From assembly GCF_000013665.1 (NCBI RefSeq), contig NC_007912.1, positions 1,598,501-1,662,500 on the forward strand: a stretch of DNA of 64,000 nucleotides, given 5' to 3'. A program made the translations under genes and the position numbers. The stretch comes from Saccharophagus degradans 2-40 (GTDB lineage Bacteria > Pseudomonadota > Gammaproteobacteria > Pseudomonadales > Cellvibrionaceae). The notes under the pieces were generated by a model, which was not told the origin of the DNA, ran no database searches, and was given only the letters and a program-made list of their open reading frames with translations. Numbering within the stretch: the stretch's first letter is position 1; every line of letters begins with the position of its first letter. This document shows, piece after piece, positions 1-64,000 of this stretch.

Positions 1-2
1 TG

Positions 3-305
3 GCAGATACCGTAAAACGTGCGGTTGAACAGGGCGAGGCGCCTGCAGTGCAGGCAACAGTAGATCGCTCTTTGTTATGGCTAGCACACACGCCGCAGTA
101 TTTTGAATTGCACTGCCTACTCAATGCGCTAAACCACTGCGAGCAAGCGGGGCTAGAGGTAACCGATGAGGCATCTGCAATTGAGCAAACCGGTGGGCAG
201 GTATTATTAGTTGCCGACGGTAAAGACAATATTAAAATAACGCTGCCAGAAGATATGCTGGTAGCAGAAGCAATTTTAGCGAATCAGTTAAAACAGGGTA
301 CTTAG
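3..305 (+). CDS. ispD: IspD C-terminal end (partial): 2-C-methyl-D-erythritol 4-phosphate cytidylyltransferase
   Basis: The reading frame is open from the window edge and ends with TAG at 303-305, so only the last 100 or so residues are seen. The enzyme couples CTP to methylerythritol phosphate in the cytoplasmic MEP isoprenoid pathway. The visible part holds the family's C-terminal features: a stretch reading ADTVKR, then [12 protein letters not shown], then a DEASA motif, and a final segment ending in an ITLPEDM-like substrate loop. It sits 2 bases before ispF, the usual ispD-ispF pair, which supports the call. A GTG at 48 is internal and not a real start. The N-terminal nucleotide-binding half lies outside the window. 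Confidence 0.93.
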
Positions 306-307
306 AT

Positions 308-775
308 ATGCGCATAGGTCAGGGGGTTGACGTTCACGCCTTTGGGGATGGCGATAAAATAGTAATAGGTGGTGTAGTTATACCCTACGAGCGCGGTTTA
401 GTGGCGCACTCCGATGGCGATGTATTGCTACACGCACTTTGCGATGCTTTGCTTGGTGCAGCGGCCTTGGGGGATATTGGCAAGCACTTCCCCGATACCG
501 ATAGCGCCTATAAAAATGCATGCAGTCGCACTTTGCTGCGCATGGTTTATAGCAAACTAAAAGCCAAAGGCTATAGTTTGGTAAATGCCGATATGACCAT
601 TGTGGCACAAGCGCCTAAAATGGCACCGCATATTAGTGATATGCGCGCAAAAATTGCAGAAGACTTAGATACCCACATAGATAATATTAACGTTAAAGCC
701 ACCACCACAGAGCAACTCGGCTTTAATGGACGTAAAGAAGGTATCACCGCACTTGCAACCGTACTAATTAAATAG
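308..775 (+). CDS. ispF: IspF, 2-C-methyl-D-erythritol 2,4-cyclodiphosphate synthase
   Basis: Cyclises CDP-methylerythritol phosphate to methylerythritol cyclodiphosphate, releasing CMP, in the MEP isoprenoid pathway (cytoplasmic homotrimer). At 155 aa it has the normal family length. The N-terminus [12 protein letters not shown] carries the zinc-binding Asp and His (DVH); a third His lies in [17 protein letters not shown], and [11 protein letters not shown] follows. Near the C-terminus [17 protein letters not shown] is the conserved CDP-binding stretch. It starts at ATG 308 immediately after ispD, so the two are almost certainly one transcript. Nothing odd is seen. Confidence 0.97.
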
Positions 776-853
776 CTTTGTACAAATATACTTAAAGCAC
801 TTTCATCCGCACCGTTCTAGCCAATTGGCTAGTGCTATAGAGAATACAATTTA

Positions 854-1843
854 ATGAGTTTTAATTTAGATTTTGCCTACGCCCAAGGGCAGCCCACCCA
901 GACTGCCACCTTCCGCCAATTAGCGGAGGATTTTATTGTAGATGAGCAGCTAGGCTTTGAATTTAGCGGTGAAGGTGAACACCTATATGTTCAAATTAAA
1001 AAAACAGGCGAAAACACGCAATACGTTGCTAAACAACTGGCGCGCTACTTGGGGGTTAAGCCGGTTGCGGTTGGCTTTAGCGGCCTGAAGGATCGTCACG
1101 CTGTAACTACCCAGTGGTTTAGCGTGCAATTGCCGGGTAAAAATATTGATATCGACTGGGCTGACTTTATCGAAAAAACGCAGCTCAATGTGGAAGTATT
1201 ACAGCAAGGGCGGCACAGCGCCAAATTGCGCCGCGGTCAGCATTTATGTAACGATTTTGTTATTACTTTGCGCGATATTAGCCAAAGTGATGACCTAGAA
1301 GCGCGATTGCAAACTGTAGCGGCCAACGGTGCCCCCAATTATTTCGGTGAGCAGCGTTTTGGTATTGATGGCGGTAACCTTGCGCGTGCGCAGGCGTGGT
1401 TTAGTGGTGAAGACCCCATTCGCAACAAAAACATGCAGGGTATTATTTTATCTGCTGCACGCTCCTACCTGTTTAACCTAGTGCTTAGCGAGCGAATAAA
1501 GCAAGACAATTGGCTAGCGCCGATGGACGGCGACCCCGCAGAAGTACCAACTGGCCCACTATGGGGCCGCGGCCGACCTAAATCGACCGATGCATTGCTA
1601 GAGCTAGAAAACGAAGTACTGGCCCACTTGGACCTATGGCGAGATAAGCTCGAGCACAACGGTTTAAGCCAAGAGCGCAGAGATTTAGTGCTTAAGCCTC
1701 GTTCATTCTCGTGGCAGTGGCAAGACAATGCCTTGGTACTTAGCTTGTCGTTGGCCCCTGGGCTATATGCAACATCGCTGTTGCGTGATGTATTGCTATT
1801 GAATAACGTTTCAGCAGAACAATACGCCCCTCCTGCAGCCTAA
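854..1843 (+). CDS. truD: TruD, tRNA pseudouridine(13) synthase
   Basis: Converts U13 of certain tRNAs (tRNA-Glu in E. coli) to pseudouridine. The 329-aa product has the TruD signature GFSGLKDRHAVTTQWFSV near residue 75; its Asp is the catalytic residue known for the family. NYFGEQRFG (around residue 157) and the insertion domain that follows also match. It follows ispF by 78 bases, the usual gammaproteobacterial order. Normally surE follows it, but here the next gene is pcm. The ATG at 854 lies after an A/T-rich leader with no strong ribosome-binding site. Confidence 0.96.
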   Translation: MSFNLDFAYAQGQPTQTATFRQLAEDFIVDEQLGFEFSGEGEHLYVQIKKTGENTQYVAKQLARYLGVKPVAVGFSGLKDRHAVTTQWFSVQLPGKNIDIDWADFIEKTQLNVEVLQQGRHSAKLRRGQHLCNDFVITLRDISQSDDLEARLQTVAANGAPNYFGEQRFGIDGGNLARAQAWFSGEDPIRNKNMQGIILSAARSYLFNLVLSERIKQDNWLAPMDGDPAEVPTGPLWGRGRPKSTDALLELENEVLAHLDLWRDKLEHNGLSQERRDLVLKPRSFSWQWQDNALVLSLSLAPGLYATSLLRDVLLLNNVSAEQYAPPAA

Positions 1844-1889
1844 AAACACGCCAACTTGTGGTATAGTTCGGCGGTTTTGTTTAACTGCC

Positions 1890-1920
1890 GCGCGGCTTGT
1901 GCTTATACTAGCCGCGCTTT
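1890..1920 (+). terminator. Possible terminator after truD
   Basis: GCGCGGCT (1890-1897) pairs perfectly with AGCCGCGC (1910-1917) around a 12-base loop and is followed by TTTAT. The T run is short, so termination may be weak. It lies 47 bases after the truD stop, where surE is usually found. Confidence 0.4.
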
Positions 1921-2011
1921 ATCAATGGACGCTAGCGCTTAGCAGAAGTCGCTAGCCCATTTGCTTTGTCGAGAGGGTGAAGTGGATCGATTAAAACTAG
2001 AAGGCGTGGGG

Positions 2012-2653
2012 ATGACCTCTAAACGCACTCGTGACCGTTTGGTCGAGCGTTTGCTCGAGCAAGGGGTAACTAGTCAGTTTGTGTTGGAGTTAATAGCCAA
2101 TACGCCACGGCATTTATTCTTAGATGAAGCGCTTTCCCACCGCGCTTATGAAGATGCGTCCCTCCCTATAGGCTTCGGCCAAACCCTTTCCCAGCCCTAC
2201 ATTGTTGCCCGAATGACCGAAATATTGCTCGGTGCCGCTGGCGACCCCAAGCGCGTGCTCGAAATAGGCACTGGCTCTGGCTACCAAACCTGCATTTTGG
2301 CGCAAGCCGTTGAACATGTGTGGAGCGTGGAACGAATTAAGCCATTGCAGGACAAAGCAAAACAGCGCTTAAGGCACCTAGGGCTAAATAATGTCACCTA
2401 TAAGCACGCGGATGGCGGCTTCGGTTGGCCCGAGCAGGGGCCCTTCGATGCAATTCTTTCTGCCGCGGCACCTCGCGATATTCCTAAAAGTCTGCTACAG
2501 CAATTGGCGCACAATGGCGTGCTGGTTATCCCCGTGGGTGCTGATGAGCAGGTGCTTACCCTAGTGATAAGGGATGGCGAAGAAGACAAATTCATAACCC
2601 AAAAATTAGAACCTGTTAAGTTTGTACCACTACTATCTGGAGTAACACGTTAA
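2012..2653 (+). CDS. pcm: Pcm, protein-L-isoaspartate O-methyltransferase
   Basis: Transfers a methyl group from S-adenosylmethionine to L-isoaspartyl residues, starting repair of aged proteins in the cytoplasm. The frame is open from TTG 1961, but I take ATG 2012 ([15 protein letters not shown]), because Pcm proteins of pseudomonads begin with nearly the same residues; a GGCGTGGGG stretch lies just upstream. That gives 213 aa. The SAM-binding motif is [11 protein letters not shown], and the family motif [11 protein letters not shown] followed by [12 protein letters not shown] is present. The stop TAA abuts the ATG of the next gene, so the two are probably co-transcribed. The usual upstream partner surE is missing. 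Confidence 0.94.
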
Positions 2654-3598
2654 ATGAGTGAGCAGCGCACAAAAAAGGATTACGCCTTAATTGCCTTAAA
2701 AGGCATGGCTATGGGGGCTGCAGATGTGGTGCCGGGGGTGTCGGGTGGCACTATTGCTTTTATTACAGGGATATATGACGAGCTGTTAGGCTCTCTTAAA
2801 AAAATCGGCCCAGAGGCCGTGGTAGTACTATTTAAACAAGGTATACCTGCTGCTTGGAAACACGTTAACGGTAATTTTTTAGCCGCATTGTTTGTGGGTG
2901 TTTTACTTAGTATTAAAACCTTTGCGGGTATTGTGGGTTACTGTTTAGAGCATTACCCGCTATTAGTGTGGGGTTTCTTTTCTGGGTTAATTCTCGCGTC
3001 CGTTGTACAGCTGTATAGGCACGAAACCCACTGGAAATGGCTGGATTTAGTGCCTTTTTTATGCGGTGTGGCCTTTGTGGTGGCCATTGCAATGGCAAAG
3101 CCTGCGCATTTGCCTGGGCACAATTGGGTACTGTTTCTCGGTGGTTTTGTGGCTATATGCGCAATGATTTTGCCGGGTATCTCTGGCAGCTTTATTTTGT
3201 TGTTGGTTGGTCTTTACCCTGTGTTTCTTGCTGCGATTAACGAGTTCAATATTGTCGCGCTTGGAGCGTTTGCTGCGGGCTGTGCCTGCGGTTTAATGGT
3301 TTTCTCGCGCATACTCTCTTGGCTGCTTGCACGCTTTCGGCGCACAACGTTTGCTACATTGTTGGGCTTTTTGGTTGGTTCGCTTTATGTAACCTGGCCT
3401 TGGAAAGTTGTTAATGAATTTGTTATTAATCGCCATGGCGAACAAATCGCCATTTCATCAAGTAACGTGTTACCTAATGTTTATACTGCTTCCACAGGTA
3501 ACACTAGCCTTTGGGCGATGGTTGTATTTTGTGCCATAATTGGTTTGTTTTTAGTACTTTTTATTGAGCTTTTAGCTAAGAAAATGAAGGCCTCCTAG
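2654..3598 (+). CDS. DUF368 membrane protein, probable undecaprenyl-phosphate translocase (PopT-like)
   Basis: The 314-aa product is a polytopic inner-membrane protein with roughly eight hydrophobic segments. Its N-terminal motif GAADVVPGVSGGTIAFITGIYDEL and a second related half-motif (AMILPGISGSFILLLVGLYP) are the paired signatures of DUF368. Proteins of this family have been shown in other bacteria to return the lipid carrier undecaprenyl phosphate across the membrane (PopT of Vibrio cholerae); that role here is inferred from family membership. The gene starts at ATG 2654 directly after the pcm stop. The insertion between pcm and nlpD is not part of the E. coli arrangement. Confidence 0.85.
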   Translation: MSEQRTKKDYALIALKGMAMGAADVVPGVSGGTIAFITGIYDELLGSLKKIGPEAVVVLFKQGIPAAWKHVNGNFLAALFVGVLLSIKTFAGIVGYCLEHYPLLVWGFFSGLILASVVQLYRHETHWKWLDLVPFLCGVAFVVAIAMAKPAHLPGHNWVLFLGGFVAICAMILPGISGSFILLLVGLYPVFLAAINEFNIVALGAFAAGCACGLMVFSRILSWLLARFRRTTFATLLGFLVGSLYVTWPWKVVNEFVINRHGEQIAISSSNVLPNVYTASTGNTSLWAMVVFCAIIGLFLVLFIELLAKKMKAS

Positions 3599-3786
3599 CC
3601 AAAAGTGGCAAAAATGCCATGCTAAAGCATGGGTGTGACAGCAAAAAAAGCCAAAACGAGCGATTTTTTTTAGACTAAAATTATATTAATTTCTAATAAA
3701 TTAGATCTATTAATTGCTAAAAGTTCTAGAATTGCCTAAATATTGAACTGGTTAAGAAACTCGTCATTTACTAGCAAAAGGGATAC

Positions 3787-4572
3787 GTGGTGGAGCAGGT
3801 TAGATGGCTGATCAATATATTGATCGCTCTGTTGCTTCTTCAAGGATGCAGCAGTGCACCTTATCGGGCACCTGTCACCGACGTATCCCAGCCTCCTCCT
3901 CGTAAAATACACACTCATATTGTTGCTCCGGGTGAAACTCTCTATTCCATCGCATGGCGCTACGATTTAGATTACAAATCCTTGGCGGCCGCTAACGGCG
4001 TAGCTTCGGGCTATACTATTTACCCCGGGCAAATAATTAATCTGAATATATCTAATACTACACCTCCTCCTAAAGTACTAAAAAAGAACCCGCCTGCCGT
4101 AGTGAAAAAGAAGGTGCCGGCGGTTGTTTCCACTCCCCGCCGATCAGGAAATACATCATCGACAGTCAAAAAACCGCCAGAAGTAACTACAACCAAGTGG
4201 AGTGGTAGTTGGCAATGGCCCTGCAAATGCGACGTAATTGCATCTTTTCACAGCAATGGCGGGCTGCATAAGGGTATTGATCTAAAAGGTGATTTGGGGG
4301 ACTCTGTACTCGCAGCTGGAGCAGGGCAAGTAGTCTACGCCGGCGATGGGCTGCGGGGTTACGGCAAGTTACTAATCGTAAAACACAGTGACAAATACTT
4401 AAGTGCTTATGCCCACAACAGTCGATTATTAGTGAAAGAAGGTGACGTTGTGGCAGCAGGACAAAAGATTGCCGAAATGGGTTCTACAGGAACAGACAGT
4501 GTCAAACTTCATTTTGAAGTGCGCTATGACGGTCAACCGGTTAATCCATTGAATTATCTCCCCAAGAAGTAA
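3787..4572 (+). CDS. nlpD: NlpD, LysM/LytM lipoprotein activator of cell-wall amidase
   Basis: This 261-aa outer-membrane lipoprotein would activate a septal N-acetylmuramyl-L-alanine amidase (AmiC in E. coli) during division. Domains in order: a lipoprotein signal with lipobox LLQGC (Cys about residue 21), a LysM peptidoglycan-binding domain (about 44-90, HIVAPGETLYSIAWRY), a basic Pro-rich linker, and a LytM/M23 domain. The first zinc motif HKGID is present, but the second reads VKLHFE, so the first His of HxH is replaced by Lys. The same loss is known in E. coli NlpD and fits a non-catalytic activator. The start is GTG 3787 (or 3790) after AAAAGGGA. rpoS follows 213 bases downstream; in enterics nlpD carries the main rpoS promoter. 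Confidence 0.94.
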   Translation: MVEQVRWLINILIALLLLQGCSSAPYRAPVTDVSQPPPRKIHTHIVAPGETLYSIAWRYDLDYKSLAAANGVASGYTIYPGQIINLNISNTTPPPKVLKKNPPAVVKKKVPAVVSTPRRSGNTSSTVKKPPEVTTTKWSGSWQWPCKCDVIASFHSNGGLHKGIDLKGDLGDSVLAAGAGQVVYAGDGLRGYGKLLIVKHSDKYLSAYAHNSRLLVKEGDVVAAGQKIAEMGSTGTDSVKLHFEVRYDGQPVNPLNYLPKK

Positions 4573-4785
4573 AAAAATGTGTCAACTAGGAAAAAAGTAC
4601 TAAAGAAATTGTGAGGCGGCCGAAATAGAGTTTTACGAGGTAGTCGCTTCTAACCGCTAAAACATACCGCAGCGGGTAAGCAAGCATTTAGTACACGAGG
4701 GGGTCAAATTGATTTGTATTGACCAACCTAATAAGCAGGGTAGTTCGGATACCCAACTATAAACACGGTCACAGGGGTTACAGTC

Positions 4786-5787
4786 ATGGCAGTTCAAGAA
4801 ATCGAAATCAGTCGTTTTGAAGAAGAAGAATCCATAATTGCTACGGGCATTACTTTTGATGTAGAAAGTGCCAAGGAACCTGAATCGCCGACACGGAAAC
4901 GTGCAACCGCTACCCGCGCGAGTGCAGAAAGTGAAGATGCATACCAGAAAAACTTGGATGCGACACAGCTATACCTAAATGAAATAGGCTTCTCGCCACT
5001 ATTGAGTGCCGAAGAAGAAGTATTTTTTGCTCGTAAAGCCCTGAAAGGCTGCGAAGCATCCCGCAAGCGCATGATAGAAAGTAACCTGCGTTTGGTTGTT
5101 AAAATTGCACGCCGCTACGTAAACCGCGGCCTTGCGCTTCTCGATTTAATTGAAGAAGGCAACTTAGGTTTAATTCGTGCAGTAGAAAAATTCGACCCAG
5201 AGCGCGGCTTTCGCTTTTCTACCTACGCAACTTGGTGGATCCGTCAGACCATAGAGCGCGCCATTATGAACCAAACGCGCACTATCCGTTTGCCAATTCA
5301 TGTGGTTAAAGAGCTTAACGTATACCTGCGTGCAGCCCGCGAGCTTTCTCAAAAGCTTGATCACGAGCCATCACCGGAAGAAATTGCAACACTGTTAGAA
5401 AAACCGTTAGAAGATGTAGAGCGCATGCTTGCATTGAATGAGCGCGTAACCTCCATGGATGTGCCAATTGGTCCTTCTTCGGAAAAAACAGTAGTAGATA
5501 CCGTAGCCGATCAAGATGTATCGGACCCTGTAGAGCTGTTGCAGGAAAGCGATCTTAGCCAAAGCTTGGATGGTTGGTTAGATGAGCTAAGCGAAAAACA
5601 ACGCGAAGTTGTAGCACGTCGATTTGGGCTTCGCGGCCACGAAACCAGCACCTTGGAAGAAGTGGGCAAAGAAATTGGTTTGACGCGCGAACGCGTTCGT
5701 CAAATTCAAGTAGAAGCACTACGCCGTTTGCGCGACATATTAGAGAAACAAGGTTTGGATGCGGCATCGTTGTTTGGAGCTATGTAA
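4786..5787 (+). CDS. rpoS: RpoS, stationary-phase/general stress sigma factor
   Basis: The 333-aa product directs RNA polymerase to stationary-phase and stress promoters. It has an acidic N-terminus, region 1.2 ([21 protein letters not shown]), region 2 with [35 protein letters not shown] and [12 protein letters not shown], and region 4 with the helix-turn-helix [23 protein letters not shown]. Its length matches RpoS (about 330 aa) rather than the much longer RpoD. The ATG follows CACAGGGGTTACAGTC, a good ribosome-binding site. The nlpD-rpoS order is canonical. A strong terminator follows. Confidence 0.97.
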
Positions 5788-5820
5788 ACTTCAATTAACA
5801 CTACAATGTTAAATCCATAA

Positions 5821-5848
5821 AAGAAGCCGCAATTCAGCGGCTTTTTTT
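5821..5848 (+). terminator. Rho-independent terminator of rpoS
   Basis: GCCGC (5826-5830) pairs with GCGGC (5837-5841), extended by AAGAA against the T run; seven T follow (5842-5848). It lies 34 bases after the rpoS stop. Confidence 0.9.
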
Positions 5849-6043
5849 ATGACTGTCGAATACGTGTAAATTCCCACTCAATACTGTAAAAGTTAACACA
5901 ACGTTTGTATGATTGCGTGCAAACTGCTTTGGCGTAAATTTTGCGCTTAAATTCAGTATAAAAACCCAACTCTATCAGCATCTCAATAATTAAAGCTGCA
6001 AAATAAGCCAATCATGGCAGAAAAAAGCGACTAAGGAATTTAC

Positions 6044-7684
6044 ATGGCCATACACGAGCGCGCAGGCAAACCGGTAATAGACAGTGATTTAATTAATATT
6101 CCGCGTCTAATCAGTGAGTACTACACTAAAAAGCCCCAAGAGGGAGCATTAGTGAGCTTTGGTACTTCTGGGCACAGGGGCTCATCGTTTAATGGCACTT
6201 TCACCGAATCGCATATTCTTGCTATTTGCCAAGCGTTAGCAGAGTACCGCGCAAGCAAAAGCATTACAGGCCCAATGTATGTAGGGATAGATACACATGC
6301 ATTATCAGAAAGTGCGTTTATTACTGCAGTAGAAGTGCTGGTGGCCAATGGCGTGGCGTTAAAAGTGCAAGCAGGTAGGGGCTATACGCCTACCCCAGTT
6401 ATTTCGCACGCAATTCTTACCCATAACCAAGGGCTAACAAGTAATTTGGCCGATGGTATTGTAATTACTCCGTCGCATAACCCACCGCAAGATGGCGGCT
6501 TTAAATACAACCCCCCCAATGGTGGCCCAGCCGATACAGATATTACCGATTGGATTCAAAAGCGCGCGAACGAGCTTATCGCCGCAGAGCTAGCAGGTGT
6601 TAAGCGCACAGAGTACACCGCAGCGTGCGAATCGGAATTGGTGGAAGAGGTCGATTTAATCCAGCCCTATGTCGATGATTTGGGCTCAGTCATTGATATG
6701 GAAGCCATCGCCAAAGCCGGTGTGCGCATAGGTGTAGACCCCCTTGGGGGCAGCGGTATTGCTTATTGGGATGTTATTGCGAATACCTACGGCTTAAATA
6801 TTGAAATGGTAAGCCGCAAAGTAGACCCAACCTTTTCGTTCATGACCTTAGATAAAGATGGCAAGATCCGTATGGATTGCTCATCCCCTTATGCCATGGC
6901 GGGCTTAATTGGTTTAAAAGATAAATTCGATGTGGCCATAGGCAACGACCCAGATTACGATCGCCATGGTATTGTTACCCCCTCTGGGCTTATGAACCCC
7001 AACCACTACTTGGCGGTAGCAATTCAATATTTGTTCTCGCATCGCCCGCAGTGGTCAGCAGACCTTGTGGTTGGTAAAACCCTTGTATCCTCTAGCATGA
7101 TCGACCGCGTAGCAGCGTCTATTGGCCGCAAGCTTGCCGAAGTGCCGGTTGGCTTTAAATGGTTTGTTGATGGCTTATACGAAGGCACTTGTGGTTTTGG
7201 TGGTGAGGAAAGTGCAGGGGCATCCTTTTTACGCCGCGATGGCAGCGCGTGGAGCACAGATAAAGACGGTATTATTTTAGGCTTACTTGCAGCAGAAATA
7301 ACTGCAGTAACCGGTATGGACCCAGCCGCACATTACCAAAAGCTAACCGAGCAATTTGGTGCACCTGTGTATACGCGTATTGATGCACCTGCTTCTGGGC
7401 CGCAAAAAAGTGTACTAAAGGCCTTAAATGCGCAAAGCGTTATCGCGCAGAGCTTAGCGGGCGAGCCTATTACCCAAAAGCTTACCCATGCGCCTGGCAA
7501 CGGTGCGGCAATAGGTGGTTTGAAGGTGTGTACCGAAAACGGCTGGTTTGCCGCGCGCCCATCGGGTACTGAAGAAATCTACAAAATTTATGCAGAAAGC
7601 TTCAAAGGCGAAGAGCATTTGCAACAAATTCTTACCGAAGCGCAAGCAATTGTAAGTGAAACCTTCAAAGCGGCTGGCGTATAG
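6044..7684 (+). CDS. pgm: Pgm, alpha-D-glucose phosphoglucomutase
   Basis: Interconverts glucose 1-phosphate and glucose 6-phosphate, linking glycolysis to UDP-glucose and polysaccharide synthesis. The 546-aa length equals that of E. coli Pgm. FGTSGHRG (about residues 39-46) is the N-terminal signature; TPSHNPP, about residue 145, carries the phosphoserine; the metal loop is [10 protein letters not shown], the sugar loop GGEESAGAS, and the phosphate loop [17 protein letters not shown] near the C-terminus. ATG 6044 follows CTAAGGAATTTAC, a good ribosome-binding site. It sits alone between rpoS and fdxA, a place occupied in Pseudomonas by the small RNA rsmZ, of which I see no sign. Confidence 0.96.
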
Positions 7685-7743
7685 CTGGTCGCTCTTATAT
7701 CCAGTCTGGTTTAGCCCCAAATTAGACTAGCCCCAAACTGGAT

Positions 7744-7789
7744 TTGCCCCAATCAATAGCACAAACAGGTGGTATTAGCGTTGGGGCAA
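7744..7789. repeat. Inverted repeat TTGCCCCAA/TTGGGGCAA downstream of pgm
   Basis: TTGCCCCAA (7744-7752) and TTGGGGCAA (7781-7789) form a perfect 9-bp inverted repeat around a 28-base loop. Two further GCCCCAA copies lie just upstream (7714-7735). The role is unknown; it may fold at the 3' end of the pgm message ahead of the terminator. Confidence 0.45.
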
Positions 7790-7823
7790 GTCATCAACGG
7801 CTTGGTATTTTAAAGTAGGTATA

Positions 7824-7849
7824 AAAAAAGCCGCTAATAGCGGCTTTTT
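7824..7849. terminator. Bidirectional terminator between pgm and fdxA
   Basis: GCCGCT (7830-7835) pairs with AGCGGC (7839-7844) around AAT, with A7 on one side and T5 on the other. It can therefore stop the convergent transcripts of pgm (+) and fdxA (-). Confidence 0.88.
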
Positions 7850-7882
7850 GCGTTCAGGCTAAAAAGTAACTGCTAAAGCGTA

Positions 7883-8206
7883 TTAGCGCTCTAGGTATTG
7901 CAGTTTACCTTCTACACCATCCCATTCTTCAGCGTCGGCTGGCGCATCTTTTTTCTCGGTGATGTTTGGCCACACTTCAGCTAATTCGGCATTCAGTTCT
8001 AGGAAGGCTTGCTGGTCATCTGGAAGCTCATCCTCAGAGAAGATTGCGTCCACAGGGCATTCGGGTTCGCACAATGCGCAATCGATACACTCATCAGGAT
8101 GGATAACCAAAAAGTTAGGGCCTTCATAGAAGCAGTCTACCGGGCAAACTTCCACACAATCGGTGTGTTTGCATTTGATACAGTTGTCACCCACTACGAA
8201 TGTCAT
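7883..8206 (-). CDS. fdxA: FdxA, 7Fe (3Fe-4S/4Fe-4S) ferredoxin
   Basis: A small soluble electron carrier of 107 aa. Two cluster motifs are seen: [18 protein letters not shown] (about residues 9-25) and [16 protein letters not shown] (about 40-55). The first differs from the plain CxxCxxCxxxCP pattern by a longer spacing, as in the Azotobacter ferredoxin I type with one 3Fe-4S and one 4Fe-4S cluster; the acidic C-terminal tail ([12 protein letters not shown]) also fits. Start ATG 8206 is preceded by AGAGGTTCCAACA. It stands next to mutS on the same strand, as in Pseudomonas. Confidence 0.95.
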
Positions 8207-8292
8207 TGTTGGAACCTCTTCCTATCTTTATGAGCGGCGCATTCTAACAGGATAGGCGCCACTCAGGAATACTTGCAGCGCCTGTTCTACCT

Positions 8293-10956
8293 CTAACTTA
8301 TATCTTTTAAATCGTATAAGGCCTGTAAAGCTTGTCTCGGGGTTAAATTATCGGGGTTAATGCTTCTCAGTTTTATTTCCACAGCCGAAGGGGCCGCGCT
8401 CGCAAACAAATCGGGTTGCGGGCTAGCCGGTTTGGTTTTGGCAGCAGCAGCTGGTTTGTTGGGTTCTGGTTCCGCAACCGGCTCTTGCAAGGCAATAGGC
8501 TCGGGGGCCGGGAATTGGTGCGGCGTGTCTACCGTCGGCTGGGCCTCTAACCTGCGCAAGTGACCGCCCGCGTCGGCAATCACGTTGGAAGGAATACCAG
8601 CTAGTTTTGCCACCTGCAAACCAAAGCTCTTGCTGGCAGGGCCGGGTTGTATTTTGTGAAGAAAAACAATCGAGTCGTTGTGCTCGGTTGCATCCAAATG
8701 TACGTTTTGCACGCCAGCTAATGCTTTCGGCAAGCCGGTTAGCTCAAAGTAATGGGTGGCGAACAGGGTAAATGCGTGCAAGTTGTTAGCGAGATGTTCC
8801 ACGCATGCCCACGCCAGCGACAGGCCGTCGTAGGTACTGGTACCGCGACCAATCTCATCCATAAGCACAAGGCTGTTGCGGGTAGCGTTGTTTAGAATAT
8901 TGGCGGTTTCGGTCATTTCCACCATAAAAGTAGAGCGGCCGCCTGCCAAATCGTCTGATGAGCCAATACGAGTAAATATGCGATCTACCAAGCCCAGCTT
9001 GCAAGCGCTGGCCGGTACGTAGCAGCCAATTTGCGCCAGCAGCACAATAAGCGCTGTTTGTCGCATGTAAGTCGACTTACCGCCCATGTTGGGGCCGGTA
9101 ATGATTAGCATCCGTTGGTCGGTATCTAGTAGTAAGTCGTTAGGTACGAACGGGTCATCTAACACCTGTTCAACCACAGGGTGGCGACCTTGTTCGATAA
9201 AAATGCCTTCGCCTTCGTACAGCTCTGGCTTGCAAAAGTTTAATAGGTTTGAACGCTCGGCTAATGTGGTTAATACATCTAGCTCGGCAACGCCAGAAGC
9301 CGCAACTTGTAGTTCGCGCAATTGCTCGTTGAGGGTTTCGATAAGATCATCGTACAAGCCTTTTTCACGCGCGAGCGCACGGCTTTTTGCAGACAAGGCT
9401 TTATCTTCAAAAGTTTTTAATTCTGGCGTAATAAAACGCTCGGCATTTTTAAGTGTTTGCCTGCGAATATATTCTGTTGGCGCCGAGCTAGCTTGCGATT
9501 TACTAATTTCAATGTAGTAACCGTGTACGCGGTTGTAGCCCACTTTAAGCGTAGAAAGACCGGTTTTAGCACGCTCTTGTTCTTCTAACTTAATTAAATA
9601 ATCACCGGCATTTGTACTAATTGCGCGCAGCTCGTCTAGCTCTTCATCGAACCCTTCTGCAATAACCCCGCCTTCGCGAATAACTACCGGTGGGTTTTCC
9701 ATTAAGGCACGGCTAAGCAAATCAACTAGGTCTGGGAATTCTCGAATTTCTTTTGCTAGTTTTTTTAGTAGCGGGCTATCAATACCGTTTAAATGCTGTT
9801 GAATTGCGGGAAACTCCGCAATAGATGCACATAAACGCGACAAGTCGCGCGGCCGAGCAGAGCGCAAAGCCAAGCGGCCCAAAATACGTTCTAAGTCACT
9901 AATGTGTTTTAAGGTGTGACGTAGCGGTTCAAATTGATAATTATCTAACAGCGCTTCTATAGCGCTTTGGCGCTGGTTAAGTATGTAAATATCGCGCAGT
10001 GGTGAATGTAACCAGCGGCGCAATAAGCGCCCACCCATTGCTGTGGTGGTAGTATTTAACACGCTAAATAATGTGTTGTCTTCTGTGCCGGCTAGGTTAG
10101 TGTCTAACTCTAAGTTACGGCGTGTTGCTGCATCCAGTGTTACTTTGGTTTCTGGGTTATCCAATACTAATTTGGCAACGTGGCTTAGCGTCGTTTTTTG
10201 GGTTTCTTGTGCATATGCAAATAAGCACCCCGCGGCGCTAATACCTGCGGTAAAGTCTTCGCAACCAAAACCGCTTAAATCTTGCGTGCCAAAATGGCGG
10301 GTGAGCAAGCGCTGGGCTGTATCGTATTCAAACTCCCAATCTGGGCGGCGTCTATAGCCTGCACGCAAGCTTATAATATTAGGTACGGTAAGCAATTCTG
10401 GGGCAAGCAATTCGGCTGGCTGTAAGCGCTCAATTTCGCCTATTAATGCCTCTTCGTCGGCAACTTCAAATACGGTAAAGCGGCCACTGCCCATATCTAA
10501 AGAGCTAATGCCATAGCGCTCATCTTTTAAGGTGATAGCCACCAAAAGGTTATCGCGAGTTTCATCTAGCAGCGCTTCATCACTAACCGTGCCTGGGGTA
10601 ACAATGCGCATAACTTTGCGCTCTACCGGCCCTTTGGTGGTAGCTGGGTCACCTACCTGCTCTACAATGGCAACTGAAACCCCCAAACGCACAAGCTTAG
10701 CCAAATAGTTTTCGGCTGCGTGGTAGGGCACGCCCGCCATAGGAATAGGCTCGCCGTTGGATTTACCGCGTGCGGTAAGGGTTACATCTAATAGCTTCGC
10801 CGCTTTTTTTGCATCATCGAAAAACAACTCATAAAAATCCCCCATACGGTAAAACACAATCTCATTGGGGTGCTCTGCCTTAATGCGCAGGTATTGCTGC
10901 ATCATAGGGGTGTGGTTTTCGTTAGCAATGGGCGTAGCGGTAGATGTACTGTTCAT
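8293..10956 (-). CDS. mutS: MutS, DNA mismatch repair ATPase
   Basis: Recognises mismatches and recruits MutL. The 887-aa protein starts with the mismatch-binding domain ([32 protein letters not shown]), which contains the mismatch-wedge Phe-x-Glu as FYEL. The connector, core and clamp follow, then the ATPase with Walker [10 protein letters not shown] (about residue 621), Walker [17 protein letters not shown] and a conserved [12 protein letters not shown] Pro/Ala/Glu-rich linker of about 60 residues precedes the C-terminal helix, which makes it slightly longer than the E. coli protein. Gene order fdxA-mutS is canonical, but the expected neighbour pncC-recA lies about 42 kb away. Confidence 0.97.
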
Positions 10957-11282
10957 GCGGCTTGTAGATTAACTCGCTGGTTGTATGAAAAGTGGCCAGA
11001 AACGGCGTGGGCTATAAAAAGCCAAGGCGCGAGATTATGCCATTTATAGAAGGTTAACCAAAGGGGCAGATGCTTAAGTTGCCGTAATGGGCTTGTAGGG
11101 GGGGGGGGAGATTAGCTGCTAGCCGAAGTGGAGATGCTAATTAAGCAGACGGGGGCGGAGGTGGCTAACCTAGGTGCCACCGCTATACCTACCTAAACAT
11201 CGAGCAGCACAACGAAAGCATGTAATAACTTGTACTATATTGCCTATGCATTCGATGAGTTCAGAAAAGTAGCGAATAAATA
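10957..11282. other. Gene-free stretch upstream of mutS with an 11-G run
   Basis: This 326-base stretch between the divergent mutS and the next plus-strand gene must hold both promoters, but I see no convincing -10/-35 pair. It contains 11 consecutive G (11098-11108), the only such homopolymer noticed in the window. It marks the left edge of the block that separates mutS from recA. Confidence 0.5.
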
Positions 11283-11936
11283 ATGAATCAATTAATAAAA
11301 GCGTTTAAATCTATTGTTGTGGTTGGCTTGATCTTACCTAGCTTGTCTTGTGCTTCTGATGTGGATTTTGCGAAAGAAGCCGACAAACTGTGCGCTTTGT
11401 ATAACCCTAAAAATTGGGGGGCGTTACAAGGCTCTGGCGATTTGCAGCAAGTTTACGGTGTGATATCCGCTAGGCAAGAAAATGAATTGGAAAATACGGC
11501 CATAAAACGAGTATTGGCTGCGGCGGATGCTTCTAGCTTTTCAAATTACTATTACAGTGTGCGAGCGGGTATTGAAGCCGAGTTGGGCGGGGTGTGGGAG
11601 TGCGATTACTTCGATCAGTTTTTTATGCCAGAACAAACTGTAGTTGTTGTGCAATTAGTCGATGTGGTTAAAAAGCGTATTGACCCGCAGGCAGATAATA
11701 CAATCGTAATAATGGTGGCGCACACCGGTGAAATTCTTATTAATAATACGCCTATTGTTTCTAATGATGATTCGGTATTGGAACAAGCTATTGAATCTAC
11801 AACAAGAGGTAAACCTATTACGAACTTTAGTTTTGTGTTGTATATGGATGAAGCTGCAAACGGGAATTTAGTATCTAGAATATTTCGTGTTCTTAAAAAA
11901 ATGGGCGTGGAAAGGGTGGAGGTGATTGATTACTGA
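11283..11936 (+). CDS. Exported protein with ExbD/TolR-like C-terminal domain
   Basis: A 217-aa protein with a signal peptide (MNQLIKAFKSIVVVGLILPSLSCAS); the Cys in SLSC might also be a lipobox, but the match is poor. The middle holds a small domain with two Cys (KLCALYNPKNWG and VWECDYFDQFF). The last 90 residues resemble the periplasmic domain of ExbD/TolR: NTIVIMVAHTGEILINNTPI, a helix (DSVLEQAIESTTRG), a strand with FVLYMDEAANGNLVSRIFRVL and a final GVERVEVIDY. Unlike ExbD it has no N-terminal transmembrane proton-channel helix with its Asp. I know of no assigned function. No partner exbB-like gene is adjacent, so it probably acts alone in the periplasm. Confidence 0.6.
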   Translation: MNQLIKAFKSIVVVGLILPSLSCASDVDFAKEADKLCALYNPKNWGALQGSGDLQQVYGVISARQENELENTAIKRVLAAADASSFSNYYYSVRAGIEAELGGVWECDYFDQFFMPEQTVVVVQLVDVVKKRIDPQADNTIVIMVAHTGEILINNTPIVSNDDSVLEQAIESTTRGKPITNFSFVLYMDEAANGNLVSRIFRVLKKMGVERVEVIDY

Positions 11937-12189
11937 TAGTGCCTCTTGGGTGCTCCAGTCCAATTTACGTTTGCCATTTAGCAAGTTTTTTGAGCTGGAT
12001 TATCAACGAGTTTCGGCGTGGCTAACTCGTGCCTAGCTGTCAGCGTAAACAAGGAGCGCAAATACGCAAAAAGCATAGCTGCGTTAGTTTGAACCAGAAT
12101 TTCGAATACTTTTTTGCATGCACTAAATAGCCTCCAATAATTTACTACACACTTAGCATTGTCGATTTACCCCAAATTGAAGCGTCTTG

Positions 12190-12957
12190 TTACAGGCTAC
12201 CCAGCTGTTGGGTAATGTGCTGGGCGGTAGCAATTACCTTCTCGCGTAGCTCTTCGGCTGGGGTTGCGCTACCCCAGTTAGACTTGAGTGATGAAATTGC
12301 TAAAGCCGCTATTACCTCGCCTTCTGGTACGCCTATTAAGGCTGCAAAGTCGGTTGCGCCCTCTATAAAGGGGCTGGCGGCAGAGAGGCAGCCGTCATCT
12401 TTGATGTTATCAAGCTCTGCTAGTAAAGCCGTTTGCTTGGGCTTGGCGAGGGCTGTATAGGTATTATCTCTTTGTAGGATCATGTTTCGTACTTTGGTTT
12501 TACTGTTGGCGAGCAACACCTTGCCAGCGGTGCTTGCGCTAGTGGGAAAGAGTGCGCCTTCGCTTATGTTTAACGAGATTGGGCTGTGACCGCGCGCGTG
12601 CACAATAATCATAGTTTGGCTCTGGTAAAGCATAGCCAAGTAGCAGGATTGGCCAATGCCTACTGCTAAGTCTTCCATGTAGGGCAGGGCGCATTGGCGC
12701 ATTTTGTCTATAGGGGAAATACTTCGCGAAAGGTTGTACAGCTTAAACGACAGCCGATAGCGCCCAGAGTGTTCATCGCGCAATAGGTAGCCCCGCGCTT
12801 CTAACCCTACCAACACTCGGTAAATATCATTTGGCTTCCGGCCTATTCCTATTGCTATCTCTGTTTGGGAGCGGGGCTGCTCTTGGCTGACAAGGTATTC
12901 CAGTATGTCCAACCCCCTTTCTAAAGCCGGTGCTGCGTATTTGTTTGTTGTGCTCAA
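12190..12957 (-). CDS. IclR-family transcriptional regulator
   Basis: A 255-aa DNA-binding regulator. Residues about 10-75 form the winged helix-turn-helix (ALERGLDILEYLVSQEQPRSQTEIAIGIGRKPNDIYRVLVGLEARGYL), and the rest is the IclR effector domain, with the typical GKVLLA segment near residue 145 and the SLK...WG end. It is divergent from the PhyH-type gene, sharing a 143-base AT-rich intergenic region with palindromes, so it probably controls that gene and itself. A role over the nearby TonB receptors is possible, because a related palindrome lies upstream of them. The effector is unknown. Upstream of ATG 12957 is a GGAGAAGCACACG ribosome-binding site. Confidence 0.88.
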   Translation of the reverse strand: MSTTNKYAAPALERGLDILEYLVSQEQPRSQTEIAIGIGRKPNDIYRVLVGLEARGYLLRDEHSGRYRLSFKLYNLSRSISPIDKMRQCALPYMEDLAVGIGQSCYLAMLYQSQTMIIVHARGHSPISLNISEGALFPTSASTAGKVLLANSKTKVRNMILQRDNTYTALAKPKQTALLAELDNIKDDGCLSAASPFIEGATDFAALIGVPEGEVIAALAISSLKSNWGSATPAEELREKVIATAQHITQQLGSL

Positions 12958-12990
12958 CGTGTGCTTCTCCAGTTACTGCAAGTGCTTCTA

Positions 12991-13075
12991 AGTTTATTTA
13001 TATATAAATATAAAGTTTATATAGAAATAAAAAGCTTGCAATCATTACTTGGTTGATTGAATATTGTTGACAATA
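12991..13075. promoter_or_regulatory. Divergent control region with AT palindromes (IclR / PhyH gene)
   Basis: Two perfect or near-perfect palindromes are visible. TATTTATATATAAATA (12995-13010) is flanked by two AGTTTAT direct repeats. TATTGTTGACAATA (13062-13075) lies 25 bases upstream of the PhyH gene's ATG. Either could be the operator of the adjacent IclR regulator; the second resembles sites upstream of the two TonB receptors at 20763 and 23986. Confidence 0.5.
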
Positions 13076-13100
13076 ATGAGGCGTAAACGGAGTCCCTACT

Positions 13101-13862
13101 ATGAGTGCACTTAGGTTAACCCCCGAGCAACAAACGGCGTATCACCGAGATGGTTATGTGATTGCTTCTGGCTTTTTCTCACTACAAGAAATTACACGCC
13201 TGCAAGATCTGGCGTTTAATGATGAAACACTTTACGAGCGAGCTTGGAATAAAAAAGATGGCTCTGGCAAGGTGAGTAAGGTGTGCTTGTGGCAACAAAC
13301 AGGCGATGATTTTTACAGTATGTTTTCTCGCAGTAAGCGGTTGGCTGAGAGCGTAGAAAAATTAATAGGTGAGCCTATTTACCACACCAGCACTAAAATA
13401 ATGATGAAGGAGCCATTTGTAGGTGGCGCGTGGGAATGGCATCAAGATTTTGGTTATTGGCACCGCGATAATTTAATGCTCTACCCAAAAGCTGTGAGCT
13501 GTATGGTGGCCATTAACAAAGCCACTATAGAAAATGGATGCCTGCAAGTATTAAAAGGTTCGCACCATATTGGCCGTTTAGATCACAGCAAAACCGGTGA
13601 TCAAAAGGGGGCAGATATGTTATTTGTGGAAGAGGCTATGAAGCACCACGAACTTGTAAACGTAGAGCTTGAGCCTGGTGATGTTTTATTTTTTCATTGC
13701 AATTTATTACATAAGTCTAATCAAAATCAATCTGCTGCACCGCGTTGGTCAATGATCTGTGCGTATAACGCGATATCTAACCAAGCATTTATGGAGAATG
13801 AAGCCGTTTATTACCCGTTCTCTACGGTTGAAGACACCGCAATTTTAGATTGGCAAGCGTAG
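13101..13862 (+). CDS. PhyH-type Fe(II)/2-oxoglutarate dioxygenase
   Basis: The 253-aa protein belongs to the phytanoyl-CoA dioxygenase family, which hydroxylates small molecules using iron, oxygen and 2-oxoglutarate. The metal ligands are visible: HxD at His114-Asp116 (EWHQDFGYWHRD) and a distal His at about 204 (NLLHKS), with Arg215 placed to bind 2-oxoglutarate. The N-terminal LTPEQQTAYHRDGYVI is typical. There is no signal peptide, so it acts in the cytoplasm. GGAGTCCCTACT precedes ATG 13101. The substrate is unknown; its neighbours (IclR, beta-propeller, halogenase, SapC) give no clear pathway. A good terminator follows, so it is probably monocistronic. Confidence 0.85.
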   Translation: MSALRLTPEQQTAYHRDGYVIASGFFSLQEITRLQDLAFNDETLYERAWNKKDGSGKVSKVCLWQQTGDDFYSMFSRSKRLAESVEKLIGEPIYHTSTKIMMKEPFVGGAWEWHQDFGYWHRDNLMLYPKAVSCMVAINKATIENGCLQVLKGSHHIGRLDHSKTGDQKGADMLFVEEAMKHHELVNVELEPGDVLFFHCNLLHKSNQNQSAAPRWSMICAYNAISNQAFMENEAVYYPFSTVEDTAILDWQA

Positions 13863-13896
13863 CTATTTTCTTTTTTAGCCTTTGATGTCAGGCTTG

Positions 13897-13929
13897 GCCT
13901 TGCTCTTTGTTTGGGGCAGGGCTTTTTTT
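13897..13929 (+). terminator. Terminator after the PhyH-type gene
   Basis: GCCTTGC (13897-13903) pairs with GCAGGGC (13916-13922, one G-T pair), followed by seven T (13923-13929). Confidence 0.8.
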
Positions 13930-13980
13930 ATTTGTTTTTTTGTTCTGAAGCTTTTGTTACAACCATTGTGTAATTAAGTT

Positions 13981-15108
13981 GTGATAATTATGGAAACTAC
14001 ACCGTCTAAACCTACTCCTTCTATCCATGCCCCCTCTAAAATAAAGCCTCCACCCAAGTCGAATATTTACCCTCATGGCTTAATTGTGGGCCAAGGTAAG
14101 TTCCAATATAGAGTGAATTGTGAGTGGGGGATGCAAGATAGTGAAAAATACCCTGTTGAAAATTGTCATGACCTCGCGATGGATTCCCAAGGGCGCATAT
14201 TTTTGGTGACCGATCACCCCCAAAATAATGTGCTAATTTATAGTAGAACAGGCGAGTTGTTAGATGCTTGGGGCACCATGTTTCCCTGTGCGCATTCAAT
14301 ACGTATTGTGAATGAAAATGGCGAAGAGGTAATTTACCTTGTTGATAGTGGTTGGATAACAAATCGAAAATGGGATGGTGTATCAACGGATGCTTGGGAT
14401 TCGCCAACCAATAAAGTAATTGCCCAAAGTGGTTTTATTGCAAAGCTAACACTAGACGGCCGCCTTATTTTTACTATTGGTCACCCGCAAACAATAGGTG
14501 TGTACACACCAGATCAACCATTTAGGCCTACAGATATTGCCGTTGCGCCCAATGGTGACCTGTACGTGACAGATGGTTATGGTTCTGATTACGTATTGCA
14601 CTATAGCTCAAACGGTCAATTTATTCGGCGCTGGGGCGGGGCCAATAATGCAAATGCTGAGTGTAATTTAGTAAATACTCACGGAATAGAAGTAGATTTG
14701 CGCAACCCTAACGACCCACACTTAATAGTTAGCTCTAGGGGCGAGTGCAAATTAAAGCAGTTCAATTTAGACGGCACCTACAGAGGCACTATAGATACCG
14801 CCGGCGCACATATAGGCGGCCCTGTATTTAGTGGTGACCATTTTTTTGCGCCTGTATGCTGGTCTAACATTAATGGTAAAACAGTGGATAATTCTGGCTT
14901 TATAAGTGTGTTTGATAAAAATAATAAAGTAGTTACCAATATAGGTGGCGCTGCACCTTGCTATAAAAACGGACAGTTGCAGCCAATGTGTAGCTCGTGG
15001 GATGTTTTTAATCATTGCCATGGTTTGTGTGTAGATGGTAATGGCTTTGTTTATGTGGGGCAATGGCGCGCGAACCAAACTTACCCAATTCGATTAGAGC
15101 CTGTGTAG
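13981..15108 (+). CDS. Six-bladed beta-propeller (NHL/peptidyl-hydroxyglycine lyase-like) protein
   Basis: A 375-aa protein with NHL-type propeller repeats: NCHDLAMDSQGRIFLVTDHP, IAVAPNGDLYVTDGYGSDYVLHYSSNGQF, THGIEVDLRNPNDPHLIVSSRGECKLKQF and CHGLCVDGNGFVYVGQW. The His after Cys or Thr at each blade start (CHD, AHS, THG, CHG) and the fold resemble peptidyl-alpha-hydroxyglycine alpha-amidating lyase and SMP-30-like enzymes, where such His bind a metal. No signal peptide is visible, so it is probably cytoplasmic. GTG 13981 and ATG 13990 are both possible starts, with no clear ribosome-binding site. It ends 4 bases from the convergent sapC-like gene. The true reaction is unknown. Confidence 0.65.
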   Translation: MIIMETTPSKPTPSIHAPSKIKPPPKSNIYPHGLIVGQGKFQYRVNCEWGMQDSEKYPVENCHDLAMDSQGRIFLVTDHPQNNVLIYSRTGELLDAWGTMFPCAHSIRIVNENGEEVIYLVDSGWITNRKWDGVSTDAWDSPTNKVIAQSGFIAKLTLDGRLIFTIGHPQTIGVYTPDQPFRPTDIAVAPNGDLYVTDGYGSDYVLHYSSNGQFIRRWGGANNANAECNLVNTHGIEVDLRNPNDPHLIVSSRGECKLKQFNLDGTYRGTIDTAGAHIGGPVFSGDHFFAPVCWSNINGKTVDNSGFISVFDKNNKVVTNIGGAAPCYKNGQLQPMCSSWDVFNHCHGLCVDGNGFVYVGQWRANQTYPIRLEPV

Positions 15109-15112
15109 CGCG

Positions 15113-15886
15113 TTATTCTACTTTTTTTAGCTTGGTGTTTTTCAAGGTAATTAACTTTTTAAAATTGCCAAGCGATTGTGTGAGCCAAGTAATGGGGGCA
15201 AGAAAGTGTTGCTGCTCCAATTGCTTTAAAAACACATGGTTAAGGTTGGCACGAGACTGAGATTGAGACTCTGAGCGAGCCGCGTGTGTTAATTCTTCAA
15301 GTTTATCTATGTTGATGGTGTACAGGCCGTTGTAGTTAAACATATCGCCGTTATTAAATGTAACCGCAAGTGTAGCTGCCTCCACTAAGCCACTGTCTAC
15401 GAGTGTATCTATAAATAATCGCGTTGGGTGCGCTCCCTTTGCTATATCGGCCAAGCTATTTTTAATGCCGCTAAGGTAGCTTGTAGGTGTGCCGTCTTCG
15501 TTAAATAGTGCTTCGCCTTCGGTGATGCTTATTCTTTTACTATGAATATTAATACTTATACATTGCGTGCTAGTTGCATGGGGTTGTTGCTCTGGCCCAA
15601 GCGCAAACGGCTGACACCTAAATTGCAGCGGAATATAGTCTAAGCGCCATTGGTCGTTATTTAAAAATAGATTCTCTCCTTCGTTAAAGCCCAGTATGGC
15701 GTACAGGCCAAATTGCCCTGTCTCTGTGCTTTTCATAAAACATACGGGTGTTTGCGCGCACATATTTTCTAGCTCATTGAGTTGTACCGGTGCAGTATGT
15801 ACCGCTTCGCCAAACTCGGAACCGTGACGGGTGATTATTTTAATATCCTTGTGCTGGGAGTAGGATAATGGCTGTAGATTTATCAT
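15113..15886 (-). CDS. SapC-family protein
   Basis: A 257-aa protein matching the SapC family as I know it: N-terminal LQPLSYSQHKDIKI, then FGEAVHTAPVQLNELENM, then CFMKSTETGQFGLYAILGFNEGENLFLNNDQWRLDYIPLQFRCQPF, and a C-terminal FNYNGLYTINIDKLEEL. The name comes from an S-layer-associated gene of Campylobacter, but the biochemical role is not established. In Caulobacter-, Xanthomonas- and marine gammaproteobacterial genomes it commonly sits beside TonB receptors and flavin-dependent halogenases, as here. It lies 91 bases downstream of the halogenase gene on the same strand and is probably co-transcribed with it. No signal peptide is seen. Confidence 0.8.
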   Translation of the reverse strand: MINLQPLSYSQHKDIKIITRHGSEFGEAVHTAPVQLNELENMCAQTPVCFMKSTETGQFGLYAILGFNEGENLFLNNDQWRLDYIPLQFRCQPFALGPEQQPHATSTQCISINIHSKRISITEGEALFNEDGTPTSYLSGIKNSLADIAKGAHPTRLFIDTLVDSGLVEAATLAVTFNNGDMFNYNGLYTINIDKLEELTHAARSESQSQSRANLNHVFLKQLEQQHFLAPITWLTQSLGNFKKLITLKNTKLKKVE

Positions 15887-15977
15887 TTTATTGGCCTTTT
15901 GGTAGCTATATGAGCCACCTGCTTCGAGAATATGTTGGCTGCTAAATTAGAGGACAAATTAGAAATTAAGTTAGTCG

Positions 15978-17552
15978 TTAAATTTGCGCTAGTCCGTACG
16001 TTTTTATTTTATTTATTAGTTCTCGGTTGCTAGGAAGGGAGCTTAATAGCTTTTGGGTTAATGCTTTGTTTTGGGTGAATAGTTTATTTGCTAATGCAAT
16101 GTTTTTATCAGACATCCCCAAATGGCTAGACTGCGTGGGGTACTGCATGCCATACAATAAATATTGATAGCTAGCAGATGGAAATACTTCTGCCGCGCGG
16201 TCGAAATCGCTGTGCCAAGGGTAATGGTATTTCCACAACTCGAGCAGCTCTTTTAGGCTATCTGGGTTGGTGTTAGGGGCGCGGTTATCTATCCAAAAGT
16301 CGCTGTCTGTGCGTTTGCTTAAGGTGTAGTGTAATTTTAAAAAGTCGATAATGCGTTGCCAGCGATACGTATTAGTTTGATTAAATCGTTTAGCAATAAT
16401 AGCCATGCTTGCGCGTGTGGTGGGTAACTGTTCGGCAAGCATAGTAGCAGACATTTCGATAAGCACTAATGCTGATGCTTCTAGCGGCTCTAAAAAGCCT
16501 GCAGACAGGCCAATTGCCACACAATTATTTTGCCAAAATGTTTGCCTGTGGCCTGGCTCGATAGGTATTTTTCGTACAGTTAAGTCTTGGGTGTTGGGCG
16601 ATAGTTTGGCGATATATTGCCTAAGCGCTTTTTCGGCTTGGGCATCTGTTGTATGGGCGCTGGAGTATACATGGCCTATGCCTCTGCGGTTTTGTAGGCC
16701 TATATCCCATATCCAGCCAGACGTTTGCGCGGTGGAGATAGTGTGCGAAGCAATGTTTGATTGATCGTCTGTGTAAGGCAAGTGCACAGCGAGAGCGGTA
16801 TCAATAAACAGTGTATGTTTGCACGAAATAAACGGTACTTTGAAATGCTTGCCTATTAATAACGCTTCGAAACCTGTGCAATCTATAAATAGGTCGCCAT
16901 AAATATTACCTGCCTGCAAAGTGTTAACGGATTCTATATCGCCATTTTCTTTTGCCTGCACACTAGTTACATCTGCCAATACGTGCTGTACGTGTAAATT
17001 TTGTGTGCAGTGCTTTGTTAAAAATCGGGTAAATGCGCCCGCATCTAAATGGTAAGCATAATTTGCGATGGCCGCATACTCTGCAGTGCTTATTAATTTA
17101 GGGGCGAGACCCGTTTCGCACAGTGCTGCTTGTACGCACACCGATTGCGCAAATGGCGTGGCTTTATTGCTAGCTAACCAATGGGGAGCAAGATTTATAT
17201 CGGCATAGCCTTGGGGCAAAACAAGCGGATGATAGTACCCATCATTTTGTTCGCCGGTTGTCCAGCCACAGAATTTAGCCCCTTGTTTAAACGTTGCATT
17301 GCATTCGCGTATAAAATCGGTTTCGCGCACACCCATTTTTTTAAGCGTGTTACGCATAGTGGGCCACGTGCCTTCGCCTACCCCTATTGTGGGTGTAGTT
17401 GGCGACTCGACGAGTGTAACGGTAACTGTCGCTTGGCTGTTTGAGTTTAGGTGGGCGGCGAGGGTGCCTGCAGTAATCCAACCTGCTGTACCACCACCGA
17501 CGATAACAATTGATGTAACTGGCTTAGATGTACTGGACTTAGACATGCTCAT
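15978..17552 (-). CDS. Flavin-dependent (tryptophan-type) halogenase
   Basis: A 524-aa protein of the tryptophan-halogenase family, which uses FADH2 and oxygen to make hypohalous acid that is passed to a substrate. FAD-binding IVGGGTAGW lies at about residues 17-25 and GVGEGTWPTM at 57-66. FKQGAKFCGW (88-97) matches the segment that holds the catalytic Lys, and GFLEPLEAS (352-360) matches the Glu/Ser region. The halogenase WxWxIP motif appears as WIWDIG (280-285), the Pro replaced by Gly. TonB-linked halogenases such as BrvH belong to this branch, and their natural substrate is unclear. Start ATG 17552; the internal ATG two codons later is also possible. It follows TonB receptor 1 by 243 bases. 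Confidence 0.85.
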   Translation of the reverse strand: MSMSKSSTSKPVTSIVIVGGGTAGWITAGTLAAHLNSNSQATVTVTLVESPTTPTIGVGEGTWPTMRNTLKKMGVRETDFIRECNATFKQGAKFCGWTTGEQNDGYYHPLVLPQGYADINLAPHWLASNKATPFAQSVCVQAALCETGLAPKLISTAEYAAIANYAYHLDAGAFTRFLTKHCTQNLHVQHVLADVTSVQAKENGDIESVNTLQAGNIYGDLFIDCTGFEALLIGKHFKVPFISCKHTLFIDTALAVHLPYTDDQSNIASHTISTAQTSGWIWDIGLQNRRGIGHVYSSAHTTDAQAEKALRQYIAKLSPNTQDLTVRKIPIEPGHRQTFWQNNCVAIGLSAGFLEPLEASALVLIEMSATMLAEQLPTTRASMAIIAKRFNQTNTYRWQRIIDFLKLHYTLSKRTDSDFWIDNRAPNTNPDSLKELLELWKYHYPWHSDFDRAAEVFPSASYQYLLYGMQYPTQSSHLGMSDKNIALANKLFTQNKALTQKLLSSLPSNRELINKIKTYGLAQI

Positions 17553-17795
17553 CTCTATATTTTTTTGCCTTTACGCACAAAGAAAAAGTGGGTGCGTTTT
17601 ATAGTTTTTTAGGCTGTACAGGTTTGCAGGTTTAAATGTTCGAATGCTTTGTTTTAGCCATTTAGTGTAATAGACGTAAAGGCTTAATGCTGGTAGCGTG
17701 TGGTTAAGGTGTTGAGTTGCTAATAGGTTATTAACTGGGGCCACTGAATACTGTGCCCCCAGTTACTTATTGGTAAATTTATGTGTTAACTAAAC

Positions 17796-20558
17796 CTAAA
17801 ATTTGGTGCGTATACCTAGGTTGTAACGTTGGCCAAATTGTTGATAGTCCACGAGTTGATTTTCCCAGCGGCCGTAGCGGTGAGTTGCCTCATCGGTTAA
17901 GTTAATACCTTCTACAAATACCGATACACTTTCGTTTATGTTGTAGCTAGCATTCAAATCTACTTGCGAATAGGCCGCGGTGAATGTTGGCTCTACACCT
18001 GAGGCAAGTAAAAATTTGTCGCGCCAGTTGTAAGTAACACGTATTTGAAAGTCGTCGTTTTCGTAAAAGCCAATAAGGTTAGCGGTATCGCTAAGGCCTT
18101 GTAGCGCTAGATCGTTTTCTAGACTGTAAACATCGTAGCGATCGTCGCTGTTTACCATGGTGTAGTTTGCAATTACCCCAAAACCTGTTTCTGCAAACAT
18201 GTGTTGAATATTAAATTCCCACCCGTCTACTAAAGAGTCGTTAAGGTTTTGCGGCTCAGCTATTTGCCATGTTATTGCAGGGTCGCTGGGTTGTGATGTA
18301 CAAGCCGGTACCGGGTCTGCAACTGACCCCGCTGGGCAGCCTGCGCGAGGGTTTGCGCTAGGGTCGGTTAGTACGCCTTGAGGGCTGTTAATTGCGCGCT
18401 GCGTTTCACCTAAAGCGATAAAGTTATCTACTTTTTTGCGGAAGAAACCGCCAGATAAATAACTGCCTTCGCTGTAGTACCATTCTACAGAAAAGTCGAA
18501 ATTTTCTGATTCGAACGGCAGTAAGTCTGGGTTACCTTGGTTGGCTTTAAAAGGGCCGCCCGATAAGTGGGTGTGCATATCTGTGCCTGGGTACATTGCA
18601 TCTATATTGCTGCGCGCAATTGTTTTGCTGTAGGAAACTCGCGCAACAAGATCTTCAATTACATCTACACTAAAATCGAAGTTAGGCAGTAGATGGTTGT
18701 ATTCACCGGTAAGCGTATCTGCGGCTTCCTCAGAAGCATAAATTTTAGAAAGCTCTAACGGCGAAACCCAATTAAACCCAATTACAGGGTTGCCAATGGT
18801 GTATGAGCTTACTTCTGTATCTTCGTAGCGTAAGCCCACATTTGCTCTTATTGGCATGTTGTTAAATTCTGTTTCGAAATCTAACGAAACGTACAGTGCA
18901 TTTACATCTTCTTTAACCCCATTTTTGTCGAGCGCGGTTGGGTTTTTTAAATCCTGCTGTTCGACTAAATCTATAAATTGGTTTGCGCTAAATACGGGGG
19001 CATATTCAAAGCCTATGTCACCAGGGGTGAATGAGAGGTCTAAGCCAGTTAAATCTATGGCGCCGTTACCTAGCGAAAAGTTTGCGCTATAAATGCTTAT
19101 GGCATCCACTTTATTTTGGGTCCATGCCAAACCAAAGTTGATGGCTGTTAAGGCGCCGTCCTCTTGGTTTTGCCAAACACCGTGAAGCTGTGTTTGTTGA
19201 ATATTGTTTTTAACTTCGTTGCCGCGTTCTTGATATAGGTCGCCTTCAATATTGTCTAGCGCGTAAGCGCCGCCGGGCAGAGCGGAGTCGTCGTAAGAAA
19301 CTGTTGGCAACTTGTTAGAAAAGTCAGCAGCAATATGCACTGGGGCTGCATCGCCAAATGGGTTTTTTAGGTTGGCTATACGTTCGGCAGGTTGGCCGCC
19401 GGGGTTAGAGTGCGAAGTGGAGCTGTGTGTATCTAAAGTAAGTACTAGCTCGTCGTTTACCGCCCAATCTATATTTAGGCCAAACGAATCGTTCTCTGTT
19501 GTAAAGCCGTATTCCCAAGCCCAAAAATTGAGTTCGTCGTTGGAGCGGGCAGGGTTGATGATAGTGCCGTTCTCGTCGGCTCTGCCAGTTTCTACATTAT
19601 CGAACCAAAAACTCATTCTGTTTAAATCGCCGTTCTCTTCTAACCGCGACATGGTGTAATCCACCGTGGCGGTAAGCTCATCGTTGGGGGCGAACTGCAG
19701 CACTAACTGACCATTTTGACGTGTGCGCTCGTAATCGGCGTTGTCGAGGTCAACCGTTGGCACGCGCCATGTGGCTAAGGTTGGGTTTTTGTCGGTGTTA
19801 ATGGCAGAGGTATCCGGTGAGGCTTGCCCTGGGTAGCCTTGGCTCCAGCCGTTTTGAGTGCCTATGCGATCTACATGAAAATTACGATCTGCGTGAGAAA
19901 AAGACGCGAGTACGCCGAATTTATTATCGGCGAAGGTTTTGCTTATCATGCCGGAAAGTTCAGGCGTAATGTTATCGCCGTTTTCTACGCTTGGTTCAAA
20001 TACGCCTTTTACGCTGGCGTGGGCGGTAAATTCATCTAGCTCAAAGGGTTTAGATGTTTTTAAATTAATGGTTGCACCCAATCCGCCGGTAAACATATGT
20101 GCTTTACCTGTTTTATGTACTTCTACTGCAGATACTGATTCTGCAGCAATTTCTCGAAAGTTAAAGCTGCGAGATATTGGGGTAGAGGCCAATGCAGAAG
20201 AGTTTGGCATTTGGCGACCATTAAGTGTAACCAAGTTAAAGCTGGGGCCAAACCCGCGCACTGTTACTTGGTTACCTTCGTTATTGCTGCGGTCGATGGC
20301 AACACCGGTAATACGTTGTAACGATTCCGCCAAGTTAGTATCGGGAAACTTACCTATGTCTTCTGCGCTAATTGCATCCACCACGCCACTAGCTTCGCGC
20401 TTAACATCCATAGCACCTGTTAGCGAGGCGCGAATACCGGTTACAACGACTTCTTCTAGTGAACCCGTGTTTGTTTGTGCTTGTGCGCCAAAGCTGGACG
20501 CGGCAATAATTGCGGCTGAAATAATTTTTAATTTAAATCGATCTTGAAAGGTCGCCAT
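17796..20558 (-). CDS. TonB-dependent outer-membrane receptor 1
   Basis: A 920-aa outer-membrane transporter. It has a signal peptide ending near GAQAQ, a TonB-box-like LEEVVVTGIRASL, and a plug domain (GIRASLTGAMDVKREASGVVDAISAEDIGKFPDTNLAESLQRITGV, VRGFGPSFNLVTLNGR). The long barrel ends in a terminal aromatic, YNLGIRTKF, typical of outer-membrane proteins. This sequence style is the Caulobacter/Alteromonas carbohydrate type of receptor rather than a siderophore type. GGAGAGAAACC precedes ATG 20558. It is a close paralogue of the receptor encoded just upstream (21016-23787), so a local duplication is likely. The substrate is unknown. The halogenase and SapC genes follow on the same strand. 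Confidence 0.92.
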   Translation of the reverse strand: MATFQDRFKLKIISAAIIAASSFGAQAQTNTGSLEEVVVTGIRASLTGAMDVKREASGVVDAISAEDIGKFPDTNLAESLQRITGVAIDRSNNEGNQVTVRGFGPSFNLVTLNGRQMPNSSALASTPISRSFNFREIAAESVSAVEVHKTGKAHMFTGGLGATINLKTSKPFELDEFTAHASVKGVFEPSVENGDNITPELSGMISKTFADNKFGVLASFSHADRNFHVDRIGTQNGWSQGYPGQASPDTSAINTDKNPTLATWRVPTVDLDNADYERTRQNGQLVLQFAPNDELTATVDYTMSRLEENGDLNRMSFWFDNVETGRADENGTIINPARSNDELNFWAWEYGFTTENDSFGLNIDWAVNDELVLTLDTHSSTSHSNPGGQPAERIANLKNPFGDAAPVHIAADFSNKLPTVSYDDSALPGGAYALDNIEGDLYQERGNEVKNNIQQTQLHGVWQNQEDGALTAINFGLAWTQNKVDAISIYSANFSLGNGAIDLTGLDLSFTPGDIGFEYAPVFSANQFIDLVEQQDLKNPTALDKNGVKEDVNALYVSLDFETEFNNMPIRANVGLRYEDTEVSSYTIGNPVIGFNWVSPLELSKIYASEEAADTLTGEYNHLLPNFDFSVDVIEDLVARVSYSKTIARSNIDAMYPGTDMHTHLSGGPFKANQGNPDLLPFESENFDFSVEWYYSEGSYLSGGFFRKKVDNFIALGETQRAINSPQGVLTDPSANPRAGCPAGSVADPVPACTSQPSDPAITWQIAEPQNLNDSLVDGWEFNIQHMFAETGFGVIANYTMVNSDDRYDVYSLENDLALQGLSDTANLIGFYENDDFQIRVTYNWRDKFLLASGVEPTFTAAYSQVDLNASYNINESVSVFVEGINLTDEATHRYGRWENQLVDYQQFGQRYNLGIRTKF

Positions 20559-20930
20559 TGGTTTCTCTCCTTAGGATAGTAGGTTTTTATTGTCGTTTTG
20601 GAGGCCTGAGATGAGACAGGCTATCTAGGCCTTTTCGGACTTATTGTTGTTATATTTTTAGGTGGGGCAGCCGTAACTTAACTGGTGAACCGATGCATAT
20701 TCACCTTGGCGTGATAAAACCCAGCGCCATAATCTCGCCACGATAGTTAAAAGTCAATAGTCTATTGTTAACAATTGGTGTGGGCGAAGTAATCCTAGCG
20801 AGATCAATTTGGAAGATTTAGGCGCCATGTTGGCCTGTGCGCGAGAAGGCATTAACGGGCGGTATTGGTTGCGGAGAGGGGAAAGTAGACTGTAAGCGCA
20901 ACAGGATACTTTATATAAAGAGTTGTAATA
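20559..20930. other. Intergenic region upstream of TonB receptor 1
   Basis: Holds the leader and promoter of receptor 1. I see GGTGAA-N10-TTCACC (20684-20705), the motif shared with receptor 2 (20753-20775), and no open frame of note. The remainder shows nothing else I can support. Confidence 0.5.
20753..20776 (-). promoter_or_regulatory. Candidate operator upstream of TonB receptor 1
   Basis: The 23 bases 20753-20775 match 19 of 23 positions of a motif at 23976-23998 upstream of receptor 2, at almost the same distance (about 200 bases) from each start. It includes the near-palindrome TATTGTTAACAATT (20763-20776), very like TATTGTTGACAATA upstream of the PhyH gene. An IclR operator is one reading; inheritance from the receptor duplication is another. 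Confidence 0.5.
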
Positions 20931-20963
20931 CCCAGCGCTTGTAAAGATGAACAAGCGCTGGGT
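20930..20963 (-). terminator. Strong stem-loop downstream of TonB receptor 2
   Basis: CCCAGCGCTTGT (20931-20942) pairs perfectly with ACAAGCGCTGGG (20951-20962) around an 8-base loop, with one more A-T pair outside. It lies about 53 bases after the receptor 2 stop. No T run follows on the minus strand, so it may protect the 3' end or slow transcription rather than act as a classical terminator. Confidence 0.55.
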
Positions 20964-20991
20964 TAGCTTTCACATTACGCTAGAGCTTGGC

Positions 20992-21027
20992 TTATAGTTT
21001 GGGTCATAGTTTGGGTCATAGTTTGGC
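20992..21027. repeat. Three 12-bp tandem repeats at the end of TonB receptor 2
   Basis: TCATAGTTTGGG is repeated three times (20992-21003 with one mismatch, 21004-21015, 21016-21027 with the last base changed). Read on the minus strand, each copy places a stop codon in frame (TGA, TGA, TAA), so the gene's end has been triplicated. Confidence 0.75.
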
Positions 21028-23787
21028 ACGAATACCTAAGGCATAGCGTTGGCCATACTGTTCGTAGTCCTTCAATTGGTTTTCCCAGCGGCCATAGCGG
21101 TGGGTGGCTTCGTCTGTAAGGTTTAGGCCCTCAATAAATACGGTGAGGTTTTCATTAATATCGTAACTCGCATTAAAGTCTACTTGCGAGTAAGCCGCTG
21201 TAAATGTGGGCTCTGGGCCAGAAGCTAGCAAGAATTTATCACGCCAGTTATAGGCCACCCGGAGTTGTAAGCCGTTTTTTTCGTAGAAGGCAACAAGGTT
21301 AGCGGTATCGCTTAGGCCTTGTAGTGCTAGCCCGTTTTCAATGGCGTACACATCGTAGCGGTCGTTGCTATCTACTGTGGTGTAATTCAAAATTGCACCA
21401 AAGCCAGATTGGCCAAACATGTGCTGTACGTTCAATTCCCAGCCATCTACCAATGATTCGTCGGTATTTTTTGGTGTGGCAATTCCCCAAATAATTTCGG
21501 GGTCGGAAGGTTGTGAAGTACATGCTTCTACTGGCTCGCTCACGCTACCCGCTGGGCAACCAGGGCGTGGATTAGCGCTGGGGTTAGTAAGCGGCCCTTC
21601 TGGCCCAATAATGGTTTGCAGCTCTTGCCCTGCAGCCAAGAAGTTGTCGACGTTTTTGCTAAAGTAACCACCAGAAATGTAGCTGCCGTCGGCGTAGTAC
21701 CACTCAAGAGAAAAGTCGAGGTTCGCGGAGTCGAACGGAAGCAGCGCGGCATTGCCTTGGCTTGCTGTAAATGGCCCGTTAGGTTGGTGGGAATAGTAAG
21801 TAACATTGGGGTACATTGCATCGATGTTACTGCGCGCAATTGTTGTACTGTAAGATAAACGCGCGATAACGTCTTCAACAATATCTAAGCTTATATCTAA
21901 GTTGGGTAATACGTGGTTGTAATCTGCATCTGCGGTGCGAGTAACCGCTTCATCCGCAACAATTTTTGCTAGCTCGAGTGGCGAAACCCAGTTAAAACCT
22001 ATTACTGGCTTGCCTTTGCTGTAGGTGTTTACTGTGGTGGTTTCGTAGCGCACGCCAATGTTTGTGCGCAATAGCATATCTCGAATGTCTGTTTCGAGAT
22101 CTAACGATAGGTACAAAGCAGAAATACTTTCTTCAATGCCGTTTTCATCTAGCGTGGCGGGATTTTTAAGGCCTTGCTCTTCAACCAAGTTTAAAAATTG
22201 GTTTGCGCTGTAATTGGGTACAAATTCATAGCCGATATCGCCAGGGCTAAAAGTTAGGTCTAAATCGCTGATGTCGACTGCACCGTTACCCAAAGAGAAA
22301 TTGGAGCTGTGAATGCTTAGTGTATCTACCGAGTTGGTGATGCTTGCGAAACCGAAATTTATTTGGCGCAGCACGCTCTCGTTGGGGTTAACCCATTCAC
22401 CAGAAAATTGAATTTGATCGACAGTATTTTCTACTTCGTTGCCGCGTTCTTGGTATAAATCCGCTTCGATATTTTCGCGCGAATAGGCGCCACCAACGAG
22501 TGCGGAATCGTCGTAGGCAACCGTAGGTAGCTTGCCAGAGAAGTCTGCAGAAATATGTACGGGTGCGGCATCACCAAACGGATTTTTTAGGTTGGCTATA
22601 CGCTCTGCCGGTTGTGCGCCGGGGTTTGAGTGAGATTTAGAAGAGTGTGCATCTAATACGAGTTTAATTGTTTCTGTTGCAGCCCAATCTATATTTAAAC
22701 CAAATGAATCGTTCTCTGTTGTAAACCCGTATTCCCACGCCCAGAAGTTAAGTTCGTCGTTAGAGCGTGCAGGGTTAATAATAGTACCGTTTGCGTCGGC
22801 TTTACCTGTTTCTACGTCATCAAACCAAAAGCTCATTCGGTTCATTTGGCCGTTTTCTTCAAAGCGCGACATGGTGTAATCCACACTTGCGCTAAAGTCG
22901 TCGTCGGGAAAGTATTGCAAAACTATTTGGCCGTTCTGGCGAGTGCGCTCGTAGTCGGCGTTATCTAAATCAACTGTGGCTACCCGCCATGTGGTGAGGC
23001 TTGGGTTAAGGTTTGTGTTAATGGCCGAAGTATCGGGGTTGGATTGTGCAGGGTAGCTTTGGCTCCAGCCGTTCGCCGTGCCAATACGATCTACGTGAAA
23101 ATCACGCTGCGCATGAGAAAAAGATGCCAGTATGCCAAAAGAGTCGTCACCAAATATTTGGCTCACCATGCCTGATACTTCTGGTGTGACATTGTTGCCG
23201 CCACTAGCGTTTGACTCAATGATGCCTTTGGTGCTGCCAAGTAAGGTAAAGCCATCAAAATCAAAGGGTTTTGCGGTTTGTAAATTTATTGTTGCACCCA
23301 AACCACCGCTTGGCACATGAGCTTTACCTGTTTTGTATACCTCTACACGCGATACAGATTCAGCGGCAATTTCGCGAAAATTGAAACTGCGGGAAACCGC
23401 TGTAGATGACAAAGCCGAAGAGTTGGGCATCTGGCGGCCATTTAGCATAACGAGGTTAAAGCTTGGGCCAAATCCGCGAACGGTTACTTGATTGCCTTCG
23501 TTGTTGCTGCGATCAATAGCAACACCGGTAATTCTTTGGAGTGATTCAGCCAAGTTGGTATCGGGAAACTTACCAATATCTTCTGCACTAATTGCATCCA
23601 CAACGCCCGTTGCGTTGCGTTTAATATCCATGGCCCCAGTAAGGGACGCTCGAATACCGGTAACGATAACGTCTTCGAGAATAATCTCATTTGGCTGGGT
23701 GGTTTGTGCTTGCGCCCCCATACTAACGGCAGCGATAACGGAGGCGGACATAATGTTTCGTTTGAACGGAGTCTGAAAGCTCGTCAT
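21016..23787 (-). CDS. TonB-dependent outer-membrane receptor 2
   Basis: A close paralogue of receptor 1, with the same plug signatures (IIASLTG-like TGIRASLTGAMDIKR, AISAEDIGKFPDTNLAESLQ, VRGFGPSFNLVMLNGRQMPN) and a barrel ending RYALGIRAKL. I prefer ATG 23787 to 23796: the sequence AGGTG is then well placed as a ribosome-binding site, and MTSFQTPFKRN lines up with the receptor 1 start MATFQDRFKLK. That gives about 923 aa with a signal peptide ending at GAQAQ. Despite clear kinship the two barrels differ in many loops, as expected if they take different ligands or are diverging copies. The ligand is unknown; an oligosaccharide is inferred from the receptor type and genome context. Confidence 0.92.
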   Translation of the reverse strand: MTSFQTPFKRNIMSASVIAAVSMGAQAQTTQPNEIILEDVIVTGIRASLTGAMDIKRNATGVVDAISAEDIGKFPDTNLAESLQRITGVAIDRSNNEGNQVTVRGFGPSFNLVMLNGRQMPNSSALSSTAVSRSFNFREIAAESVSRVEVYKTGKAHVPSGGLGATINLQTAKPFDFDGFTLLGSTKGIIESNASGGNNVTPEVSGMVSQIFGDDSFGILASFSHAQRDFHVDRIGTANGWSQSYPAQSNPDTSAINTNLNPSLTTWRVATVDLDNADYERTRQNGQIVLQYFPDDDFSASVDYTMSRFEENGQMNRMSFWFDDVETGKADANGTIINPARSNDELNFWAWEYGFTTENDSFGLNIDWAATETIKLVLDAHSSKSHSNPGAQPAERIANLKNPFGDAAPVHISADFSGKLPTVAYDDSALVGGAYSRENIEADLYQERGNEVENTVDQIQFSGEWVNPNESVLRQINFGFASITNSVDTLSIHSSNFSLGNGAVDISDLDLTFSPGDIGYEFVPNYSANQFLNLVEEQGLKNPATLDENGIEESISALYLSLDLETDIRDMLLRTNIGVRYETTTVNTYSKGKPVIGFNWVSPLELAKIVADEAVTRTADADYNHVLPNLDISLDIVEDVIARLSYSTTIARSNIDAMYPNVTYYSHQPNGPFTASQGNAALLPFDSANLDFSLEWYYADGSYISGGYFSKNVDNFLAAGQELQTIIGPEGPLTNPSANPRPGCPAGSVSEPVEACTSQPSDPEIIWGIATPKNTDESLVDGWELNVQHMFGQSGFGAILNYTTVDSNDRYDVYAIENGLALQGLSDTANLVAFYEKNGLQLRVAYNWRDKFLLASGPEPTFTAAYSQVDFNASYDINENLTVFIEGLNLTDEATHRYGRWENQLKDYEQYGQRYALGIRAKL

Positions 23788-24211
23788 TTGATTCACCTGT
23801 TTGGGTTAGGTATGCGCGAATTACCCTAGTCTATTTTCAGGGGTTCACGTGAGGAGTTGATGGTTTACTTAAATCGCTTTCAGGTCTGACGCCTGAATTG
23901 TGAACAGCGGCCAATCGGGCTGGAGTGTGGCCAAGCTTGATTGGCGGCGATATCATCTAGATTAATGTGTTTATTGTCAATAGTATATTGTATTCAATAA
24001 TCAAAATGGCGAACTGGTCTAGTGGTGAGTGCAGAGGTGGTGGGTCTTTACAATCAGGGAGTAAGCAGCATCAATTCGAAGCAGCGGTACACAGGTGTAG
24101 CTCGATAAGTCCCTTGGAGCTTAGTCGTGAATGAGGGATTAAAAGCCAGGAGCGGCCAAGATAGGGTAACCCCCGCCAAAAACTGGCGGAGGTGAGTGTT
24201 AACGAAGGGGG
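23788..24211. other. Intergenic region upstream of TonB receptor 2
   Basis: Holds the promoter of receptor 2 and the 3' end of the uronate-transport transcript. Visible items are the motif at 23972-23999, the palindrome TCACGTGA (23845-23852) and TTCAGG-N7-CCTGAA (23879-23897). I see no gene and no clear terminator. Confidence 0.45.
23972..23999 (-). promoter_or_regulatory. Candidate operator upstream of TonB receptor 2
   Basis: TATTGTCAATA (23972-23982) and TATTGTATTCAATA (23986-23999) are adjacent AT-rich inverted repeats about 190 bases upstream of the receptor start. The core 23976-23998 matches the motif upstream of receptor 1 at 19 of 23 positions. Confidence 0.5.
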
Positions 24212-25087
24212 TTAAGGTTGGGGCCGAGTATCTGCAGGCGAAAGCCAAAGTTCTTTTCTATCAACTGGGGTGTTAGTTGGAAGTGTGGGGTTAACTAACT
24301 CAATGACATGTCGCTTATCCAAGCGAGCTTTCTCTAGAGCGTCAATAACGGTTGGGTTGCGATAAAACACTTTATCGAAACTGCCATCTGCAATGGCGAG
24401 GTTTAGGCCTTGTTCTATATCGGCGGCGAGTGCGTGGTTGTTTTTATTTACAAATATATAAAAAGGCATTTTGTAGGCTAATACAAGGTTGCTTTCTATC
24501 GCTATATTAAGGTGAGAATACTGTTGTATTTCAGAAAATGGTTCGCTGGCTCCACGGGGGAACGCATCGAAGCGGCTGCCATCAAGCATGTTGAATAAAT
24601 TATCTTTTTTGGCGGCCTTTACTACATCTATGTTGTTGGCTTCGAGTATGGCTGTGTCAGCCCAGGTTCTGCCTTGCCCAAGTTTTATGGATCGTAAGTC
24701 GTCTAGGGTGCGAATGTTGTCGAATTTACTTTGTTCGCCTTGCCGTATAAACATTATGCGATACCCGAGTAACCCTTTGAGTAATGGGGTGCGTACGGGT
24801 AAAAAGTCTTCTTCTTTTTTAACGCTTGTTGAAACCCACATAACATCTAAATTGCCATTGGCGACCTCTTCGTTTATTCGCCCTTGCGTTATACGGGTTT
24901 CGTCTTTGGTTATGGTTACCTTTTTTTCTAGCTTTTGGTAGGCGAGTTCGATTAATTGAATAACATAGTCTGCCTTAGCACCACTTGCAACATTAACTTT
25001 TATTTCTGTTTCGCTATATGCTGCAGTGCATATGAGCACTAGAGTGCTAATGATGAATATAATTTGAAACGCTATTTTTTTAAACAT
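24212..25087 (-). CDS. Periplasmic substrate-binding protein (family-3-like), orphan
   Basis: A 291-aa exported protein with a signal peptide (MFKKIAFQIIFIISTLVLICTAAYS). The mature part is a two-lobed binding-protein fold: ETEIKVNVASGAKADYVIQLIELAYQKL, NGNLDVMWVSTSVKKEEDFLPVRTPLLKGLLGYRIMFI, RTLDDLRSIKLGQGRTWADTAIL and FDAFPRGASEPFSEIQ. It resembles the amino-acid-type (SBP_bac_3) family, but no ABC permease or ATPase is near. It lies 25 bases downstream of the TRAP large permease, so it is likely the last gene of the uronate TRAP operon. It may bind an extra ligand or serve a sensory role; the ligand cannot be told from sequence. Confidence 0.7.
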   Translation of the reverse strand: MFKKIAFQIIFIISTLVLICTAAYSETEIKVNVASGAKADYVIQLIELAYQKLEKKVTITKDETRITQGRINEEVANGNLDVMWVSTSVKKEEDFLPVRTPLLKGLLGYRIMFIRQGEQSKFDNIRTLDDLRSIKLGQGRTWADTAILEANNIDVVKAAKKDNLFNMLDGSRFDAFPRGASEPFSEIQQYSHLNIAIESNLVLAYKMPFYIFVNKNNHALAADIEQGLNLAIADGSFDKVFYRNPTVIDALEKARLDKRHVIELVNPTLPTNTPVDRKELWLSPADTRPQP

Positions 25088-25112
25088 ACTCGTCTACCTT
25101 TAAATTATTTTA

Positions 25113-26411
25113 CTAATATAAACCAAACGCTTTTGGTAGATACTCGCTTATTTGTGGAAATGCGGTTACCAGAGCAAGGGCTATAAACATGGCTATATAT
25201 AGAGGTATTAGCGGCTTAATAACCTGCGCAATGGAAGTTTTACCCACACTACAACCTACAAACAATACGCTGCCAACAGGGGGGGTACACAAGCCGATAG
25301 ATAAGTTGAGAATCATAATAATGCCAAAATGCAGTGGCGATATACCCAGCGTTTCTACAATAGGTAAAAAGATTGGAGTAAAAATAAGCACTGCAGGAGT
25401 CATATCCATAAATGTACCCACTACCAGTAACAACACGTTAATAAGTAGCAGCAAGATAATTTTGTTTTCTGTAATGCCTAATAAGCCAGCACTTATCTCT
25501 TGAGGGATATTCTCGTAAGAAAGCAACCAAGACATAGCGGCAGAAGCGCCGATTAGTAGCATTACAATAGCCGTAGTGGTAACCGATTTGGTTAGTATGG
25601 CTGGTATTTGGTTGGGCTTGATTTCTTTGTAAATCACCATTGATAGTACAAGCGAATACACCACTGCGATGGCACCGGCCTCTGTTGGTGTAAAGTAACC
25701 ACCAATAATACCGCCTATTACCAACACCACTAAAAACAAGCTAGGAATAGCACCCACTGTTTTCTTAATGGCTGTGGCGAATGATTCACGCTGGCCAACA
25801 GGGTAGCCACGACGTTTTGCATAAATACCACACACACACATAAGTGATATAGCAACTAGAATACCGGGTAGGTACCCTGCAATAAATAACGCAGCAATAG
25901 AAACGCCACCACTCGCCAGTGAATAAATAATGAGAATATTGCTGGGGGGAATAAGCATACCTGTTGTAGAGGCTGTAACCGTAACCGCGGTATTAAAGTT
26001 TTTGTCGTAACCTTCTTTGTTCATGGCTGGAATCATAAACCCGCCAATTGCCGATGTGGCAGCCACTGCCGACCCAGAAATAGAACCAAATAACGCACAG
26101 GCTATAACATTTACAAATGCTAACCCGCCCGGTAATTGACCAACCAACACTTTGGCAAAATCAATTAGCCTACGTGCAATGCCGCCTTGCCCCATTAAAA
26201 AGCCAGAGAATATAAAAAAGGGAATGGCCAATAGGGCAAAGCTATCCATACCTGCGCTCATGCGCTGTGCAAGCGTTGTAACTGCGGGCAAGGAATCAAT
26301 CGTAACTAACATTGTAGCCAGCGTAGAAATGGCAATAGCAATGGCGATGGGTACGTTTATGGCGAGTAGAACACCAAAAACAAAAAGTAAAATTAATGCT
26401 GTAATATCCAT
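25113..26411 (-). CDS. TRAP transporter large permease (DctM-like)
   Basis: The 432-aa protein is the 12-helix membrane subunit of a TRAP transporter, which uses an ion gradient to import a bound organic acid. Typical segments are LLAIPFFIFSGFLMGQGGIARRLI, ALFGSISGSAVAATSAIGGFMIPAM, TASTTGMLIPPSNILIIYSLASGGVSI, YFTPTEAGAIAVVYSL and the C-terminal LNLSIGLCTPPVGSVLFVGCSVGKTSI. It is preceded by the small permease (10-base gap) and the DctP gene, with kdgK at the head of the operon, so the likely cargo is a uronate or 2-keto-3-deoxy sugar acid. That substrate is inferred from context. Confidence 0.93.
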   Translation of the reverse strand: MDITALILLFVFGVLLAINVPIAIAIAISTLATMLVTIDSLPAVTTLAQRMSAGMDSFALLAIPFFIFSGFLMGQGGIARRLIDFAKVLVGQLPGGLAFVNVIACALFGSISGSAVAATSAIGGFMIPAMNKEGYDKNFNTAVTVTASTTGMLIPPSNILIIYSLASGGVSIAALFIAGYLPGILVAISLMCVCGIYAKRRGYPVGQRESFATAIKKTVGAIPSLFLVVLVIGGIIGGYFTPTEAGAIAVVYSLVLSMVIYKEIKPNQIPAILTKSVTTTAIVMLLIGASAAMSWLLSYENIPQEISAGLLGITENKIILLLLINVLLLVVGTFMDMTPAVLIFTPIFLPIVETLGISPLHFGIIMILNLSIGLCTPPVGSVLFVGCSVGKTSIAQVIKPLIPLYIAMFIALALVTAFPQISEYLPKAFGLY

Positions 26412-26421
26412 TGTAACGGCC

Positions 26422-26940
26422 CTAGTTTATTGAATCGTCTTGAGTGCGAAGGGTGCCGCTAGGGCAACGCAATGTGTTTATAAGTAGCTCTACGGTGTAG
26501 AGTAAAATTAAGCATCCGGTAATTGGCAGAACTAGATAAACGTAACCCATTTTTATACCGAGCGCCGCGGACTGTTGCTTTAGTTCTAGGGTGATTAATG
26601 CGAGGTTAATGCCACCAATAATAAATACAGAAATAGCAAAAACGGCGCATAGAAGTAGCACTAAAAGCCGGATATTTTTTTGTGTTGCCGGCGCGAGCTT
26701 CGCGACAAAATAATCAATGCCTAGGTGCATGCTTTGGCGATAAGCGTGGGCGGCGCCCAGTAAACCAATCCAAATGAGTAAGAATCTAGCAATTTCTTCG
26801 GTATAAGAACTTGGCTCTGGCAAAACAAAACGTGTAAGCACTTGCCAGCATACGTCTACTACTAAAAACACCAGTAAGAAATTTAGAATGTTTCTTATTC
26901 CGTTATCTATTAAGTTTATTATTTTAATAAAGCTATTCAT
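26422..26940 (-). CDS. TRAP transporter small permease (DctQ-like)
   Basis: A 172-aa four-helix membrane protein. It contains the family pattern FLVVDVCWQVLTRFVLPEPSSYTEEIARFLLIWIGLLGAAHAYRQSMHLGIDYF, where the conserved EE/ARFLLIW and H-G-D residues identify DctQ. It lies between the binding protein (5-base gap) and the large permease (10-base gap), so all three should be made together. It stabilises and assists the large subunit in uptake. Confidence 0.93.
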   Translation of the reverse strand: MNSFIKIINLIDNGIRNILNFLLVFLVVDVCWQVLTRFVLPEPSSYTEEIARFLLIWIGLLGAAHAYRQSMHLGIDYFVAKLAPATQKNIRLLVLLLCAVFAISVFIIGGINLALITLELKQQSAALGIKMGYVYLVLPITGCLILLYTVELLINTLRCPSGTLRTQDDSIN

Positions 26941-26945
26941 GGTAA

Positions 26946-27929
26946 TTACTCGGTATCTCTAATTTTTTTAATAATTGGGCCTAGCTCAGTTTTGGTTTGT
27001 GCTTCTATAAGTGCTTGTACGCTTTGTTGAAAAAGCTCTTTTTGCGCGGGAATAACCGTTACCCCAGCTGCTTTTACTGCGGCTAACGCTTCTGCACTGG
27101 CTTGCTCCCAGAGCGTGCGCTGGTAAACGGTGGCTTCTTTCATGGCGAGTGACAGCCACTGTTGTTGTTGCGGGCTTAGGTTATCCCAAGTGTGAGTGCC
27201 AATAATTAGCACGTCTGGAATGGCGGTGTGTTCGTCTAAAATAAGGTATTTACATACTTCGTAATGTTTGGAAAGGTAAAAGCTGGGCAGGTTGTTTTCT
27301 GCACCATCTACTACGCCCTGTTGCAACGAGGTATATAGCTCGCTCCAGGATATAGGTGTAGCAGAGCCGCCCATCGCTTTTACCATGGCAATAGCGGAAG
27401 GGCTGCTAAGCACCCGAATTTTCATGCCGGGTAAATCGTCGGGGGTAATTATTTGTTTATTTGTAGAATAAAAGCTGCGGCTACCCGCATCGAAATAGCC
27501 AAGGCCTCTAATTCTAAACGGTACACCGGATTCTAATAATTGCTCGCCAATTTCCCCATTTAATACGTTCCAAAAATGGGTGCTGTCGTTAAAAAGGTAC
27601 GGTAGGCCAAACACTTTCATTTCTGGCACAAACGCTTCTATGGAGCTAGCAGACACTTTAGTCATGCTTAGGCTGCCAATTTGTAGCAACTCAATAACTT
27701 CCCGCTCGGAACCAAGTTGGCCGGATGGGTACAGCGCCAATCGCATTTTGCCGCCGGAATGTAAGCTCAACCTTTCATCCATATACTGCATGGCTTTATG
27801 GACTGGGTGGTGCGTGTCCAGCGTGTGAGCAACGCGAAGCGTCGTGGTGTCTTCATCTATCGCGCAGGCGGTAAACGCGAGGGTTGTGATAGCGGTTAGT
27901 AGTAGGCGCGTAGTTTTAAAAAACGGCAT
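26946..27929 (-). CDS. TRAP transporter substrate-binding protein (DctP-like)
   Basis: A 327-aa periplasmic binding protein with a signal peptide (MPFFKTTRLLLTAITTLAFTAC; the Cys may be a lipidation site but the lipobox is imperfect). The mature part has LRVAHTLDTHHPVHKAM, GSEREVIELLQIGSLSMTKVSAS, GMKIRVLSSPSAIAMVKAMGGSATPISWSELYTSLQQGVVDGAENN. The conserved Arg in KIRV is the one that normally pairs with the substrate carboxylate. It lies 23 bases after kdgK; together with the TRAP permeases it would import a uronic acid or related acid. The exact ligand is not determined. Confidence 0.93.
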   Translation of the reverse strand: MPFFKTTRLLLTAITTLAFTACAIDEDTTTLRVAHTLDTHHPVHKAMQYMDERLSLHSGGKMRLALYPSGQLGSEREVIELLQIGSLSMTKVSASSIEAFVPEMKVFGLPYLFNDSTHFWNVLNGEIGEQLLESGVPFRIRGLGYFDAGSRSFYSTNKQIITPDDLPGMKIRVLSSPSAIAMVKAMGGSATPISWSELYTSLQQGVVDGAENNLPSFYLSKHYEVCKYLILDEHTAIPDVLIIGTHTWDNLSPQQQQWLSLAMKEATVYQRTLWEQASAEALAAVKAAGVTVIPAQKELFQQSVQALIEAQTKTELGPIIKKIRDTE

Positions 27930-27952
27930 TGTGTTTACTCTTTTATAAGTTT

Positions 27953-28870
27953 TTAATTATTTTTAATATCAGATGCTCTAAAGGCATTTATTGGCACGAT
28001 TGCGCCGCGGTGCTGAATAACCAGTGCTGCGCATGCTTGGCCTTGCGCCACAGCTCTTTCGGCGCTGGCGCCATTTAAACGCGCGGCGAGGTAAGCGCCG
28101 TTAAATGAGTCTCCAGCGGCTGTTGTATCTACAGGTGTCACCTTAGCGGGTACAGGTAGCAGTACACTTTGATTGTTTGTGTGCAGTAGGCAGCCGTTTA
28201 CCCCATCTTTTATAACAACTTCTTTAGCGCCTGCGGTTAGGTAGCGCTCGAGGCATTCTGTTTTAGAGTGTTCACCGTGCAATAATTTTTCGTCGTCAAA
28301 GCTCGGTAAGGCCGTGTCTGTGCGCTTAAGCATTTCGTCGAAGGTGGCTAGCGCTTCGGTTTTATCTGGCCAGCTAGCAGGCCGATAGTTAATGTCGAAT
28401 ATAACTTGGCCGTTTTGCGCTCTGTATTCGTCTAAAAAATTAAATAGCGCTGTGCGGCTTTGTGGTGAATATAGCGATAGGGTAATGCCGCTTAAATAAA
28501 TAGCTGGGAACGCATTCAGATTGGTTAAAACTTCGGGCCAATCCTCTATAAGTGTGCGGGCAGGGGCATTTTTTCGCCAATAGTGAAAGCTGCGCTCGCC
28601 TTCGTCATCGGTTTGAATCATGTATAGGCCGGGTAAGGCGCCGGGCGTGCGTTTAACGAGACTTGTACCTACGTTTTCTTTATCCCACGCGCGAATCATG
28701 TTTTCGCTTAGGTGGTCGTCACCTAGGGCGGTTACAAAATCAACTTCGCCACCTAATCTAGCGAAGTAAATGGCGGTGTTTAACGTATCTCCTCCAAAAC
28801 CTAGCGAGTAATCCGTTTGGTTTGCGGGAGAAAGCTCCAGCATGCATTCTCCAATGGCGGCTAATCTCAA
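27953..28870 (-). CDS. kdgK: KdgK, 2-keto-3-deoxygluconate kinase
   Basis: Phosphorylates KDG to KDPG with ATP, the step where both uronate branches of this window meet. The 305-aa protein is a PfkB-type sugar kinase: N-terminal GECMLELSP and FGGDTLNTAIYFARLGGEVDFVTALG, then the C-terminal DTTAAGDSFNGAYLAARLNG, where the Asp is the catalytic base. It starts at ATG 28870, heads the minus-strand operon kdgK-dctP-dctQ-dctM-binding protein, and a 19-bp palindrome shared with uxuA and the polysaccharide locus lies 48 bases upstream. The aldolase that splits KDPG is not in the window. Confidence 0.92.
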   Translation of the reverse strand: MRLAAIGECMLELSPANQTDYSLGFGGDTLNTAIYFARLGGEVDFVTALGDDHLSENMIRAWDKENVGTSLVKRTPGALPGLYMIQTDDEGERSFHYWRKNAPARTLIEDWPEVLTNLNAFPAIYLSGITLSLYSPQSRTALFNFLDEYRAQNGQVIFDINYRPASWPDKTEALATFDEMLKRTDTALPSFDDEKLLHGEHSKTECLERYLTAGAKEVVIKDGVNGCLLHTNNQSVLLPVPAKVTPVDTTAAGDSFNGAYLAARLNGASAERAVAQGQACAALVIQHRGAIVPINAFRASDIKNN

Positions 28871-28917
28871 AATGTGCGCTCCGTAACGTCGTAAATAGAA
28901 TTGGTATGGATGTTAAT

Positions 28918-28936
28918 TGGTAATGCCGCCTTACCA
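28918..28936. promoter_or_regulatory. Candidate uronate-regulon operator A (upstream of kdgK)
   Basis: TGGTAATGCCGCCTTACCA is a 19-bp palindrome 48 bases upstream of kdgK and about 190 bases before the GntR gene. Three more sites of the same length and pattern occur in the window. A half-site TTGGTA also lies at 28901. Confidence 0.68.
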
Positions 28937-29129
28937 TACTGCTTGTCGTTAGGAAACGATTCCAACACTCGTTAGCTGCATATATACTGTTAAGTTGTTC
29001 TCGCCGTAGGGCGAATTGTTATACAATAAGTAAATTAAGAACGTTCAGTTATATGCCTACCTCTTTAAGTGGTAAGACAGTTGTATAGAGCAGAGCTTGA
29101 GAGCATAGGCAGCATCGAGGGTAGTTAGT

Positions 29130-29837
29130 GTGGAATTGCAGGCGGTTAAAACGGATCGGTTATATATAAAGGTTGCAGAGCAGCTTTCTAAGTTAGTTAA
29201 GGATGGCGCTATTAAGCCTGGGGAGCGATTCCCTGCCGAGCGAGACTTGGCGGAACGCTTGGGGGTTAGTAGGCCTACCATTCGCGAGGCGATGATTGCA
29301 TTAGAGCTTTCTGGTGTAATCGAAATTCGTACCGGTTCTGGTATCTATGTATCTAAAAAGAAAGCCAAAGTCGAAACCCAAATAGACAGTGGCGATAAGG
29401 GTGTTGGCCCTTTCGAGATTCTGGAAATTCGTTATATTTTGGAAGCCGAAGCCTGTGCACTGGCTGCAGCACGTATAACAGACGAGCAGATAGCGCAGTT
29501 AAAAGAAGCACTTAAAGAGATGGAAGAGGAAGAAAAGCAAGAGGATGCATCGGAAAAAGCCGACTGGAAATTCCACAGCATTATTGCCGAGGCCTCGCAA
29601 AACAGCGCCATTCATTCTATTGTGAACTGGTTGTGGAAGCTGCGTAACCAATCTGAGCTAAGCACTGCATTTTTAGAGCGTATTCGCAAAGAAGGTGTGC
29701 ACCCCTCTATTAACGACCATGTGCGTATTATCGAAGCTTTAGAAAAGCGCAACCCAGAAAAGGCGCGAATGGCTATGAAAATGCACATCGAAAATGCAAC
29801 AGCGGCTGCTGCAGCGTATTTTGGTAAAGAATCATAG
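29130..29837 (+). CDS. GntR/FCD-family regulator, likely of uronate catabolism (UxuR/ExuR-like)
   Basis: A 235-aa FadR-type regulator: an N-terminal winged helix (LYIKVAEQLSKLVKDGAIKPGERFPAERDLAERLGVSRPTIREAMIALELSGVIEIRTGSGIYVS) and a C-terminal FCD effector domain (EILEIRYILEAEACALAA, WKFHSIIAEASQNSAI, HVRIIEALEKRNPEKARMAMKMHI), whose His and Asp residues usually bind a metal and carboxylate ligand. GTG 29130 follows GAGGGTAGTTA. It is divergent from the kdgK-TRAP operon and next to uxuB-uxaC, so a repressor responding to a uronate intermediate is the natural reading. The 19-bp palindromes are its best candidate sites. The acidic, Glu-rich stretch at about residue 130 is a minor oddity. Confidence 0.85.
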   Translation: MELQAVKTDRLYIKVAEQLSKLVKDGAIKPGERFPAERDLAERLGVSRPTIREAMIALELSGVIEIRTGSGIYVSKKKAKVETQIDSGDKGVGPFEILEIRYILEAEACALAAARITDEQIAQLKEALKEMEEEEKQEDASEKADWKFHSIIAEASQNSAIHSIVNWLWKLRNQSELSTAFLERIRKEGVHPSINDHVRIIEALEKRNPEKARMAMKMHIENATAAAAAYFGKES

Positions 29838-29887
29838 AATTATAATAGATACGTTGTAAATAATAGTTACGTTGTAATCTGTGCGTA

Positions 29888-29920
29888 CACAAAAAAAGCG
29901 GCATTGCCGCTTTTTTTGTG
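29888..29920. terminator. Bidirectional terminator between the GntR gene and uxuB
   Basis: A perfect 15-bp inverted repeat: CACAAAAAAAGCGGC, loop ATT, then GCCGCTTTTTTTGTG. The GC core with A7 and T7 flanks works for both convergent transcripts. Confidence 0.92.
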
Positions 29921-29940
29921 GCTATTATATTTAGCTGCAT

Positions 29941-31413
29941 TTAGTTTAATTCAGCGAGTGTGGTCAACACCCCTTTTGCATGAAATTTAGCAAGATAATG
30001 TTCAATGCTATTAATAAACTCAGTATTCGCTATTAAGCCTTCTGGGAATATTTGACTTGCTGCAACTAGCTCTTGTACCTGTTTGGTGTCGTTAGCCTTG
30101 TGCTTAAGCGCAAGAGGGCAAAGTGTGTTTGCTAGCGGGTCGTTAACCGTATGTTGCTCGCCATGAGTATCTTGGCCCTCTAAAAACTGAAACCATGCGG
30201 CGATAATGGCTGGAATTACAGCGGGCTGTTTGCCACCTGATATTAAGTGATCCGCAACTGCAAGAATACGTTGTGGCAGTTTTTGCGAGCCGTCATTTGC
30301 TACTTGCGTTGTTTTGTAGGGTACTCGGCTATTGGCGAAGCGTGTGCGAATAATTGCTTTATACGCGTCTAAATCGAACCCCGAAGGTACATTTAGGGTA
30401 GGGGTTACGTCTTCATCCATTAGTTTTTTGGTTAACGCCAGTAAGCGAGGGTTGGCGATGGCTTGATGAATGAAGTCGAAGCCAGATAAAAAACCTAAAT
30501 AAGCCAGCGCTGAATGGCTGCCATTTAGTAAGCGTAATTTCATGTCTTCGTAGGGGGTTACATCGGCAACAAGTAGTGCGCCGGCGTCTTCCCACTGCGG
30601 TCTACCCGCCACAAAATTGTCTTCTATTACCCACTGCCTAAATGGTTCGCAAATAACGGCGGCATCGTCTGCTAGACCTATAAGATTTTTTACTTCGTCT
30701 AAGTCGGCGCTGGTGGTTGCGGGTACAATTCTATCCACCATAGTGCTGCAGAAGCTAATGTGTGTTGCTATCCAGCTGGCTAATTCGGCGTCTACCTTTT
30801 CTGCAAAACGCATTACAACGTTTTGCGTTATTTTGCCGTTGTGGGGCAAGTTATCGCAACTTAATACGGTAAAGCCATTAGCGTTGTTTTGCTTTCTTGC
30901 CGCGCAAGCTGCGACAATTAACCCAGGCATACTTTTTGGGGCGCTTAAGTTATTTAGATCGTGAGCGATATCTACATTGGATGTATCTAAGGTTCCATTT
31001 TTTTGGCAATAGCCTTTTTCAGTAATGGTTAGCGATACAATTTTAATGTCGGTGCTGGCAATTGTATTGATGACTTGTTGTGGGTCTTCGGGGCAAACCA
31101 AAACTTTTTCCACCGCGCCAATAATTCGCGGTGAAATTTCACCGTCTGATTTTTCTACGACGGTATATAAACTGTTTTGTTTTTCAAGTTGATCGCGTGC
31201 ATCGGGCCTGCGTAAGCTTACTGCAGTAATGCGCCAGTCGCCGCCGTGCATGTTTAATACATCGTCGGTAAACACGGCTTGGTGCGCTTTGTGAAAGGCA
31301 CCAATGCCAATATGGACTATGCCGCTGCGGTGTTCGCTTGGCGTGTACTGTGGCTTTTTTACAGGGTCAAGCACGTTCGAAAGAGATTCGTAGTTTAGGT
31401 GTAGGTTACTCAT
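29941..31413 (-). CDS. uxuB: UxuB, D-mannonate oxidoreductase (fructuronate reductase)
   Basis: Reduces fructuronate to mannonate with NADH. The 490-aa protein belongs to the mannitol-dehydrogenase/polyol long-chain family: N-terminal VHIGIGAFHKAHQAVFTDDVL, TEKGYCQKNG, CSTMVDRIVPATT, RQWVIEDNFVAGRPQWEDAGA and KLRLLNGSHSALAYLGFL. The last contains the KLRLLNxxHS catalytic region. The stop codon of uxaC and its start share one base (31413), so they are translationally coupled in the operon uxuA-uxaC-uxuB. A tagaturonate reductase (UxaB) is a less likely alternative, since UxuA is present. Confidence 0.92.
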   Translation of the reverse strand: MSNLHLNYESLSNVLDPVKKPQYTPSEHRSGIVHIGIGAFHKAHQAVFTDDVLNMHGGDWRITAVSLRRPDARDQLEKQNSLYTVVEKSDGEISPRIIGAVEKVLVCPEDPQQVINTIASTDIKIVSLTITEKGYCQKNGTLDTSNVDIAHDLNNLSAPKSMPGLIVAACAARKQNNANGFTVLSCDNLPHNGKITQNVVMRFAEKVDAELASWIATHISFCSTMVDRIVPATTSADLDEVKNLIGLADDAAVICEPFRQWVIEDNFVAGRPQWEDAGALLVADVTPYEDMKLRLLNGSHSALAYLGFLSGFDFIHQAIANPRLLALTKKLMDEDVTPTLNVPSGFDLDAYKAIIRTRFANSRVPYKTTQVANDGSQKLPQRILAVADHLISGGKQPAVIPAIIAAWFQFLEGQDTHGEQHTVNDPLANTLCPLALKHKANDTKQVQELVAASQIFPEGLIANTEFINSIEHYLAKFHAKGVLTTLAELN

Positions 31414-32828
31414 TATAGTTTGTACGCCTTTTTAACGAGGTTGTAGGTTAGGTCGACGGCTAGCTCATGGGCATCGTTTTCGCTTAAGCGGTGGTCGGCC
31501 ACAAGTTCTGCTAGAAAGCCGCAATCCATTCTGCGTGCAACATCATGACGTGCCGGTATAGATAAAAATGCACGTGTGTCGTCGTTAAAGCCAACGGTAT
31601 TGTAAAAACCGGCTGTCTCGGTAATTTGTTGGCGATAGCGGCGCATACCTTCGGGGCTGTCGTGGAACCACCAAGCAGGGCCAAGTTTTAGCGCGGGGTA
31701 ATGCCCTGCTAGCGGCGCCAGCTCGCGGCTATAACTTGTTTCATCTAGCGTGAATAAAATAATAGTTAAATCTGGATTGTTACCAAACTTGTCGAGCAAC
31801 GGCTTTAGGTTGTGTACATACTCGGTTGCAAGTGGCAAGTCTGCCCCTTTGTCTCTGCCAAACTGAGCGAATATTTGTTGGTTGTGGTTGCGGTAGCAGC
31901 CTGGGTGGATCTGTATAACTAAGCCGTCGTCTAGGCTCATTGCTGCCATTTCGGTAAGCATTTGGCCGCGGAACAGCTCGGCCTCTTGGGCGCTTATCTC
32001 GCCACTGCGCGCGAGCAAGTAAAGGTTTTCTTTTTCGCTTTGCGATAAGTCGGCAGTGAGCGCAGATGGATGACCGTGATCAGTAGATGTTGCCCCGTAG
32101 CGTTTAAAATATTCACGTCTGTTAGCGAGCGCTTTTAAGTAACCGTTAAAGGTGGATACATCTTCACCCGTTAACTCAGCAAGCTTATCAATATTTTGAC
32201 TAAAGCCTTCAAATTCGGGGTCGACGACTGGGTCGGGCCTAAAAGCTGTAATTACGCGGCCTGTCCAACCTGAATCTAAAATAGTTTGGTGGTGCGCTAG
32301 GTTGTCTAAAGGGGACTCTGTTGTAGCGAGAAGTTCTATATTAAAGCGTTCGAATAGGGCGCGTGGTTTGAATGCATCGGTTGCCAGCTGTTCGTTTATA
32401 GAGTCGTATATAGTGTTTGCTGTTTGATTGCATAGTTGGTGGGTTACACCAAATACTTCGTGTAACACGTAGTCCATCCACATTTGTGAAGGGGTACCGC
32501 GAAATAAATAGTAGTGATCGGCAAATATCTGCCAAATCTTTCTTGCGTCTGTTTCGCTTGGCGCGCCTTCTTTATTCTTTAAGCCTATAGACTCAAGCCG
32601 AATGCCTTGGCTGTAGAGCATTCTAAATACATAGTGGTCTGGCTTAATAAGCAGCTCTGCAGGATTGCTAAAATTTTGATTGGCGGCAAACCACTGTGGG
32701 TCTGTATGACCGTGAGGGCTAACAATCGGCAGGTTTTTAATATCGTTGTATAGCCTACGCGCTATGTCGCGAGCTGCTGGCGCGGCGGGGAACAAACGAT
32801 CTGGGTGTAAATTTAATGGGTTAGTCAC
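31413..32828 (-). CDS. uxaC: UxaC, glucuronate/galacturonate isomerase
   Basis: Isomerises D-glucuronate to D-fructuronate (and galacturonate to tagaturonate) in the cytoplasm. The 471-aa length equals the family's. Markers are the metal motif VSPHGHTDPQWFA near residue 38, DYVLHEVFGV, GLVIQIHPGCYRNHN, the FTLDETSYSRELAPLAGHYPALKLGPAWWFHDSPEGMRRYR region and GFNDDTRAFLSIPARHDVARR near the C-terminus. It overlaps uxuB by one base and follows uxuA by 144 bases that hold a nested hairpin. ATG 32828. Confidence 0.95.
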   Translation of the reverse strand: MTNPLNLHPDRLFPAAPAARDIARRLYNDIKNLPIVSPHGHTDPQWFAANQNFSNPAELLIKPDHYVFRMLYSQGIRLESIGLKNKEGAPSETDARKIWQIFADHYYLFRGTPSQMWMDYVLHEVFGVTHQLCNQTANTIYDSINEQLATDAFKPRALFERFNIELLATTESPLDNLAHHQTILDSGWTGRVITAFRPDPVVDPEFEGFSQNIDKLAELTGEDVSTFNGYLKALANRREYFKRYGATSTDHGHPSALTADLSQSEKENLYLLARSGEISAQEAELFRGQMLTEMAAMSLDDGLVIQIHPGCYRNHNQQIFAQFGRDKGADLPLATEYVHNLKPLLDKFGNNPDLTIILFTLDETSYSRELAPLAGHYPALKLGPAWWFHDSPEGMRRYRQQITETAGFYNTVGFNDDTRAFLSIPARHDVARRMDCGFLAELVADHRLSENDAHELAVDLTYNLVKKAYKL

Positions 32829-32860
32829 TTACTGCTCCCGCTAATTGGGTGGTAAAAATG

Positions 32861-32939
32861 GGGTTGCAGTGGAGGGTTAAATTGTAAGAGGAGGTGATGG
32901 CATGCTTGCCATCACCATTGCGTTACAGTACTGCAACCC
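32861..32939 (-). repeat. Nested inverted repeats between uxuA and uxaC
   Basis: An outer perfect 10-bp pair, GGGTTGCAGT (32861-32870) with ACTGCAACCC (32930-32939), encloses an inner perfect hairpin, GGTGATGGCA (32893-32902), loop TGCT, TGCCATCACC (32907-32916). It should fold in the mRNA and could set the relative levels of uxuA and the uxaC-uxuB part, or be a terminator-like attenuator; no T run is seen. Confidence 0.7.
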
Positions 32940-32972
32940 ATAGAACGAGGTTAAAAAATAATGTTAGAAAAA

Positions 32973-34166
32973 CTAAAGCGCATGCTGGCGTTGCAACACT
33001 TCTAGCGCATGGATAACGCCGCGTAACTCAGCCAGTCCTTTCATGCGCCCAGTGTACGAGTAACCGGGTTTTACGTCGGGTAGGTTAAGCTCGTCAGCCA
33101 TTAGGTGGCCGTGGTCCGGGCGCATAGGGATTGCGCAATTCGTTTCGCCCGCGGCATGGCGTCTGCGTTCTTCGCATAGCAAGGCGTTGACCAGGCCAAC
33201 CATATCGTTATCGCCATCTAGGTGATCAGCTTCGTAAAACGAACCATCTGGTTCGCGCTTAACGTTACGCAAATGTACAAAGTAAATTCGGTCGCCAAAT
33301 TCTTTTGCCATACCAACTAAATCGTTATCGCCTCTAGCTCCGTAGGAACCGGCACAAAGTGTTAACCCGTTAGATGGGCTAGGTACAGCATTTAATAGCT
33401 TGCGAGCATCGTCTGCTGTTGAAACAACACGAGGCAACCCAAATAGAGAAAAGGGTGGATCATCTGGGTGGATACACATTTTTACACCCACACTTTCTGC
33501 CGCAGGAATAATTTCGCGTAAAAACTCGAACATATGATTGCGAAAACCTTCGGTGCCTAAATCAATAAATTGTTGAATGGCCTCTCTGATTGTGTCGCGT
33601 GTATAAGAGCCTTCACCACCGGGTAAACCCGCAATAATGTTTTTTTCCAATAGGTCCTTTTCGGTCTCGTCCATTGCGTCAAACCGGGCTTTTGCACGGT
33701 TTAATACTTCTTCAGAGTAATCTGCCGCAGCATTCTCGCGTTGTAAAAGGTAAACGTCGTAGGCGGCAAAATCAGTCATTTCAAAACGCAGCGCTTGGCT
33801 CGCGTTAGGTAGGCGGTAAGAAAGATTGGTGCGGGTCCAATCCACAACCGGCATAAAGTTATAGCAAATAGTTTTAACGCCTGCTTTACCGGCGTTAATA
33901 ACGGACTGCTTATAATTTTCGATATATTCCTGAAAATTACCGGTACGAGTTTTTATATCGTTGTGCACAGGAATGCTTTCAATTACTGACCATTCTAAGC
34001 CAGCATCTTCAATGATTTTTTTCTGTGCTTCTATTTCTTCAAGTTGCCAAAGCGCGCCAGTAGGAACGTGATGCAACGAGCTAACAATGCCTGTGGCACC
34101 GGCTTGGGCTATTTTTTGAAGAGAAATTGAATCGTTTGGGCCAAACCAACGCCAAGTTTCTTGCAT
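32973..34166 (-). CDS. uxuA: UxuA, mannonate dehydratase
   Basis: Dehydrates D-mannonate to KDG. The frame is open from 34241, but I take ATG 34166, which gives MQETWRWFGPNDSISL, matching the E. coli UxuA start (ETWRWYGPND), with AGGA 11 bases upstream; the longer form would add 25 residues. The resulting 397 aa fits the family. Markers are GATGIVSSLHHVPTGALW, CYNFMPVVDWTRTNL, MCIHPDDPPFSLFGLPR, LCAGSYGARGDNDL and MRPDHGHLMADE, the last with metal-ligand His and Asp. It heads the operon uxuA-uxaC-uxuB; two 19-bp palindromes lie upstream. Confidence 0.93.
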   Translation of the reverse strand: MQETWRWFGPNDSISLQKIAQAGATGIVSSLHHVPTGALWQLEEIEAQKKIIEDAGLEWSVIESIPVHNDIKTRTGNFQEYIENYKQSVINAGKAGVKTICYNFMPVVDWTRTNLSYRLPNASQALRFEMTDFAAYDVYLLQRENAAADYSEEVLNRAKARFDAMDETEKDLLEKNIIAGLPGGEGSYTRDTIREAIQQFIDLGTEGFRNHMFEFLREIIPAAESVGVKMCIHPDDPPFSLFGLPRVVSTADDARKLLNAVPSPSNGLTLCAGSYGARGDNDLVGMAKEFGDRIYFVHLRNVKREPDGSFYEADHLDGDNDMVGLVNALLCEERRRHAAGETNCAIPMRPDHGHLMADELNLPDVKPGYSYTGRMKGLAELRGVIHALEVLQRQHAL

Positions 34167-34288
34167 GGCAAAATATTCCTGCTTTGAAGTTATAGGTATA
34201 GGTGTTTTTGGTCTTCCAGTTATCACTGGGTCCTTAATCACTCTTTGCGCGTGGTATGTAAAGCTCGCTATTTGGTGAATAGACTTAT

Positions 34289-34307
34289 TGGTAAGACCGC
34301 TATACCA
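34289..34307. promoter_or_regulatory. Candidate uronate-regulon operator D (upstream of uxuA)
   Basis: TGGTAAGACCGCTATACCA, 19 bp, lies 122 bases upstream of the chosen uxuA start. It is flanked by a second inverted repeat (TTGGTGAA at 34272, TTCACCAA at 34320). Confidence 0.68.
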
Positions 34308-34478
34308 ATTAAACTATAGTTCACCAATAAGTTCAAGTTTCATATTGTTTTTGCGGCAAAAATAGTCAGTTAGACCGTTTGGCGGGAGCTGTAGAGAGGT
34401 CATTCTACCTTTATTTGTTGCCTTCCTGACGCGGTTTTTGTCCGTCTTGCCGCATTTGGAGGGTGATATTATGATTAT

Positions 34479-34497
34479 TGGTAGGGTTGCCTTACCA
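34479..34497. promoter_or_regulatory. Candidate uronate-regulon operator C (upstream of uxuA)
   Basis: TGGTAGGGTTGCCTTACCA, 19 bp, with A/T matches extending the palindrome to ATTGGTA...TACCAAT (34477-34499). It lies 190 bases from operator D, a spacing suited to looping or to a second promoter. Confidence 0.65.
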
Positions 34498-34591
34498 ATT
34501 TATCTGGTGTATGTTACGCCCTATATTTGTTGGGTTACTGAAGTAGCTCCTTTGGCAAAGCCCAACGACGCGACCTAACAAGGGGGCACAA

Positions 34592-34741
34592 ATGCTCAAG
34601 TTACTGCTAACTACATTTCAGCGTATCGATGTTGTGCTTACTTCGTATAAGAGGCGCGCAGCCTTTTTGTTGTTCCTTCCACAGTTAAAGTCTAATTCAG
34701 GTAACTCGGCAGCTGTAATAGCTGCCGGCTCTATTACTTAG
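34592..34741 (+). CDS. Possible 49-aa small protein or leader peptide
   Basis: ATG 34592 is preceded by AACAAGGGGGCACAA, one of the strongest ribosome-binding sites in the window. It encodes MLKLLLTTFQRIDVVLTSYK, then a short basic/hydrophobic tract (RRAAFLLFLPQLK) and a polar end, stopping at TAG 34739-34741. Inside its 3' end is a perfect hairpin, CGGCAGCT (34707-34714) with AGCTGCCG (34720-34727). It lies about 207 bases before pntAA. It could be a leader peptide or a chance frame; I do not recognise it. Confidence 0.3.
   Translation: MLKLLLTTFQRIDVVLTSYKRRAAFLLFLPQLKSNSGNSAAVIAAGSIT
34707..34727 (+). promoter_or_regulatory. Hairpin near the end of the small open frame
   Basis: CGGCAGCT (34707-34714), loop GTAAT, AGCTGCCG (34720-34727). 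No T run follows, so it is not a classical terminator. Confidence 0.5.
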
Positions 34742-34948
34742 TAGCTCTGCCAGTGTTCTAGCGTTTGAATTGCTTCTACGCATAAGGGGATATTGGCCAG
34801 AAGTATTGGTAAATAAAAGAGTACCTTCTTCTTTGTTTGTTCACGTTAAAAGCGGGGCGAGCGATGTTGAACGCTAAGCGCACTCGGCCACAAGCTGGGT
34901 GTGTTTAGTATTCTAAAAAATAGTTGAGAGTAAATAAGAGATAAAAAT

Positions 34949-36085
34949 ATGAAACTGGTAATTGGGGTTGTACGAGAAAGTGCTCTGGGAGAATCCCGAG
35001 TAGCAATTGCGCCGGATGTTGTGCAAAAACTTAATAAACTAGGTGTTCAGGTTGTTATGCAGCAGGGCGCTGGTGCGTCGGCTTTTTTGCCAGACGAAAA
35101 ATACAAGCAAGATAATGTAACGCTGGTAGAAAGTGCGGCAGATGTATACGCCAAAGCGAATTTATTCATTCGTGTACAAACTCCTTCACTCGATGAAATA
35201 GCGCAAATGCCTGAGGGCAGCTATTTGCTGGGCGCGTTGACGCCTCATAAACACCTAGCAGAAATTAAAGCGTTAGCAGATAAAAAAATAACCTGCTGGG
35301 CAACCGAATATATTCCGCGTATTTCAAGAGCGCAAAGTATGGATACGCTCTCTTCTCAGGCGGCGGTGGCTGGTTATGTTGGCGTTGTAAAAGCCGCGGG
35401 CTTAAGTGCGAAATTTTTTCCAATGCTAACAACCGCTGCGGGCACTGTGCGGCCAGCCAAAGTATTGGTATTGGGTGCTGGTGTTGCTGGCCTGCAGGCT
35501 ATAGCAACGGCTAAACGCTTAGGTGCGGTTGTGGAGGCGTACGATATTCGTCCCGAAACCAAAGAGCAGTGCGAATCGTTAGGCGCTAAGTTTATTGATA
35601 CTGGTGTGAATGCAGCAGGTGAGGGCGGCTATGCTCGTGAGCTGACTGCAGAGGAAGTTGTCAAGCAAACAGAAATTGTTGATCAACATATTGCGAAAGC
35701 CGATGCTGTTATCACAACAGCTGCTATTCCTGGTCGACCTTCGCCTAAATTAATTAGCGCGAGTGCAGTAGCGAAAATGCAACCCGGTGCGGTGATTATC
35801 GACTTGGCTTCTGAGGGCGGTGGTAACTGTGAGCTGACTAAACCCGGTGAAATTTACCAGCATGAAGGTGTTGTTATTTGTGGTGAATTGAATGTGCCAG
35901 CACAGCTAGCGGTACATGCATCGGAAATGTTTAGTAAAAATTTATTTAACTTTATTTCCCCTTGGTTAAAAGACGCACAGCTAGTAGTAGATTGGGAAGA
36001 TGAAATTATTTCTCAGTCCTGCTTGGTTAAAGAGGGCGAAGTAGTAAATAGCCGTATACAAACTCTGTTAGGAGGTGGGGCATGA
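34949..36085 (+). CDS. pntAA: PntAA, proton-translocating NAD(P) transhydrogenase alpha subunit part 1
   Basis: The NAD(H)-binding hydrophilic domain I. The 378-aa protein has KLVIGVVRESALGESRVAIAPDVVQKL at the N-terminus, RISRAQSMDTLSSQAAVAGYVGV, the dinucleotide-binding motif VLVLGAGVAGLQAIATAKRLGAVVEAYDIRPETKEQ and a TTAAIPGRPSPKLI loop. It is the three-gene form (alpha part 1, alpha part 2, beta), as in Rhodospirillum rubrum, unlike the two-gene E. coli form. Its stop TGA overlaps the next ATG (ATGA at 36082). Confidence 0.95.
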   Translation: MKLVIGVVRESALGESRVAIAPDVVQKLNKLGVQVVMQQGAGASAFLPDEKYKQDNVTLVESAADVYAKANLFIRVQTPSLDEIAQMPEGSYLLGALTPHKHLAEIKALADKKITCWATEYIPRISRAQSMDTLSSQAAVAGYVGVVKAAGLSAKFFPMLTTAAGTVRPAKVLVLGAGVAGLQAIATAKRLGAVVEAYDIRPETKEQCESLGAKFIDTGVNAAGEGGYARELTAEEVVKQTEIVDQHIAKADAVITTAAIPGRPSPKLISASAVAKMQPGAVIIDLASEGGGNCELTKPGEIYQHEGVVICGELNVPAQLAVHASEMFSKNLFNFISPWLKDAQLVVDWEDEIISQSCLVKEGEVVNSRIQTLLGGGA

Positions 36086-36375
36086 TTGAAGGTCTGGTAG
36101 CGTTATATATTTTTAGCTTGGCTGCTTTTACTGGGTATGAAGTAATTTCTAAAGTACCTGTTATTTTGCATACGCCTTTAATGTCTGGTTCTAACTTTGT
36201 ACACGGTATTGTACTTGTAGGTGCAATGGTAACGATGGGGCATGCGCAAGGTGCGCTTGAGCTTACCATTGGTTTTGTTGGTGTTTTTCTGGCCGCGGGC
36301 AACGCCGTTGGTGGTTACGTGGTTACAGATCGCATGTTAGAAATGTTTAAGTCCTCCAAAAAGGAGAATAGTTAA
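36082..36375 (+). CDS. pntAB: PntAB, transhydrogenase alpha subunit part 2
   Basis: A 97-aa membrane protein with three hydrophobic helices forming part of the proton channel (domain II): YIFSLAAFTGYEVISKVPVILHTPLMSGSNFVHGIVLVGAM, then GAMVTMGHAQGALELTIGFVGVFLAAGNAVGGYVVTDRML. Length and sequence match alpha2 subunits. Starts in ATGA overlapping pntAA and stops in TAATG overlapping pntB, so all three are translationally coupled. GGAGGTGGGGC precedes the ATG. Confidence 0.95.
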   Translation: MIEGLVALYIFSLAAFTGYEVISKVPVILHTPLMSGSNFVHGIVLVGAMVTMGHAQGALELTIGFVGVFLAAGNAVGGYVVTDRMLEMFKSSKKENS

Positions 36376-37850
36376 TGAGTCTATTAATAGAAGTTTCCTA
36401 CTTTTTGGCGGCCCTGCTGTTTATATTTGGCCTAAAGCGAATGTCGTCTCCCAAAAACGCACGGCAGGGTATTGTTTGGGCTGGCGTAGGTATGTTGATA
36501 GCAACGTTGGCCACGTTCTTTTACCCCGGGTTGCATAATTACTCCATTATGATGGTGGCGATTGTTTCTGGTTCCATTATTGCGTGGTGGACTGGCCGCC
36601 GCGTGGCCATGACCGACATGCCGCAAATGATTGCTTTGTACAACGGCATGGGGGGTGGTGCCGCAGCTGCAATTGCTGCGCTGGAGCTAACGCGCTTAAC
36701 CAAATTAAATAATGCGCCTACAAGTCTAGAGGAGCTAACACAAGCCGTAAGCGACGCTGCATTAAACGGTGTTGAAGGCATAACTATTGGTGTGCTTGCG
36801 CTTGCAGTTTTTGGGGCCATTATTGGTACGGTTGCGTTTTCTGGTTCTTTGGTGGCTTTTTTGAAGTTGCAGGGAATTATGAAAGGCGTTATTCGATTTA
36901 AAGGTTTGCAAGCCGTTAACGCTGCCGTTTTTATATCTACTATCGCGATAGGTGTGTACTTGTGTACGCAGGTAGAAGTTGCCGCCGGTGGTGTAATTAC
37001 CCAGGCAGATTTTAACCTTACTTGGGTTGCTGTTTTTTTTGCAATTGCACTCGTATTTGGTGTGTTAATGACTGTGCCGATTGGCGGCGCCGATATGCCC
37101 GTGGTAATTAGTTTATTCAACGCTTTAACCGGCTTGGCTGTTGGTGTTGAAGGTTACGTATTGGGTAACGCAGCAATGATGATTGCGGGTGTTGTAGTGG
37201 GTTCTGCTGGTACATTGTTAACACAGTTAATGGCCAAAGCAATGAATCGCCCCATTGCCAACGTACTATTTTCAAACTTCGGTTCTGGTGGTGCGAGTCA
37301 AAGCGAAATTACTGGCAGCATGAAAGCCATTGAAGCAAGTGATGTGGGTGTGATGATGGCCTATGCCGAAAAGGTACTAATTGTACCTGGCTACGGCATG
37401 GCTGTAGCGCAAGCCCAGCATAAAATTTGGGAGCTTACTCAGCTGTTACAAAAAAATAATGTGACGGTTAAGTTTGCAATTCACCCAGTTGCAGGGCGTA
37501 TGCCTGGCCATATGAACGTATTGCTGGCCGAGGCCGGTGTACCTTACGACATTATTGAAGACTTGGATGAAATTAATGAAGAGTTTGTAAATACTGATGT
37601 TGTATTGGTAATTGGTGCAAACGATGTGGTTAACCCAGAAGCCAAAAACGACAAAAACAGTCCTATATACGGCATGCCTATTTTAAATGCGTACAAGGCA
37701 AAGAATTGCGTTGTTATTAAGCGTGGGCAAGGTCGTGGTTTCTCTGGGGTGGAAAACGCTTTGTTCTACGCAGATAACACTCGCATGTTGTACGGTGATG
37801 GGCAAAAAGCCGCAACAGAAATTATTCACGCGATTAAAGAGCTGGAATAG
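36375..37850 (+). CDS. pntB: PntB, transhydrogenase beta subunit
   Basis: The 491-aa beta subunit has an N-terminal membrane part of about eight or nine helices and a C-terminal NADP(H)-binding domain III. Typical segments are MPQMIALYNGMGGGAAAAIAALEL, GGADMPVVISLFNALTGLAVGVEGY, VIVPGYGMAVAQAQ-like LIVPGYGMAVAQAQHKIWEL, HPVAGRMPGHMNVLLAEAGVPYD, VIGANDVVNPEAKND and VIKRGQGRGFSGVENALFY. With PntAA/AB it uses the proton gradient to reduce NADP with NADH, supplying NADPH, or it runs in reverse. Confidence 0.96.
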   Translation: MSLLIEVSYFLAALLFIFGLKRMSSPKNARQGIVWAGVGMLIATLATFFYPGLHNYSIMMVAIVSGSIIAWWTGRRVAMTDMPQMIALYNGMGGGAAAAIAALELTRLTKLNNAPTSLEELTQAVSDAALNGVEGITIGVLALAVFGAIIGTVAFSGSLVAFLKLQGIMKGVIRFKGLQAVNAAVFISTIAIGVYLCTQVEVAAGGVITQADFNLTWVAVFFAIALVFGVLMTVPIGGADMPVVISLFNALTGLAVGVEGYVLGNAAMMIAGVVVGSAGTLLTQLMAKAMNRPIANVLFSNFGSGGASQSEITGSMKAIEASDVGVMMAYAEKVLIVPGYGMAVAQAQHKIWELTQLLQKNNVTVKFAIHPVAGRMPGHMNVLLAEAGVPYDIIEDLDEINEEFVNTDVVLVIGANDVVNPEAKNDKNSPIYGMPILNAYKAKNCVVIKRGQGRGFSGVENALFYADNTRMLYGDGQKAATEIIHAIKELE

Positions 37851-38339
37851 TCTCTGGTTTGTTTGTGAGCAAGGTCTAAATTTGGTCGGCGGCGCTGGTG
37901 TTAATGCCTAGCTGGCCAAATTTTGCTCTTCTGGTTTGTGTGACTTTAAGTCAGTAGTGATAGTAACTGTATTGTGATGGCTTATTTGTCATATAAAATT
38001 AGCGCAAAGAAAGTTTTTCCACATTTTTTAGTGGGTGTACAAATATTCACCGTGCGCTCACCTAGCCTGCTAGTGTAAACTTGGTTATCCCGCTTTATAT
38101 TTTAATCGCTGGTTTAAAATGTAGGGGTTATACCCTCGTAACATATCGATACTAATATAAAGTTGGAGAGCGAGCGCTATGATCTTTCAGCTTTGTACTA
38201 CGCCGTTGTACTAGGACGTTGTGGCAAGCCTTTTTGCTGTGTCGCCTAAACGCAGCCATATTTGCTGTTAGCTGTTTAAGATTTTTGAACTCGCAAGCAC
38301 TACACATACTAAAAAAATATTACAAATATTGGGGAATGC
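37851..38339. other. Intergenic region between pntB and fba
   Basis: About 490 bases with no supported gene. It must hold the promoter of the fba-fbp pair. I see no convincing terminator for pnt and no operator of the 19-bp type. A few A/T-rich stretches near 38090-38170 could be promoter elements. Confidence 0.4.
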
Positions 38340-39419
38340 ATGAACTCTATCAGAAACACTGTGCCCGCCGGAGTGGTTTTCGGCGAGCAAACACACACAT
38401 TATTTGCCTACGCAAAAGCGAACGGTTTTGCGTATCCAGCTGTTAACGTAGTGGGAACCAACTCACTAAACGCAACTTTAGAGGCGGCTAAAGCGAATGA
38501 ATCACCGGTAATAGTGCAACTATCGCACGGTGGCTCGGCGTTCTTTTTGGGTAAGGGGCTGTCGCTAGAGGGGCAGCAAAACTCTATTTTAGGGGCTATT
38601 GCAGCCGCAAAATTTACTCATACCGTTGCAGAAGCCTATGGTGTGCCGGTAATTTTACATACCGATCATGCTGCTAAAAAATTGTTACCTTGGATAGACG
38701 GCCTGCTTGATGCCGGTGAAGAATTCTACGAGCAAACGGGTAAGCCTTTGTTTAGCTCACATATGTTGGATTTATCCGAAGAGCCTTTGGAAGAAAACAT
38801 AGAAATTTGCGCTAAATATTTAGCGCGTATGAGCCGCATAGGTATGACCCTAGAAATTGAATTGGGTTGCACTGGTGGTGAAGAAGACGGCGTGGACAAT
38901 AGCGGCCTCGATGATGAAGACCTTTACACTCGCCCTGAAGATGTGGCCTACGCCTATAAAGTGCTAAGCGCTATAAGCCCTAACTTTACCATTGCAGCTT
39001 CGTTTGGCAATGTACACGGCGTGTATAAGCCCGGCAACGTGAAGTTGCGCCCTAAAATTTTGCGCGATGCGCAAAGCTTGGTAAGCGAAACCTTTAACCT
39101 GCCAGCCAATAGTTTAGATTTTGTATTCCACGGCGGGTCTGGCTCTGAGTTAAGTGATATTCGCGAATCAATTGGCTATGGTGTAATTAAAATGAACATC
39201 GACACCGATACCCAATGGGCTGCGTGGCAAGGCGTAAAAGACTACTACGAAGCGAATCACGCGTATTTACAGGGCAAAATAGGTAATCCTGATGGTGATG
39301 ATAAGCCAAATAAAAAATATTACGACCCGCGAGTTTGGTTGCGTAAATTAGAGGAGAGTATGGTGAGCCGCTTAGAGCAGTCGTTCATCGATTTAAATTG
39401 CGTAAACCGCTATCGATAA
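38340..39419 (+). CDS. fba: Class II fructose-bisphosphate aldolase
   Basis: The 359-aa enzyme reversibly joins dihydroxyacetone phosphate and glyceraldehyde 3-phosphate to fructose 1,6-bisphosphate and needs zinc. Markers are FAYAKANGFAYPAVNVVGTNSLNATLEAAK, VPVILHTDHAAKKLLPWIDGLL (zinc His plus catalytic Asp), LEIELGCTGGEEDGVDN, FTIAASFGNVHGVYKPGNVKL, LDFVFHGGSGS and YGVIKMNIDTDTQWA. The length matches the E. coli FbaA type rather than the smaller tagatose type. It is followed by fbp 28 bases on, so the pair likely forms an operon serving gluconeogenesis. Confidence 0.95.
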   Translation: MNSIRNTVPAGVVFGEQTHTLFAYAKANGFAYPAVNVVGTNSLNATLEAAKANESPVIVQLSHGGSAFFLGKGLSLEGQQNSILGAIAAAKFTHTVAEAYGVPVILHTDHAAKKLLPWIDGLLDAGEEFYEQTGKPLFSSHMLDLSEEPLEENIEICAKYLARMSRIGMTLEIELGCTGGEEDGVDNSGLDDEDLYTRPEDVAYAYKVLSAISPNFTIAASFGNVHGVYKPGNVKLRPKILRDAQSLVSETFNLPANSLDFVFHGGSGSELSDIRESIGYGVIKMNIDTDTQWAAWQGVKDYYEANHAYLQGKIGNPDGDDKPNKKYYDPRVWLRKLEESMVSRLEQSFIDLNCVNRYR

Positions 39420-39447
39420 ATTAAATTTGCCAAACAGGAGTAGCGTA

Positions 39448-40416
39448 ATGCAAAACTTACAAGGCATGTTGCGCGACCAGCGTGTGGCGCAAGATTTACA
39501 GGAAGTAATTTTTAGTATTGAACTTGCCTGTAAAGATATAGCTAAAAAAGTGCAGCTAGGTGCGCTAGCTGGTGTGCTGGGTGCGACAGAAAGCGAAAAC
39601 GTGCAAGGAGAAACTCAAAAGAAGCTAGATGTTATATCGAACGATATTCTAAAAGCTTCGTTGGCCGCCAACTCCAACGTGTTGGCACTTGCATCGGAAG
39701 AAGAAGATAATGTAGTGGCAGCCAATGCCGGAGGCCGCTATGTTGTAGCCTTTGACCCATTAGATGGTTCTTCAAATATCGATATTAATGGCCAAATAGG
39801 TACTATTTTTACAATATTTGAAGCGCTAGACGGTGTAGCAGCAAACTCGGGCAAGCATTTTTTACAGCAGGGTAACAAGCAGGTATGTGCAGGCTATGTA
39901 TTGTATGGCGCATCTACGTTAATGGTTATTACTGTGGATGGCCCAACAAGTTGCTTAACCTTAGACCCAGCCACACAAACTTTTTCGCTTACTAATACTG
40001 CGCTGCAAGTGCCAGACCAAACGCAAGAGTTTGCTGTGAATTTGGCAAACGAACGATTTTGGTTGCCCAAATTTAAAAGCTATGTGGCTGATTTAAAATT
40101 AGGTGAAGAGGGTGTGCGGGGCAAGCGATTTAATATGCGTTGGAATGCATCTATGGTTGGCGATGTGCACCGCGTATTAATGCGCGGTGGCATTTTTATG
40201 TACCCAAGTGATACGCGTAACCCTAAGCAGCCAGCTAAATTGCGATTATTGTACGAGGCTAACCCAATGGCTTTATTGATTGAGCGCGCTGGCGGTAAAG
40301 CATTTAATGAAACACAGCGTATTCTTGATGTGACACCTTGTGCGCTGCACGAGCGTATAGCGGTCATATTAGGGTCTGAGCAAGAGGTTGCCACTTGTTT
40401 GGAGTACCTTAACTAG
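39448..40416 (+). CDS. fbp: Fbp, class I fructose-1,6-bisphosphatase
   Basis: Removes the 1-phosphate of fructose 1,6-bisphosphate, the committed step of gluconeogenesis. I take ATG 39448 (MQNLQGMLRD), preceded by CAGGAGTAGCGTA; an upstream TTG 39427 would add seven residues without a ribosome-binding site. At 322 aa the length is normal. Markers are the metal loop FDPLDGSSNIDINGQIGTIF, GYVLYGASTLMVITV, RWNASMVGDVHRVLMRGGIFMYPSD and LRLLYEANPMALLIERAGGKA. A terminator follows. Confidence 0.95.
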   Translation: MQNLQGMLRDQRVAQDLQEVIFSIELACKDIAKKVQLGALAGVLGATESENVQGETQKKLDVISNDILKASLAANSNVLALASEEEDNVVAANAGGRYVVAFDPLDGSSNIDINGQIGTIFTIFEALDGVAANSGKHFLQQGNKQVCAGYVLYGASTLMVITVDGPTSCLTLDPATQTFSLTNTALQVPDQTQEFAVNLANERFWLPKFKSYVADLKLGEEGVRGKRFNMRWNASMVGDVHRVLMRGGIFMYPSDTRNPKQPAKLRLLYEANPMALLIERAGGKAFNETQRILDVTPCALHERIAVILGSEQEVATCLEYLN

Positions 40417-40454
40417 TTTTTGCCAGTTAAGCTTATACAAAAGTAAACTTTTAG

Positions 40455-40479
40455 AACCCGCTTTTTAGTGGGTTTTTTT
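40455..40479 (+). terminator. Rho-independent terminator of fbp
   Basis: AACCCGC (40455-40461) pairs with GTGGGTT (40468-40474, one G-T), followed by a run of T to 40479. It lies about 40 bases after the stop. Confidence 0.85.
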
Positions 40480-40669
40480 ATGTTTGCAAAATGGAATGAA
40501 AAGAGGTGCAAATTAAATTGAATAGAAGAATAAAAAAGCAACCGGCATTACACCGGCTGCAAAGAGGATTATAGCCATAACCCAAGTGTGAAACTAACTT
40601 ACTAAACAAATAACAATAACAAAGAGAAAAATTGAGGTTGAGCTAAATTTAGCTCAACCTCGCATACAC

Positions 40670-43642
40670 TTAGAAAGTGTATTTGGCTTGCATTACGAAC
40701 ACGCGGCCATCGAAATGGTTTGCACGTGGTTGACGTTCGGTATCTTGATACTCTTCGTAAAGCGATTCGGTTAAGTTATAACCTTTAAAGCTTAAGGTTA
40801 AATCTTCTGTTACGTTATAGTATGCAGACATATCTATACGGCCAGCCGCTTTAACATTTTTATTGCCTTCACCGTTAAACGTTCCCACACTTTCTAGTTC
40901 ATATTCGGTGCGGTAGTTGTACGCAAAACGGATGCCGAATGGGCCTTGCTCGTAGTAAGCAATTACGTTGTAGGTATCATCAGAAATACCTGGTATACGC
41001 GCTTCAAGCGGTGAATCCTGCGAAGTGCTTGAGTAGTTGATTACACCACCGAGGCCATTCCAAGGGTAGGGTAAAAAGTTTAGGTTTTGCTGTACAGAAA
41101 GTTCATAACCCTGCACCGAAATTTGTGCATCGGAGTTGCGAATTTGGCTGATGTTAACTTGGTCGCCAGCAAGAATGTAGTTGGCATCTGCGGAGTCATA
41201 CGCATCAACTCCATTGGTAGTGCAGCTGTCATCACTGCCTTGTGTAATGTCGCCTACATCTATGCCGTATTCGGCCAATAACTGGTCGCTACAGAAACTT
41301 GCTGTTTGGAAAAAGTCGTTAATATCTTTCTTAAATACAGCTAGCGTTACAGCACTACCTTCACGGTTGTACCACTCCAAAGACATATCGTAAGATTTGG
41401 CCGAGAAAGGTTTGACGTTTGCACCAGGTAGCACAATGTTAACTTCGCCTTCGCGACCTGCATCTACACGGGTAGATGGCGTTGCTGCGCGAATATTTGG
41501 ACGGGAAATAGATTCACCATACCCTACGCGCAATTTTAGGTCGTCGGATAAATCCATAGCAAAGTTCAACGATGGCAATGCAAAGCTGTAATCGCTTTCT
41601 ACTGTTTTGGTTTCGGGGTTGTTTATATCTGTAATGCCAAAAGCATAGAAAGGTGCGGATGCCTCTTGTGTAGACGATACGTAACGGACACCCACATTAC
41701 CTGTTACTGGGCGGTTGAAAGCGTCGAACGATAAGTTGGCCATCGCGTACAATGCAGAAGTGTCTAGCGTGGTATCGTAAATTAAGCCTGCACTTTGTTG
41801 GCCACCACGTGCAATTAAATTAGAATGCGGTACTCGTACGGGTTCTTCACCGGTGGATGCAGGGTTTACGGTACCTATTGTTGCCGCAAGATCGCGGGTA
41901 AGCGCGTTCACATCGAATGCGTACCAGCCTTCGCCTGCGCCAGCAAACCCTGGGGCTTCACCACCAAAGAAAGCAGATTCTGATGCGTAAGCAGGGTCTA
42001 TACGACGATCGTTAGTAAGTACGCCATCTAACACCAAGCCTGTTGGTGAGCTACGCAATCTATCGGAGTTTTGTTCTTCTTGCGATTGGCGGAAGCCGAA
42101 CTGTACGCTTTCTAGTGGGCCTGAATCTAACACACGCAATGCGTTCGCTTCAAAGGAGGTCACGTTGCGGTCAATTTTTTCCCAAGAGCCTGTGATCAAA
42201 GTATTCAGGCGACCTTGATTCACTTGAGTAACTGTACCTGCGCCGCTTACGGTATCGAGCACATTCCAAGGTTGGTCTAAATCTAAATTGTCAAAATTTT
42301 CGAAAGTGGTTTCAAAATCGCCAATATTACCTTGACCTGTACGGAAAATATTTACAATGCCATTGTCGCCACTTGCTAAACGGTCGAAGCGTGGGCTTAT
42401 TAGAATTTCGTTTAACTCGTTAGTAGAGGAAGAGAAAGTTGCTACGCCATCTAAGGTCCATACGTCGTTGGTCCATTCGGCATCTAACAATACAGCTTGA
42501 GACTCCTCCAGAATATCGAATACACGCGAGGTGTAAGCATAGCTTGAGTTGGTAGTGCGAATATCGCTTACGGAGTAGAGCGGGTTATCGTTAGAGTCTA
42601 CTGCGCCAGTAGCAAATGGAGCTGTAAGCGGAGTTACTTTTACACCCGATTGACGAGGGCGAATATCGAGTTCTTGTTGGCCGTTGTCATCCATATCGCG
42701 CGATGTATAAACGGTGTTTAAACCAAGTTTTAGTTCGTCTGTGGCTTGAAACTCTATACCACCAGAAAACGAAGTGCGGCTACCAGAGTTTATTTCTGAA
42801 CCCTGACGTAATTCACCGGGCATTTTAACTACAGCGTTGGCTGGCAAATTATTTGCCGCTGCCCATGTTGCGTAGTCTTCGCCATCTGCACCTACGAAGT
42901 TTCCATTGGTGGGTAGGTTATCGTAGCGGTTAATTTTAATGGTATCGCGACGGAAAGTTTGGTCGGACGTAGCCAGAGTAGCGGTAATGGCTAAGGTATC
43001 TTCAATTAAATGTTTCGAGCCAGAAATCACAAACTCTTTATCAAGTGCATCGGCGAGTTCTTCGCTGCGAGCGCCTACAGAAATAGCTAAGCCGTCTTTT
43101 TTATCCAATGCTTTTGCAAGCTTTTGGTCAACGGTACCGGCTATGCCGCCTTCTTGCATGGCTGCTGTTTGCGTTTTAATTACATCTATACCGTTAAAGA
43201 CAGCAGGGTCGTAGGCGCCGAATGGGTTAGGTGCACCAAATACTTTATCGCTGCGTGTTGGGTTTGAAAAAGTTTGGCCATTGGCGGTAGTTAATACAAA
43301 GCCAGAAGGCAAACCGCGCAAGTTAATACTGGATTCGCGACGCTCTCCTTCGCGGTTTAGCTGTACACCTGCCACCGCTTGTAATGCTTCGCCCATATCT
43401 AGCGCTGGTAGCGTGCCTATATCGTCTGCAGAAATACCATCAACAATGGTAGATGCGTTACGTTTTACATCGAGTGCGTTTTCTAAGTTGCGTTGGAACT
43501 GAGCTGTTACCACCACTTCTTCAAGATTGGTGTCTTGAGTTGCTTCCTGAGCGCTTGCGCTAATTGCGGTTAAAGCAATAACGGTGCTAAGCACACTGCG
43601 GCGAAACAAAGGTTTACTTAGGTTGGATGTGGGTGATTTCAT
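40670..43642 (-). CDS. TonB-dependent outer-membrane receptor 3 (uronate-polymer locus)
   Basis: A 990-aa receptor with a signal peptide (KPLFRRSVLSTVIALTAISASAQ), TonB-box-like LEEVVVTAQFQ and a plug with ASTIVDGISADDIGTLPALDMGEALQAVAGVQLN and SSINLRGLPSGFVLTTANGQ. The barrel ends in VMQAKYTF with a terminal Phe. AGGGGAAGTTCCCA precedes ATG 43642. It belongs to the same polysaccharide-locus class as receptors 1 and 2 but is only distantly similar to them. It lies 201 bases after kduI on the same strand, so it may belong to the DUF4861-kduI transcript or have its own promoter. The likely ligand is an oligosaccharide containing uronic acid, inferred from its neighbours. Confidence 0.9.
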   Translation of the reverse strand: MKSPTSNLSKPLFRRSVLSTVIALTAISASAQEATQDTNLEEVVVTAQFQRNLENALDVKRNASTIVDGISADDIGTLPALDMGEALQAVAGVQLNREGERRESSINLRGLPSGFVLTTANGQTFSNPTRSDKVFGAPNPFGAYDPAVFNGIDVIKTQTAAMQEGGIAGTVDQKLAKALDKKDGLAISVGARSEELADALDKEFVISGSKHLIEDTLAITATLATSDQTFRRDTIKINRYDNLPTNGNFVGADGEDYATWAAANNLPANAVVKMPGELRQGSEINSGSRTSFSGGIEFQATDELKLGLNTVYTSRDMDDNGQQELDIRPRQSGVKVTPLTAPFATGAVDSNDNPLYSVSDIRTTNSSYAYTSRVFDILEESQAVLLDAEWTNDVWTLDGVATFSSSTNELNEILISPRFDRLASGDNGIVNIFRTGQGNIGDFETTFENFDNLDLDQPWNVLDTVSGAGTVTQVNQGRLNTLITGSWEKIDRNVTSFEANALRVLDSGPLESVQFGFRQSQEEQNSDRLRSSPTGLVLDGVLTNDRRIDPAYASESAFFGGEAPGFAGAGEGWYAFDVNALTRDLAATIGTVNPASTGEEPVRVPHSNLIARGGQQSAGLIYDTTLDTSALYAMANLSFDAFNRPVTGNVGVRYVSSTQEASAPFYAFGITDINNPETKTVESDYSFALPSLNFAMDLSDDLKLRVGYGESISRPNIRAATPSTRVDAGREGEVNIVLPGANVKPFSAKSYDMSLEWYNREGSAVTLAVFKKDINDFFQTASFCSDQLLAEYGIDVGDITQGSDDSCTTNGVDAYDSADANYILAGDQVNISQIRNSDAQISVQGYELSVQQNLNFLPYPWNGLGGVINYSSTSQDSPLEARIPGISDDTYNVIAYYEQGPFGIRFAYNYRTEYELESVGTFNGEGNKNVKAAGRIDMSAYYNVTEDLTLSFKGYNLTESLYEEYQDTERQPRANHFDGRVFVMQAKYTF

Positions 43643-43843
43643 TGGGAACTTCCCCTGATTTTATGTGGTTTTATAGTTTTATTGTGATTGACCTGCCCGA
43701 GCTGATTAGCCTTCCCTCGCTAGGGCGACATAATACTCCGTCATAATGGCTGTGCTGTCAAGTGGCCTTACCGGTTGTAGTGAGGGTTTCGTTGAGCGGG
43801 GGAGGAAGGTGGAAGTGGCGCACAGATGTGCGCCAAAAAGTGG

Positions 43844-44674
43844 TTAGCCTATATCTGCGAAGGTTAAATGATCCATGTCGTCGAACTGCTGGTTTTCTCC
43901 GCCCATGGCCCATATAAAACTGTAGTTCGAGCTGCCGGCACCGCTGTGTATGGACCAACTAGGGGAAGCAATAGCTTGACCTGCTTTTAGTACCACGCTG
44001 CGGGTTTCTTCTGGTTTACCCATAAAATGGAAAACACGATTGTCTTCGCTAATATCGAAGTACATATACACTTCGGTACGGCGTTTGTGGGTATGCGGTG
44101 GCTTGGTGTTCCAAATGTTACCTTCCGCTAATTCCGTAATGCCCATTACCAACTGGCAGCTATCTACAACACCAGGGCAAATTGACTGGTAGATGGTGCG
44201 CGTGTTGCACTCTGCTTGGGTACCTAATGAAATTGCATTCGCTTTCGTTTTGGGGATGTGCACAGTTTCGGTAACACGATGCGCAGGGTAGCTAACAAAG
44301 TAGAATTTTGCTGGTTGTTTCGAATCCTTACTTTCAAATGTTACGTCGCGGCTGCCTCGCGCAACATAAAGGCTATCTTTATTTTCCATTTTGTAACTGG
44401 TGCCATCGACGGTAACCAATCCATTGCCGCCAATATTAATAATGCCCACTTCGCGTCGCTCACAAAAATACTCTGCGGCGAGTTCTTTGTGGGTGGGAAG
44501 AGTTAATGGGTTGGATGTGGGTACGGCGCTGCCGACAACGGCTCTATCTACATCTGTGTAGGTTAGTGCCAACTCACCAGCTTGGAATAAGTCGTTTATA
44601 ACAAATGCTTGCTTTAACTCCTCATTGGTCATGCGCTGGTAGCGTGTTTGATCTGCGGTATAAAGCATTTTCAT
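43844..44674 (-). CDS. kduI: KduI, 5-keto-4-deoxyuronate isomerase
   Basis: Converts 5-keto-4-deoxyuronate (DKI), from unsaturated uronates, to 2,5-diketo-3-deoxygluconate. The 276-aa cupin has the zinc motif WNTKPPHTHKRRTEVYMYF (His-x-His and Glu) and the C-terminal SPSWSIHSGAGSSNYSFIWAMGGENQQFDDMDHL, both as in E. coli KduI. Its length matches the family's 278 aa. ATG 44674 follows AGGTACCTAAT. It lies 44 bases downstream of the DUF4861 gene, same strand, so they are likely co-transcribed. Confidence 0.95.
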   Translation of the reverse strand: MKMLYTADQTRYQRMTNEELKQAFVINDLFQAGELALTYTDVDRAVVGSAVPTSNPLTLPTHKELAAEYFCERREVGIINIGGNGLVTVDGTSYKMENKDSLYVARGSRDVTFESKDSKQPAKFYFVSYPAHRVTETVHIPKTKANAISLGTQAECNTRTIYQSICPGVVDSCQLVMGITELAEGNIWNTKPPHTHKRRTEVYMYFDISEDNRVFHFMGKPEETRSVVLKAGQAIASPSWSIHSGAGSSNYSFIWAMGGENQQFDDMDHLTFADIG

Positions 44675-44718
44675 ATTAGGTACCTGTTACTTCGTTTTTA
44701 GTGTGAATGTGGGGCGAA

Positions 44719-45969
44719 CTATTTTGCGCGAGTCACTTTAATTGGGTTGTTAAGTGCTTGGCGGGTAGTTTCTAAATAGTTCAAAAATTGTTGTTTAGTG
44801 GTAATGGGGCTTGCCTCGCCTGCCCAGCGTGCAGCAAAGTAAAAATCTAGGTTTTTACTGGCGTTTAACACCGCTAGTTCATTTAACTCATCTTCGGTAA
44901 CTTTGTGTAAATCACTCGCTCGAAAAAAAATAGCCATTCCAAGTTGGTCGTCGGCTAGGCTCTGCTCGCCAAACGTTGCTAGGTATAGCCATTCGCTTTG
45001 CTCATCTAAATAACTTAGCTTCTCTACGTTGTGTTTAACTATGCCAACCGCTAGTTGTGGGATCTCTTGTTTAGTGAATGCTTGCACATAGGTGAGGTGG
45101 GAGTGGGCGTTAATGCTATATCGGCGACGTAAATCAATGGCTTGCTCGCCTAGTTTCCAGCCTGTTTGCTCAACAGTTGCATGGGAGTGCAATGGTCCGC
45201 TTTGTAGTTTTACCGATAGCGAGTCTACATTTTGGATTGGTTGGATCGCTTCATTCTGCCACGCGGCTACGCCAGCTAAGCCAAGCGAAGGACCAACCTT
45301 TAATACATCCATGCCCCAGTCGTTCATTGCATGGTAGTCGCCGCCGTCTAACCCTACTTCGTGAAGCACTAAGTCGGGCGTGCGCTTGCCAAAAATATCA
45401 ATTAGGCCGCGCTCATCGAAATAAAAGCGGTAAGCCATTAAGTCTGATTCCCAGCCAAAGCCTTCGTATTTATATAGCTTATCGCCAATGGTGTGACTGG
45501 CGGGGTTTGTTAGTTCATTAACCTGTTGGTATTCGCCACCTTGCCAAGTTTCGCCCACTTTTTTACCGCCAACTCTCACACCCATTTCCGCCTGTGTGAG
45601 CGGAGTGTACTGAGGGTTAAGTTTGCCGCCTCTCAGCGTACTTACATGAATACGTACTTTCGCGTTCGGTGCATAGTCAGTAATAAGCAGTAGCGAGTCC
45701 TGTTGGCCATCTGCATCGGTATCTACTAGTTGGCTAGGCACGAACGAGCCGTTTATTTGGGCTACGTATGTTGAGTTATTGGTGTCGTCGTCTAGATTAA
45801 GTAAAGCAAGCGGGATAAGTGTTTGCTCACCCTTGCGTGAAACCGCTAAGGGGTTGTGGGCGTCGAGTGTAAATGTCTGCTCTAGGGTGGCAGGGGTTAC
45901 TGCGCAGCTATACGCGCTTAGTGATAGCAAGGCTGCTGTAACGAAGTTGGGTATTAGTTTTATACGCAT
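44719..45969 (-). CDS. DUF4861-family exported protein
   Basis: A 416-aa protein with a signal peptide (MRIKLIPNFVTAALLSLSAYSCAV; the Cys could be lipidated). It matches DUF4861 as I know it: FTLDAHNPLAVSRKGEQTLIPL, VDTDADGQQDSLLL, the GGKKVGETWQGGEYQQVNELTNP region, KYEGFGWESDLMAYRFYFDERGLIDIFGKRTPDLVLHEVGLDGGDYHAMNDWGMDVLKVGPSLGLAG, and a beta-rich C-terminal half. No activity is established as far as I know. The family recurs beside kduI, GH105 and polysaccharide lyases, which suggests a periplasmic uronide-active enzyme or binding protein. It is divergent from GH105 with a 19-bp operator candidate between them. Confidence 0.7.
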   Translation of the reverse strand: MRIKLIPNFVTAALLSLSAYSCAVTPATLEQTFTLDAHNPLAVSRKGEQTLIPLALLNLDDDTNNSTYVAQINGSFVPSQLVDTDADGQQDSLLLITDYAPNAKVRIHVSTLRGGKLNPQYTPLTQAEMGVRVGGKKVGETWQGGEYQQVNELTNPASHTIGDKLYKYEGFGWESDLMAYRFYFDERGLIDIFGKRTPDLVLHEVGLDGGDYHAMNDWGMDVLKVGPSLGLAGVAAWQNEAIQPIQNVDSLSVKLQSGPLHSHATVEQTGWKLGEQAIDLRRRYSINAHSHLTYVQAFTKQEIPQLAVGIVKHNVEKLSYLDEQSEWLYLATFGEQSLADDQLGMAIFFRASDLHKVTEDELNELAVLNASKNLDFYFAARWAGEASPITTKQQFLNYLETTRQALNNPIKVTRAK

Positions 45970-46051
45970 TCTGTTATGCCCCTAGGGATGTTGTTTGTAT
46001 TTAATGGAATGTCGTGGACTTTGAGTTGCAGTAAATATACTATATTGAAAT

Positions 46052-46070
46052 TGGTAATGCCACATTACCA
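46052..46070. promoter_or_regulatory. Candidate uronate-regulon operator B (between the DUF4861 gene and GH105)
   Basis: TGGTAATGCCACATTACCA is a 19-bp palindrome matching sites A, C and D in length and outer arms. It lies 83 bases from the DUF4861 gene start and 149 bases from the chosen GH105 start, so it could control both transcripts. Confidence 0.68.
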
Positions 46071-46218
46071 CTTTAAAAGTTTAGGTGCTTCTTGTAAGGT
46101 GTCACCATGATAGCGCTGCTTGTATTAGCTGCACTGGTTGAGTAAAGCCTGCTTTTGTCGTATTCGGCGAGAAGCAAATGACCAAAAAAACGAACAAGTG
46201 AAAGTAAAGAGGGTGCAA

Positions 46219-47502
46219 ATGAAAGCTGTATCGATAGCAATGACTTTAGTCGCGGGCTTAGCCGGTGCTGGCTGTGTGGCGAGCAACGACCATGCTGTAT
46301 CTAGTGAAGCCAACAAACCTTATTCCACCGATGTATGGCCGGAAAACGTCGAATACCGTGCCCCTGGCACTACACCTATTAAATACAGTTTAGCGTTTGA
46401 CCCCCAAAGCGTAGCTGTTGTGGCCAACCAGGTAGCCGATTGGCAGTTGGCGCAGTTCGATATTCGCTCCAATAAAATGCGCCCAGAAGAGCGCGCGAGT
46501 GCTATTCCGCAGGGCTGGATTTATGCCACGCAAAACATTGGTTTGCTGCGTTGGGGAGAAACCCGTAACGATCAGCAATATATTCAAGCCGTGCGCAACC
46601 TGTCTGCTATTAATGAATGGCGTGTAGGCCCGCGTTTTTACCATGCCGATGACCATGCTATGGGGTCGGTTTATATGGATTTATATGAGCGCTACAACAA
46701 GCCATATATGATCGAAAACTTGAAGCAAACCTTCGATTGGGTTCTCGCTAACCCGAGTGACCGCACCCTTGAATTCGAAGGGCACGAAAAAGAAGTAATG
46801 CTTACTGCCCACCGCAAATTCGAAGACCCATGGTGCACAGAGCGCTGGTGTTGGGCCGATGCAATATTTATGTCTCCTCCTGTTTGGGCACAGTTATCGC
46901 AAATTACCGGTAATAAAAGCTACCTAGAATTTATGGATAAAGAATTTTGGGCCACTACGGATTACCTCTACAGCACCGAAGAAAGCTTATACCTACGCGA
47001 TAGCCGTTATTTCACCAGAAAAGACAGCAATGGCAAGCTTATCTATTGGGGCCGTGGTAACGGTTGGGTGTTAGCCGGTATTGCGCGTTTAATTCCTTAT
47101 TTACCTGAAGATTTTGAGAACCGCGCTAAATACGTGCAGTTGTTTAAAGACATGAGCAAGCATATTCAAGCTGCACAAAACCCAGATGGAAGCTGGCCTT
47201 CTTCACTGCTAGACACATCTATGGAGCCTGTTCCTGAATCAAGTGGTACTGGCTTGTTGGCGTTTGGCTTGGCGTGGGGCATAAACAACGGTTTGCTAGA
47301 TCCAAAAGTGTATACGCCTACAGTTAAAAAAGCGTGGGAATCGCTGGTGAACAGCGTGGATGAAAATGGACGCCTAGGCTGGGTTCAGCAAGTGGCATTC
47401 GCCCCAGGTAGCGCTACAGCGAAAGATACCGAATTATATGGCACCGGCGCGTTATTGTTGGCAGCAGCAGAAATTACAGTGTTGCTAGAAAACCAAAAAT
47501 AA
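46219..47502 (+). CDS. GH105 unsaturated glucuronyl/rhamnogalacturonyl hydrolase, lipoprotein
   Basis: Hydrolyses the unsaturated uronate left at the non-reducing end by polysaccharide lyases, releasing a 4-deoxy-5-keto uronate. I take ATG 46219 after AGAGGGTGCAA; the frame is open from 46138, but only this start gives a clean lipoprotein signal (MKAVSIAMTLVAGLAGAGC, lipobox AGAGC). The 427-aa protein has the (alpha/alpha)6-barrel family's DDHAMGSVYMDLYERYNKPYM and EVMLTAHRKFEDPWCTERWCWADAIFMSPPVWA; WGRGNGWVLAGIARLI and SGTGLLAFGLAWGINNG follow. GH88 is the nearest alternative. It starts the plus-strand run GH105-kduD-lyase-GH2. Confidence 0.9.
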   Translation: MKAVSIAMTLVAGLAGAGCVASNDHAVSSEANKPYSTDVWPENVEYRAPGTTPIKYSLAFDPQSVAVVANQVADWQLAQFDIRSNKMRPEERASAIPQGWIYATQNIGLLRWGETRNDQQYIQAVRNLSAINEWRVGPRFYHADDHAMGSVYMDLYERYNKPYMIENLKQTFDWVLANPSDRTLEFEGHEKEVMLTAHRKFEDPWCTERWCWADAIFMSPPVWAQLSQITGNKSYLEFMDKEFWATTDYLYSTEESLYLRDSRYFTRKDSNGKLIYWGRGNGWVLAGIARLIPYLPEDFENRAKYVQLFKDMSKHIQAAQNPDGSWPSSLLDTSMEPVPESSGTGLLAFGLAWGINNGLLDPKVYTPTVKKAWESLVNSVDENGRLGWVQQVAFAPGSATAKDTELYGTGALLLAAAEITVLLENQK

Positions 47503-47561
47503 ATGCTGTTGGCTCGTGATTAAAATACGATTAAAGCAAAACAATTACGTGAGAAGTAACA

Positions 47562-48338
47562 ATGAGTGAAGTGTTTTTTAAAGAAATGTTCGGCCTAAAC
47601 GGTAAAGTTGCCATTGTGACAGGCGCAACGCGTGGGTTAGGTCAAGCAATGGCGTTAGCGTTGGCGAAAGCCGGCGCTAGCGTGGTGGCAGTAGGTTCGA
47701 AGTTAGAAAATTTAGAATCGACCATGGCGCTGCTTGCAGAGTACGACGTACCGACATTGGCGTTAGCTTGTGATCAGACCAAACCTGCAGCCATTACCCA
47801 AGTAGTTACTGATACGGTTGAAAAGTTTGGCCGAATTGATGTGCTAATAAATAATGCCGGCACTATACGCAGAGCACCAGCTGTAGATTTTTCTGATGAC
47901 GACTGGGAAAACGTTATAGAAACCAATCTTAATGGTGTTTTTCGATTTTGTCGCGCCGTTGGCAAGGTCATGCTTGAGCAACGTAGCGGTAAAATAATTA
48001 ATATCGCCTCGCTATTAAGTTTCTCTGGCGGTTTAACTGTGCCAGCTTATGCCGCAAGCAAAGGTGGTGTGGCGCAGTTAACCAAAGCGTTAGCGAATGA
48101 GTGGGCGGCTAGTAACGTTCAAATCAATGCTATTGCGCCAGGGTACTTTAATACCGATAACACCGAAAATATTCGCAAAGACGCAGCGCGTTTTGAAAGC
48201 ATTAGCGCGCGTATTCCTGCGGGGCGTTGGGGCGAGCCTGATGACTTAACGGGTGCTGCGGTGTTTTTAGCAAGTAATGCATCTAATTATGTGAATGGCC
48301 ACATAATGTTGGTAGATGGTGGTTGGATGGCGCGTTAA
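47562..48338 (+). CDS. kduD: KduD, 2-deoxy-D-gluconate/2,5-diketo-3-deoxygluconate dehydrogenase
   Basis: Reduces 2,5-diketo-3-deoxygluconate to KDG, the step after KduI. The 258-aa short-chain dehydrogenase has the nucleotide motif VTGATRGLGQAMA, NNAGTIRRAP, catalytic Ser and YAASKGG (Tyr-x3-Lys), and NAIAPGYFNTDNTE as in KduD proteins. GAAGTAACA precedes ATG 47562. It lies 59 bases after GH105 and 36 before the lyase-like gene, so it is probably in the same operon. Confidence 0.93.
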   Translation: MSEVFFKEMFGLNGKVAIVTGATRGLGQAMALALAKAGASVVAVGSKLENLESTMALLAEYDVPTLALACDQTKPAAITQVVTDTVEKFGRIDVLINNAGTIRRAPAVDFSDDDWENVIETNLNGVFRFCRAVGKVMLEQRSGKIINIASLLSFSGGLTVPAYAASKGGVAQLTKALANEWAASNVQINAIAPGYFNTDNTENIRKDAARFESISARIPAGRWGEPDDLTGAAVFLASNASNYVNGHIMLVDGGWMAR

Positions 48339-48374
48339 CGCGCCGCAAACCTTATACAGATTAAAGGGCTGTTT

Positions 48375-49715
48375 ATGAAAGCGTTAGGTGGTTTAAAAGT
48401 CTTCGTAACTGTGTGCGCGGTAATTGTTTTAAATTACATGGTTACCTGTTCTCTTGCTGCAAATGCAGCACAAAGCAATACAGGCAATAGTGTAAATAAA
48501 CATACCAGTAACCAAAGCGTTGTAGCTGAAGCAACTATACGGCTACCTTACGATAACTTACTCAAAATGCGCGAGAGCTTTCGTGCTGGCGATGCGGGTG
48601 TGGTAAATGCGGTAAACCTTTTACAAAAGGAGGCCGATTCATTGTTAGATGTTGAGCCTTTTACCGTAATAACCAAACCCAACTTACCAGCAAGCGGAAA
48701 TAAAAATGATTATTTCAGCTTCGCTCCCTATTGGTGGCCTAACCCCGATACCGAAGATGGCTACCCTTGGGTGAAGATGGATGGTAAAAAGAATCCGCAT
48801 GCTTACGCGAAAACGTCGAATAAAACAGCCCTAAACGATCTGATGGATTCCACCCAGTCACTCAGCTTGGCTTACTTTTTTACGGGTAGAAAAGCGTATG
48901 CGGATAAAACTGCCGAGCTTTTAAAGGTGTGGTTTTTAAATGAGGAAACAAAAATGAATCCTCATTTAAAGTATGCGCAAGCAATACCTGGCAAAGTGGA
49001 CGGCCGTGGAATAGGTATTATTGATGCTCGTGGTTTTTACAGAGTGCTAGATAGCATTTTGTTGATAAAACCTTCGCAAGCACTAACTGCAGGTGAATTA
49101 GCGGGGCTAGATGCGTGGTTTAGCGAATATTTAGAGTGGCTAGTAGAAAGTCCTTTGGGTATTGATGAACGCAAAACGAAGAATAACCACGGCACATTTT
49201 ACGATTACCAAGTAGCGGCTATTGCACTTTTCGTGAATAACGAAAAAATTGCTAAAAACGCTATAAAGCGAGCTCAAAAACGATTAAAAGCGCAGATAAC
49301 CAAAGATGGTAAGCAACCTTTAGAGTTAGAGCGTACGCGTCCATTTCATTACAGTGTATTTAATTTGCAGGCATTTGTTGGCTTGGCGAAATTGGCGTCT
49401 GAAGTGGGAGTAGATCTTTGGCAGTATCCATCGGCAAAAGATAATCGCCTTAAGCAAGCTTTCGATTACTTAATTACTCATTCCCGCACTGCTAGCACAA
49501 TGAATGGCACGCAAGAATCAACTTTGCGAAAGTACGATTTTATTCCAGTGTTACCCGATTATGCTCACAAATATGGCGTAAGTATTGAAAGCTTACGCGC
49601 CCATTACGACCCAGAGCATGGCTATTGGGTGGATTGTGGCTTGCTATTTCTTTCCCCTAACTTTTTTAAAGCTGAGCTGGCGACGACTACAAACTACAAA
49701 CCGTGTAGATACTAA
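48375..49715 (+). CDS. Alginate-lyase-family protein, probably a PL38-like glucuronan lyase
   Basis: A 446-aa exported protein (signal peptide about residues 1-33, ending NAAQS) of the (alpha/alpha)-toroid alginate-lyase superfamily. Typical segments: DYFSFAPYWWPNPDTEDGYPWVKMDGKKNPHAY, TEDGYPWV, then the catalytic-type NNHGTFYDYQ (Asn270-Asn271-His272, where Asn/His neutralise the uronate) and a later RPFHYSVFNLQAF with Tyr. The FAPYWWPNPD form resembles the PL38 endo-glucuronan lyases of Bacteroidetes more than PL5 alginate lyases; this assignment is from memory of the family. It would cut a beta-linked glucuronate polymer by beta-elimination, feeding GH105. Not tested. Confidence 0.75.
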   Translation: MKALGGLKVFVTVCAVIVLNYMVTCSLAANAAQSNTGNSVNKHTSNQSVVAEATIRLPYDNLLKMRESFRAGDAGVVNAVNLLQKEADSLLDVEPFTVITKPNLPASGNKNDYFSFAPYWWPNPDTEDGYPWVKMDGKKNPHAYAKTSNKTALNDLMDSTQSLSLAYFFTGRKAYADKTAELLKVWFLNEETKMNPHLKYAQAIPGKVDGRGIGIIDARGFYRVLDSILLIKPSQALTAGELAGLDAWFSEYLEWLVESPLGIDERKTKNNHGTFYDYQVAAIALFVNNEKIAKNAIKRAQKRLKAQITKDGKQPLELERTRPFHYSVFNLQAFVGLAKLASEVGVDLWQYPSAKDNRLKQAFDYLITHSRTASTMNGTQESTLRKYDFIPVLPDYAHKYGVSIESLRAHYDPEHGYWVDCGLLFLSPNFFKAELATTTNYKPCRY

Positions 49716-49740
49716 TAATTAATTAGCTCTTGGATACAAA

Positions 49741-52215
49741 ATGAAATCTATTTTTATTGTTCGTAAGCCTCTTGCGTGGTGCGCAGGGGCTTGTTTAATT
49801 GTGGCTGCATTGGCGGGGTGTGAACCTGCTAATAATGACGCGCCGGTTAAAGGTGCTTCGCCTGTAAAGGCGGCCGAGCCAACAGTAACGCTGTTTAACG
49901 ACGATTGGCATTACTTGCAAAATAATGCGCAAGATATCGCGGAAATTTCGCAAAGCAAAAAATGGCAGCATGTAAATATACCTCACACGTGGAACGCTAC
50001 CGATACCGTCGACGCCGAACCAGGCTACCGACGCAATGCTAGTTGGTACAAAAAGGAGTTTGCGGCAGGCCAAGCCTCGCGTTATGTGCTGTATTTTGAA
50101 GGCGCAAATATGGAAACGCAGGTGTATATAAATGGCCAATTAGCAGGTGAGCACATTGGAGGCTATTTAGGGTTCGATATAGAGCTAACACCTTGGTTAA
50201 AGAAAAATGCGAAAAATACTTTATTAGTAAGGGTGAGCAACGCTTACAACCCGCACTTAATACCCTCACAGAAGGCAGATTTTTTTATACATGGCGGAAT
50301 AACGCGTGATGTATGGTTAAAAGCGTTGCCCGAAACCTATATAGATCGCCTTCAAATCGACACACCTACAGTTTCAGAATCCACCGCGCAAACCCGCGTA
50401 CGCGCTTTGTTAAATGTAGGTGCCGCGTCGACGCAAGGGCTTACGCTAAGTGCCGAGTTGAAATCACCTAACGGCAGCGTAGTTTTGTCTGCGAGTAATA
50501 TCCAGGTGGCGGCTAACAACGAGGTGGAAATTGTATTTAAAGATATTGCCAACCCACAGTTGTGGTCTGTCGATACCCCAAATTTGTACACCATGCAGGT
50601 GGCGTTGCGCGATAGTGATAACAAAATTATTCACGAGGTAAATGAAAAATTTGGTTACCGTTGGTTTGAAATGCGAGCAGGGCAGGGCTTCTTTGTAAAC
50701 GGTAAGCGTATGCTTATTCGTGGTACCCATAGGCATGAAGAGTCTGCCGGTGTGGGCGCAGCCATTACAAATGAAATGCACCGCGCCGATATGCAACAAA
50801 TTAAAGATATGGGAGCAAATTTTGTGCGTCTTGCCCATTATCCGCAAGACCCTGAAGTTTACCGAGCTGCAGATGAATTAGGTTTGGTGTTGTGGGATGA
50901 ACTGCCTTGGTGCCGGGGTGGTAAAGGTGGCGAAGAGTGGGAGAAAAACACAGAGTCGTACCTTAAACGTCAAATTGCGCAAAACCGTAATCACGCGAGT
51001 ATTGCGTTTTGGTCGCTGGGTAACGAGATGTATTGGGAAGAAGACTTCCCAGGCGGTGGCAACGATGACGCAGTACTTGAATATGTAAAAAAACTTAACG
51101 CAATTGCTAAGGCTGCGGATTCTTCGCGCTTAACAACCTTGCGTAAGTTTTACCCTGCCGCAAAAGTGGTTGATGCATTTTCGCCTTCTATTTGGGCTGG
51201 TTGGTATGGTGGTGCCTACGGACAATATGAAGAAGCCATTCGCGCAGCGATGAAGGATTATCCTGCCTTTTTACATATGGAATACGGAGGCTCTAGTCAT
51301 GCGGGACGCCACACAGAAACACCAACCGGTAAAGAAGGTATTATTGGTGCGCAGGTTTCTGTAGAAGAGGCGATGAATCAAGCTGTGGTAAAAAGCGTCG
51401 CGAAAGATAGCGATTGGAATGAAAATTACATGGTCGATTTATTTGATTGGCATTTGCATGTGTCTGAATCGGTCGAAGGTTTTGCAGGCAATGCTCAATG
51501 GGCTATGAAAGACTTTGGTACGCCTTTGCGTCCTGAAAACCCCATACCCTACGTGAATCAAAAGGGGTTATTGGATAGGAATGGTCACCCCAAAGATGCT
51601 TACTATGTGTTTGCAAGCTACTGGTCCGATAAACCTTTCTGTTATATCGAGTCTAAAACATGGACTCATCGCCAAGGGCCGAAAGAGGGGAGAGATGTTA
51701 CGGTTTACTGTAATACTCACACCGCAGAGCTTTTCTTGAATGGCAACAGTTTAGGTGTAAAACAGCGCGATCCTCAGCGTTTTCCCGCGGGCGGTTTAGT
51801 GTGGAAGGTGCCATTTAAAGCTGGCGTAAACCATTTGCGCGTTGAAGGTATTATTGACGATGTAAAAGTGCACGATAAGCTAGATGTTACCTATTTAATT
51901 GGTGAGCACGGTAAGCTGGATTCGATAAAACTAAGTGCTAAACCGCTGGACTCTGGCAATATTCTTATTGAAGCCGAGGCTTTAGATAGTGCTGGTAATC
52001 GTGTACTGAATTATTCTGAGCGCGCGTATTTCTTTAATGTTGGCGAACAGGGGCAATTGATAGAGAATCAAGGTACCCCTAATGGCAGCAGTATTATCGA
52101 AATGGCCAGTGGTTACGCTGCAATTGAATTTATTCCTGGTGATAAACCCAGCGTCATTGAATTCAGAAATCAAAATGTAAAAGGGGTGTATTTAAACGTT
52201 GATGCGAAGCAGTAA
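49741..52215 (+). CDS. GH2 glycoside hydrolase (beta-galactosidase/beta-glucuronidase type), lipoprotein
   Basis: An 824-aa lipoprotein (lipobox ALAGC, Cys about residue 27). Domain order: a sugar-binding jelly roll (WQHVNIPHTWNATDT... QVYINGQLAGEHIGGYLGFDIELTPWL), an Ig-like domain, the TIM barrel, then extra C-terminal beta domains (AELFLNGNSLGVKQRDPQRFPAGGLVWKVPFKAG). The acid/base Glu429 is in SLGNEM and the nucleophile Glu514 in HMEYGG, as in GH2. Specificity (galactose, glucuronate, mannose) cannot be read from motifs; the neighbours make a glucuronidase or a side-chain remover the likeliest. It ends the plus-strand operon; a bidirectional terminator follows. Confidence 0.88.
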   Translation: MKSIFIVRKPLAWCAGACLIVAALAGCEPANNDAPVKGASPVKAAEPTVTLFNDDWHYLQNNAQDIAEISQSKKWQHVNIPHTWNATDTVDAEPGYRRNASWYKKEFAAGQASRYVLYFEGANMETQVYINGQLAGEHIGGYLGFDIELTPWLKKNAKNTLLVRVSNAYNPHLIPSQKADFFIHGGITRDVWLKALPETYIDRLQIDTPTVSESTAQTRVRALLNVGAASTQGLTLSAELKSPNGSVVLSASNIQVAANNEVEIVFKDIANPQLWSVDTPNLYTMQVALRDSDNKIIHEVNEKFGYRWFEMRAGQGFFVNGKRMLIRGTHRHEESAGVGAAITNEMHRADMQQIKDMGANFVRLAHYPQDPEVYRAADELGLVLWDELPWCRGGKGGEEWEKNTESYLKRQIAQNRNHASIAFWSLGNEMYWEEDFPGGGNDDAVLEYVKKLNAIAKAADSSRLTTLRKFYPAAKVVDAFSPSIWAGWYGGAYGQYEEAIRAAMKDYPAFLHMEYGGSSHAGRHTETPTGKEGIIGAQVSVEEAMNQAVVKSVAKDSDWNENYMVDLFDWHLHVSESVEGFAGNAQWAMKDFGTPLRPENPIPYVNQKGLLDRNGHPKDAYYVFASYWSDKPFCYIESKTWTHRQGPKEGRDVTVYCNTHTAELFLNGNSLGVKQRDPQRFPAGGLVWKVPFKAGVNHLRVEGIIDDVKVHDKLDVTYLIGEHGKLDSIKLSAKPLDSGNILIEAEALDSAGNRVLNYSERAYFFNVGEQGQLIENQGTPNGSSIIEMASGYAAIEFIPGDKPSVIEFRNQNVKGVYLNVDAKQ

Positions 52216-52272
52216 CTGCTTTGCAATGGGGTTTAATTTGAGCACCCATATTAGGCGAGTAAAATCAGAGAT

Positions 52273-52309
52273 AAAAAAGCCCCAGCTAAATAGTTAGTTG
52301 GGGCTTTTT
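52273..52309. terminator. Bidirectional terminator between GH2 and the DUF4124 gene
   Basis: GCCCCAGCTAA (52279-52289) pairs with TTAGTTGGGGC (52294-52304, one G-T), flanked by A6 and T5, so it can end both convergent transcripts. Confidence 0.88.
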
Positions 52310-52334
52310 ATTTGTACTGTAGAATCTTTATAGG

Positions 52335-52796
52335 TTAAATGCCCTCAAGGCTTTTGGTTCGTTCATTCATTTGTTGCTGTACAGCTTTGGCGTCATCGAC
52401 TAATTTTTTTACTTTTTCTGGGCTATATATGTTGCCGCTAAAGTCCGGCCCTTGTGGAGTATCGGTTTCCCCTGCAATGGTGGGCTCCTCTTTAATGCCT
52501 TGTATGAGGTTTACATTCGGGTCTACTTCCATTTTTACGGCAGATTCTGCAGGGTTGGGTGGCGGCTCGGAGGAGTAGTGGACTACCCCGTTTGCGTCAG
52601 TCCATTTATATGCGGTGGTTTTCCCCTCGGCAAAAGTCGGTAAGCTGGGGCTAGAAAAGCTAGGTAGGCTTTCTGTAGAGAAAGGCAGCTTCCCTGTCAT
52701 TATATACATCATGTAGTTCGAGGCCCCAAGGGCCAGCACCACAACCACAACACACTTAAATATCAGCTTTTTCACTGCTGTAAATCTCCATTTCAA
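52335..52796 (-). CDS. DUF4124-domain membrane-anchored protein
   Basis: A 153-aa protein with an N-terminal hydrophobic anchor (LIFKCVVVVVLALGASNYMMYIMTG), a Ser/Pro linker and the DUF4124 signature AYKWTDANGVVHYSSEPPPNP about residue 63. The rest is acidic and low in complexity, with a helical end (KVKKLVDDAKAVQQQMNERTKSLEG). DUF4124 proteins are common in Pseudomonas relatives and have no established function. It lies at the right edge of the block that separates mutS from recA, next to pncC. Confidence 0.8.
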   Translation of the reverse strand: MKWRFTAVKKLIFKCVVVVVLALGASNYMMYIMTGKLPFSTESLPSFSSPSLPTFAEGKTTAYKWTDANGVVHYSSEPPPNPAESAVKMEVDPNVNLIQGIKEEPTIAGETDTPQGPDFSGNIYSPEKVKKLVDDAKAVQQQMNERTKSLEGI

Positions 52797-52951
52797 CTAG
52801 TCTTATTACGCCATTATACCCATGCTTTAGGTTTAGTGTTTTAGCTAATGCCTAAAAGTGTTTAAGCGGAAGGGCGCAACCTTAAAGGTTGTAAAAGTGT
52901 AGCAAGAAAAAGCCATTGCAAGTTAATCACAGTTGCCCTATGTTCTTGCCC

Positions 52952-53440
52952 ATGACTGAATCTACTTATCTTCTAGCCGAGCGTTTAGGCCAGCTTTTAC
53001 GTGGGCCAAAACACACCGTAACTACCGCAGAGTCTTGTACTGGCGGGGGTATTGGGCAGGCAATTACTCTGGTGCCGGGCAGTTCGGCTTGGTTTGAGGC
53101 GGGTTATATAACCTATAGCAATCGTATAAAATCTAAGCTTTTAGGTGTGCCTTCAGCATTAATCGAGGCCCATGGTGCGGTGAGTGAGCCGGTGGTCTTG
53201 GCAATGGCGGCAGGGGCTATACAGCACTCGGCGGCCAATTATGCGGTAGCTGTAAGTGGGGTAGCTGGGCCAGATGGCGGCACCCCGAATAAGCCCGTGG
53301 GCACCGTGTGCTTTGCCTGGGGCGCTGCAGATACTCTGCAGGCTGCAACCGTGCACTTTGAGGGCGATAGGCACGATGTGCGCGAGCAAAGTGTAAACTT
53401 TGCGTTGCTAAAATTGATTCACCTGTGTGAGCAAAGTTAA
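52952..53440 (+). CDS. pncC: PncC (CinA C-terminal domain), nicotinamide-nucleotide amidohydrolase
   Basis: Deamidates NMN to NaMN in the pyridine-nucleotide cycle. The frame is open from 52916, with possible starts at TTG 52916, ATG 52940 and ATG 52952. I choose ATG 52952 (MTESTYLLAERLGQLL) because relatives begin shortly before TTAESCTGG. The 162-aa protein has TTAESCTGGGIGQAITLVPGSSAWFEAGYITYSN, the catalytic Ser/Lys region and AVSGVAGPDGGTPNKPVGTV. It lies before recA, the canonical cinA-recA order. Confidence 0.93.
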   Translation: MTESTYLLAERLGQLLRGPKHTVTTAESCTGGGIGQAITLVPGSSAWFEAGYITYSNRIKSKLLGVPSALIEAHGAVSEPVVLAMAAGAIQHSAANYAVAVSGVAGPDGGTPNKPVGTVCFAWGAADTLQAATVHFEGDRHDVREQSVNFALLKLIHLCEQS

Positions 53441-53462
53441 ATTTTACTGTATAAAAAACTAT

Positions 53463-53482
53463 TACTGTTTGCGTGTACAGTA
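53463..53482 (+). promoter_or_regulatory. LexA (SOS) box upstream of recA
   Basis: CTGTTTGCGTGTACAG (53465-53480) fits CTGT-N8-ACAG, and the flanking TA/TA extends the symmetry to 20 bp. It lies about 127 bases upstream of the recA ATG, in the expected position for SOS control. A second half-match, TACTGTAT, at 53445 lacks the right arm. Confidence 0.88.
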
Positions 53483-53607
53483 TTTTTGTCGTATTCTTTC
53501 CTCAGTCGCAACCAATTGGGTTGCAGCGCAATGCGCAAAACGGGGTTTAAGGGTAGGTGAGACGGGATGTTTTCAGCTGCCAAGATTATATTTTAAAGGG
53601 GTTAGTT

Positions 53608-54654
53608 ATGGATGCCAGTAAATCAAAAGCGTTAGAAGCTGCACTTTCTCAAATTGATCGCCAGTTCGGTAAGGGCACGGTTATGCGCCTTGGCGATAAA
53701 GGCAGAGAAAAAATGCCTGCTATTTCAACCGGTTCACTCGGTTTAGATGTGGCCTTAGGTATAGGTGGCTTGCCCAAAGGACGTATTGTTGAGATTTACG
53801 GCCCTGAATCTTCAGGTAAAACCACGCTAACCCTTCAAGTTATTGCAGAAGCGCAGCGCCAAGGTGGCACTTGTGCTTTCGTTGATGCCGAGCATGCACT
53901 AGACCCTGTATACGCCGAAAAGCTTGGTGTAAATGTAGACGACCTAATTATTTCTCAGCCAGATAACGGTGAACAGGCCTTAGAAGTTGCCGATATGTTG
54001 GTTCGTTCTGGCGCTGTAGATGTGCTTGTTGTCGACTCCGTGGCGGCGCTTACTCCCAAGGCCGAAATCGAAGGCGATATGGGCGACCACCACGTTGGTT
54101 TGCAAGCGCGATTAATGTCGCAAGCACTGCGAAAAATTACGGGCAACATTAAAAACGCTAACTGTTTAGCAATTTTTATTAACCAAATTCGTATGAAGAT
54201 TGGTGTGATGTTCGGCAACCCAGAAACCACTACCGGTGGTAACGCGCTGAAGTTCTACTCTTCGGTTCGTTTAGATATCCGTCGCATTGGCTCAGTTAAA
54301 GAGGGCGATGAGGTTGTTGGCTCGGATACGCGCGTTAAAGTTGTTAAAAATAAAGTTGCGCCACCCTTTAAGCAAGCCGAGTTTCAAATTTTGTATGGTC
54401 AGGGCATAAACCGCTTGGGCGAGATTGTAGACTTTGGTGTTAAGCTTGGTTTAATTGATAAAGCTGGTGCTTGGTATAGCTATAACGGCGATAAAATTGG
54501 CCAGGGTAAAGCAAATGCTATGCAATACCTTCGCGATAACAAAGAAGTTGCCGAGTTCTTAGAGCAAAAAATAAAGGCGGAATTACTGGGCGATATTAAG
54601 CCTGTAGCTAAAGAAGGCGCTGAAGTTGAAGAAGAGAGCGCAGAGCAGGAGTAA
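53608..54654 (+). CDS. recA: RecA, recombinase and SOS co-protease
   Basis: Forms filaments on single-stranded DNA, drives strand exchange and triggers LexA self-cleavage. ATG 53608 ([23 protein letters not shown]) is chosen because RecA proteins start this way and AAAGGGGTTAGTT precedes it; the longer open frame from 53557 adds residues with no family match. The 348-aa protein has Walker [19 protein letters not shown], Walker [40 protein letters not shown], and [36 protein letters not shown]. The C-terminus is acidic. A LexA box lies upstream. Confidence 0.98.
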
Positions 54655-54696
54655 TTCTGTTCTCGCTATATTAACCTCTTTAGTTTTTCTATTTGT

Positions 54697-55143
54697 ATGG
54701 ATTACCCCTCTGTTAAAAATGCTGCGCTAGGCCTATTGGCCAGGCGCGAGCACAGCGAGTATGAGTTACGCACTAAACTCAAGCAAAAATTCCCCGTTGA
54801 TGAAGAGCTTCTAAATACACTTGTAGGCGAATTGGTTGGCTTAAATTACCTAAGTGATGAGCGCTTTGCTGAAATGTATGTGCGTGTTCGCCAGTCAAAA
54901 GGCTTTGGTCGCGAGCGAGTAATGCGTGATCTACAAGAAAAGGGCATTTCTAGCGAACTTGCGTCTAACTGTATTGAGCAAATCGACACTTGGTTAGAAA
55001 CTGCCACACACGTATGGCAAAAGAAATTTGGTGTGCCGGCAGAAGACTACAAAAGCAGAATGAAACAAATGCAGTTTTTGCGCTATAGAGGCTTTACACA
55101 CCAAGAAGCAGAGCGGGTAGTGGCCGGCTGTACATTTGAATAG
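54697..55143 (+). CDS. recX: RecX, RecA regulator
   Basis: Inhibits RecA filament extension. The 148-aa protein has the three-helix repeats of RecX: ALGLLARREHSEYELRTKLKQKFP, LNYLSDERFAEMYVRVRQSKGFGRERVMRDLQEKGI and the last repeat MKQMQFLRYRGFTHQEAERVV. It lies 42 bases after recA on the same strand, the canonical position, and is probably read through from recA. Confidence 0.93.
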   Translation: MDYPSVKNAALGLLARREHSEYELRTKLKQKFPVDEELLNTLVGELVGLNYLSDERFAEMYVRVRQSKGFGRERVMRDLQEKGISSELASNCIEQIDTWLETATHVWQKKFGVPAEDYKSRMKQMQFLRYRGFTHQEAERVVAGCTFE

Positions 55144-55216
55144 CAATTACGGGGTGCTTACTCCTTTCTAAGCCCAACCTAGTACCTTTCTTATACAGTG
55201 TTTTCAAAAAACACCT

Positions 55217-55552
55217 TCAAATAGTATCCTCATCATCCAAAAACGAAACCTCATTACTAGAGAGCTCAGAGCGCAGCCTTTCTCTTTTTAGCAGCTTCTG
55301 CTGCACTGGCTCTGGCAGCTCTGTAAATAAAATAACCTGTTTGTTCACTAGTAAATAAATTAAGTCCTCCGTAACCCTTGCTATTTCCCTGTCAGAGTTT
55401 TGTAGCTCTTTAAGTACAGCGTCGTCTTCGCCTTTGTTTAAAAAAGCGACTACTTCGTGATTGTCAGCGGGCAAACGCTCCTCATCGCCTGTGCGAGGCG
55501 CATCTAAAAGCTCGGTAATGTTGCCTTGGCTATCTCTTTTTATATAGGGCAT
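55217..55552 (-). CDS. Small conserved hypothetical protein
   Basis: A 111-aa soluble protein: MPYIKRDSQGNITELLDAPRT, NKGEDDAVLKELQNSDREIARVTEDLIYLLVNKQVILFTELPEPVQQKLLKRERLRSEL and an acidic tail. Similar small proteins in pseudomonads are annotated, misleadingly, as tryptophan-synthase beta-like, from memory; the sequence holds no enzyme motif. The helical central part and acidic tail suggest a small binding or regulatory protein. It is convergent with recX, leaving 73 bases between stops. Confidence 0.7.
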   Translation of the reverse strand: MPYIKRDSQGNITELLDAPRTGDEERLPADNHEVVAFLNKGEDDAVLKELQNSDREIARVTEDLIYLLVNKQVILFTELPEPVQQKLLKRERLRSELSSNEVSFLDDEDTI

Positions 55553-55832
55553 ATCAGATACATCTATACTGGTGGTTGGTTGATATAAGAATAGCAGTAT
55601 CTAAACTGTATGTAGGGTTGCGTTTGGGTGGAATTTTGACCAGTGTGACTTGTGTGGTCTCTGGCGACATTAAAATTGAATGTTTATACAGTTTTACATT
55701 TATACTTGGCGGCCTTTGTTACACTGGTTGAAACAAGCGTTTACGCCAAACGGAATTGCCTAACGCGTTAATATATGGCTGTATTTAAAGCTGTGTGAAG
55801 GCAAAATGCACTTTTTACTGTGGGGCTAAAGC

Positions 55833-57968
55833 TTGGATAAAACAGAAGACACTGTCGGTTCAAAAGACCCTCTTTTACTGTCGTTGATGGCTATTGCTCG
55901 CTATGAGCACGTCGCTTGTTCAGACACCATGCTTGTGTCTGGGTTGCCATTGCATGAAGGCCGTCTTACGCCAGAGTTGCTAGTTCGCGCTGCAAGTCGC
56001 ATAGATATGAAAGCATCGGTGGTTGAACGCACTATCGATCAAATATCCAACTTGGTATTGCCCGCCATACTTATTCTTAAAGACAACCAAGCATTGGTGT
56101 TGTTAGATATTGCAGATAACAACTCTGTCGCACAGGTATATTGCCCCGAGCAGGATGCTGAACAAGAAATATCCATTCCCGACTTACTCCAGCAATACAC
56201 AGGCTTAGCCATATATATAAAGCCCGAAACCCATTACGAAGCCCGCGCTCTTCACGATATAGCACCTAAGAAAGCACACTGGTTTTGGGGGACGCTAAGC
56301 CATAGCTGGCGAATTTACCGCGATGTATTGGTGGCTTCATTTCTAATTAACCTCTTTGCGCTTGCGAACCCGCTGTTTGTAATGAATGTGTACGATCGGG
56401 TGGTACCCAATAATGCAATCGAGACGTTGTGGGTGCTAGCACTTGGTGTATCAGTTGTTTACATTTTTGATTACATCTTAAAAACGTTACGGGTGCATTT
56501 TATAGAGGTGGCGGGTAAAAAGTCGGATGTACTGCTGTCAGCGTATATTTTTGAGCGAGTGCTTGGCGCGAAGTATGATCAGCATCCTCCTTCTGTAGGG
56601 GCTTTTACTGGGCAGCTGCGCGATTTTGATTCTGTAAGAAACTTTATTACTGCAACGTCGGTTACCGCGTTTGTCGACTTGCCCTTTACCGTGCTCTTTT
56701 TGGTGGTTATCGGCTATTTGGGCGGCCCAATCGTATGGATTCCCATAGTAATTATTCCACTTATTATTATTTTTTCCTTGGTCGTGCAGGCCATGCTCAA
56801 TAAAGCGGTTGCCAACACCTTTGTCGCATCCGCCCAAAAAAATGCCACTATGGTGGAAGCTATTACTAATTTGTCGTTGGTTAAGGTGTTGAACGCCGAG
56901 GGCAAAATACTGCGCAACCTAGAAAAGGCTGTTGGGTTGTTGGCTTATTGGGGTGTTAAAACCCGCGTGCTTTCTAATAGCGCGACTGGCTTTGCTGGTT
57001 TTATGCAGCAAATGGCTTCTGTTTTGGTGGTTATTGTTGGTGTGTATTTAATTAGCGCCGGCGAATTAACCATGGGTGGTTTAATTGCATGTGTGTTGCT
57101 AACCACGCGTTCTCTTATGCCTTTAGCGCAGGTAGCTGGCTTATTGGTTCAATTCCAGCAGTCGAAAATGGCGTTAACCTCACTTGAAGAGATTGTAAAT
57201 AGGCAGCAAGAGCGGCCAAACGACAGACACTTTATAAAACGTATTAAATTGCAGGGTAATGTGGAGTTTAAAGGGGTGAACTTTGTTTACCCTGGCGATG
57301 ATCAGCCAACACTCAAAGATGTAAGCTTTTCGTTAAAAGAGGGGGAGAAGGTAGCGTTAATTGGTCGATTGGGGTCTGGTAAATCGACAATGAATAATTT
57401 AATAGCTGGTTTATATCAGCCTACCAGTGGTGCCATTCTTATTGATGGCATAGATATTAAGCAAATAGACCCCGCAGAGCTGCGAGCCAATCTTGGTTAT
57501 GTCCCTCAAGATAGCTCTTTATTCTATGGCTCAATAAAAGACAACATTGCTTATCGCGATGTATACGTTGACGATCAAGAGATCATCCGCGTGGCAGAAG
57601 TGGCTGGTGTATCTGCATTTAGTAATCTTCATCCCCATGGTTTGGCTCGAATGATAGGCGAGCGTGGAGACAATTTATCCGGCGGTCAGAGGCAGGCGAT
57701 ATCTATTGCGCGAGGCTTGGTGAATAGCCCTGCATTGGTGCTTTTAGATGAGCCTACATCTGCAATGGATAATGCGAGTGAAGCCAAGTTAATGGAAAAC
57801 CTTAAAGAAGAGCTGGCCGATAAAACGGTAATAATGGTTACTCATAAAACGTCATTGCTTCGATTGGTAGACAGGGTAATAGTAATGGATAGTGGCCGCA
57901 TAGTTGCCGATGGTCCGAAAGATACCGTGTTAGAAGCACTTAAAAAGGGGCAGGTCCGTGTCAGCTAA
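55833..57968 (+). CDS. Type I secretion ABC transporter (LapB-like)
   Basis: The 711-aa inner-membrane ATPase of a type I secretion system. The first 130 residues form a C39-peptidase-like domain without the catalytic Cys/His (LLSLMAIARYEHVACSDTMLVSGLPL), so it docks rather than cleaves its cargo. Six transmembrane helices follow (about 150-440), then the ATPase with Walker A GRLGSGKST, signature LSGGQRQAISIARGL and Walker B LVLLDEPTSAMD. The apparent start is TTG 55833 after TGTGGGGC; no ATG is close. It overlaps the next gene by 11 bases. LapB-type systems export giant adhesins, which fits the partner gene at 60954. Confidence 0.92.
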   Translation: MDKTEDTVGSKDPLLLSLMAIARYEHVACSDTMLVSGLPLHEGRLTPELLVRAASRIDMKASVVERTIDQISNLVLPAILILKDNQALVLLDIADNNSVAQVYCPEQDAEQEISIPDLLQQYTGLAIYIKPETHYEARALHDIAPKKAHWFWGTLSHSWRIYRDVLVASFLINLFALANPLFVMNVYDRVVPNNAIETLWVLALGVSVVYIFDYILKTLRVHFIEVAGKKSDVLLSAYIFERVLGAKYDQHPPSVGAFTGQLRDFDSVRNFITATSVTAFVDLPFTVLFLVVIGYLGGPIVWIPIVIIPLIIIFSLVVQAMLNKAVANTFVASAQKNATMVEAITNLSLVKVLNAEGKILRNLEKAVGLLAYWGVKTRVLSNSATGFAGFMQQMASVLVVIVGVYLISAGELTMGGLIACVLLTTRSLMPLAQVAGLLVQFQQSKMALTSLEEIVNRQQERPNDRHFIKRIKLQGNVEFKGVNFVYPGDDQPTLKDVSFSLKEGEKVALIGRLGSGKSTMNNLIAGLYQPTSGAILIDGIDIKQIDPAELRANLGYVPQDSSLFYGSIKDNIAYRDVYVDDQEIIRVAEVAGVSAFSNLHPHGLARMIGERGDNLSGGQRQAISIARGLVNSPALVLLDEPTSAMDNASEAKLMENLKEELADKTVIMVTHKTSLLRLVDRVIVMDSGRIVADGPKDTVLEALKKGQVRVS

Positions 57969-59343
57969 AAAAAGACTTGGCTCAGTATTTCAATCCATTG
58001 CCGATATGGCCGCCAATAGCGTGGACTCTCCTCTGCCGCCAGCCGATTTAGATTACATTACATCTGCTAGAGCTGCGGTTTTAGAGCAGAGTCCAAAGGG
58101 CGGGCGTTACGTACTGTGGGCGGTGGTTGTGTTTTTTGTTGTTACTGTGCTCTGGGCCAGTTGGGCGGAGCTAGATGAGTTTGCGCGCGGTGAAGGGAAA
58201 GTTATTCCATCTCAGTATGTTCAGGTTGTACAAAACTTGGAAGGCGGAATTCTTGCAGAGCTTTATGTGCGTGAAGGGGAGCGGGTCGCGCGAGGTGAAA
58301 AATTATTGCGCATTGACGACACGCAGTTTGCTTCTAGCTTGCGTGAGGCGGGTGTAACGCTGGCGCAATGGGAGCTTAAATCTATGCGCTTGCGGGCGGA
58401 ATCTAACGGTGAAGCATTTAAACCCGAGATAAAAAAAGGCTGGCCGCAATTTCTTGTGGATCAAGAGCTAGCGTATTACCAATCGCGTCAACAAGAGTTG
58501 GCAGGTAATAAAGAAATCTACGATCAGCAACTTACTCAGCGCAAACAGGAGTTAGCCGAGCTAGAGGCAAGAAAAGAACAGTTACAGCGCAGTTACAATT
58601 TGCTGAATCAAGAGTTGCAAATGACTCGGCCGCTAGTTAGTCAAGGGGCTATTTCCGAAGTGGAATTATTGCGATTAGAGCGACAAGTGAACGATTTACT
58701 TGGCGAGCTAGAGGCGGCACAGCTTGCTATTCCTAGGGTTAAGTCAAGCCTAGATGAAGCGAAAGAAAAGCTGGCGAGTGTGGATATTGTATTTAGACGA
58801 GAGGCCCAAGAGGAGCTTAATAAAGTCACTCTCGAATTGTCTCGCTTACAAGAAACGTCGGAAGCGTTAGTCGATAGGGTAAAGCGTACAATGGTGATAT
58901 CGCCTGTAGCAGGTACGGTCAAGCAATTGCTTGTCAAAACGATAGGCGGAGTGATCCAGCCTGGCATGGATATCGTAGAAATTGTACCCAGCGAAGAAAT
59001 AATGTTGGTTGAGGCAAGGGTTCGACCAGCAGATATTGGCTATTTGCACCCAGGGCAAAAAGCCAAAGTGAAGTTTTCTGCTTATGATTTTTCCGTAATG
59101 GGGGGGCTAGATGGAGAGGTTGTCCATATCAGCCCAGACACCATTCAAGACGAAGATGGCGATAGTTTTTATCTCGTACGTATCGAAACCAGCAGAACAT
59201 TCATTGGCCCAGACGGTAGAGAGCTACCAATTATCCCTGGAATGACGGTAAGTGTTGATATTTTGACCGGTAAAAAGACAATTTTAGATTACCTGTTAAA
59301 GCCCATCTTAAAAACTAAGCAGCTTGCAATGAGTGAACGATAG
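57958..59343 (+). CDS. Type I secretion membrane-fusion protein (HlyD/LapC-like)
   Basis: A 461-aa adaptor that bridges the ABC transporter and the outer-membrane channel. One transmembrane helix (YVLWAVVVFFVVTVLWASW) is followed by a biotinyl-lipoyl-like half-motif (NLEGGILAELYVREGERVARGEKLLRIDDTQF), a long coiled coil (about 180-320) and the second lipoyl half (RTMVISPVAGTVKQLLVKTIGGVIQPGMDIVEIVP). The start GTG 57958 lies inside the end of the ABC gene, so translation is coupled. The final LDYLLKPILK motif is typical of the family. Confidence 0.93.
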   Translation: MSAKKRLGSVFQSIADMAANSVDSPLPPADLDYITSARAAVLEQSPKGGRYVLWAVVVFFVVTVLWASWAELDEFARGEGKVIPSQYVQVVQNLEGGILAELYVREGERVARGEKLLRIDDTQFASSLREAGVTLAQWELKSMRLRAESNGEAFKPEIKKGWPQFLVDQELAYYQSRQQELAGNKEIYDQQLTQRKQELAELEARKEQLQRSYNLLNQELQMTRPLVSQGAISEVELLRLERQVNDLLGELEAAQLAIPRVKSSLDEAKEKLASVDIVFRREAQEELNKVTLELSRLQETSEALVDRVKRTMVISPVAGTVKQLLVKTIGGVIQPGMDIVEIVPSEEIMLVEARVRPADIGYLHPGQKAKVKFSAYDFSVMGGLDGEVVHISPDTIQDEDGDSFYLVRIETSRTFIGPDGRELPIIPGMTVSVDILTGKKTILDYLLKPILKTKQLAMSER

Positions 59344-59459
59344 TGTGGGCTTGGTTTCCTCTATTTTGGTACTTAAGTGCTAACAGGTTCTCTTTTCTGC
59401 TATAGTTTGCGCAGATAGATGATAAAGTTGGCGCGTATAGTAACTTTTGTGTGGTAGTT

Positions 59460-59495
59460 AAGCGTTTTTTGCCTCTTAAAGGTATAAAAACGCTT
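59460..59495 (+). terminator. Possible terminator or leader hairpin after the membrane-fusion gene
   Basis: AAGCGTTTTT (59460-59469) pairs with AAAAACGCTT (59486-59495) around a 16-base loop. It lies 117 bases after the gene and upstream of the CRP-like site, so it may separate the two transcription units. Confidence 0.45.
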
Positions 59496-59568
59496 GGAAT
59501 GCCTTGTTTTTCTTAGATTTATAGCAAAAGTGTTGCTATAGGCAAGGGTTAGTATAAAATTTACGCAT

Positions 59569-59586
59569 ATGTGACGCGCGTCACAT
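59569..59586 (+). promoter_or_regulatory. CRP/Vfr-type palindrome upstream of the TolC-like gene
   Basis: TGTGACGCGCGTCACA (59570-59585) matches the CRP consensus TGTGA-N6-TCACA exactly on both arms; the symmetry extends by one A/T pair to 18 bp. It is centred about 46 bases upstream of ATG 59624. Confidence 0.75.
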
Positions 59587-59623
59587 TGCTGCATCTATCT
59601 TAAATATGGACTGAGTGAAATAA

Positions 59624-60916
59624 ATGAATAAACGCAGTTTGATTGTTGGACTGCTATGGCTTGGCTTGGTATCGGGGGATATCCAAGCGCTTACACTAGA
59701 AGAAGCTGTGGCGTACACATTGGAGTCAAACCCAGAGGTTTTGGCTGCATTGAATGAATATAAGTCGCGTGAGCATGAAGTTACTCAAGCGAAAGCGGGG
59801 TATTTACCCAGAGTTTCTGTGTCTGCCGCTGTGGGGCAAGAGCAACGCAAAGCGCCTGCTACTGGTAATGAGAGTGTTGAGCTAGATAGAAAAGAACTAG
59901 CTATTCAGGCTCGTCAAACAGTGTTTGACGGTTTTGCAACCTCGGCAGAAGTTAAGCGTCAACGGGCACGAGTTGAAGCAGCTGAATTCGAACTGCAAGC
60001 GGTATCTGGTAACACTGCTTTGCGCGCTGCAGAAGTGTATTTGAATGTGTTGCGTCATGCAGAACTGTTGGATTTGGCAAGAGACTCCCTTTGGGAGCAC
60101 CAAAATATTTATGACCAAATGAAGCTGCGCAGTGAGACAGGTGTTGGTAGTAAGGCGGATCTTGATCAAATTGCTGCGCGGTTGGCGTTAGCTAATGCAA
60201 ATATGATAGTTGCTCAAAACAATTTTGCGGATGCGCAGAGTAATTATCAGCGTGTTATAGGCTTGTTTCCAAATTTGGAAAACATGAGTAAGCCAGCTGC
60301 TACTGAAGATTTGTTGCGCACGCGAGAAAAGGCTGTGCAGCAGGCGCTTGAGAATCATCCGACGTTAAAAGCGGCGATTGCGGATGTTACCGCTGCGCAG
60401 GCTCAATATAAGGGGGCGAGTAGTGCACTGTGGCCGCGCCTAGAATTGGAAGCCGACAAGCGTTGGGATGAAAACGTAGGTGGTATAGAAGGCGAAGATG
60501 AGGATTTTGTTGTATCGCTTCGGCTTAGTTACGATTTATTTGCTGGCGGCGCTAATCGTGCCCGTAAAAAGCAAACTGCTGTTTTGATTTCTGAAGCGAA
60601 AGATATTCGCAATAATTCAAGGCGACAGGTAATCGAAAGTATGGAGCTTTCGTGGAATGCGTATGACGCGCTTAAAGCGCAGAAAGTGTTTTTAGAACAG
60701 CACGTAGAAGCTGCTAAAGCGACAAAAACGGCCTATGCCAAGCAGTTTAATATTGGCCGTCGCACATTATTAGATTTACTCAACACCGAGAATGAAGTGG
60801 TCGATTCGAAACGAGCACTTATTAACGCCGACTATGATCAGTTGCATGCGGTATATCGTATTTACAATGCATCTGGCTCTATGTTGGCAGCTCTTGGTAT
60901 AGCGTTAGACAGTTAA
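59624..60916 (+). CDS. TolC-family outer-membrane channel of a type I secretion system (LapE-like)
   Basis: A 430-aa exported protein (signal peptide about 1-22, ending DIQA) with two outer-membrane-efflux repeats: LTLEEAVAYTLESNPEVLAALNEYKSREHEVTQAKAGYLPRVSVSAAVGQEQR and DLLRTREKAVQQALENHPTLKAAIADVTAAQAQYKGASSALWPRLELEADKRW. Residues such as YDLFAGGANRARKKQTA are typical of AggA/TolC proteins of secretion operons. It lies 37 bases before the giant adhesin gene, so the two share a transcript and probably a CRP-type control site. Confidence 0.93.
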   Translation: MNKRSLIVGLLWLGLVSGDIQALTLEEAVAYTLESNPEVLAALNEYKSREHEVTQAKAGYLPRVSVSAAVGQEQRKAPATGNESVELDRKELAIQARQTVFDGFATSAEVKRQRARVEAAEFELQAVSGNTALRAAEVYLNVLRHAELLDLARDSLWEHQNIYDQMKLRSETGVGSKADLDQIAARLALANANMIVAQNNFADAQSNYQRVIGLFPNLENMSKPAATEDLLRTREKAVQQALENHPTLKAAIADVTAAQAQYKGASSALWPRLELEADKRWDENVGGIEGEDEDFVVSLRLSYDLFAGGANRARKKQTAVLISEAKDIRNNSRRQVIESMELSWNAYDALKAQKVFLEQHVEAAKATKTAYAKQFNIGRRTLLDLLNTENEVVDSKRALINADYDQLHAVYRIYNASGSMLAALGIALDS

Positions 60917-60953
60917 TTATACCGCGTAAAAAACGCGATTTTGAGGTAGTACT

Positions 60954-63900
60954 ATGGCTGAGCAGTCGCCCGAAAATAATTCTTCTTCTGAAAATTCAGG
61001 GAAGGTTTTGGGGAAAATTGTTGGCGTTCAGGGGGAGGTGTACGTTGACTCTCCAAACGGTAAAGCGGCTGCAGGGAAGGCACAGTTAGCATTAAATCAT
61101 GGTGATACCGTTCGCACGCTTGGTAGCAGTGCGGTGGTTATTCAGTTGGAGGGCGGCAAGTCCTTAACTCTTGGCCATGATGAAACGCTAACCCTCGACG
61201 ATAAATTACTGGCGCTGCTTAACCAAAAGGAAGAAGAGGGCTCGCTTGATGAAGGTGTTGACTTCGATGCTCTTGCTGAAGCGATTGAGTCTGGCCAAAA
61301 TCTAGAAGAAATTTTACCGGCCGCAGCTGCGGGCGGGGATGACCCTGGCACAAACTCCGCGGGTACCGCTGGTAGTTCCGGTGTGCGAATGGATCGTACG
61401 GGTGATTCTGTTACGCCAGACAGCGGGTTTAATACCAGTAATGGGTCTCGCTCAACCTCTAGTAATGAGGTTAGAAGTGGTGATAATGTTGACGACGCCT
61501 TTTTGGCGGAGGCTAACAACAATCAGCCTGAAGCAGGTGTAATAGAAAACACCACATTCAATGAAGATGAATTTTCTCAGTTAGATGTTTCAACAGCATT
61601 TAATGATTCAGACCCAGAGCAAACGCTCACCTACACAGCTGAAGGCTTGCCCGAAGGCTTAGAACTAGACCCTCTAACCGGTATTATTTCTGGCACACCA
61701 ACTAATGCTGCAGCTTTATTAAATGGCGGTACATACACGGTTGTTGTAACTGCTACAGATGATTCTGGTGCATCTAATAACTCAGCATCTACTTCGTTTA
61801 CTTTGCAAATAGCCAACGTTAACGACGCCCCAGAAGTTGAGTCTGCGCCGCAGTTGAGCGATGCCGTTGAAGATGAACCTTATATTATTTCTAACGAAGA
61901 GTTGTTGGCAGGTGCTAGCGACATTGATCAAGATGAACTCACTGTAACCAATGTGAGCCTTGTAACGGGTCAAGGCGAAATAATCGCTAATGATGATGGC
62001 ACGTTTACATTTAACCCTGCCCCAAATTATAACGGCCCAGTTGAATTTTCTTACACCATAAGCGATGGGCAAGGCGGTGAGATTCAAAACACTGCCACCT
62101 TGATTGTTACCCCTGTAAACGACGCGCCGACCGCTGTTGGCGATGGGGTTGTTTCTACTGATGCAAATGTTCCTGTAACCGTGAACGTGCTTGCTAATGA
62201 TTTTGACGTGGACGGCGATGAGATTTCGATAGTAAGTGCAGAAGCTAATCAAGGCACCGTGACAGTTAATGCCGACGGCACGCTTACTTATACTCCGAAT
62301 GAGGACTTTGTAGGGCGTGATGTGCTCTCTTACACCATCACTGATGGAAATGGTAATACATCCACTTCCTTTGCATTGGTGAATATTGTTGTTGGTAACA
62401 ACGCGCCTCAGCTAGGCGATGATGCAACTGTAAACGTTAATGAAAACGAAACGGCTGTAGGTAATTTTGCTGCTACAGATGCTGATGGCGACACTATTAC
62501 TTACTCGCTCGAAGGGGCTGATGCCAATTTATTCACAATTGATGCATTGGGGAATTTGAGTTTTGTTACTGCGCCAGATTTTGAAACAAATGCAGGCCCT
62601 TTTAATGTTGTAGTAACGGCTACAGATAATGGCTTAGGCAATTTATCAGATAGTCAGTCTATTACTATTAACGTATTAGACGTTAACGAAAATAATGACC
62701 CTAATATTGCACCAGTGGTAGAAGCTGCGCTTACCGTTGATGGTAACGAGGATGATGCACCACTAGTTTTAGATTTGTTGCAAGGCGCAACCGATGCGGA
62801 AGGCGATACATTAAGTGTTTCTGGTGTCGTTTTAGAAGGCGGTAATGCGGTAGGCGTAACGCAGGTTGGAAACAACTTTGAGATAAACCCTGATGCTTAT
62901 AACCATTTAGCTAATGGTGAAACTGAAACAATCGCGTACCGATATACCATATCTGACGGCAATGGGGGAAGCGTAGAGCAAACCGCCACCATTATTATCT
63001 CTGGTACAAATGACGCCCCGCAAGTTTCAGCTAGTTTATTGTCTGTTGCAGTCGACACAGACTCTGCCTTTAATTTGAATTTGTTAGTTGGTGCAACAGA
63101 TGCAGAATCTGATGTGCTAACGGTTTCTAATTTTACACTTGTTTCTGGTGACGACTCCGGAATTGTTTTAAACGGTAACCAGCTTAGTGTTAATCCTCAA
63201 GCTTACGCACACTTACAAAACGCCGAGCAAGAAAACGTCGTCTTTAATTATGTTATCGACGATGGTAATGGCGGCACAATAAATCAGGCAGCCACCATTA
63301 CCATTACCGGAACCAACAATACACCTGAGGTCACTTCTGCTATTGTTGCTAACGCGAACGAAGATGATGCACTACTTAGCCTCGACTTGTTGGCCGGCGC
63401 GAGCGATGTGGAAGGTGATGCGCTCAATGTTAATAACTTAACGTTAGTGAGTGGTGATGCCTCGGGCATAACGGTTTCTGGTAATTCATTAAACATCGAT
63501 CCAAATGCCTACAACGCTTTGGCCGCTGGCGAAAGCGAAGTCATTACCTACAGCTACGATGTTGAAGATGGTAATGGCGGCAGCGTTGCACAAACGGCAA
63601 CGATCACCATTACCGGTTCCAACGATGCGCCAACAGTAAGCAGCGCAGTAACAAGTTCTGCAAGTGAAGACGATGCGGCTTACTCGTTAGATTTATTAAC
63701 AAATGCAGGCGATGCCGATAGTAGTGATACGCTCAACGTTAATAACCTAACCCTAGTAAGTGGTGATGCATCTGGCGTAACGGTTTCTGGCAATGCATTA
63801 AGCATCGATCCAAATGCTTACAACGCTTTAGCCGTTGGCGAAAGCGAAGTCATTACCTACAGCTACGATGTTGAAGATGGTAATGGCGGCAGTGTTGCAC

Positions 63901-64000
63901 AAACCGCAACGATCACCATTACTGGCTCAAACGATGCGCCAACCGTTTCTTCTGCGGTTACAAGTTCTGCAAGTGAAGACGATGCGGCTTACTCGCTAAA
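60954..64000 (+). CDS. Giant LapA-like adhesin with retention module and cadherin-like repeats (partial, 3' end outside window)
   Basis: The frame opens at ATG 60954 (GAGGTAGTACT before it) and stays open to the window edge, 1015 codons. Residues 15-100 fit the LapA-type retention module (GKVLGKIVGVQGEVYVDSPNG, LNHGDTVRTLGSSAVVIQLEGGKSLTLGHDETLTLD). A Pro-Ala-Ala-Ala-Ala-Gly stretch (122-127) matches the Ala-Ala site cut by the periplasmic protease LapG. Then come a He_PIG-type domain (about 198-295), cadherin-like domains with Asn-Asp-Ala-Pro linkers, and from about 62700 a ladder of 102-103-residue repeats. With the secretion genes upstream it should be exported and held at the outer membrane; LapD/LapG are not in the window. 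Confidence 0.85.
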   Translation, partial: MAEQSPENNSSSENSGKVLGKIVGVQGEVYVDSPNGKAAAGKAQLALNHGDTVRTLGSSAVVIQLEGGKSLTLGHDETLTLDDKLLALLNQKEEEGSLDEGVDFDALAEAIESGQNLEEILPAAAAGGDDPGTNSAGTAGSSGVRMDRTGDSVTPDSGFNTSNGSRSTSSNEVRSGDNVDDAFLAEANNNQPEAGVIENTTFNEDEFSQLDVSTAFNDSDPEQTLTYTAEGLPEGLELDPLTGIISGTPTNAAALLNGGTYTVVVTATDDSGASNNSASTSFTLQIANVNDAPEVESAPQLSDAVEDEPYIISNEELLAGASDIDQDELTVTNVSLVTGQGEIIANDDGTFTFNPAPNYNGPVEFSYTISDGQGGEIQNTATLIVTPVNDAPTAVGDGVVSTDANVPVTVNVLANDFDVDGDEISIVSAEANQGTVTVNADGTLTYTPNEDFVGRDVLSYTITDGNGNTSTSFALVNIVVGNNAPQLGDDATVNVNENETAVGNFAATDADGDTITYSLEGADANLFTIDALGNLSFVTAPDFETNAGPFNVVVTATDNGLGNLSDSQSITINVLDVNENNDPNIAPVVEAALTVDGNEDDAPLVLDLLQGATDAEGDTLSVSGVVLEGGNAVGVTQVGNNFEINPDAYNHLANGETETIAYRYTISDGNGGSVEQTATIIISGTNDAPQVSASLLSVAVDTDSAFNLNLLVGATDAESDVLTVSNFTLVSGDDSGIVLNGNQLSVNPQAYAHLQNAEQENVVFNYVIDDGNGGTINQAATITITGTNNTPEVTSAIVANANEDDALLSLDLLAGASDVEGDALNVNNLTLVSGDASGITVSGNSLNIDPNAYNALAAGESEVITYSYDVEDGNGGSVAQTATITITGSNDAPTVSSAVTSSASEDDAAYSLDLLTNAGDADSSDTLNVNNLTLVSGDASGVTVSGNALSIDPNAYNALAVGESEVITYSYDVEDGNGGSVAQTATITITGSNDAPTVSSAVTSSASEDDAAYSL
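63003..64000 (+). repeat. Tandem repeats of 306-309 bp in the adhesin gene
   Basis: Successive units start at the G(S/T)N(D/N) linker at 63003, 63309, 63615 and 63924, giving periods of 306, 306 and 309 bp. The last two units are highly similar at the DNA level; one codon in the 63615 unit accounts for the longer period. The pattern continues past the window edge. Confidence 0.9.

What the first reader, a model, noticed from the sequence alone, without database searches (positions are those of the whole stretch)
60954..64000. Giant adhesin with a LapA-type retention module and LapG-like site, beside its own secretion genes
Residues 15-100 match the retention-module pattern, and Pro-Ala4-Gly at 122-127 is a good LapG site. 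This predicts a surface adhesin held in the outer membrane and released when a c-di-GMP-controlled protease acts, with ABC, membrane-fusion and TolC genes next door. In Saccharophagus-like genomes giant cadherin-like proteins are known, but as far as I know this link to a Lap-type release system has not been stressed.
Basis: partly seen in the sequence, partly recalled or inferred. Interest (0 to 1): 0.6.

Follow-up and report, generated by a model that had tools for sequence, protein, structure and literature searches.

The report
LapA-type giant adhesin in Saccharophagus
This is the start of an 8,321-residue surface adhesin that should be held in the outer membrane by a plug domain and cut loose by the LapG protease when c-di-GMP falls; it is a well-supported new member of a known kind, whose protease and receptor genes lie far away in the genome.

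Summary
The ORF at 60954 runs 25 kb to genome position 1,684,419 (8,321 aa, 829 kDa). It has a retention module (NF033682, 70 bits; its fold matches the Marinomonas anchor 5IX9), a helix, then LPAAAAG at 121-127. About 66 near-identical 103-aa repeats follow, then PA14, RTX and a T1SS signal. ABC, HlyD and TolC genes precede it. The genome holds exactly one of each: retention module, T1SS target domain, LapB-type ABC, LapG and LapD. Across relatives, retention modules and LapG co-occur (58/59 in the family, 87/89 in the order), and [TPA]AAG stands at the expected place in all but one of the family adhesins examined. The exception, Aestuariicella hydrocarbonica, keeps the syntenic locus but lacks LapG and LapD and has PASRPG there, a natural control. 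Cleavage and surface release were not tested and remain inferred. Verdict: new member of a known kind. Mildly new: the unlinked, gltA-linked LapG lineage, the match between site context and LapG clade, and the Aestuariicella loss.

The parts
60954..64000 (+). First 1,015 aa of the 8,321-aa adhesin gene (continues beyond the window to genome position 1,684,419)
61005..61202 (+). Retention (outer-membrane anchor) beta domain, residues about 18-83
   Evidence: NF033682 70.4 bits; AF2 model, best Foldseek hit 5IX9 E 1.6e-5, rmsd 1.3 over 68 columns; phmmer 5IX9 E 7.6e-6
61263..61316 (+). Predicted targeting helix before the site (residues 104-121)
   Evidence: Aligned in relatives; helix 104-113 only at low pLDDT; role by analogy (PMC13090378)
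61317..61334 (+). LapG-type site PAAAAG (residues 122-127), expected cut between A125 and A126
   Evidence: position conserved in 70 of 71 family retention-module N-termini checked
61542..61811 (+). He_PIG Ig-like domain (residues 197-286)
61818..64000 (+). Cadherin_5/Big_9-type domains and the start of an array of about 66 near-identical 103-aa repeats
55833..57968 (+). T1SS ABC transporter, LssB/LapB subfamily with C39-like N-terminal domain
   Evidence: TIGR03375 986 bits, the only one over cutoff in the genome
57958..59343 (+). HlyD-type membrane fusion protein (LapC equivalent), overlaps the ABC gene by 11 bp
   Evidence: TIGR01843 415 bits
59624..60916 (+). TolC-type outer-membrane channel (LapE equivalent), ends 37 bp before the adhesin
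   Evidence: TIGR01844 311 bits

Best explanation
The gene encodes a LapA-type RTX adhesin. The ABC-HlyD-TolC operon upstream exports it C-terminus first. The N-terminal retention domain stays in the periplasm and lodges the protein in its TolC channel, so the repeat rod and C-terminal PA14 domain are displayed outside. When c-di-GMP is low, LapD lets go of LapG, LapG cuts between A125 and A126, and the adhesin is released. Shown here: the protein architecture, single lapG and lapD genes with key residues, co-occurrence of the parts, and evolutionary coupling of the site to LapG. Inferred from the P. fluorescens and V. cholerae systems: retention, cleavage, c-di-GMP control and release.
For: Retention module by profile, by sequence to 5IX9 and by predicted fold. 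C-terminal PA14, RTX and T1SS_VCA0849 domains. One copy each of retention module, T1SS target, LapB-type ABC, LapG and LapD in the genome. LapG has C125/H160/D177 in GGDCED, AHMV and LDN contexts and matches Legionella LapG 4FGO at E 1.8e-48. LapD has the LapD periplasmic domain, W126 aligned with the tryptophan of the Legionella LapD output domain 4U64, and degenerate GGDEF (TGCDF) and EAL (EVL) motifs. Retention module and LapG: 58 of 59 family genomes, 87 of 89 order genomes. Family adhesins keep [TPA]AAG after the helix, except Aestuariicella (PASRPG), whose genome lacks LapG and LapD.
Against: lapG and lapD are about 1.0 and 0.6 Mb from the adhesin, unlike classic Lap loci. Both score below NCBI's LapG and LapD equivalog cutoffs (209 of 320 bits and 444 of 1020 bits). 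The AF2 model is confident only for the beta domain. No cleavage or localisation data. The co-occurrence counts are not corrected for phylogeny. G242 has a site but no LapG found, and G125 and G337 have LapG but no site.
Confidence: 0.9

Rival explanations
1. The adhesin is anchored by the retention domain, but LapG does not cut it in this species; the orphan LapG acts on other substrates and the anchoring is permanent.
For: lapG and lapD are unlinked to the adhesin; P. aeruginosa LapG acts on CdrA, an adhesin secreted by another route (PMC4694147; PMC13090378).
Against: The site is conserved in family adhesins and lost in the LapG-less Aestuariicella; this is the only retention-module protein in the genome; the same unlinked arrangement with gltA-linked LapG recurs across genera.
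Confidence: 0.06
2. It is an ordinary fully secreted, matrix-type giant repeat protein, like the other S. degradans megaproteins, and the retention module is decayed.
For: S. degradans has many secreted megaproteins (PMC2386152).
Against: The N-terminal module scores over the curated cutoff, folds like 5IX9 and its site is intact.
Confidence: 0.03

Closest known systems
LapA/LapBCE/LapD/LapG of Pseudomonas fluorescens Pf0-1
   Same: Retention domain, helix, [T/A/P]AAG site, repeat rod, RTX, T1SS signal; LapB-type ABC, HlyD and TolC genes; LapD and LapG present
   Different: lapD and lapG are far from the adhesin and from each other; LapG lies beside gltA; site context is LPAAAAG rather than a DP-type TAAG; repeats are cadherin-like
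MpAFP (MpIBP) RTX adhesin of Marinomonas primoryensis
   Same: Anchor domain fold (5IX9), long near-identical repeats, RTX/T1SS C-terminus; PA14 in both (for MpAFP from memory)
   Different: No sign of an ice-binding domain among the domain hits; repeat family differs (103-aa Cadherin_5/Big_9-like)
FrhA/CraA with V. cholerae LapG/LapD
   Same: Retention module, di-alanine site, LapG protease; CraA is VCA0849, the namesake of the T1SS_VCA0849 C-terminal domain
   Different: Only one such adhesin in this genome
S. degradans cadherin megaproteins (CabC, CabD)
   Same: Giant, acidic, cadherin-like repeats, same organism (inferred)
   Different: No other retention module was found in the genome, so those lack this anchor unless one of them is this very gene; locus names could not be matched

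Membership tests
LapA-type (retention-module) RTX adhesin | N-terminal retention module | tested here: met
   NF033682 70.4 bits; 5IX9 by phmmer and Foldseek
LapA-type (retention-module) RTX adhesin | [T/A/P]AAG di-alanine site just after the retention module and helix | tested here: met
   AAAG at 124-127; same alignment column as in relatives
LapA-type (retention-module) RTX adhesin | RTX repeats and C-terminal T1SS signal | tested here: met
   HemolysinCabind and TIGR03661 77 bits
LapA-type (retention-module) RTX adhesin | Cognate LapB-type ABC, MFP and TolC-type channel | tested here: met
   operon order conserved in relatives
LapA-type (retention-module) RTX adhesin | Cleavage by LapG at the di-alanine | not testable with these tools
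   needs protein biochemistry
LapG (BTLCP protease) | BTLCP family with C-H-D triad and adjacent acidic residues (calcium ligands, from memory) | tested here: met
   PF06035 49 bits; C125/H160/D177; GDCED
LapG (BTLCP protease) | NCBI equivalog cutoff (NF045674, 320 bits) | tested here: not met
   208.9 bits; strict equivalog status is not claimed
LapD receptor | LapD_MoxY_N periplasmic domain, HAMP, degenerate GGDEF and EAL | tested here: met
   PF16448 151 bits; TGCDF and EVL motifs; the HAMP hit is just under cutoff (23.5 of 25)
LapD receptor | NCBI equivalog cutoff (NF045673, 1020 bits) | tested here: not met
   443.6 bits over full length
Classic Lap locus | lapD and lapG in one operon | tested here: not met
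   lapG at about 2,699,039, lapD at about 1,062,863, adhesin at 1,659,454

The most novel reading that the evidence does not exclude
Cellvibrionaceae carry two ancient Lap circuits. In one, lapG and lapD form an operon and the adhesin site reads mostly LEETAAG. In the other, which S. degradans has, lapG sits alone, often beside gltA, lapD is elsewhere, the adhesin operon often sits beside recA-recX, and the site mostly reads LPxxAAG. The two LapG lineages would have matched, different docking preferences for their adhesins.
Probability: 0.35. Interest if true: 0.45.

Novelty: new member of a known kind. Interest (0 to 1): 0.33.

Why it matters
It gives a well-known marine polysaccharide degrader a concrete, testable switch for staying on or leaving a surface. 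It also shows that Lap circuits can be missed when lapD and lapG are sought next to the adhesin. The Aestuariicella locus, which lacks LapG, LapD and the site together, is a natural control for the function of the site.

Tried and rejected
The key papers Smith 2018 and Fraiberg 2010 are not held. The search for related loci with the wide alignment had no conserved stretch; a narrower alignment worked. I considered a false positive from low-complexity alanine: rejected, because the motif occurs only twice in 8,321 aa and its position is conserved. I considered that the T1SS might serve another substrate: rejected, because this is the only T1SS_VCA0849 protein in the genome. Weak NF033682 hits elsewhere in the genome (13.2 and 11.9 bits) are chance. 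A simple split of site by LapG presence is not perfect: G125, G337 and G242 are exceptions. Promoter and terminator scans of the operon gave no more than chance.

Full report
Identity. The window lies at 1,598,501-1,662,500 of a single 5,057,531-bp contig. That size and the gene content fit Saccharophagus degradans 2-40, whose genome paper reports 5.06 Mb, one apparent HlyB-HlyD-TolC operon and many megaproteins (PMC2386152). The species name is my inference; the tool does not name the genome.

The protein. The ORF at 60954 is the first 1,015 residues of an 8,321-residue protein, 829 kDa, pI 4.05, no cysteine. Order of parts: retention beta domain (about 18-83), helix (about 104-121), LPAAAAG (121-127), He_PIG and cadherin-like domains, about 66 near-identical 103-aa repeats (60 in register average 93% identity), PA14, RTX, and a T1SS_VCA0849 C-terminus. 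The retention module passes NCBI's retention_LapA cutoff. Its predicted fold has one significant match in the PDB, the Marinomonas cell-surface anchoring domain 5IX9.

The site. LapG proteases cut between the alanines of [T/A/P]AAG after a targeting helix (PMC13090378; PMC3032545). Here that is A124-A125-A126-G127, with the cut expected between A125 and A126. The motif [TAP]AA[GV] occurs twice in 8,321 residues, once at this place.

The machinery. ABC (LssB/LapB subfamily, 986 bits), HlyD and TolC genes precede the adhesin in one direction. The genome has one LapG and one LapD, at 2.70 and 1.06 Mb, neither near the adhesin. LapG keeps the C-H-D triad and matches solved LapG structures. LapD has the LapD-type periplasmic domain, W126 in the position of the LapG-anchor tryptophan (W125 in P. 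fluorescens, PMC5231407), and degenerate GGDEF and EAL motifs, so it is predicted to be a receptor and not an enzyme. Both fall below NCBI's equivalog cutoffs, so I claim family membership and not strict equivalog status.

Comparative evidence. In 120 family genomes, 58 of 59 with a retention module also have LapG, and 56 have all three parts. In 292 genomes of the order, 87 of 89 with a retention module have LapG. These counts are not corrected for phylogeny. Of 71 retention-module N-termini in the family, 70 have [TPA]AAG at the expected place. The exception is Aestuariicella hydrocarbonica: it keeps the recA-recX-ABC-HlyD-TolC-adhesin block, reads PASRPG at the site, and no LapG or LapD was found in its genome (98% complete; the genome was matched to the named record by its contig of 69,103 bases). 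In an order-wide sample, 28 of 30 adhesins from LapG-bearing genomes have the site, against 1 of 10 weak or strong module hits from LapG-less genomes (Fisher p 2e-6). Several of those ten are weak hits and one looks like a FecR-type false positive, so this second test is softer.

Arrangement. In a family tree, LapG of S. degradans belongs to a clade of 34 (97/96 support, with one long-branched divergent row also inside) in which the gene often sits beside gltA and not beside lapD; the lapD-linked LapGs lie outside it. All 38 adhesins with an LPxxAAG-type site occur in genomes with this clade, and none of the 15 classified adhesins from genomes typed as having only lapD-linked LapG has it. Six adhesins with another site context also occur with the first clade, so the match is one-sided. 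The adhesin operon sits beside recA-recX in several genera. Earlier work described lapD and lapG in one operon in the bacteria surveyed (PMC3032553), so the unlinked form is a modest variation.

Mechanism and limits. The best reading is the known Lap mechanism: export by T1SS, retention in the TolC channel, release by LapG when c-di-GMP is low (PMC13090378). Architecture, gene content and evolutionary coupling are shown here; retention, cleavage and regulation are inferred. The most informative experiments are in vitro cleavage of residues 1-200 and lapG and lapD deletions.

Noticed in passing
window 53557-60916, L004:15228-17909, L185, L187, L188, L192-L195: The adhesin operon lies between recA-recX and, after two short genes, alaS; the recA-recX side of this position is shared by several Cellvibrionaceae genera.
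   Followed up: partly
L002:9040-9765 and L160, L057, L061 and others: lapG sits next to gltA (sdh genes beyond) in many genera of the family, away from lapD.
   Followed up: yes
L106-L108, L113, L118, L121-L125, L127, L128, L130-L133, L136 (G009, G037, G054, G066): Pseudoteredinibacter-like genomes carry 5-7 retention-module hits each, plus a second, very divergent LapG-like protein (clade C).
   Followed up: partly
L194:9902-10600: Aestuariicella hydrocarbonica adhesin with PASRPG in place of the LapG site; no LapG or LapD found in that genome.
   Followed up: yes
L204-L212 (genomes of family f7): Giant proteins with a retention-like N-terminus but no di-alanine site, some in genomes that have a LapG; possibly a permanently anchored class.
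   Followed up: no
L144 (G074 adhesin N-terminus): The G074 adhesin has an expanded run of helical repeats of about 20 residues (ILASLDANDALL) between the retention domain and its PAAG site.
   Followed up: no
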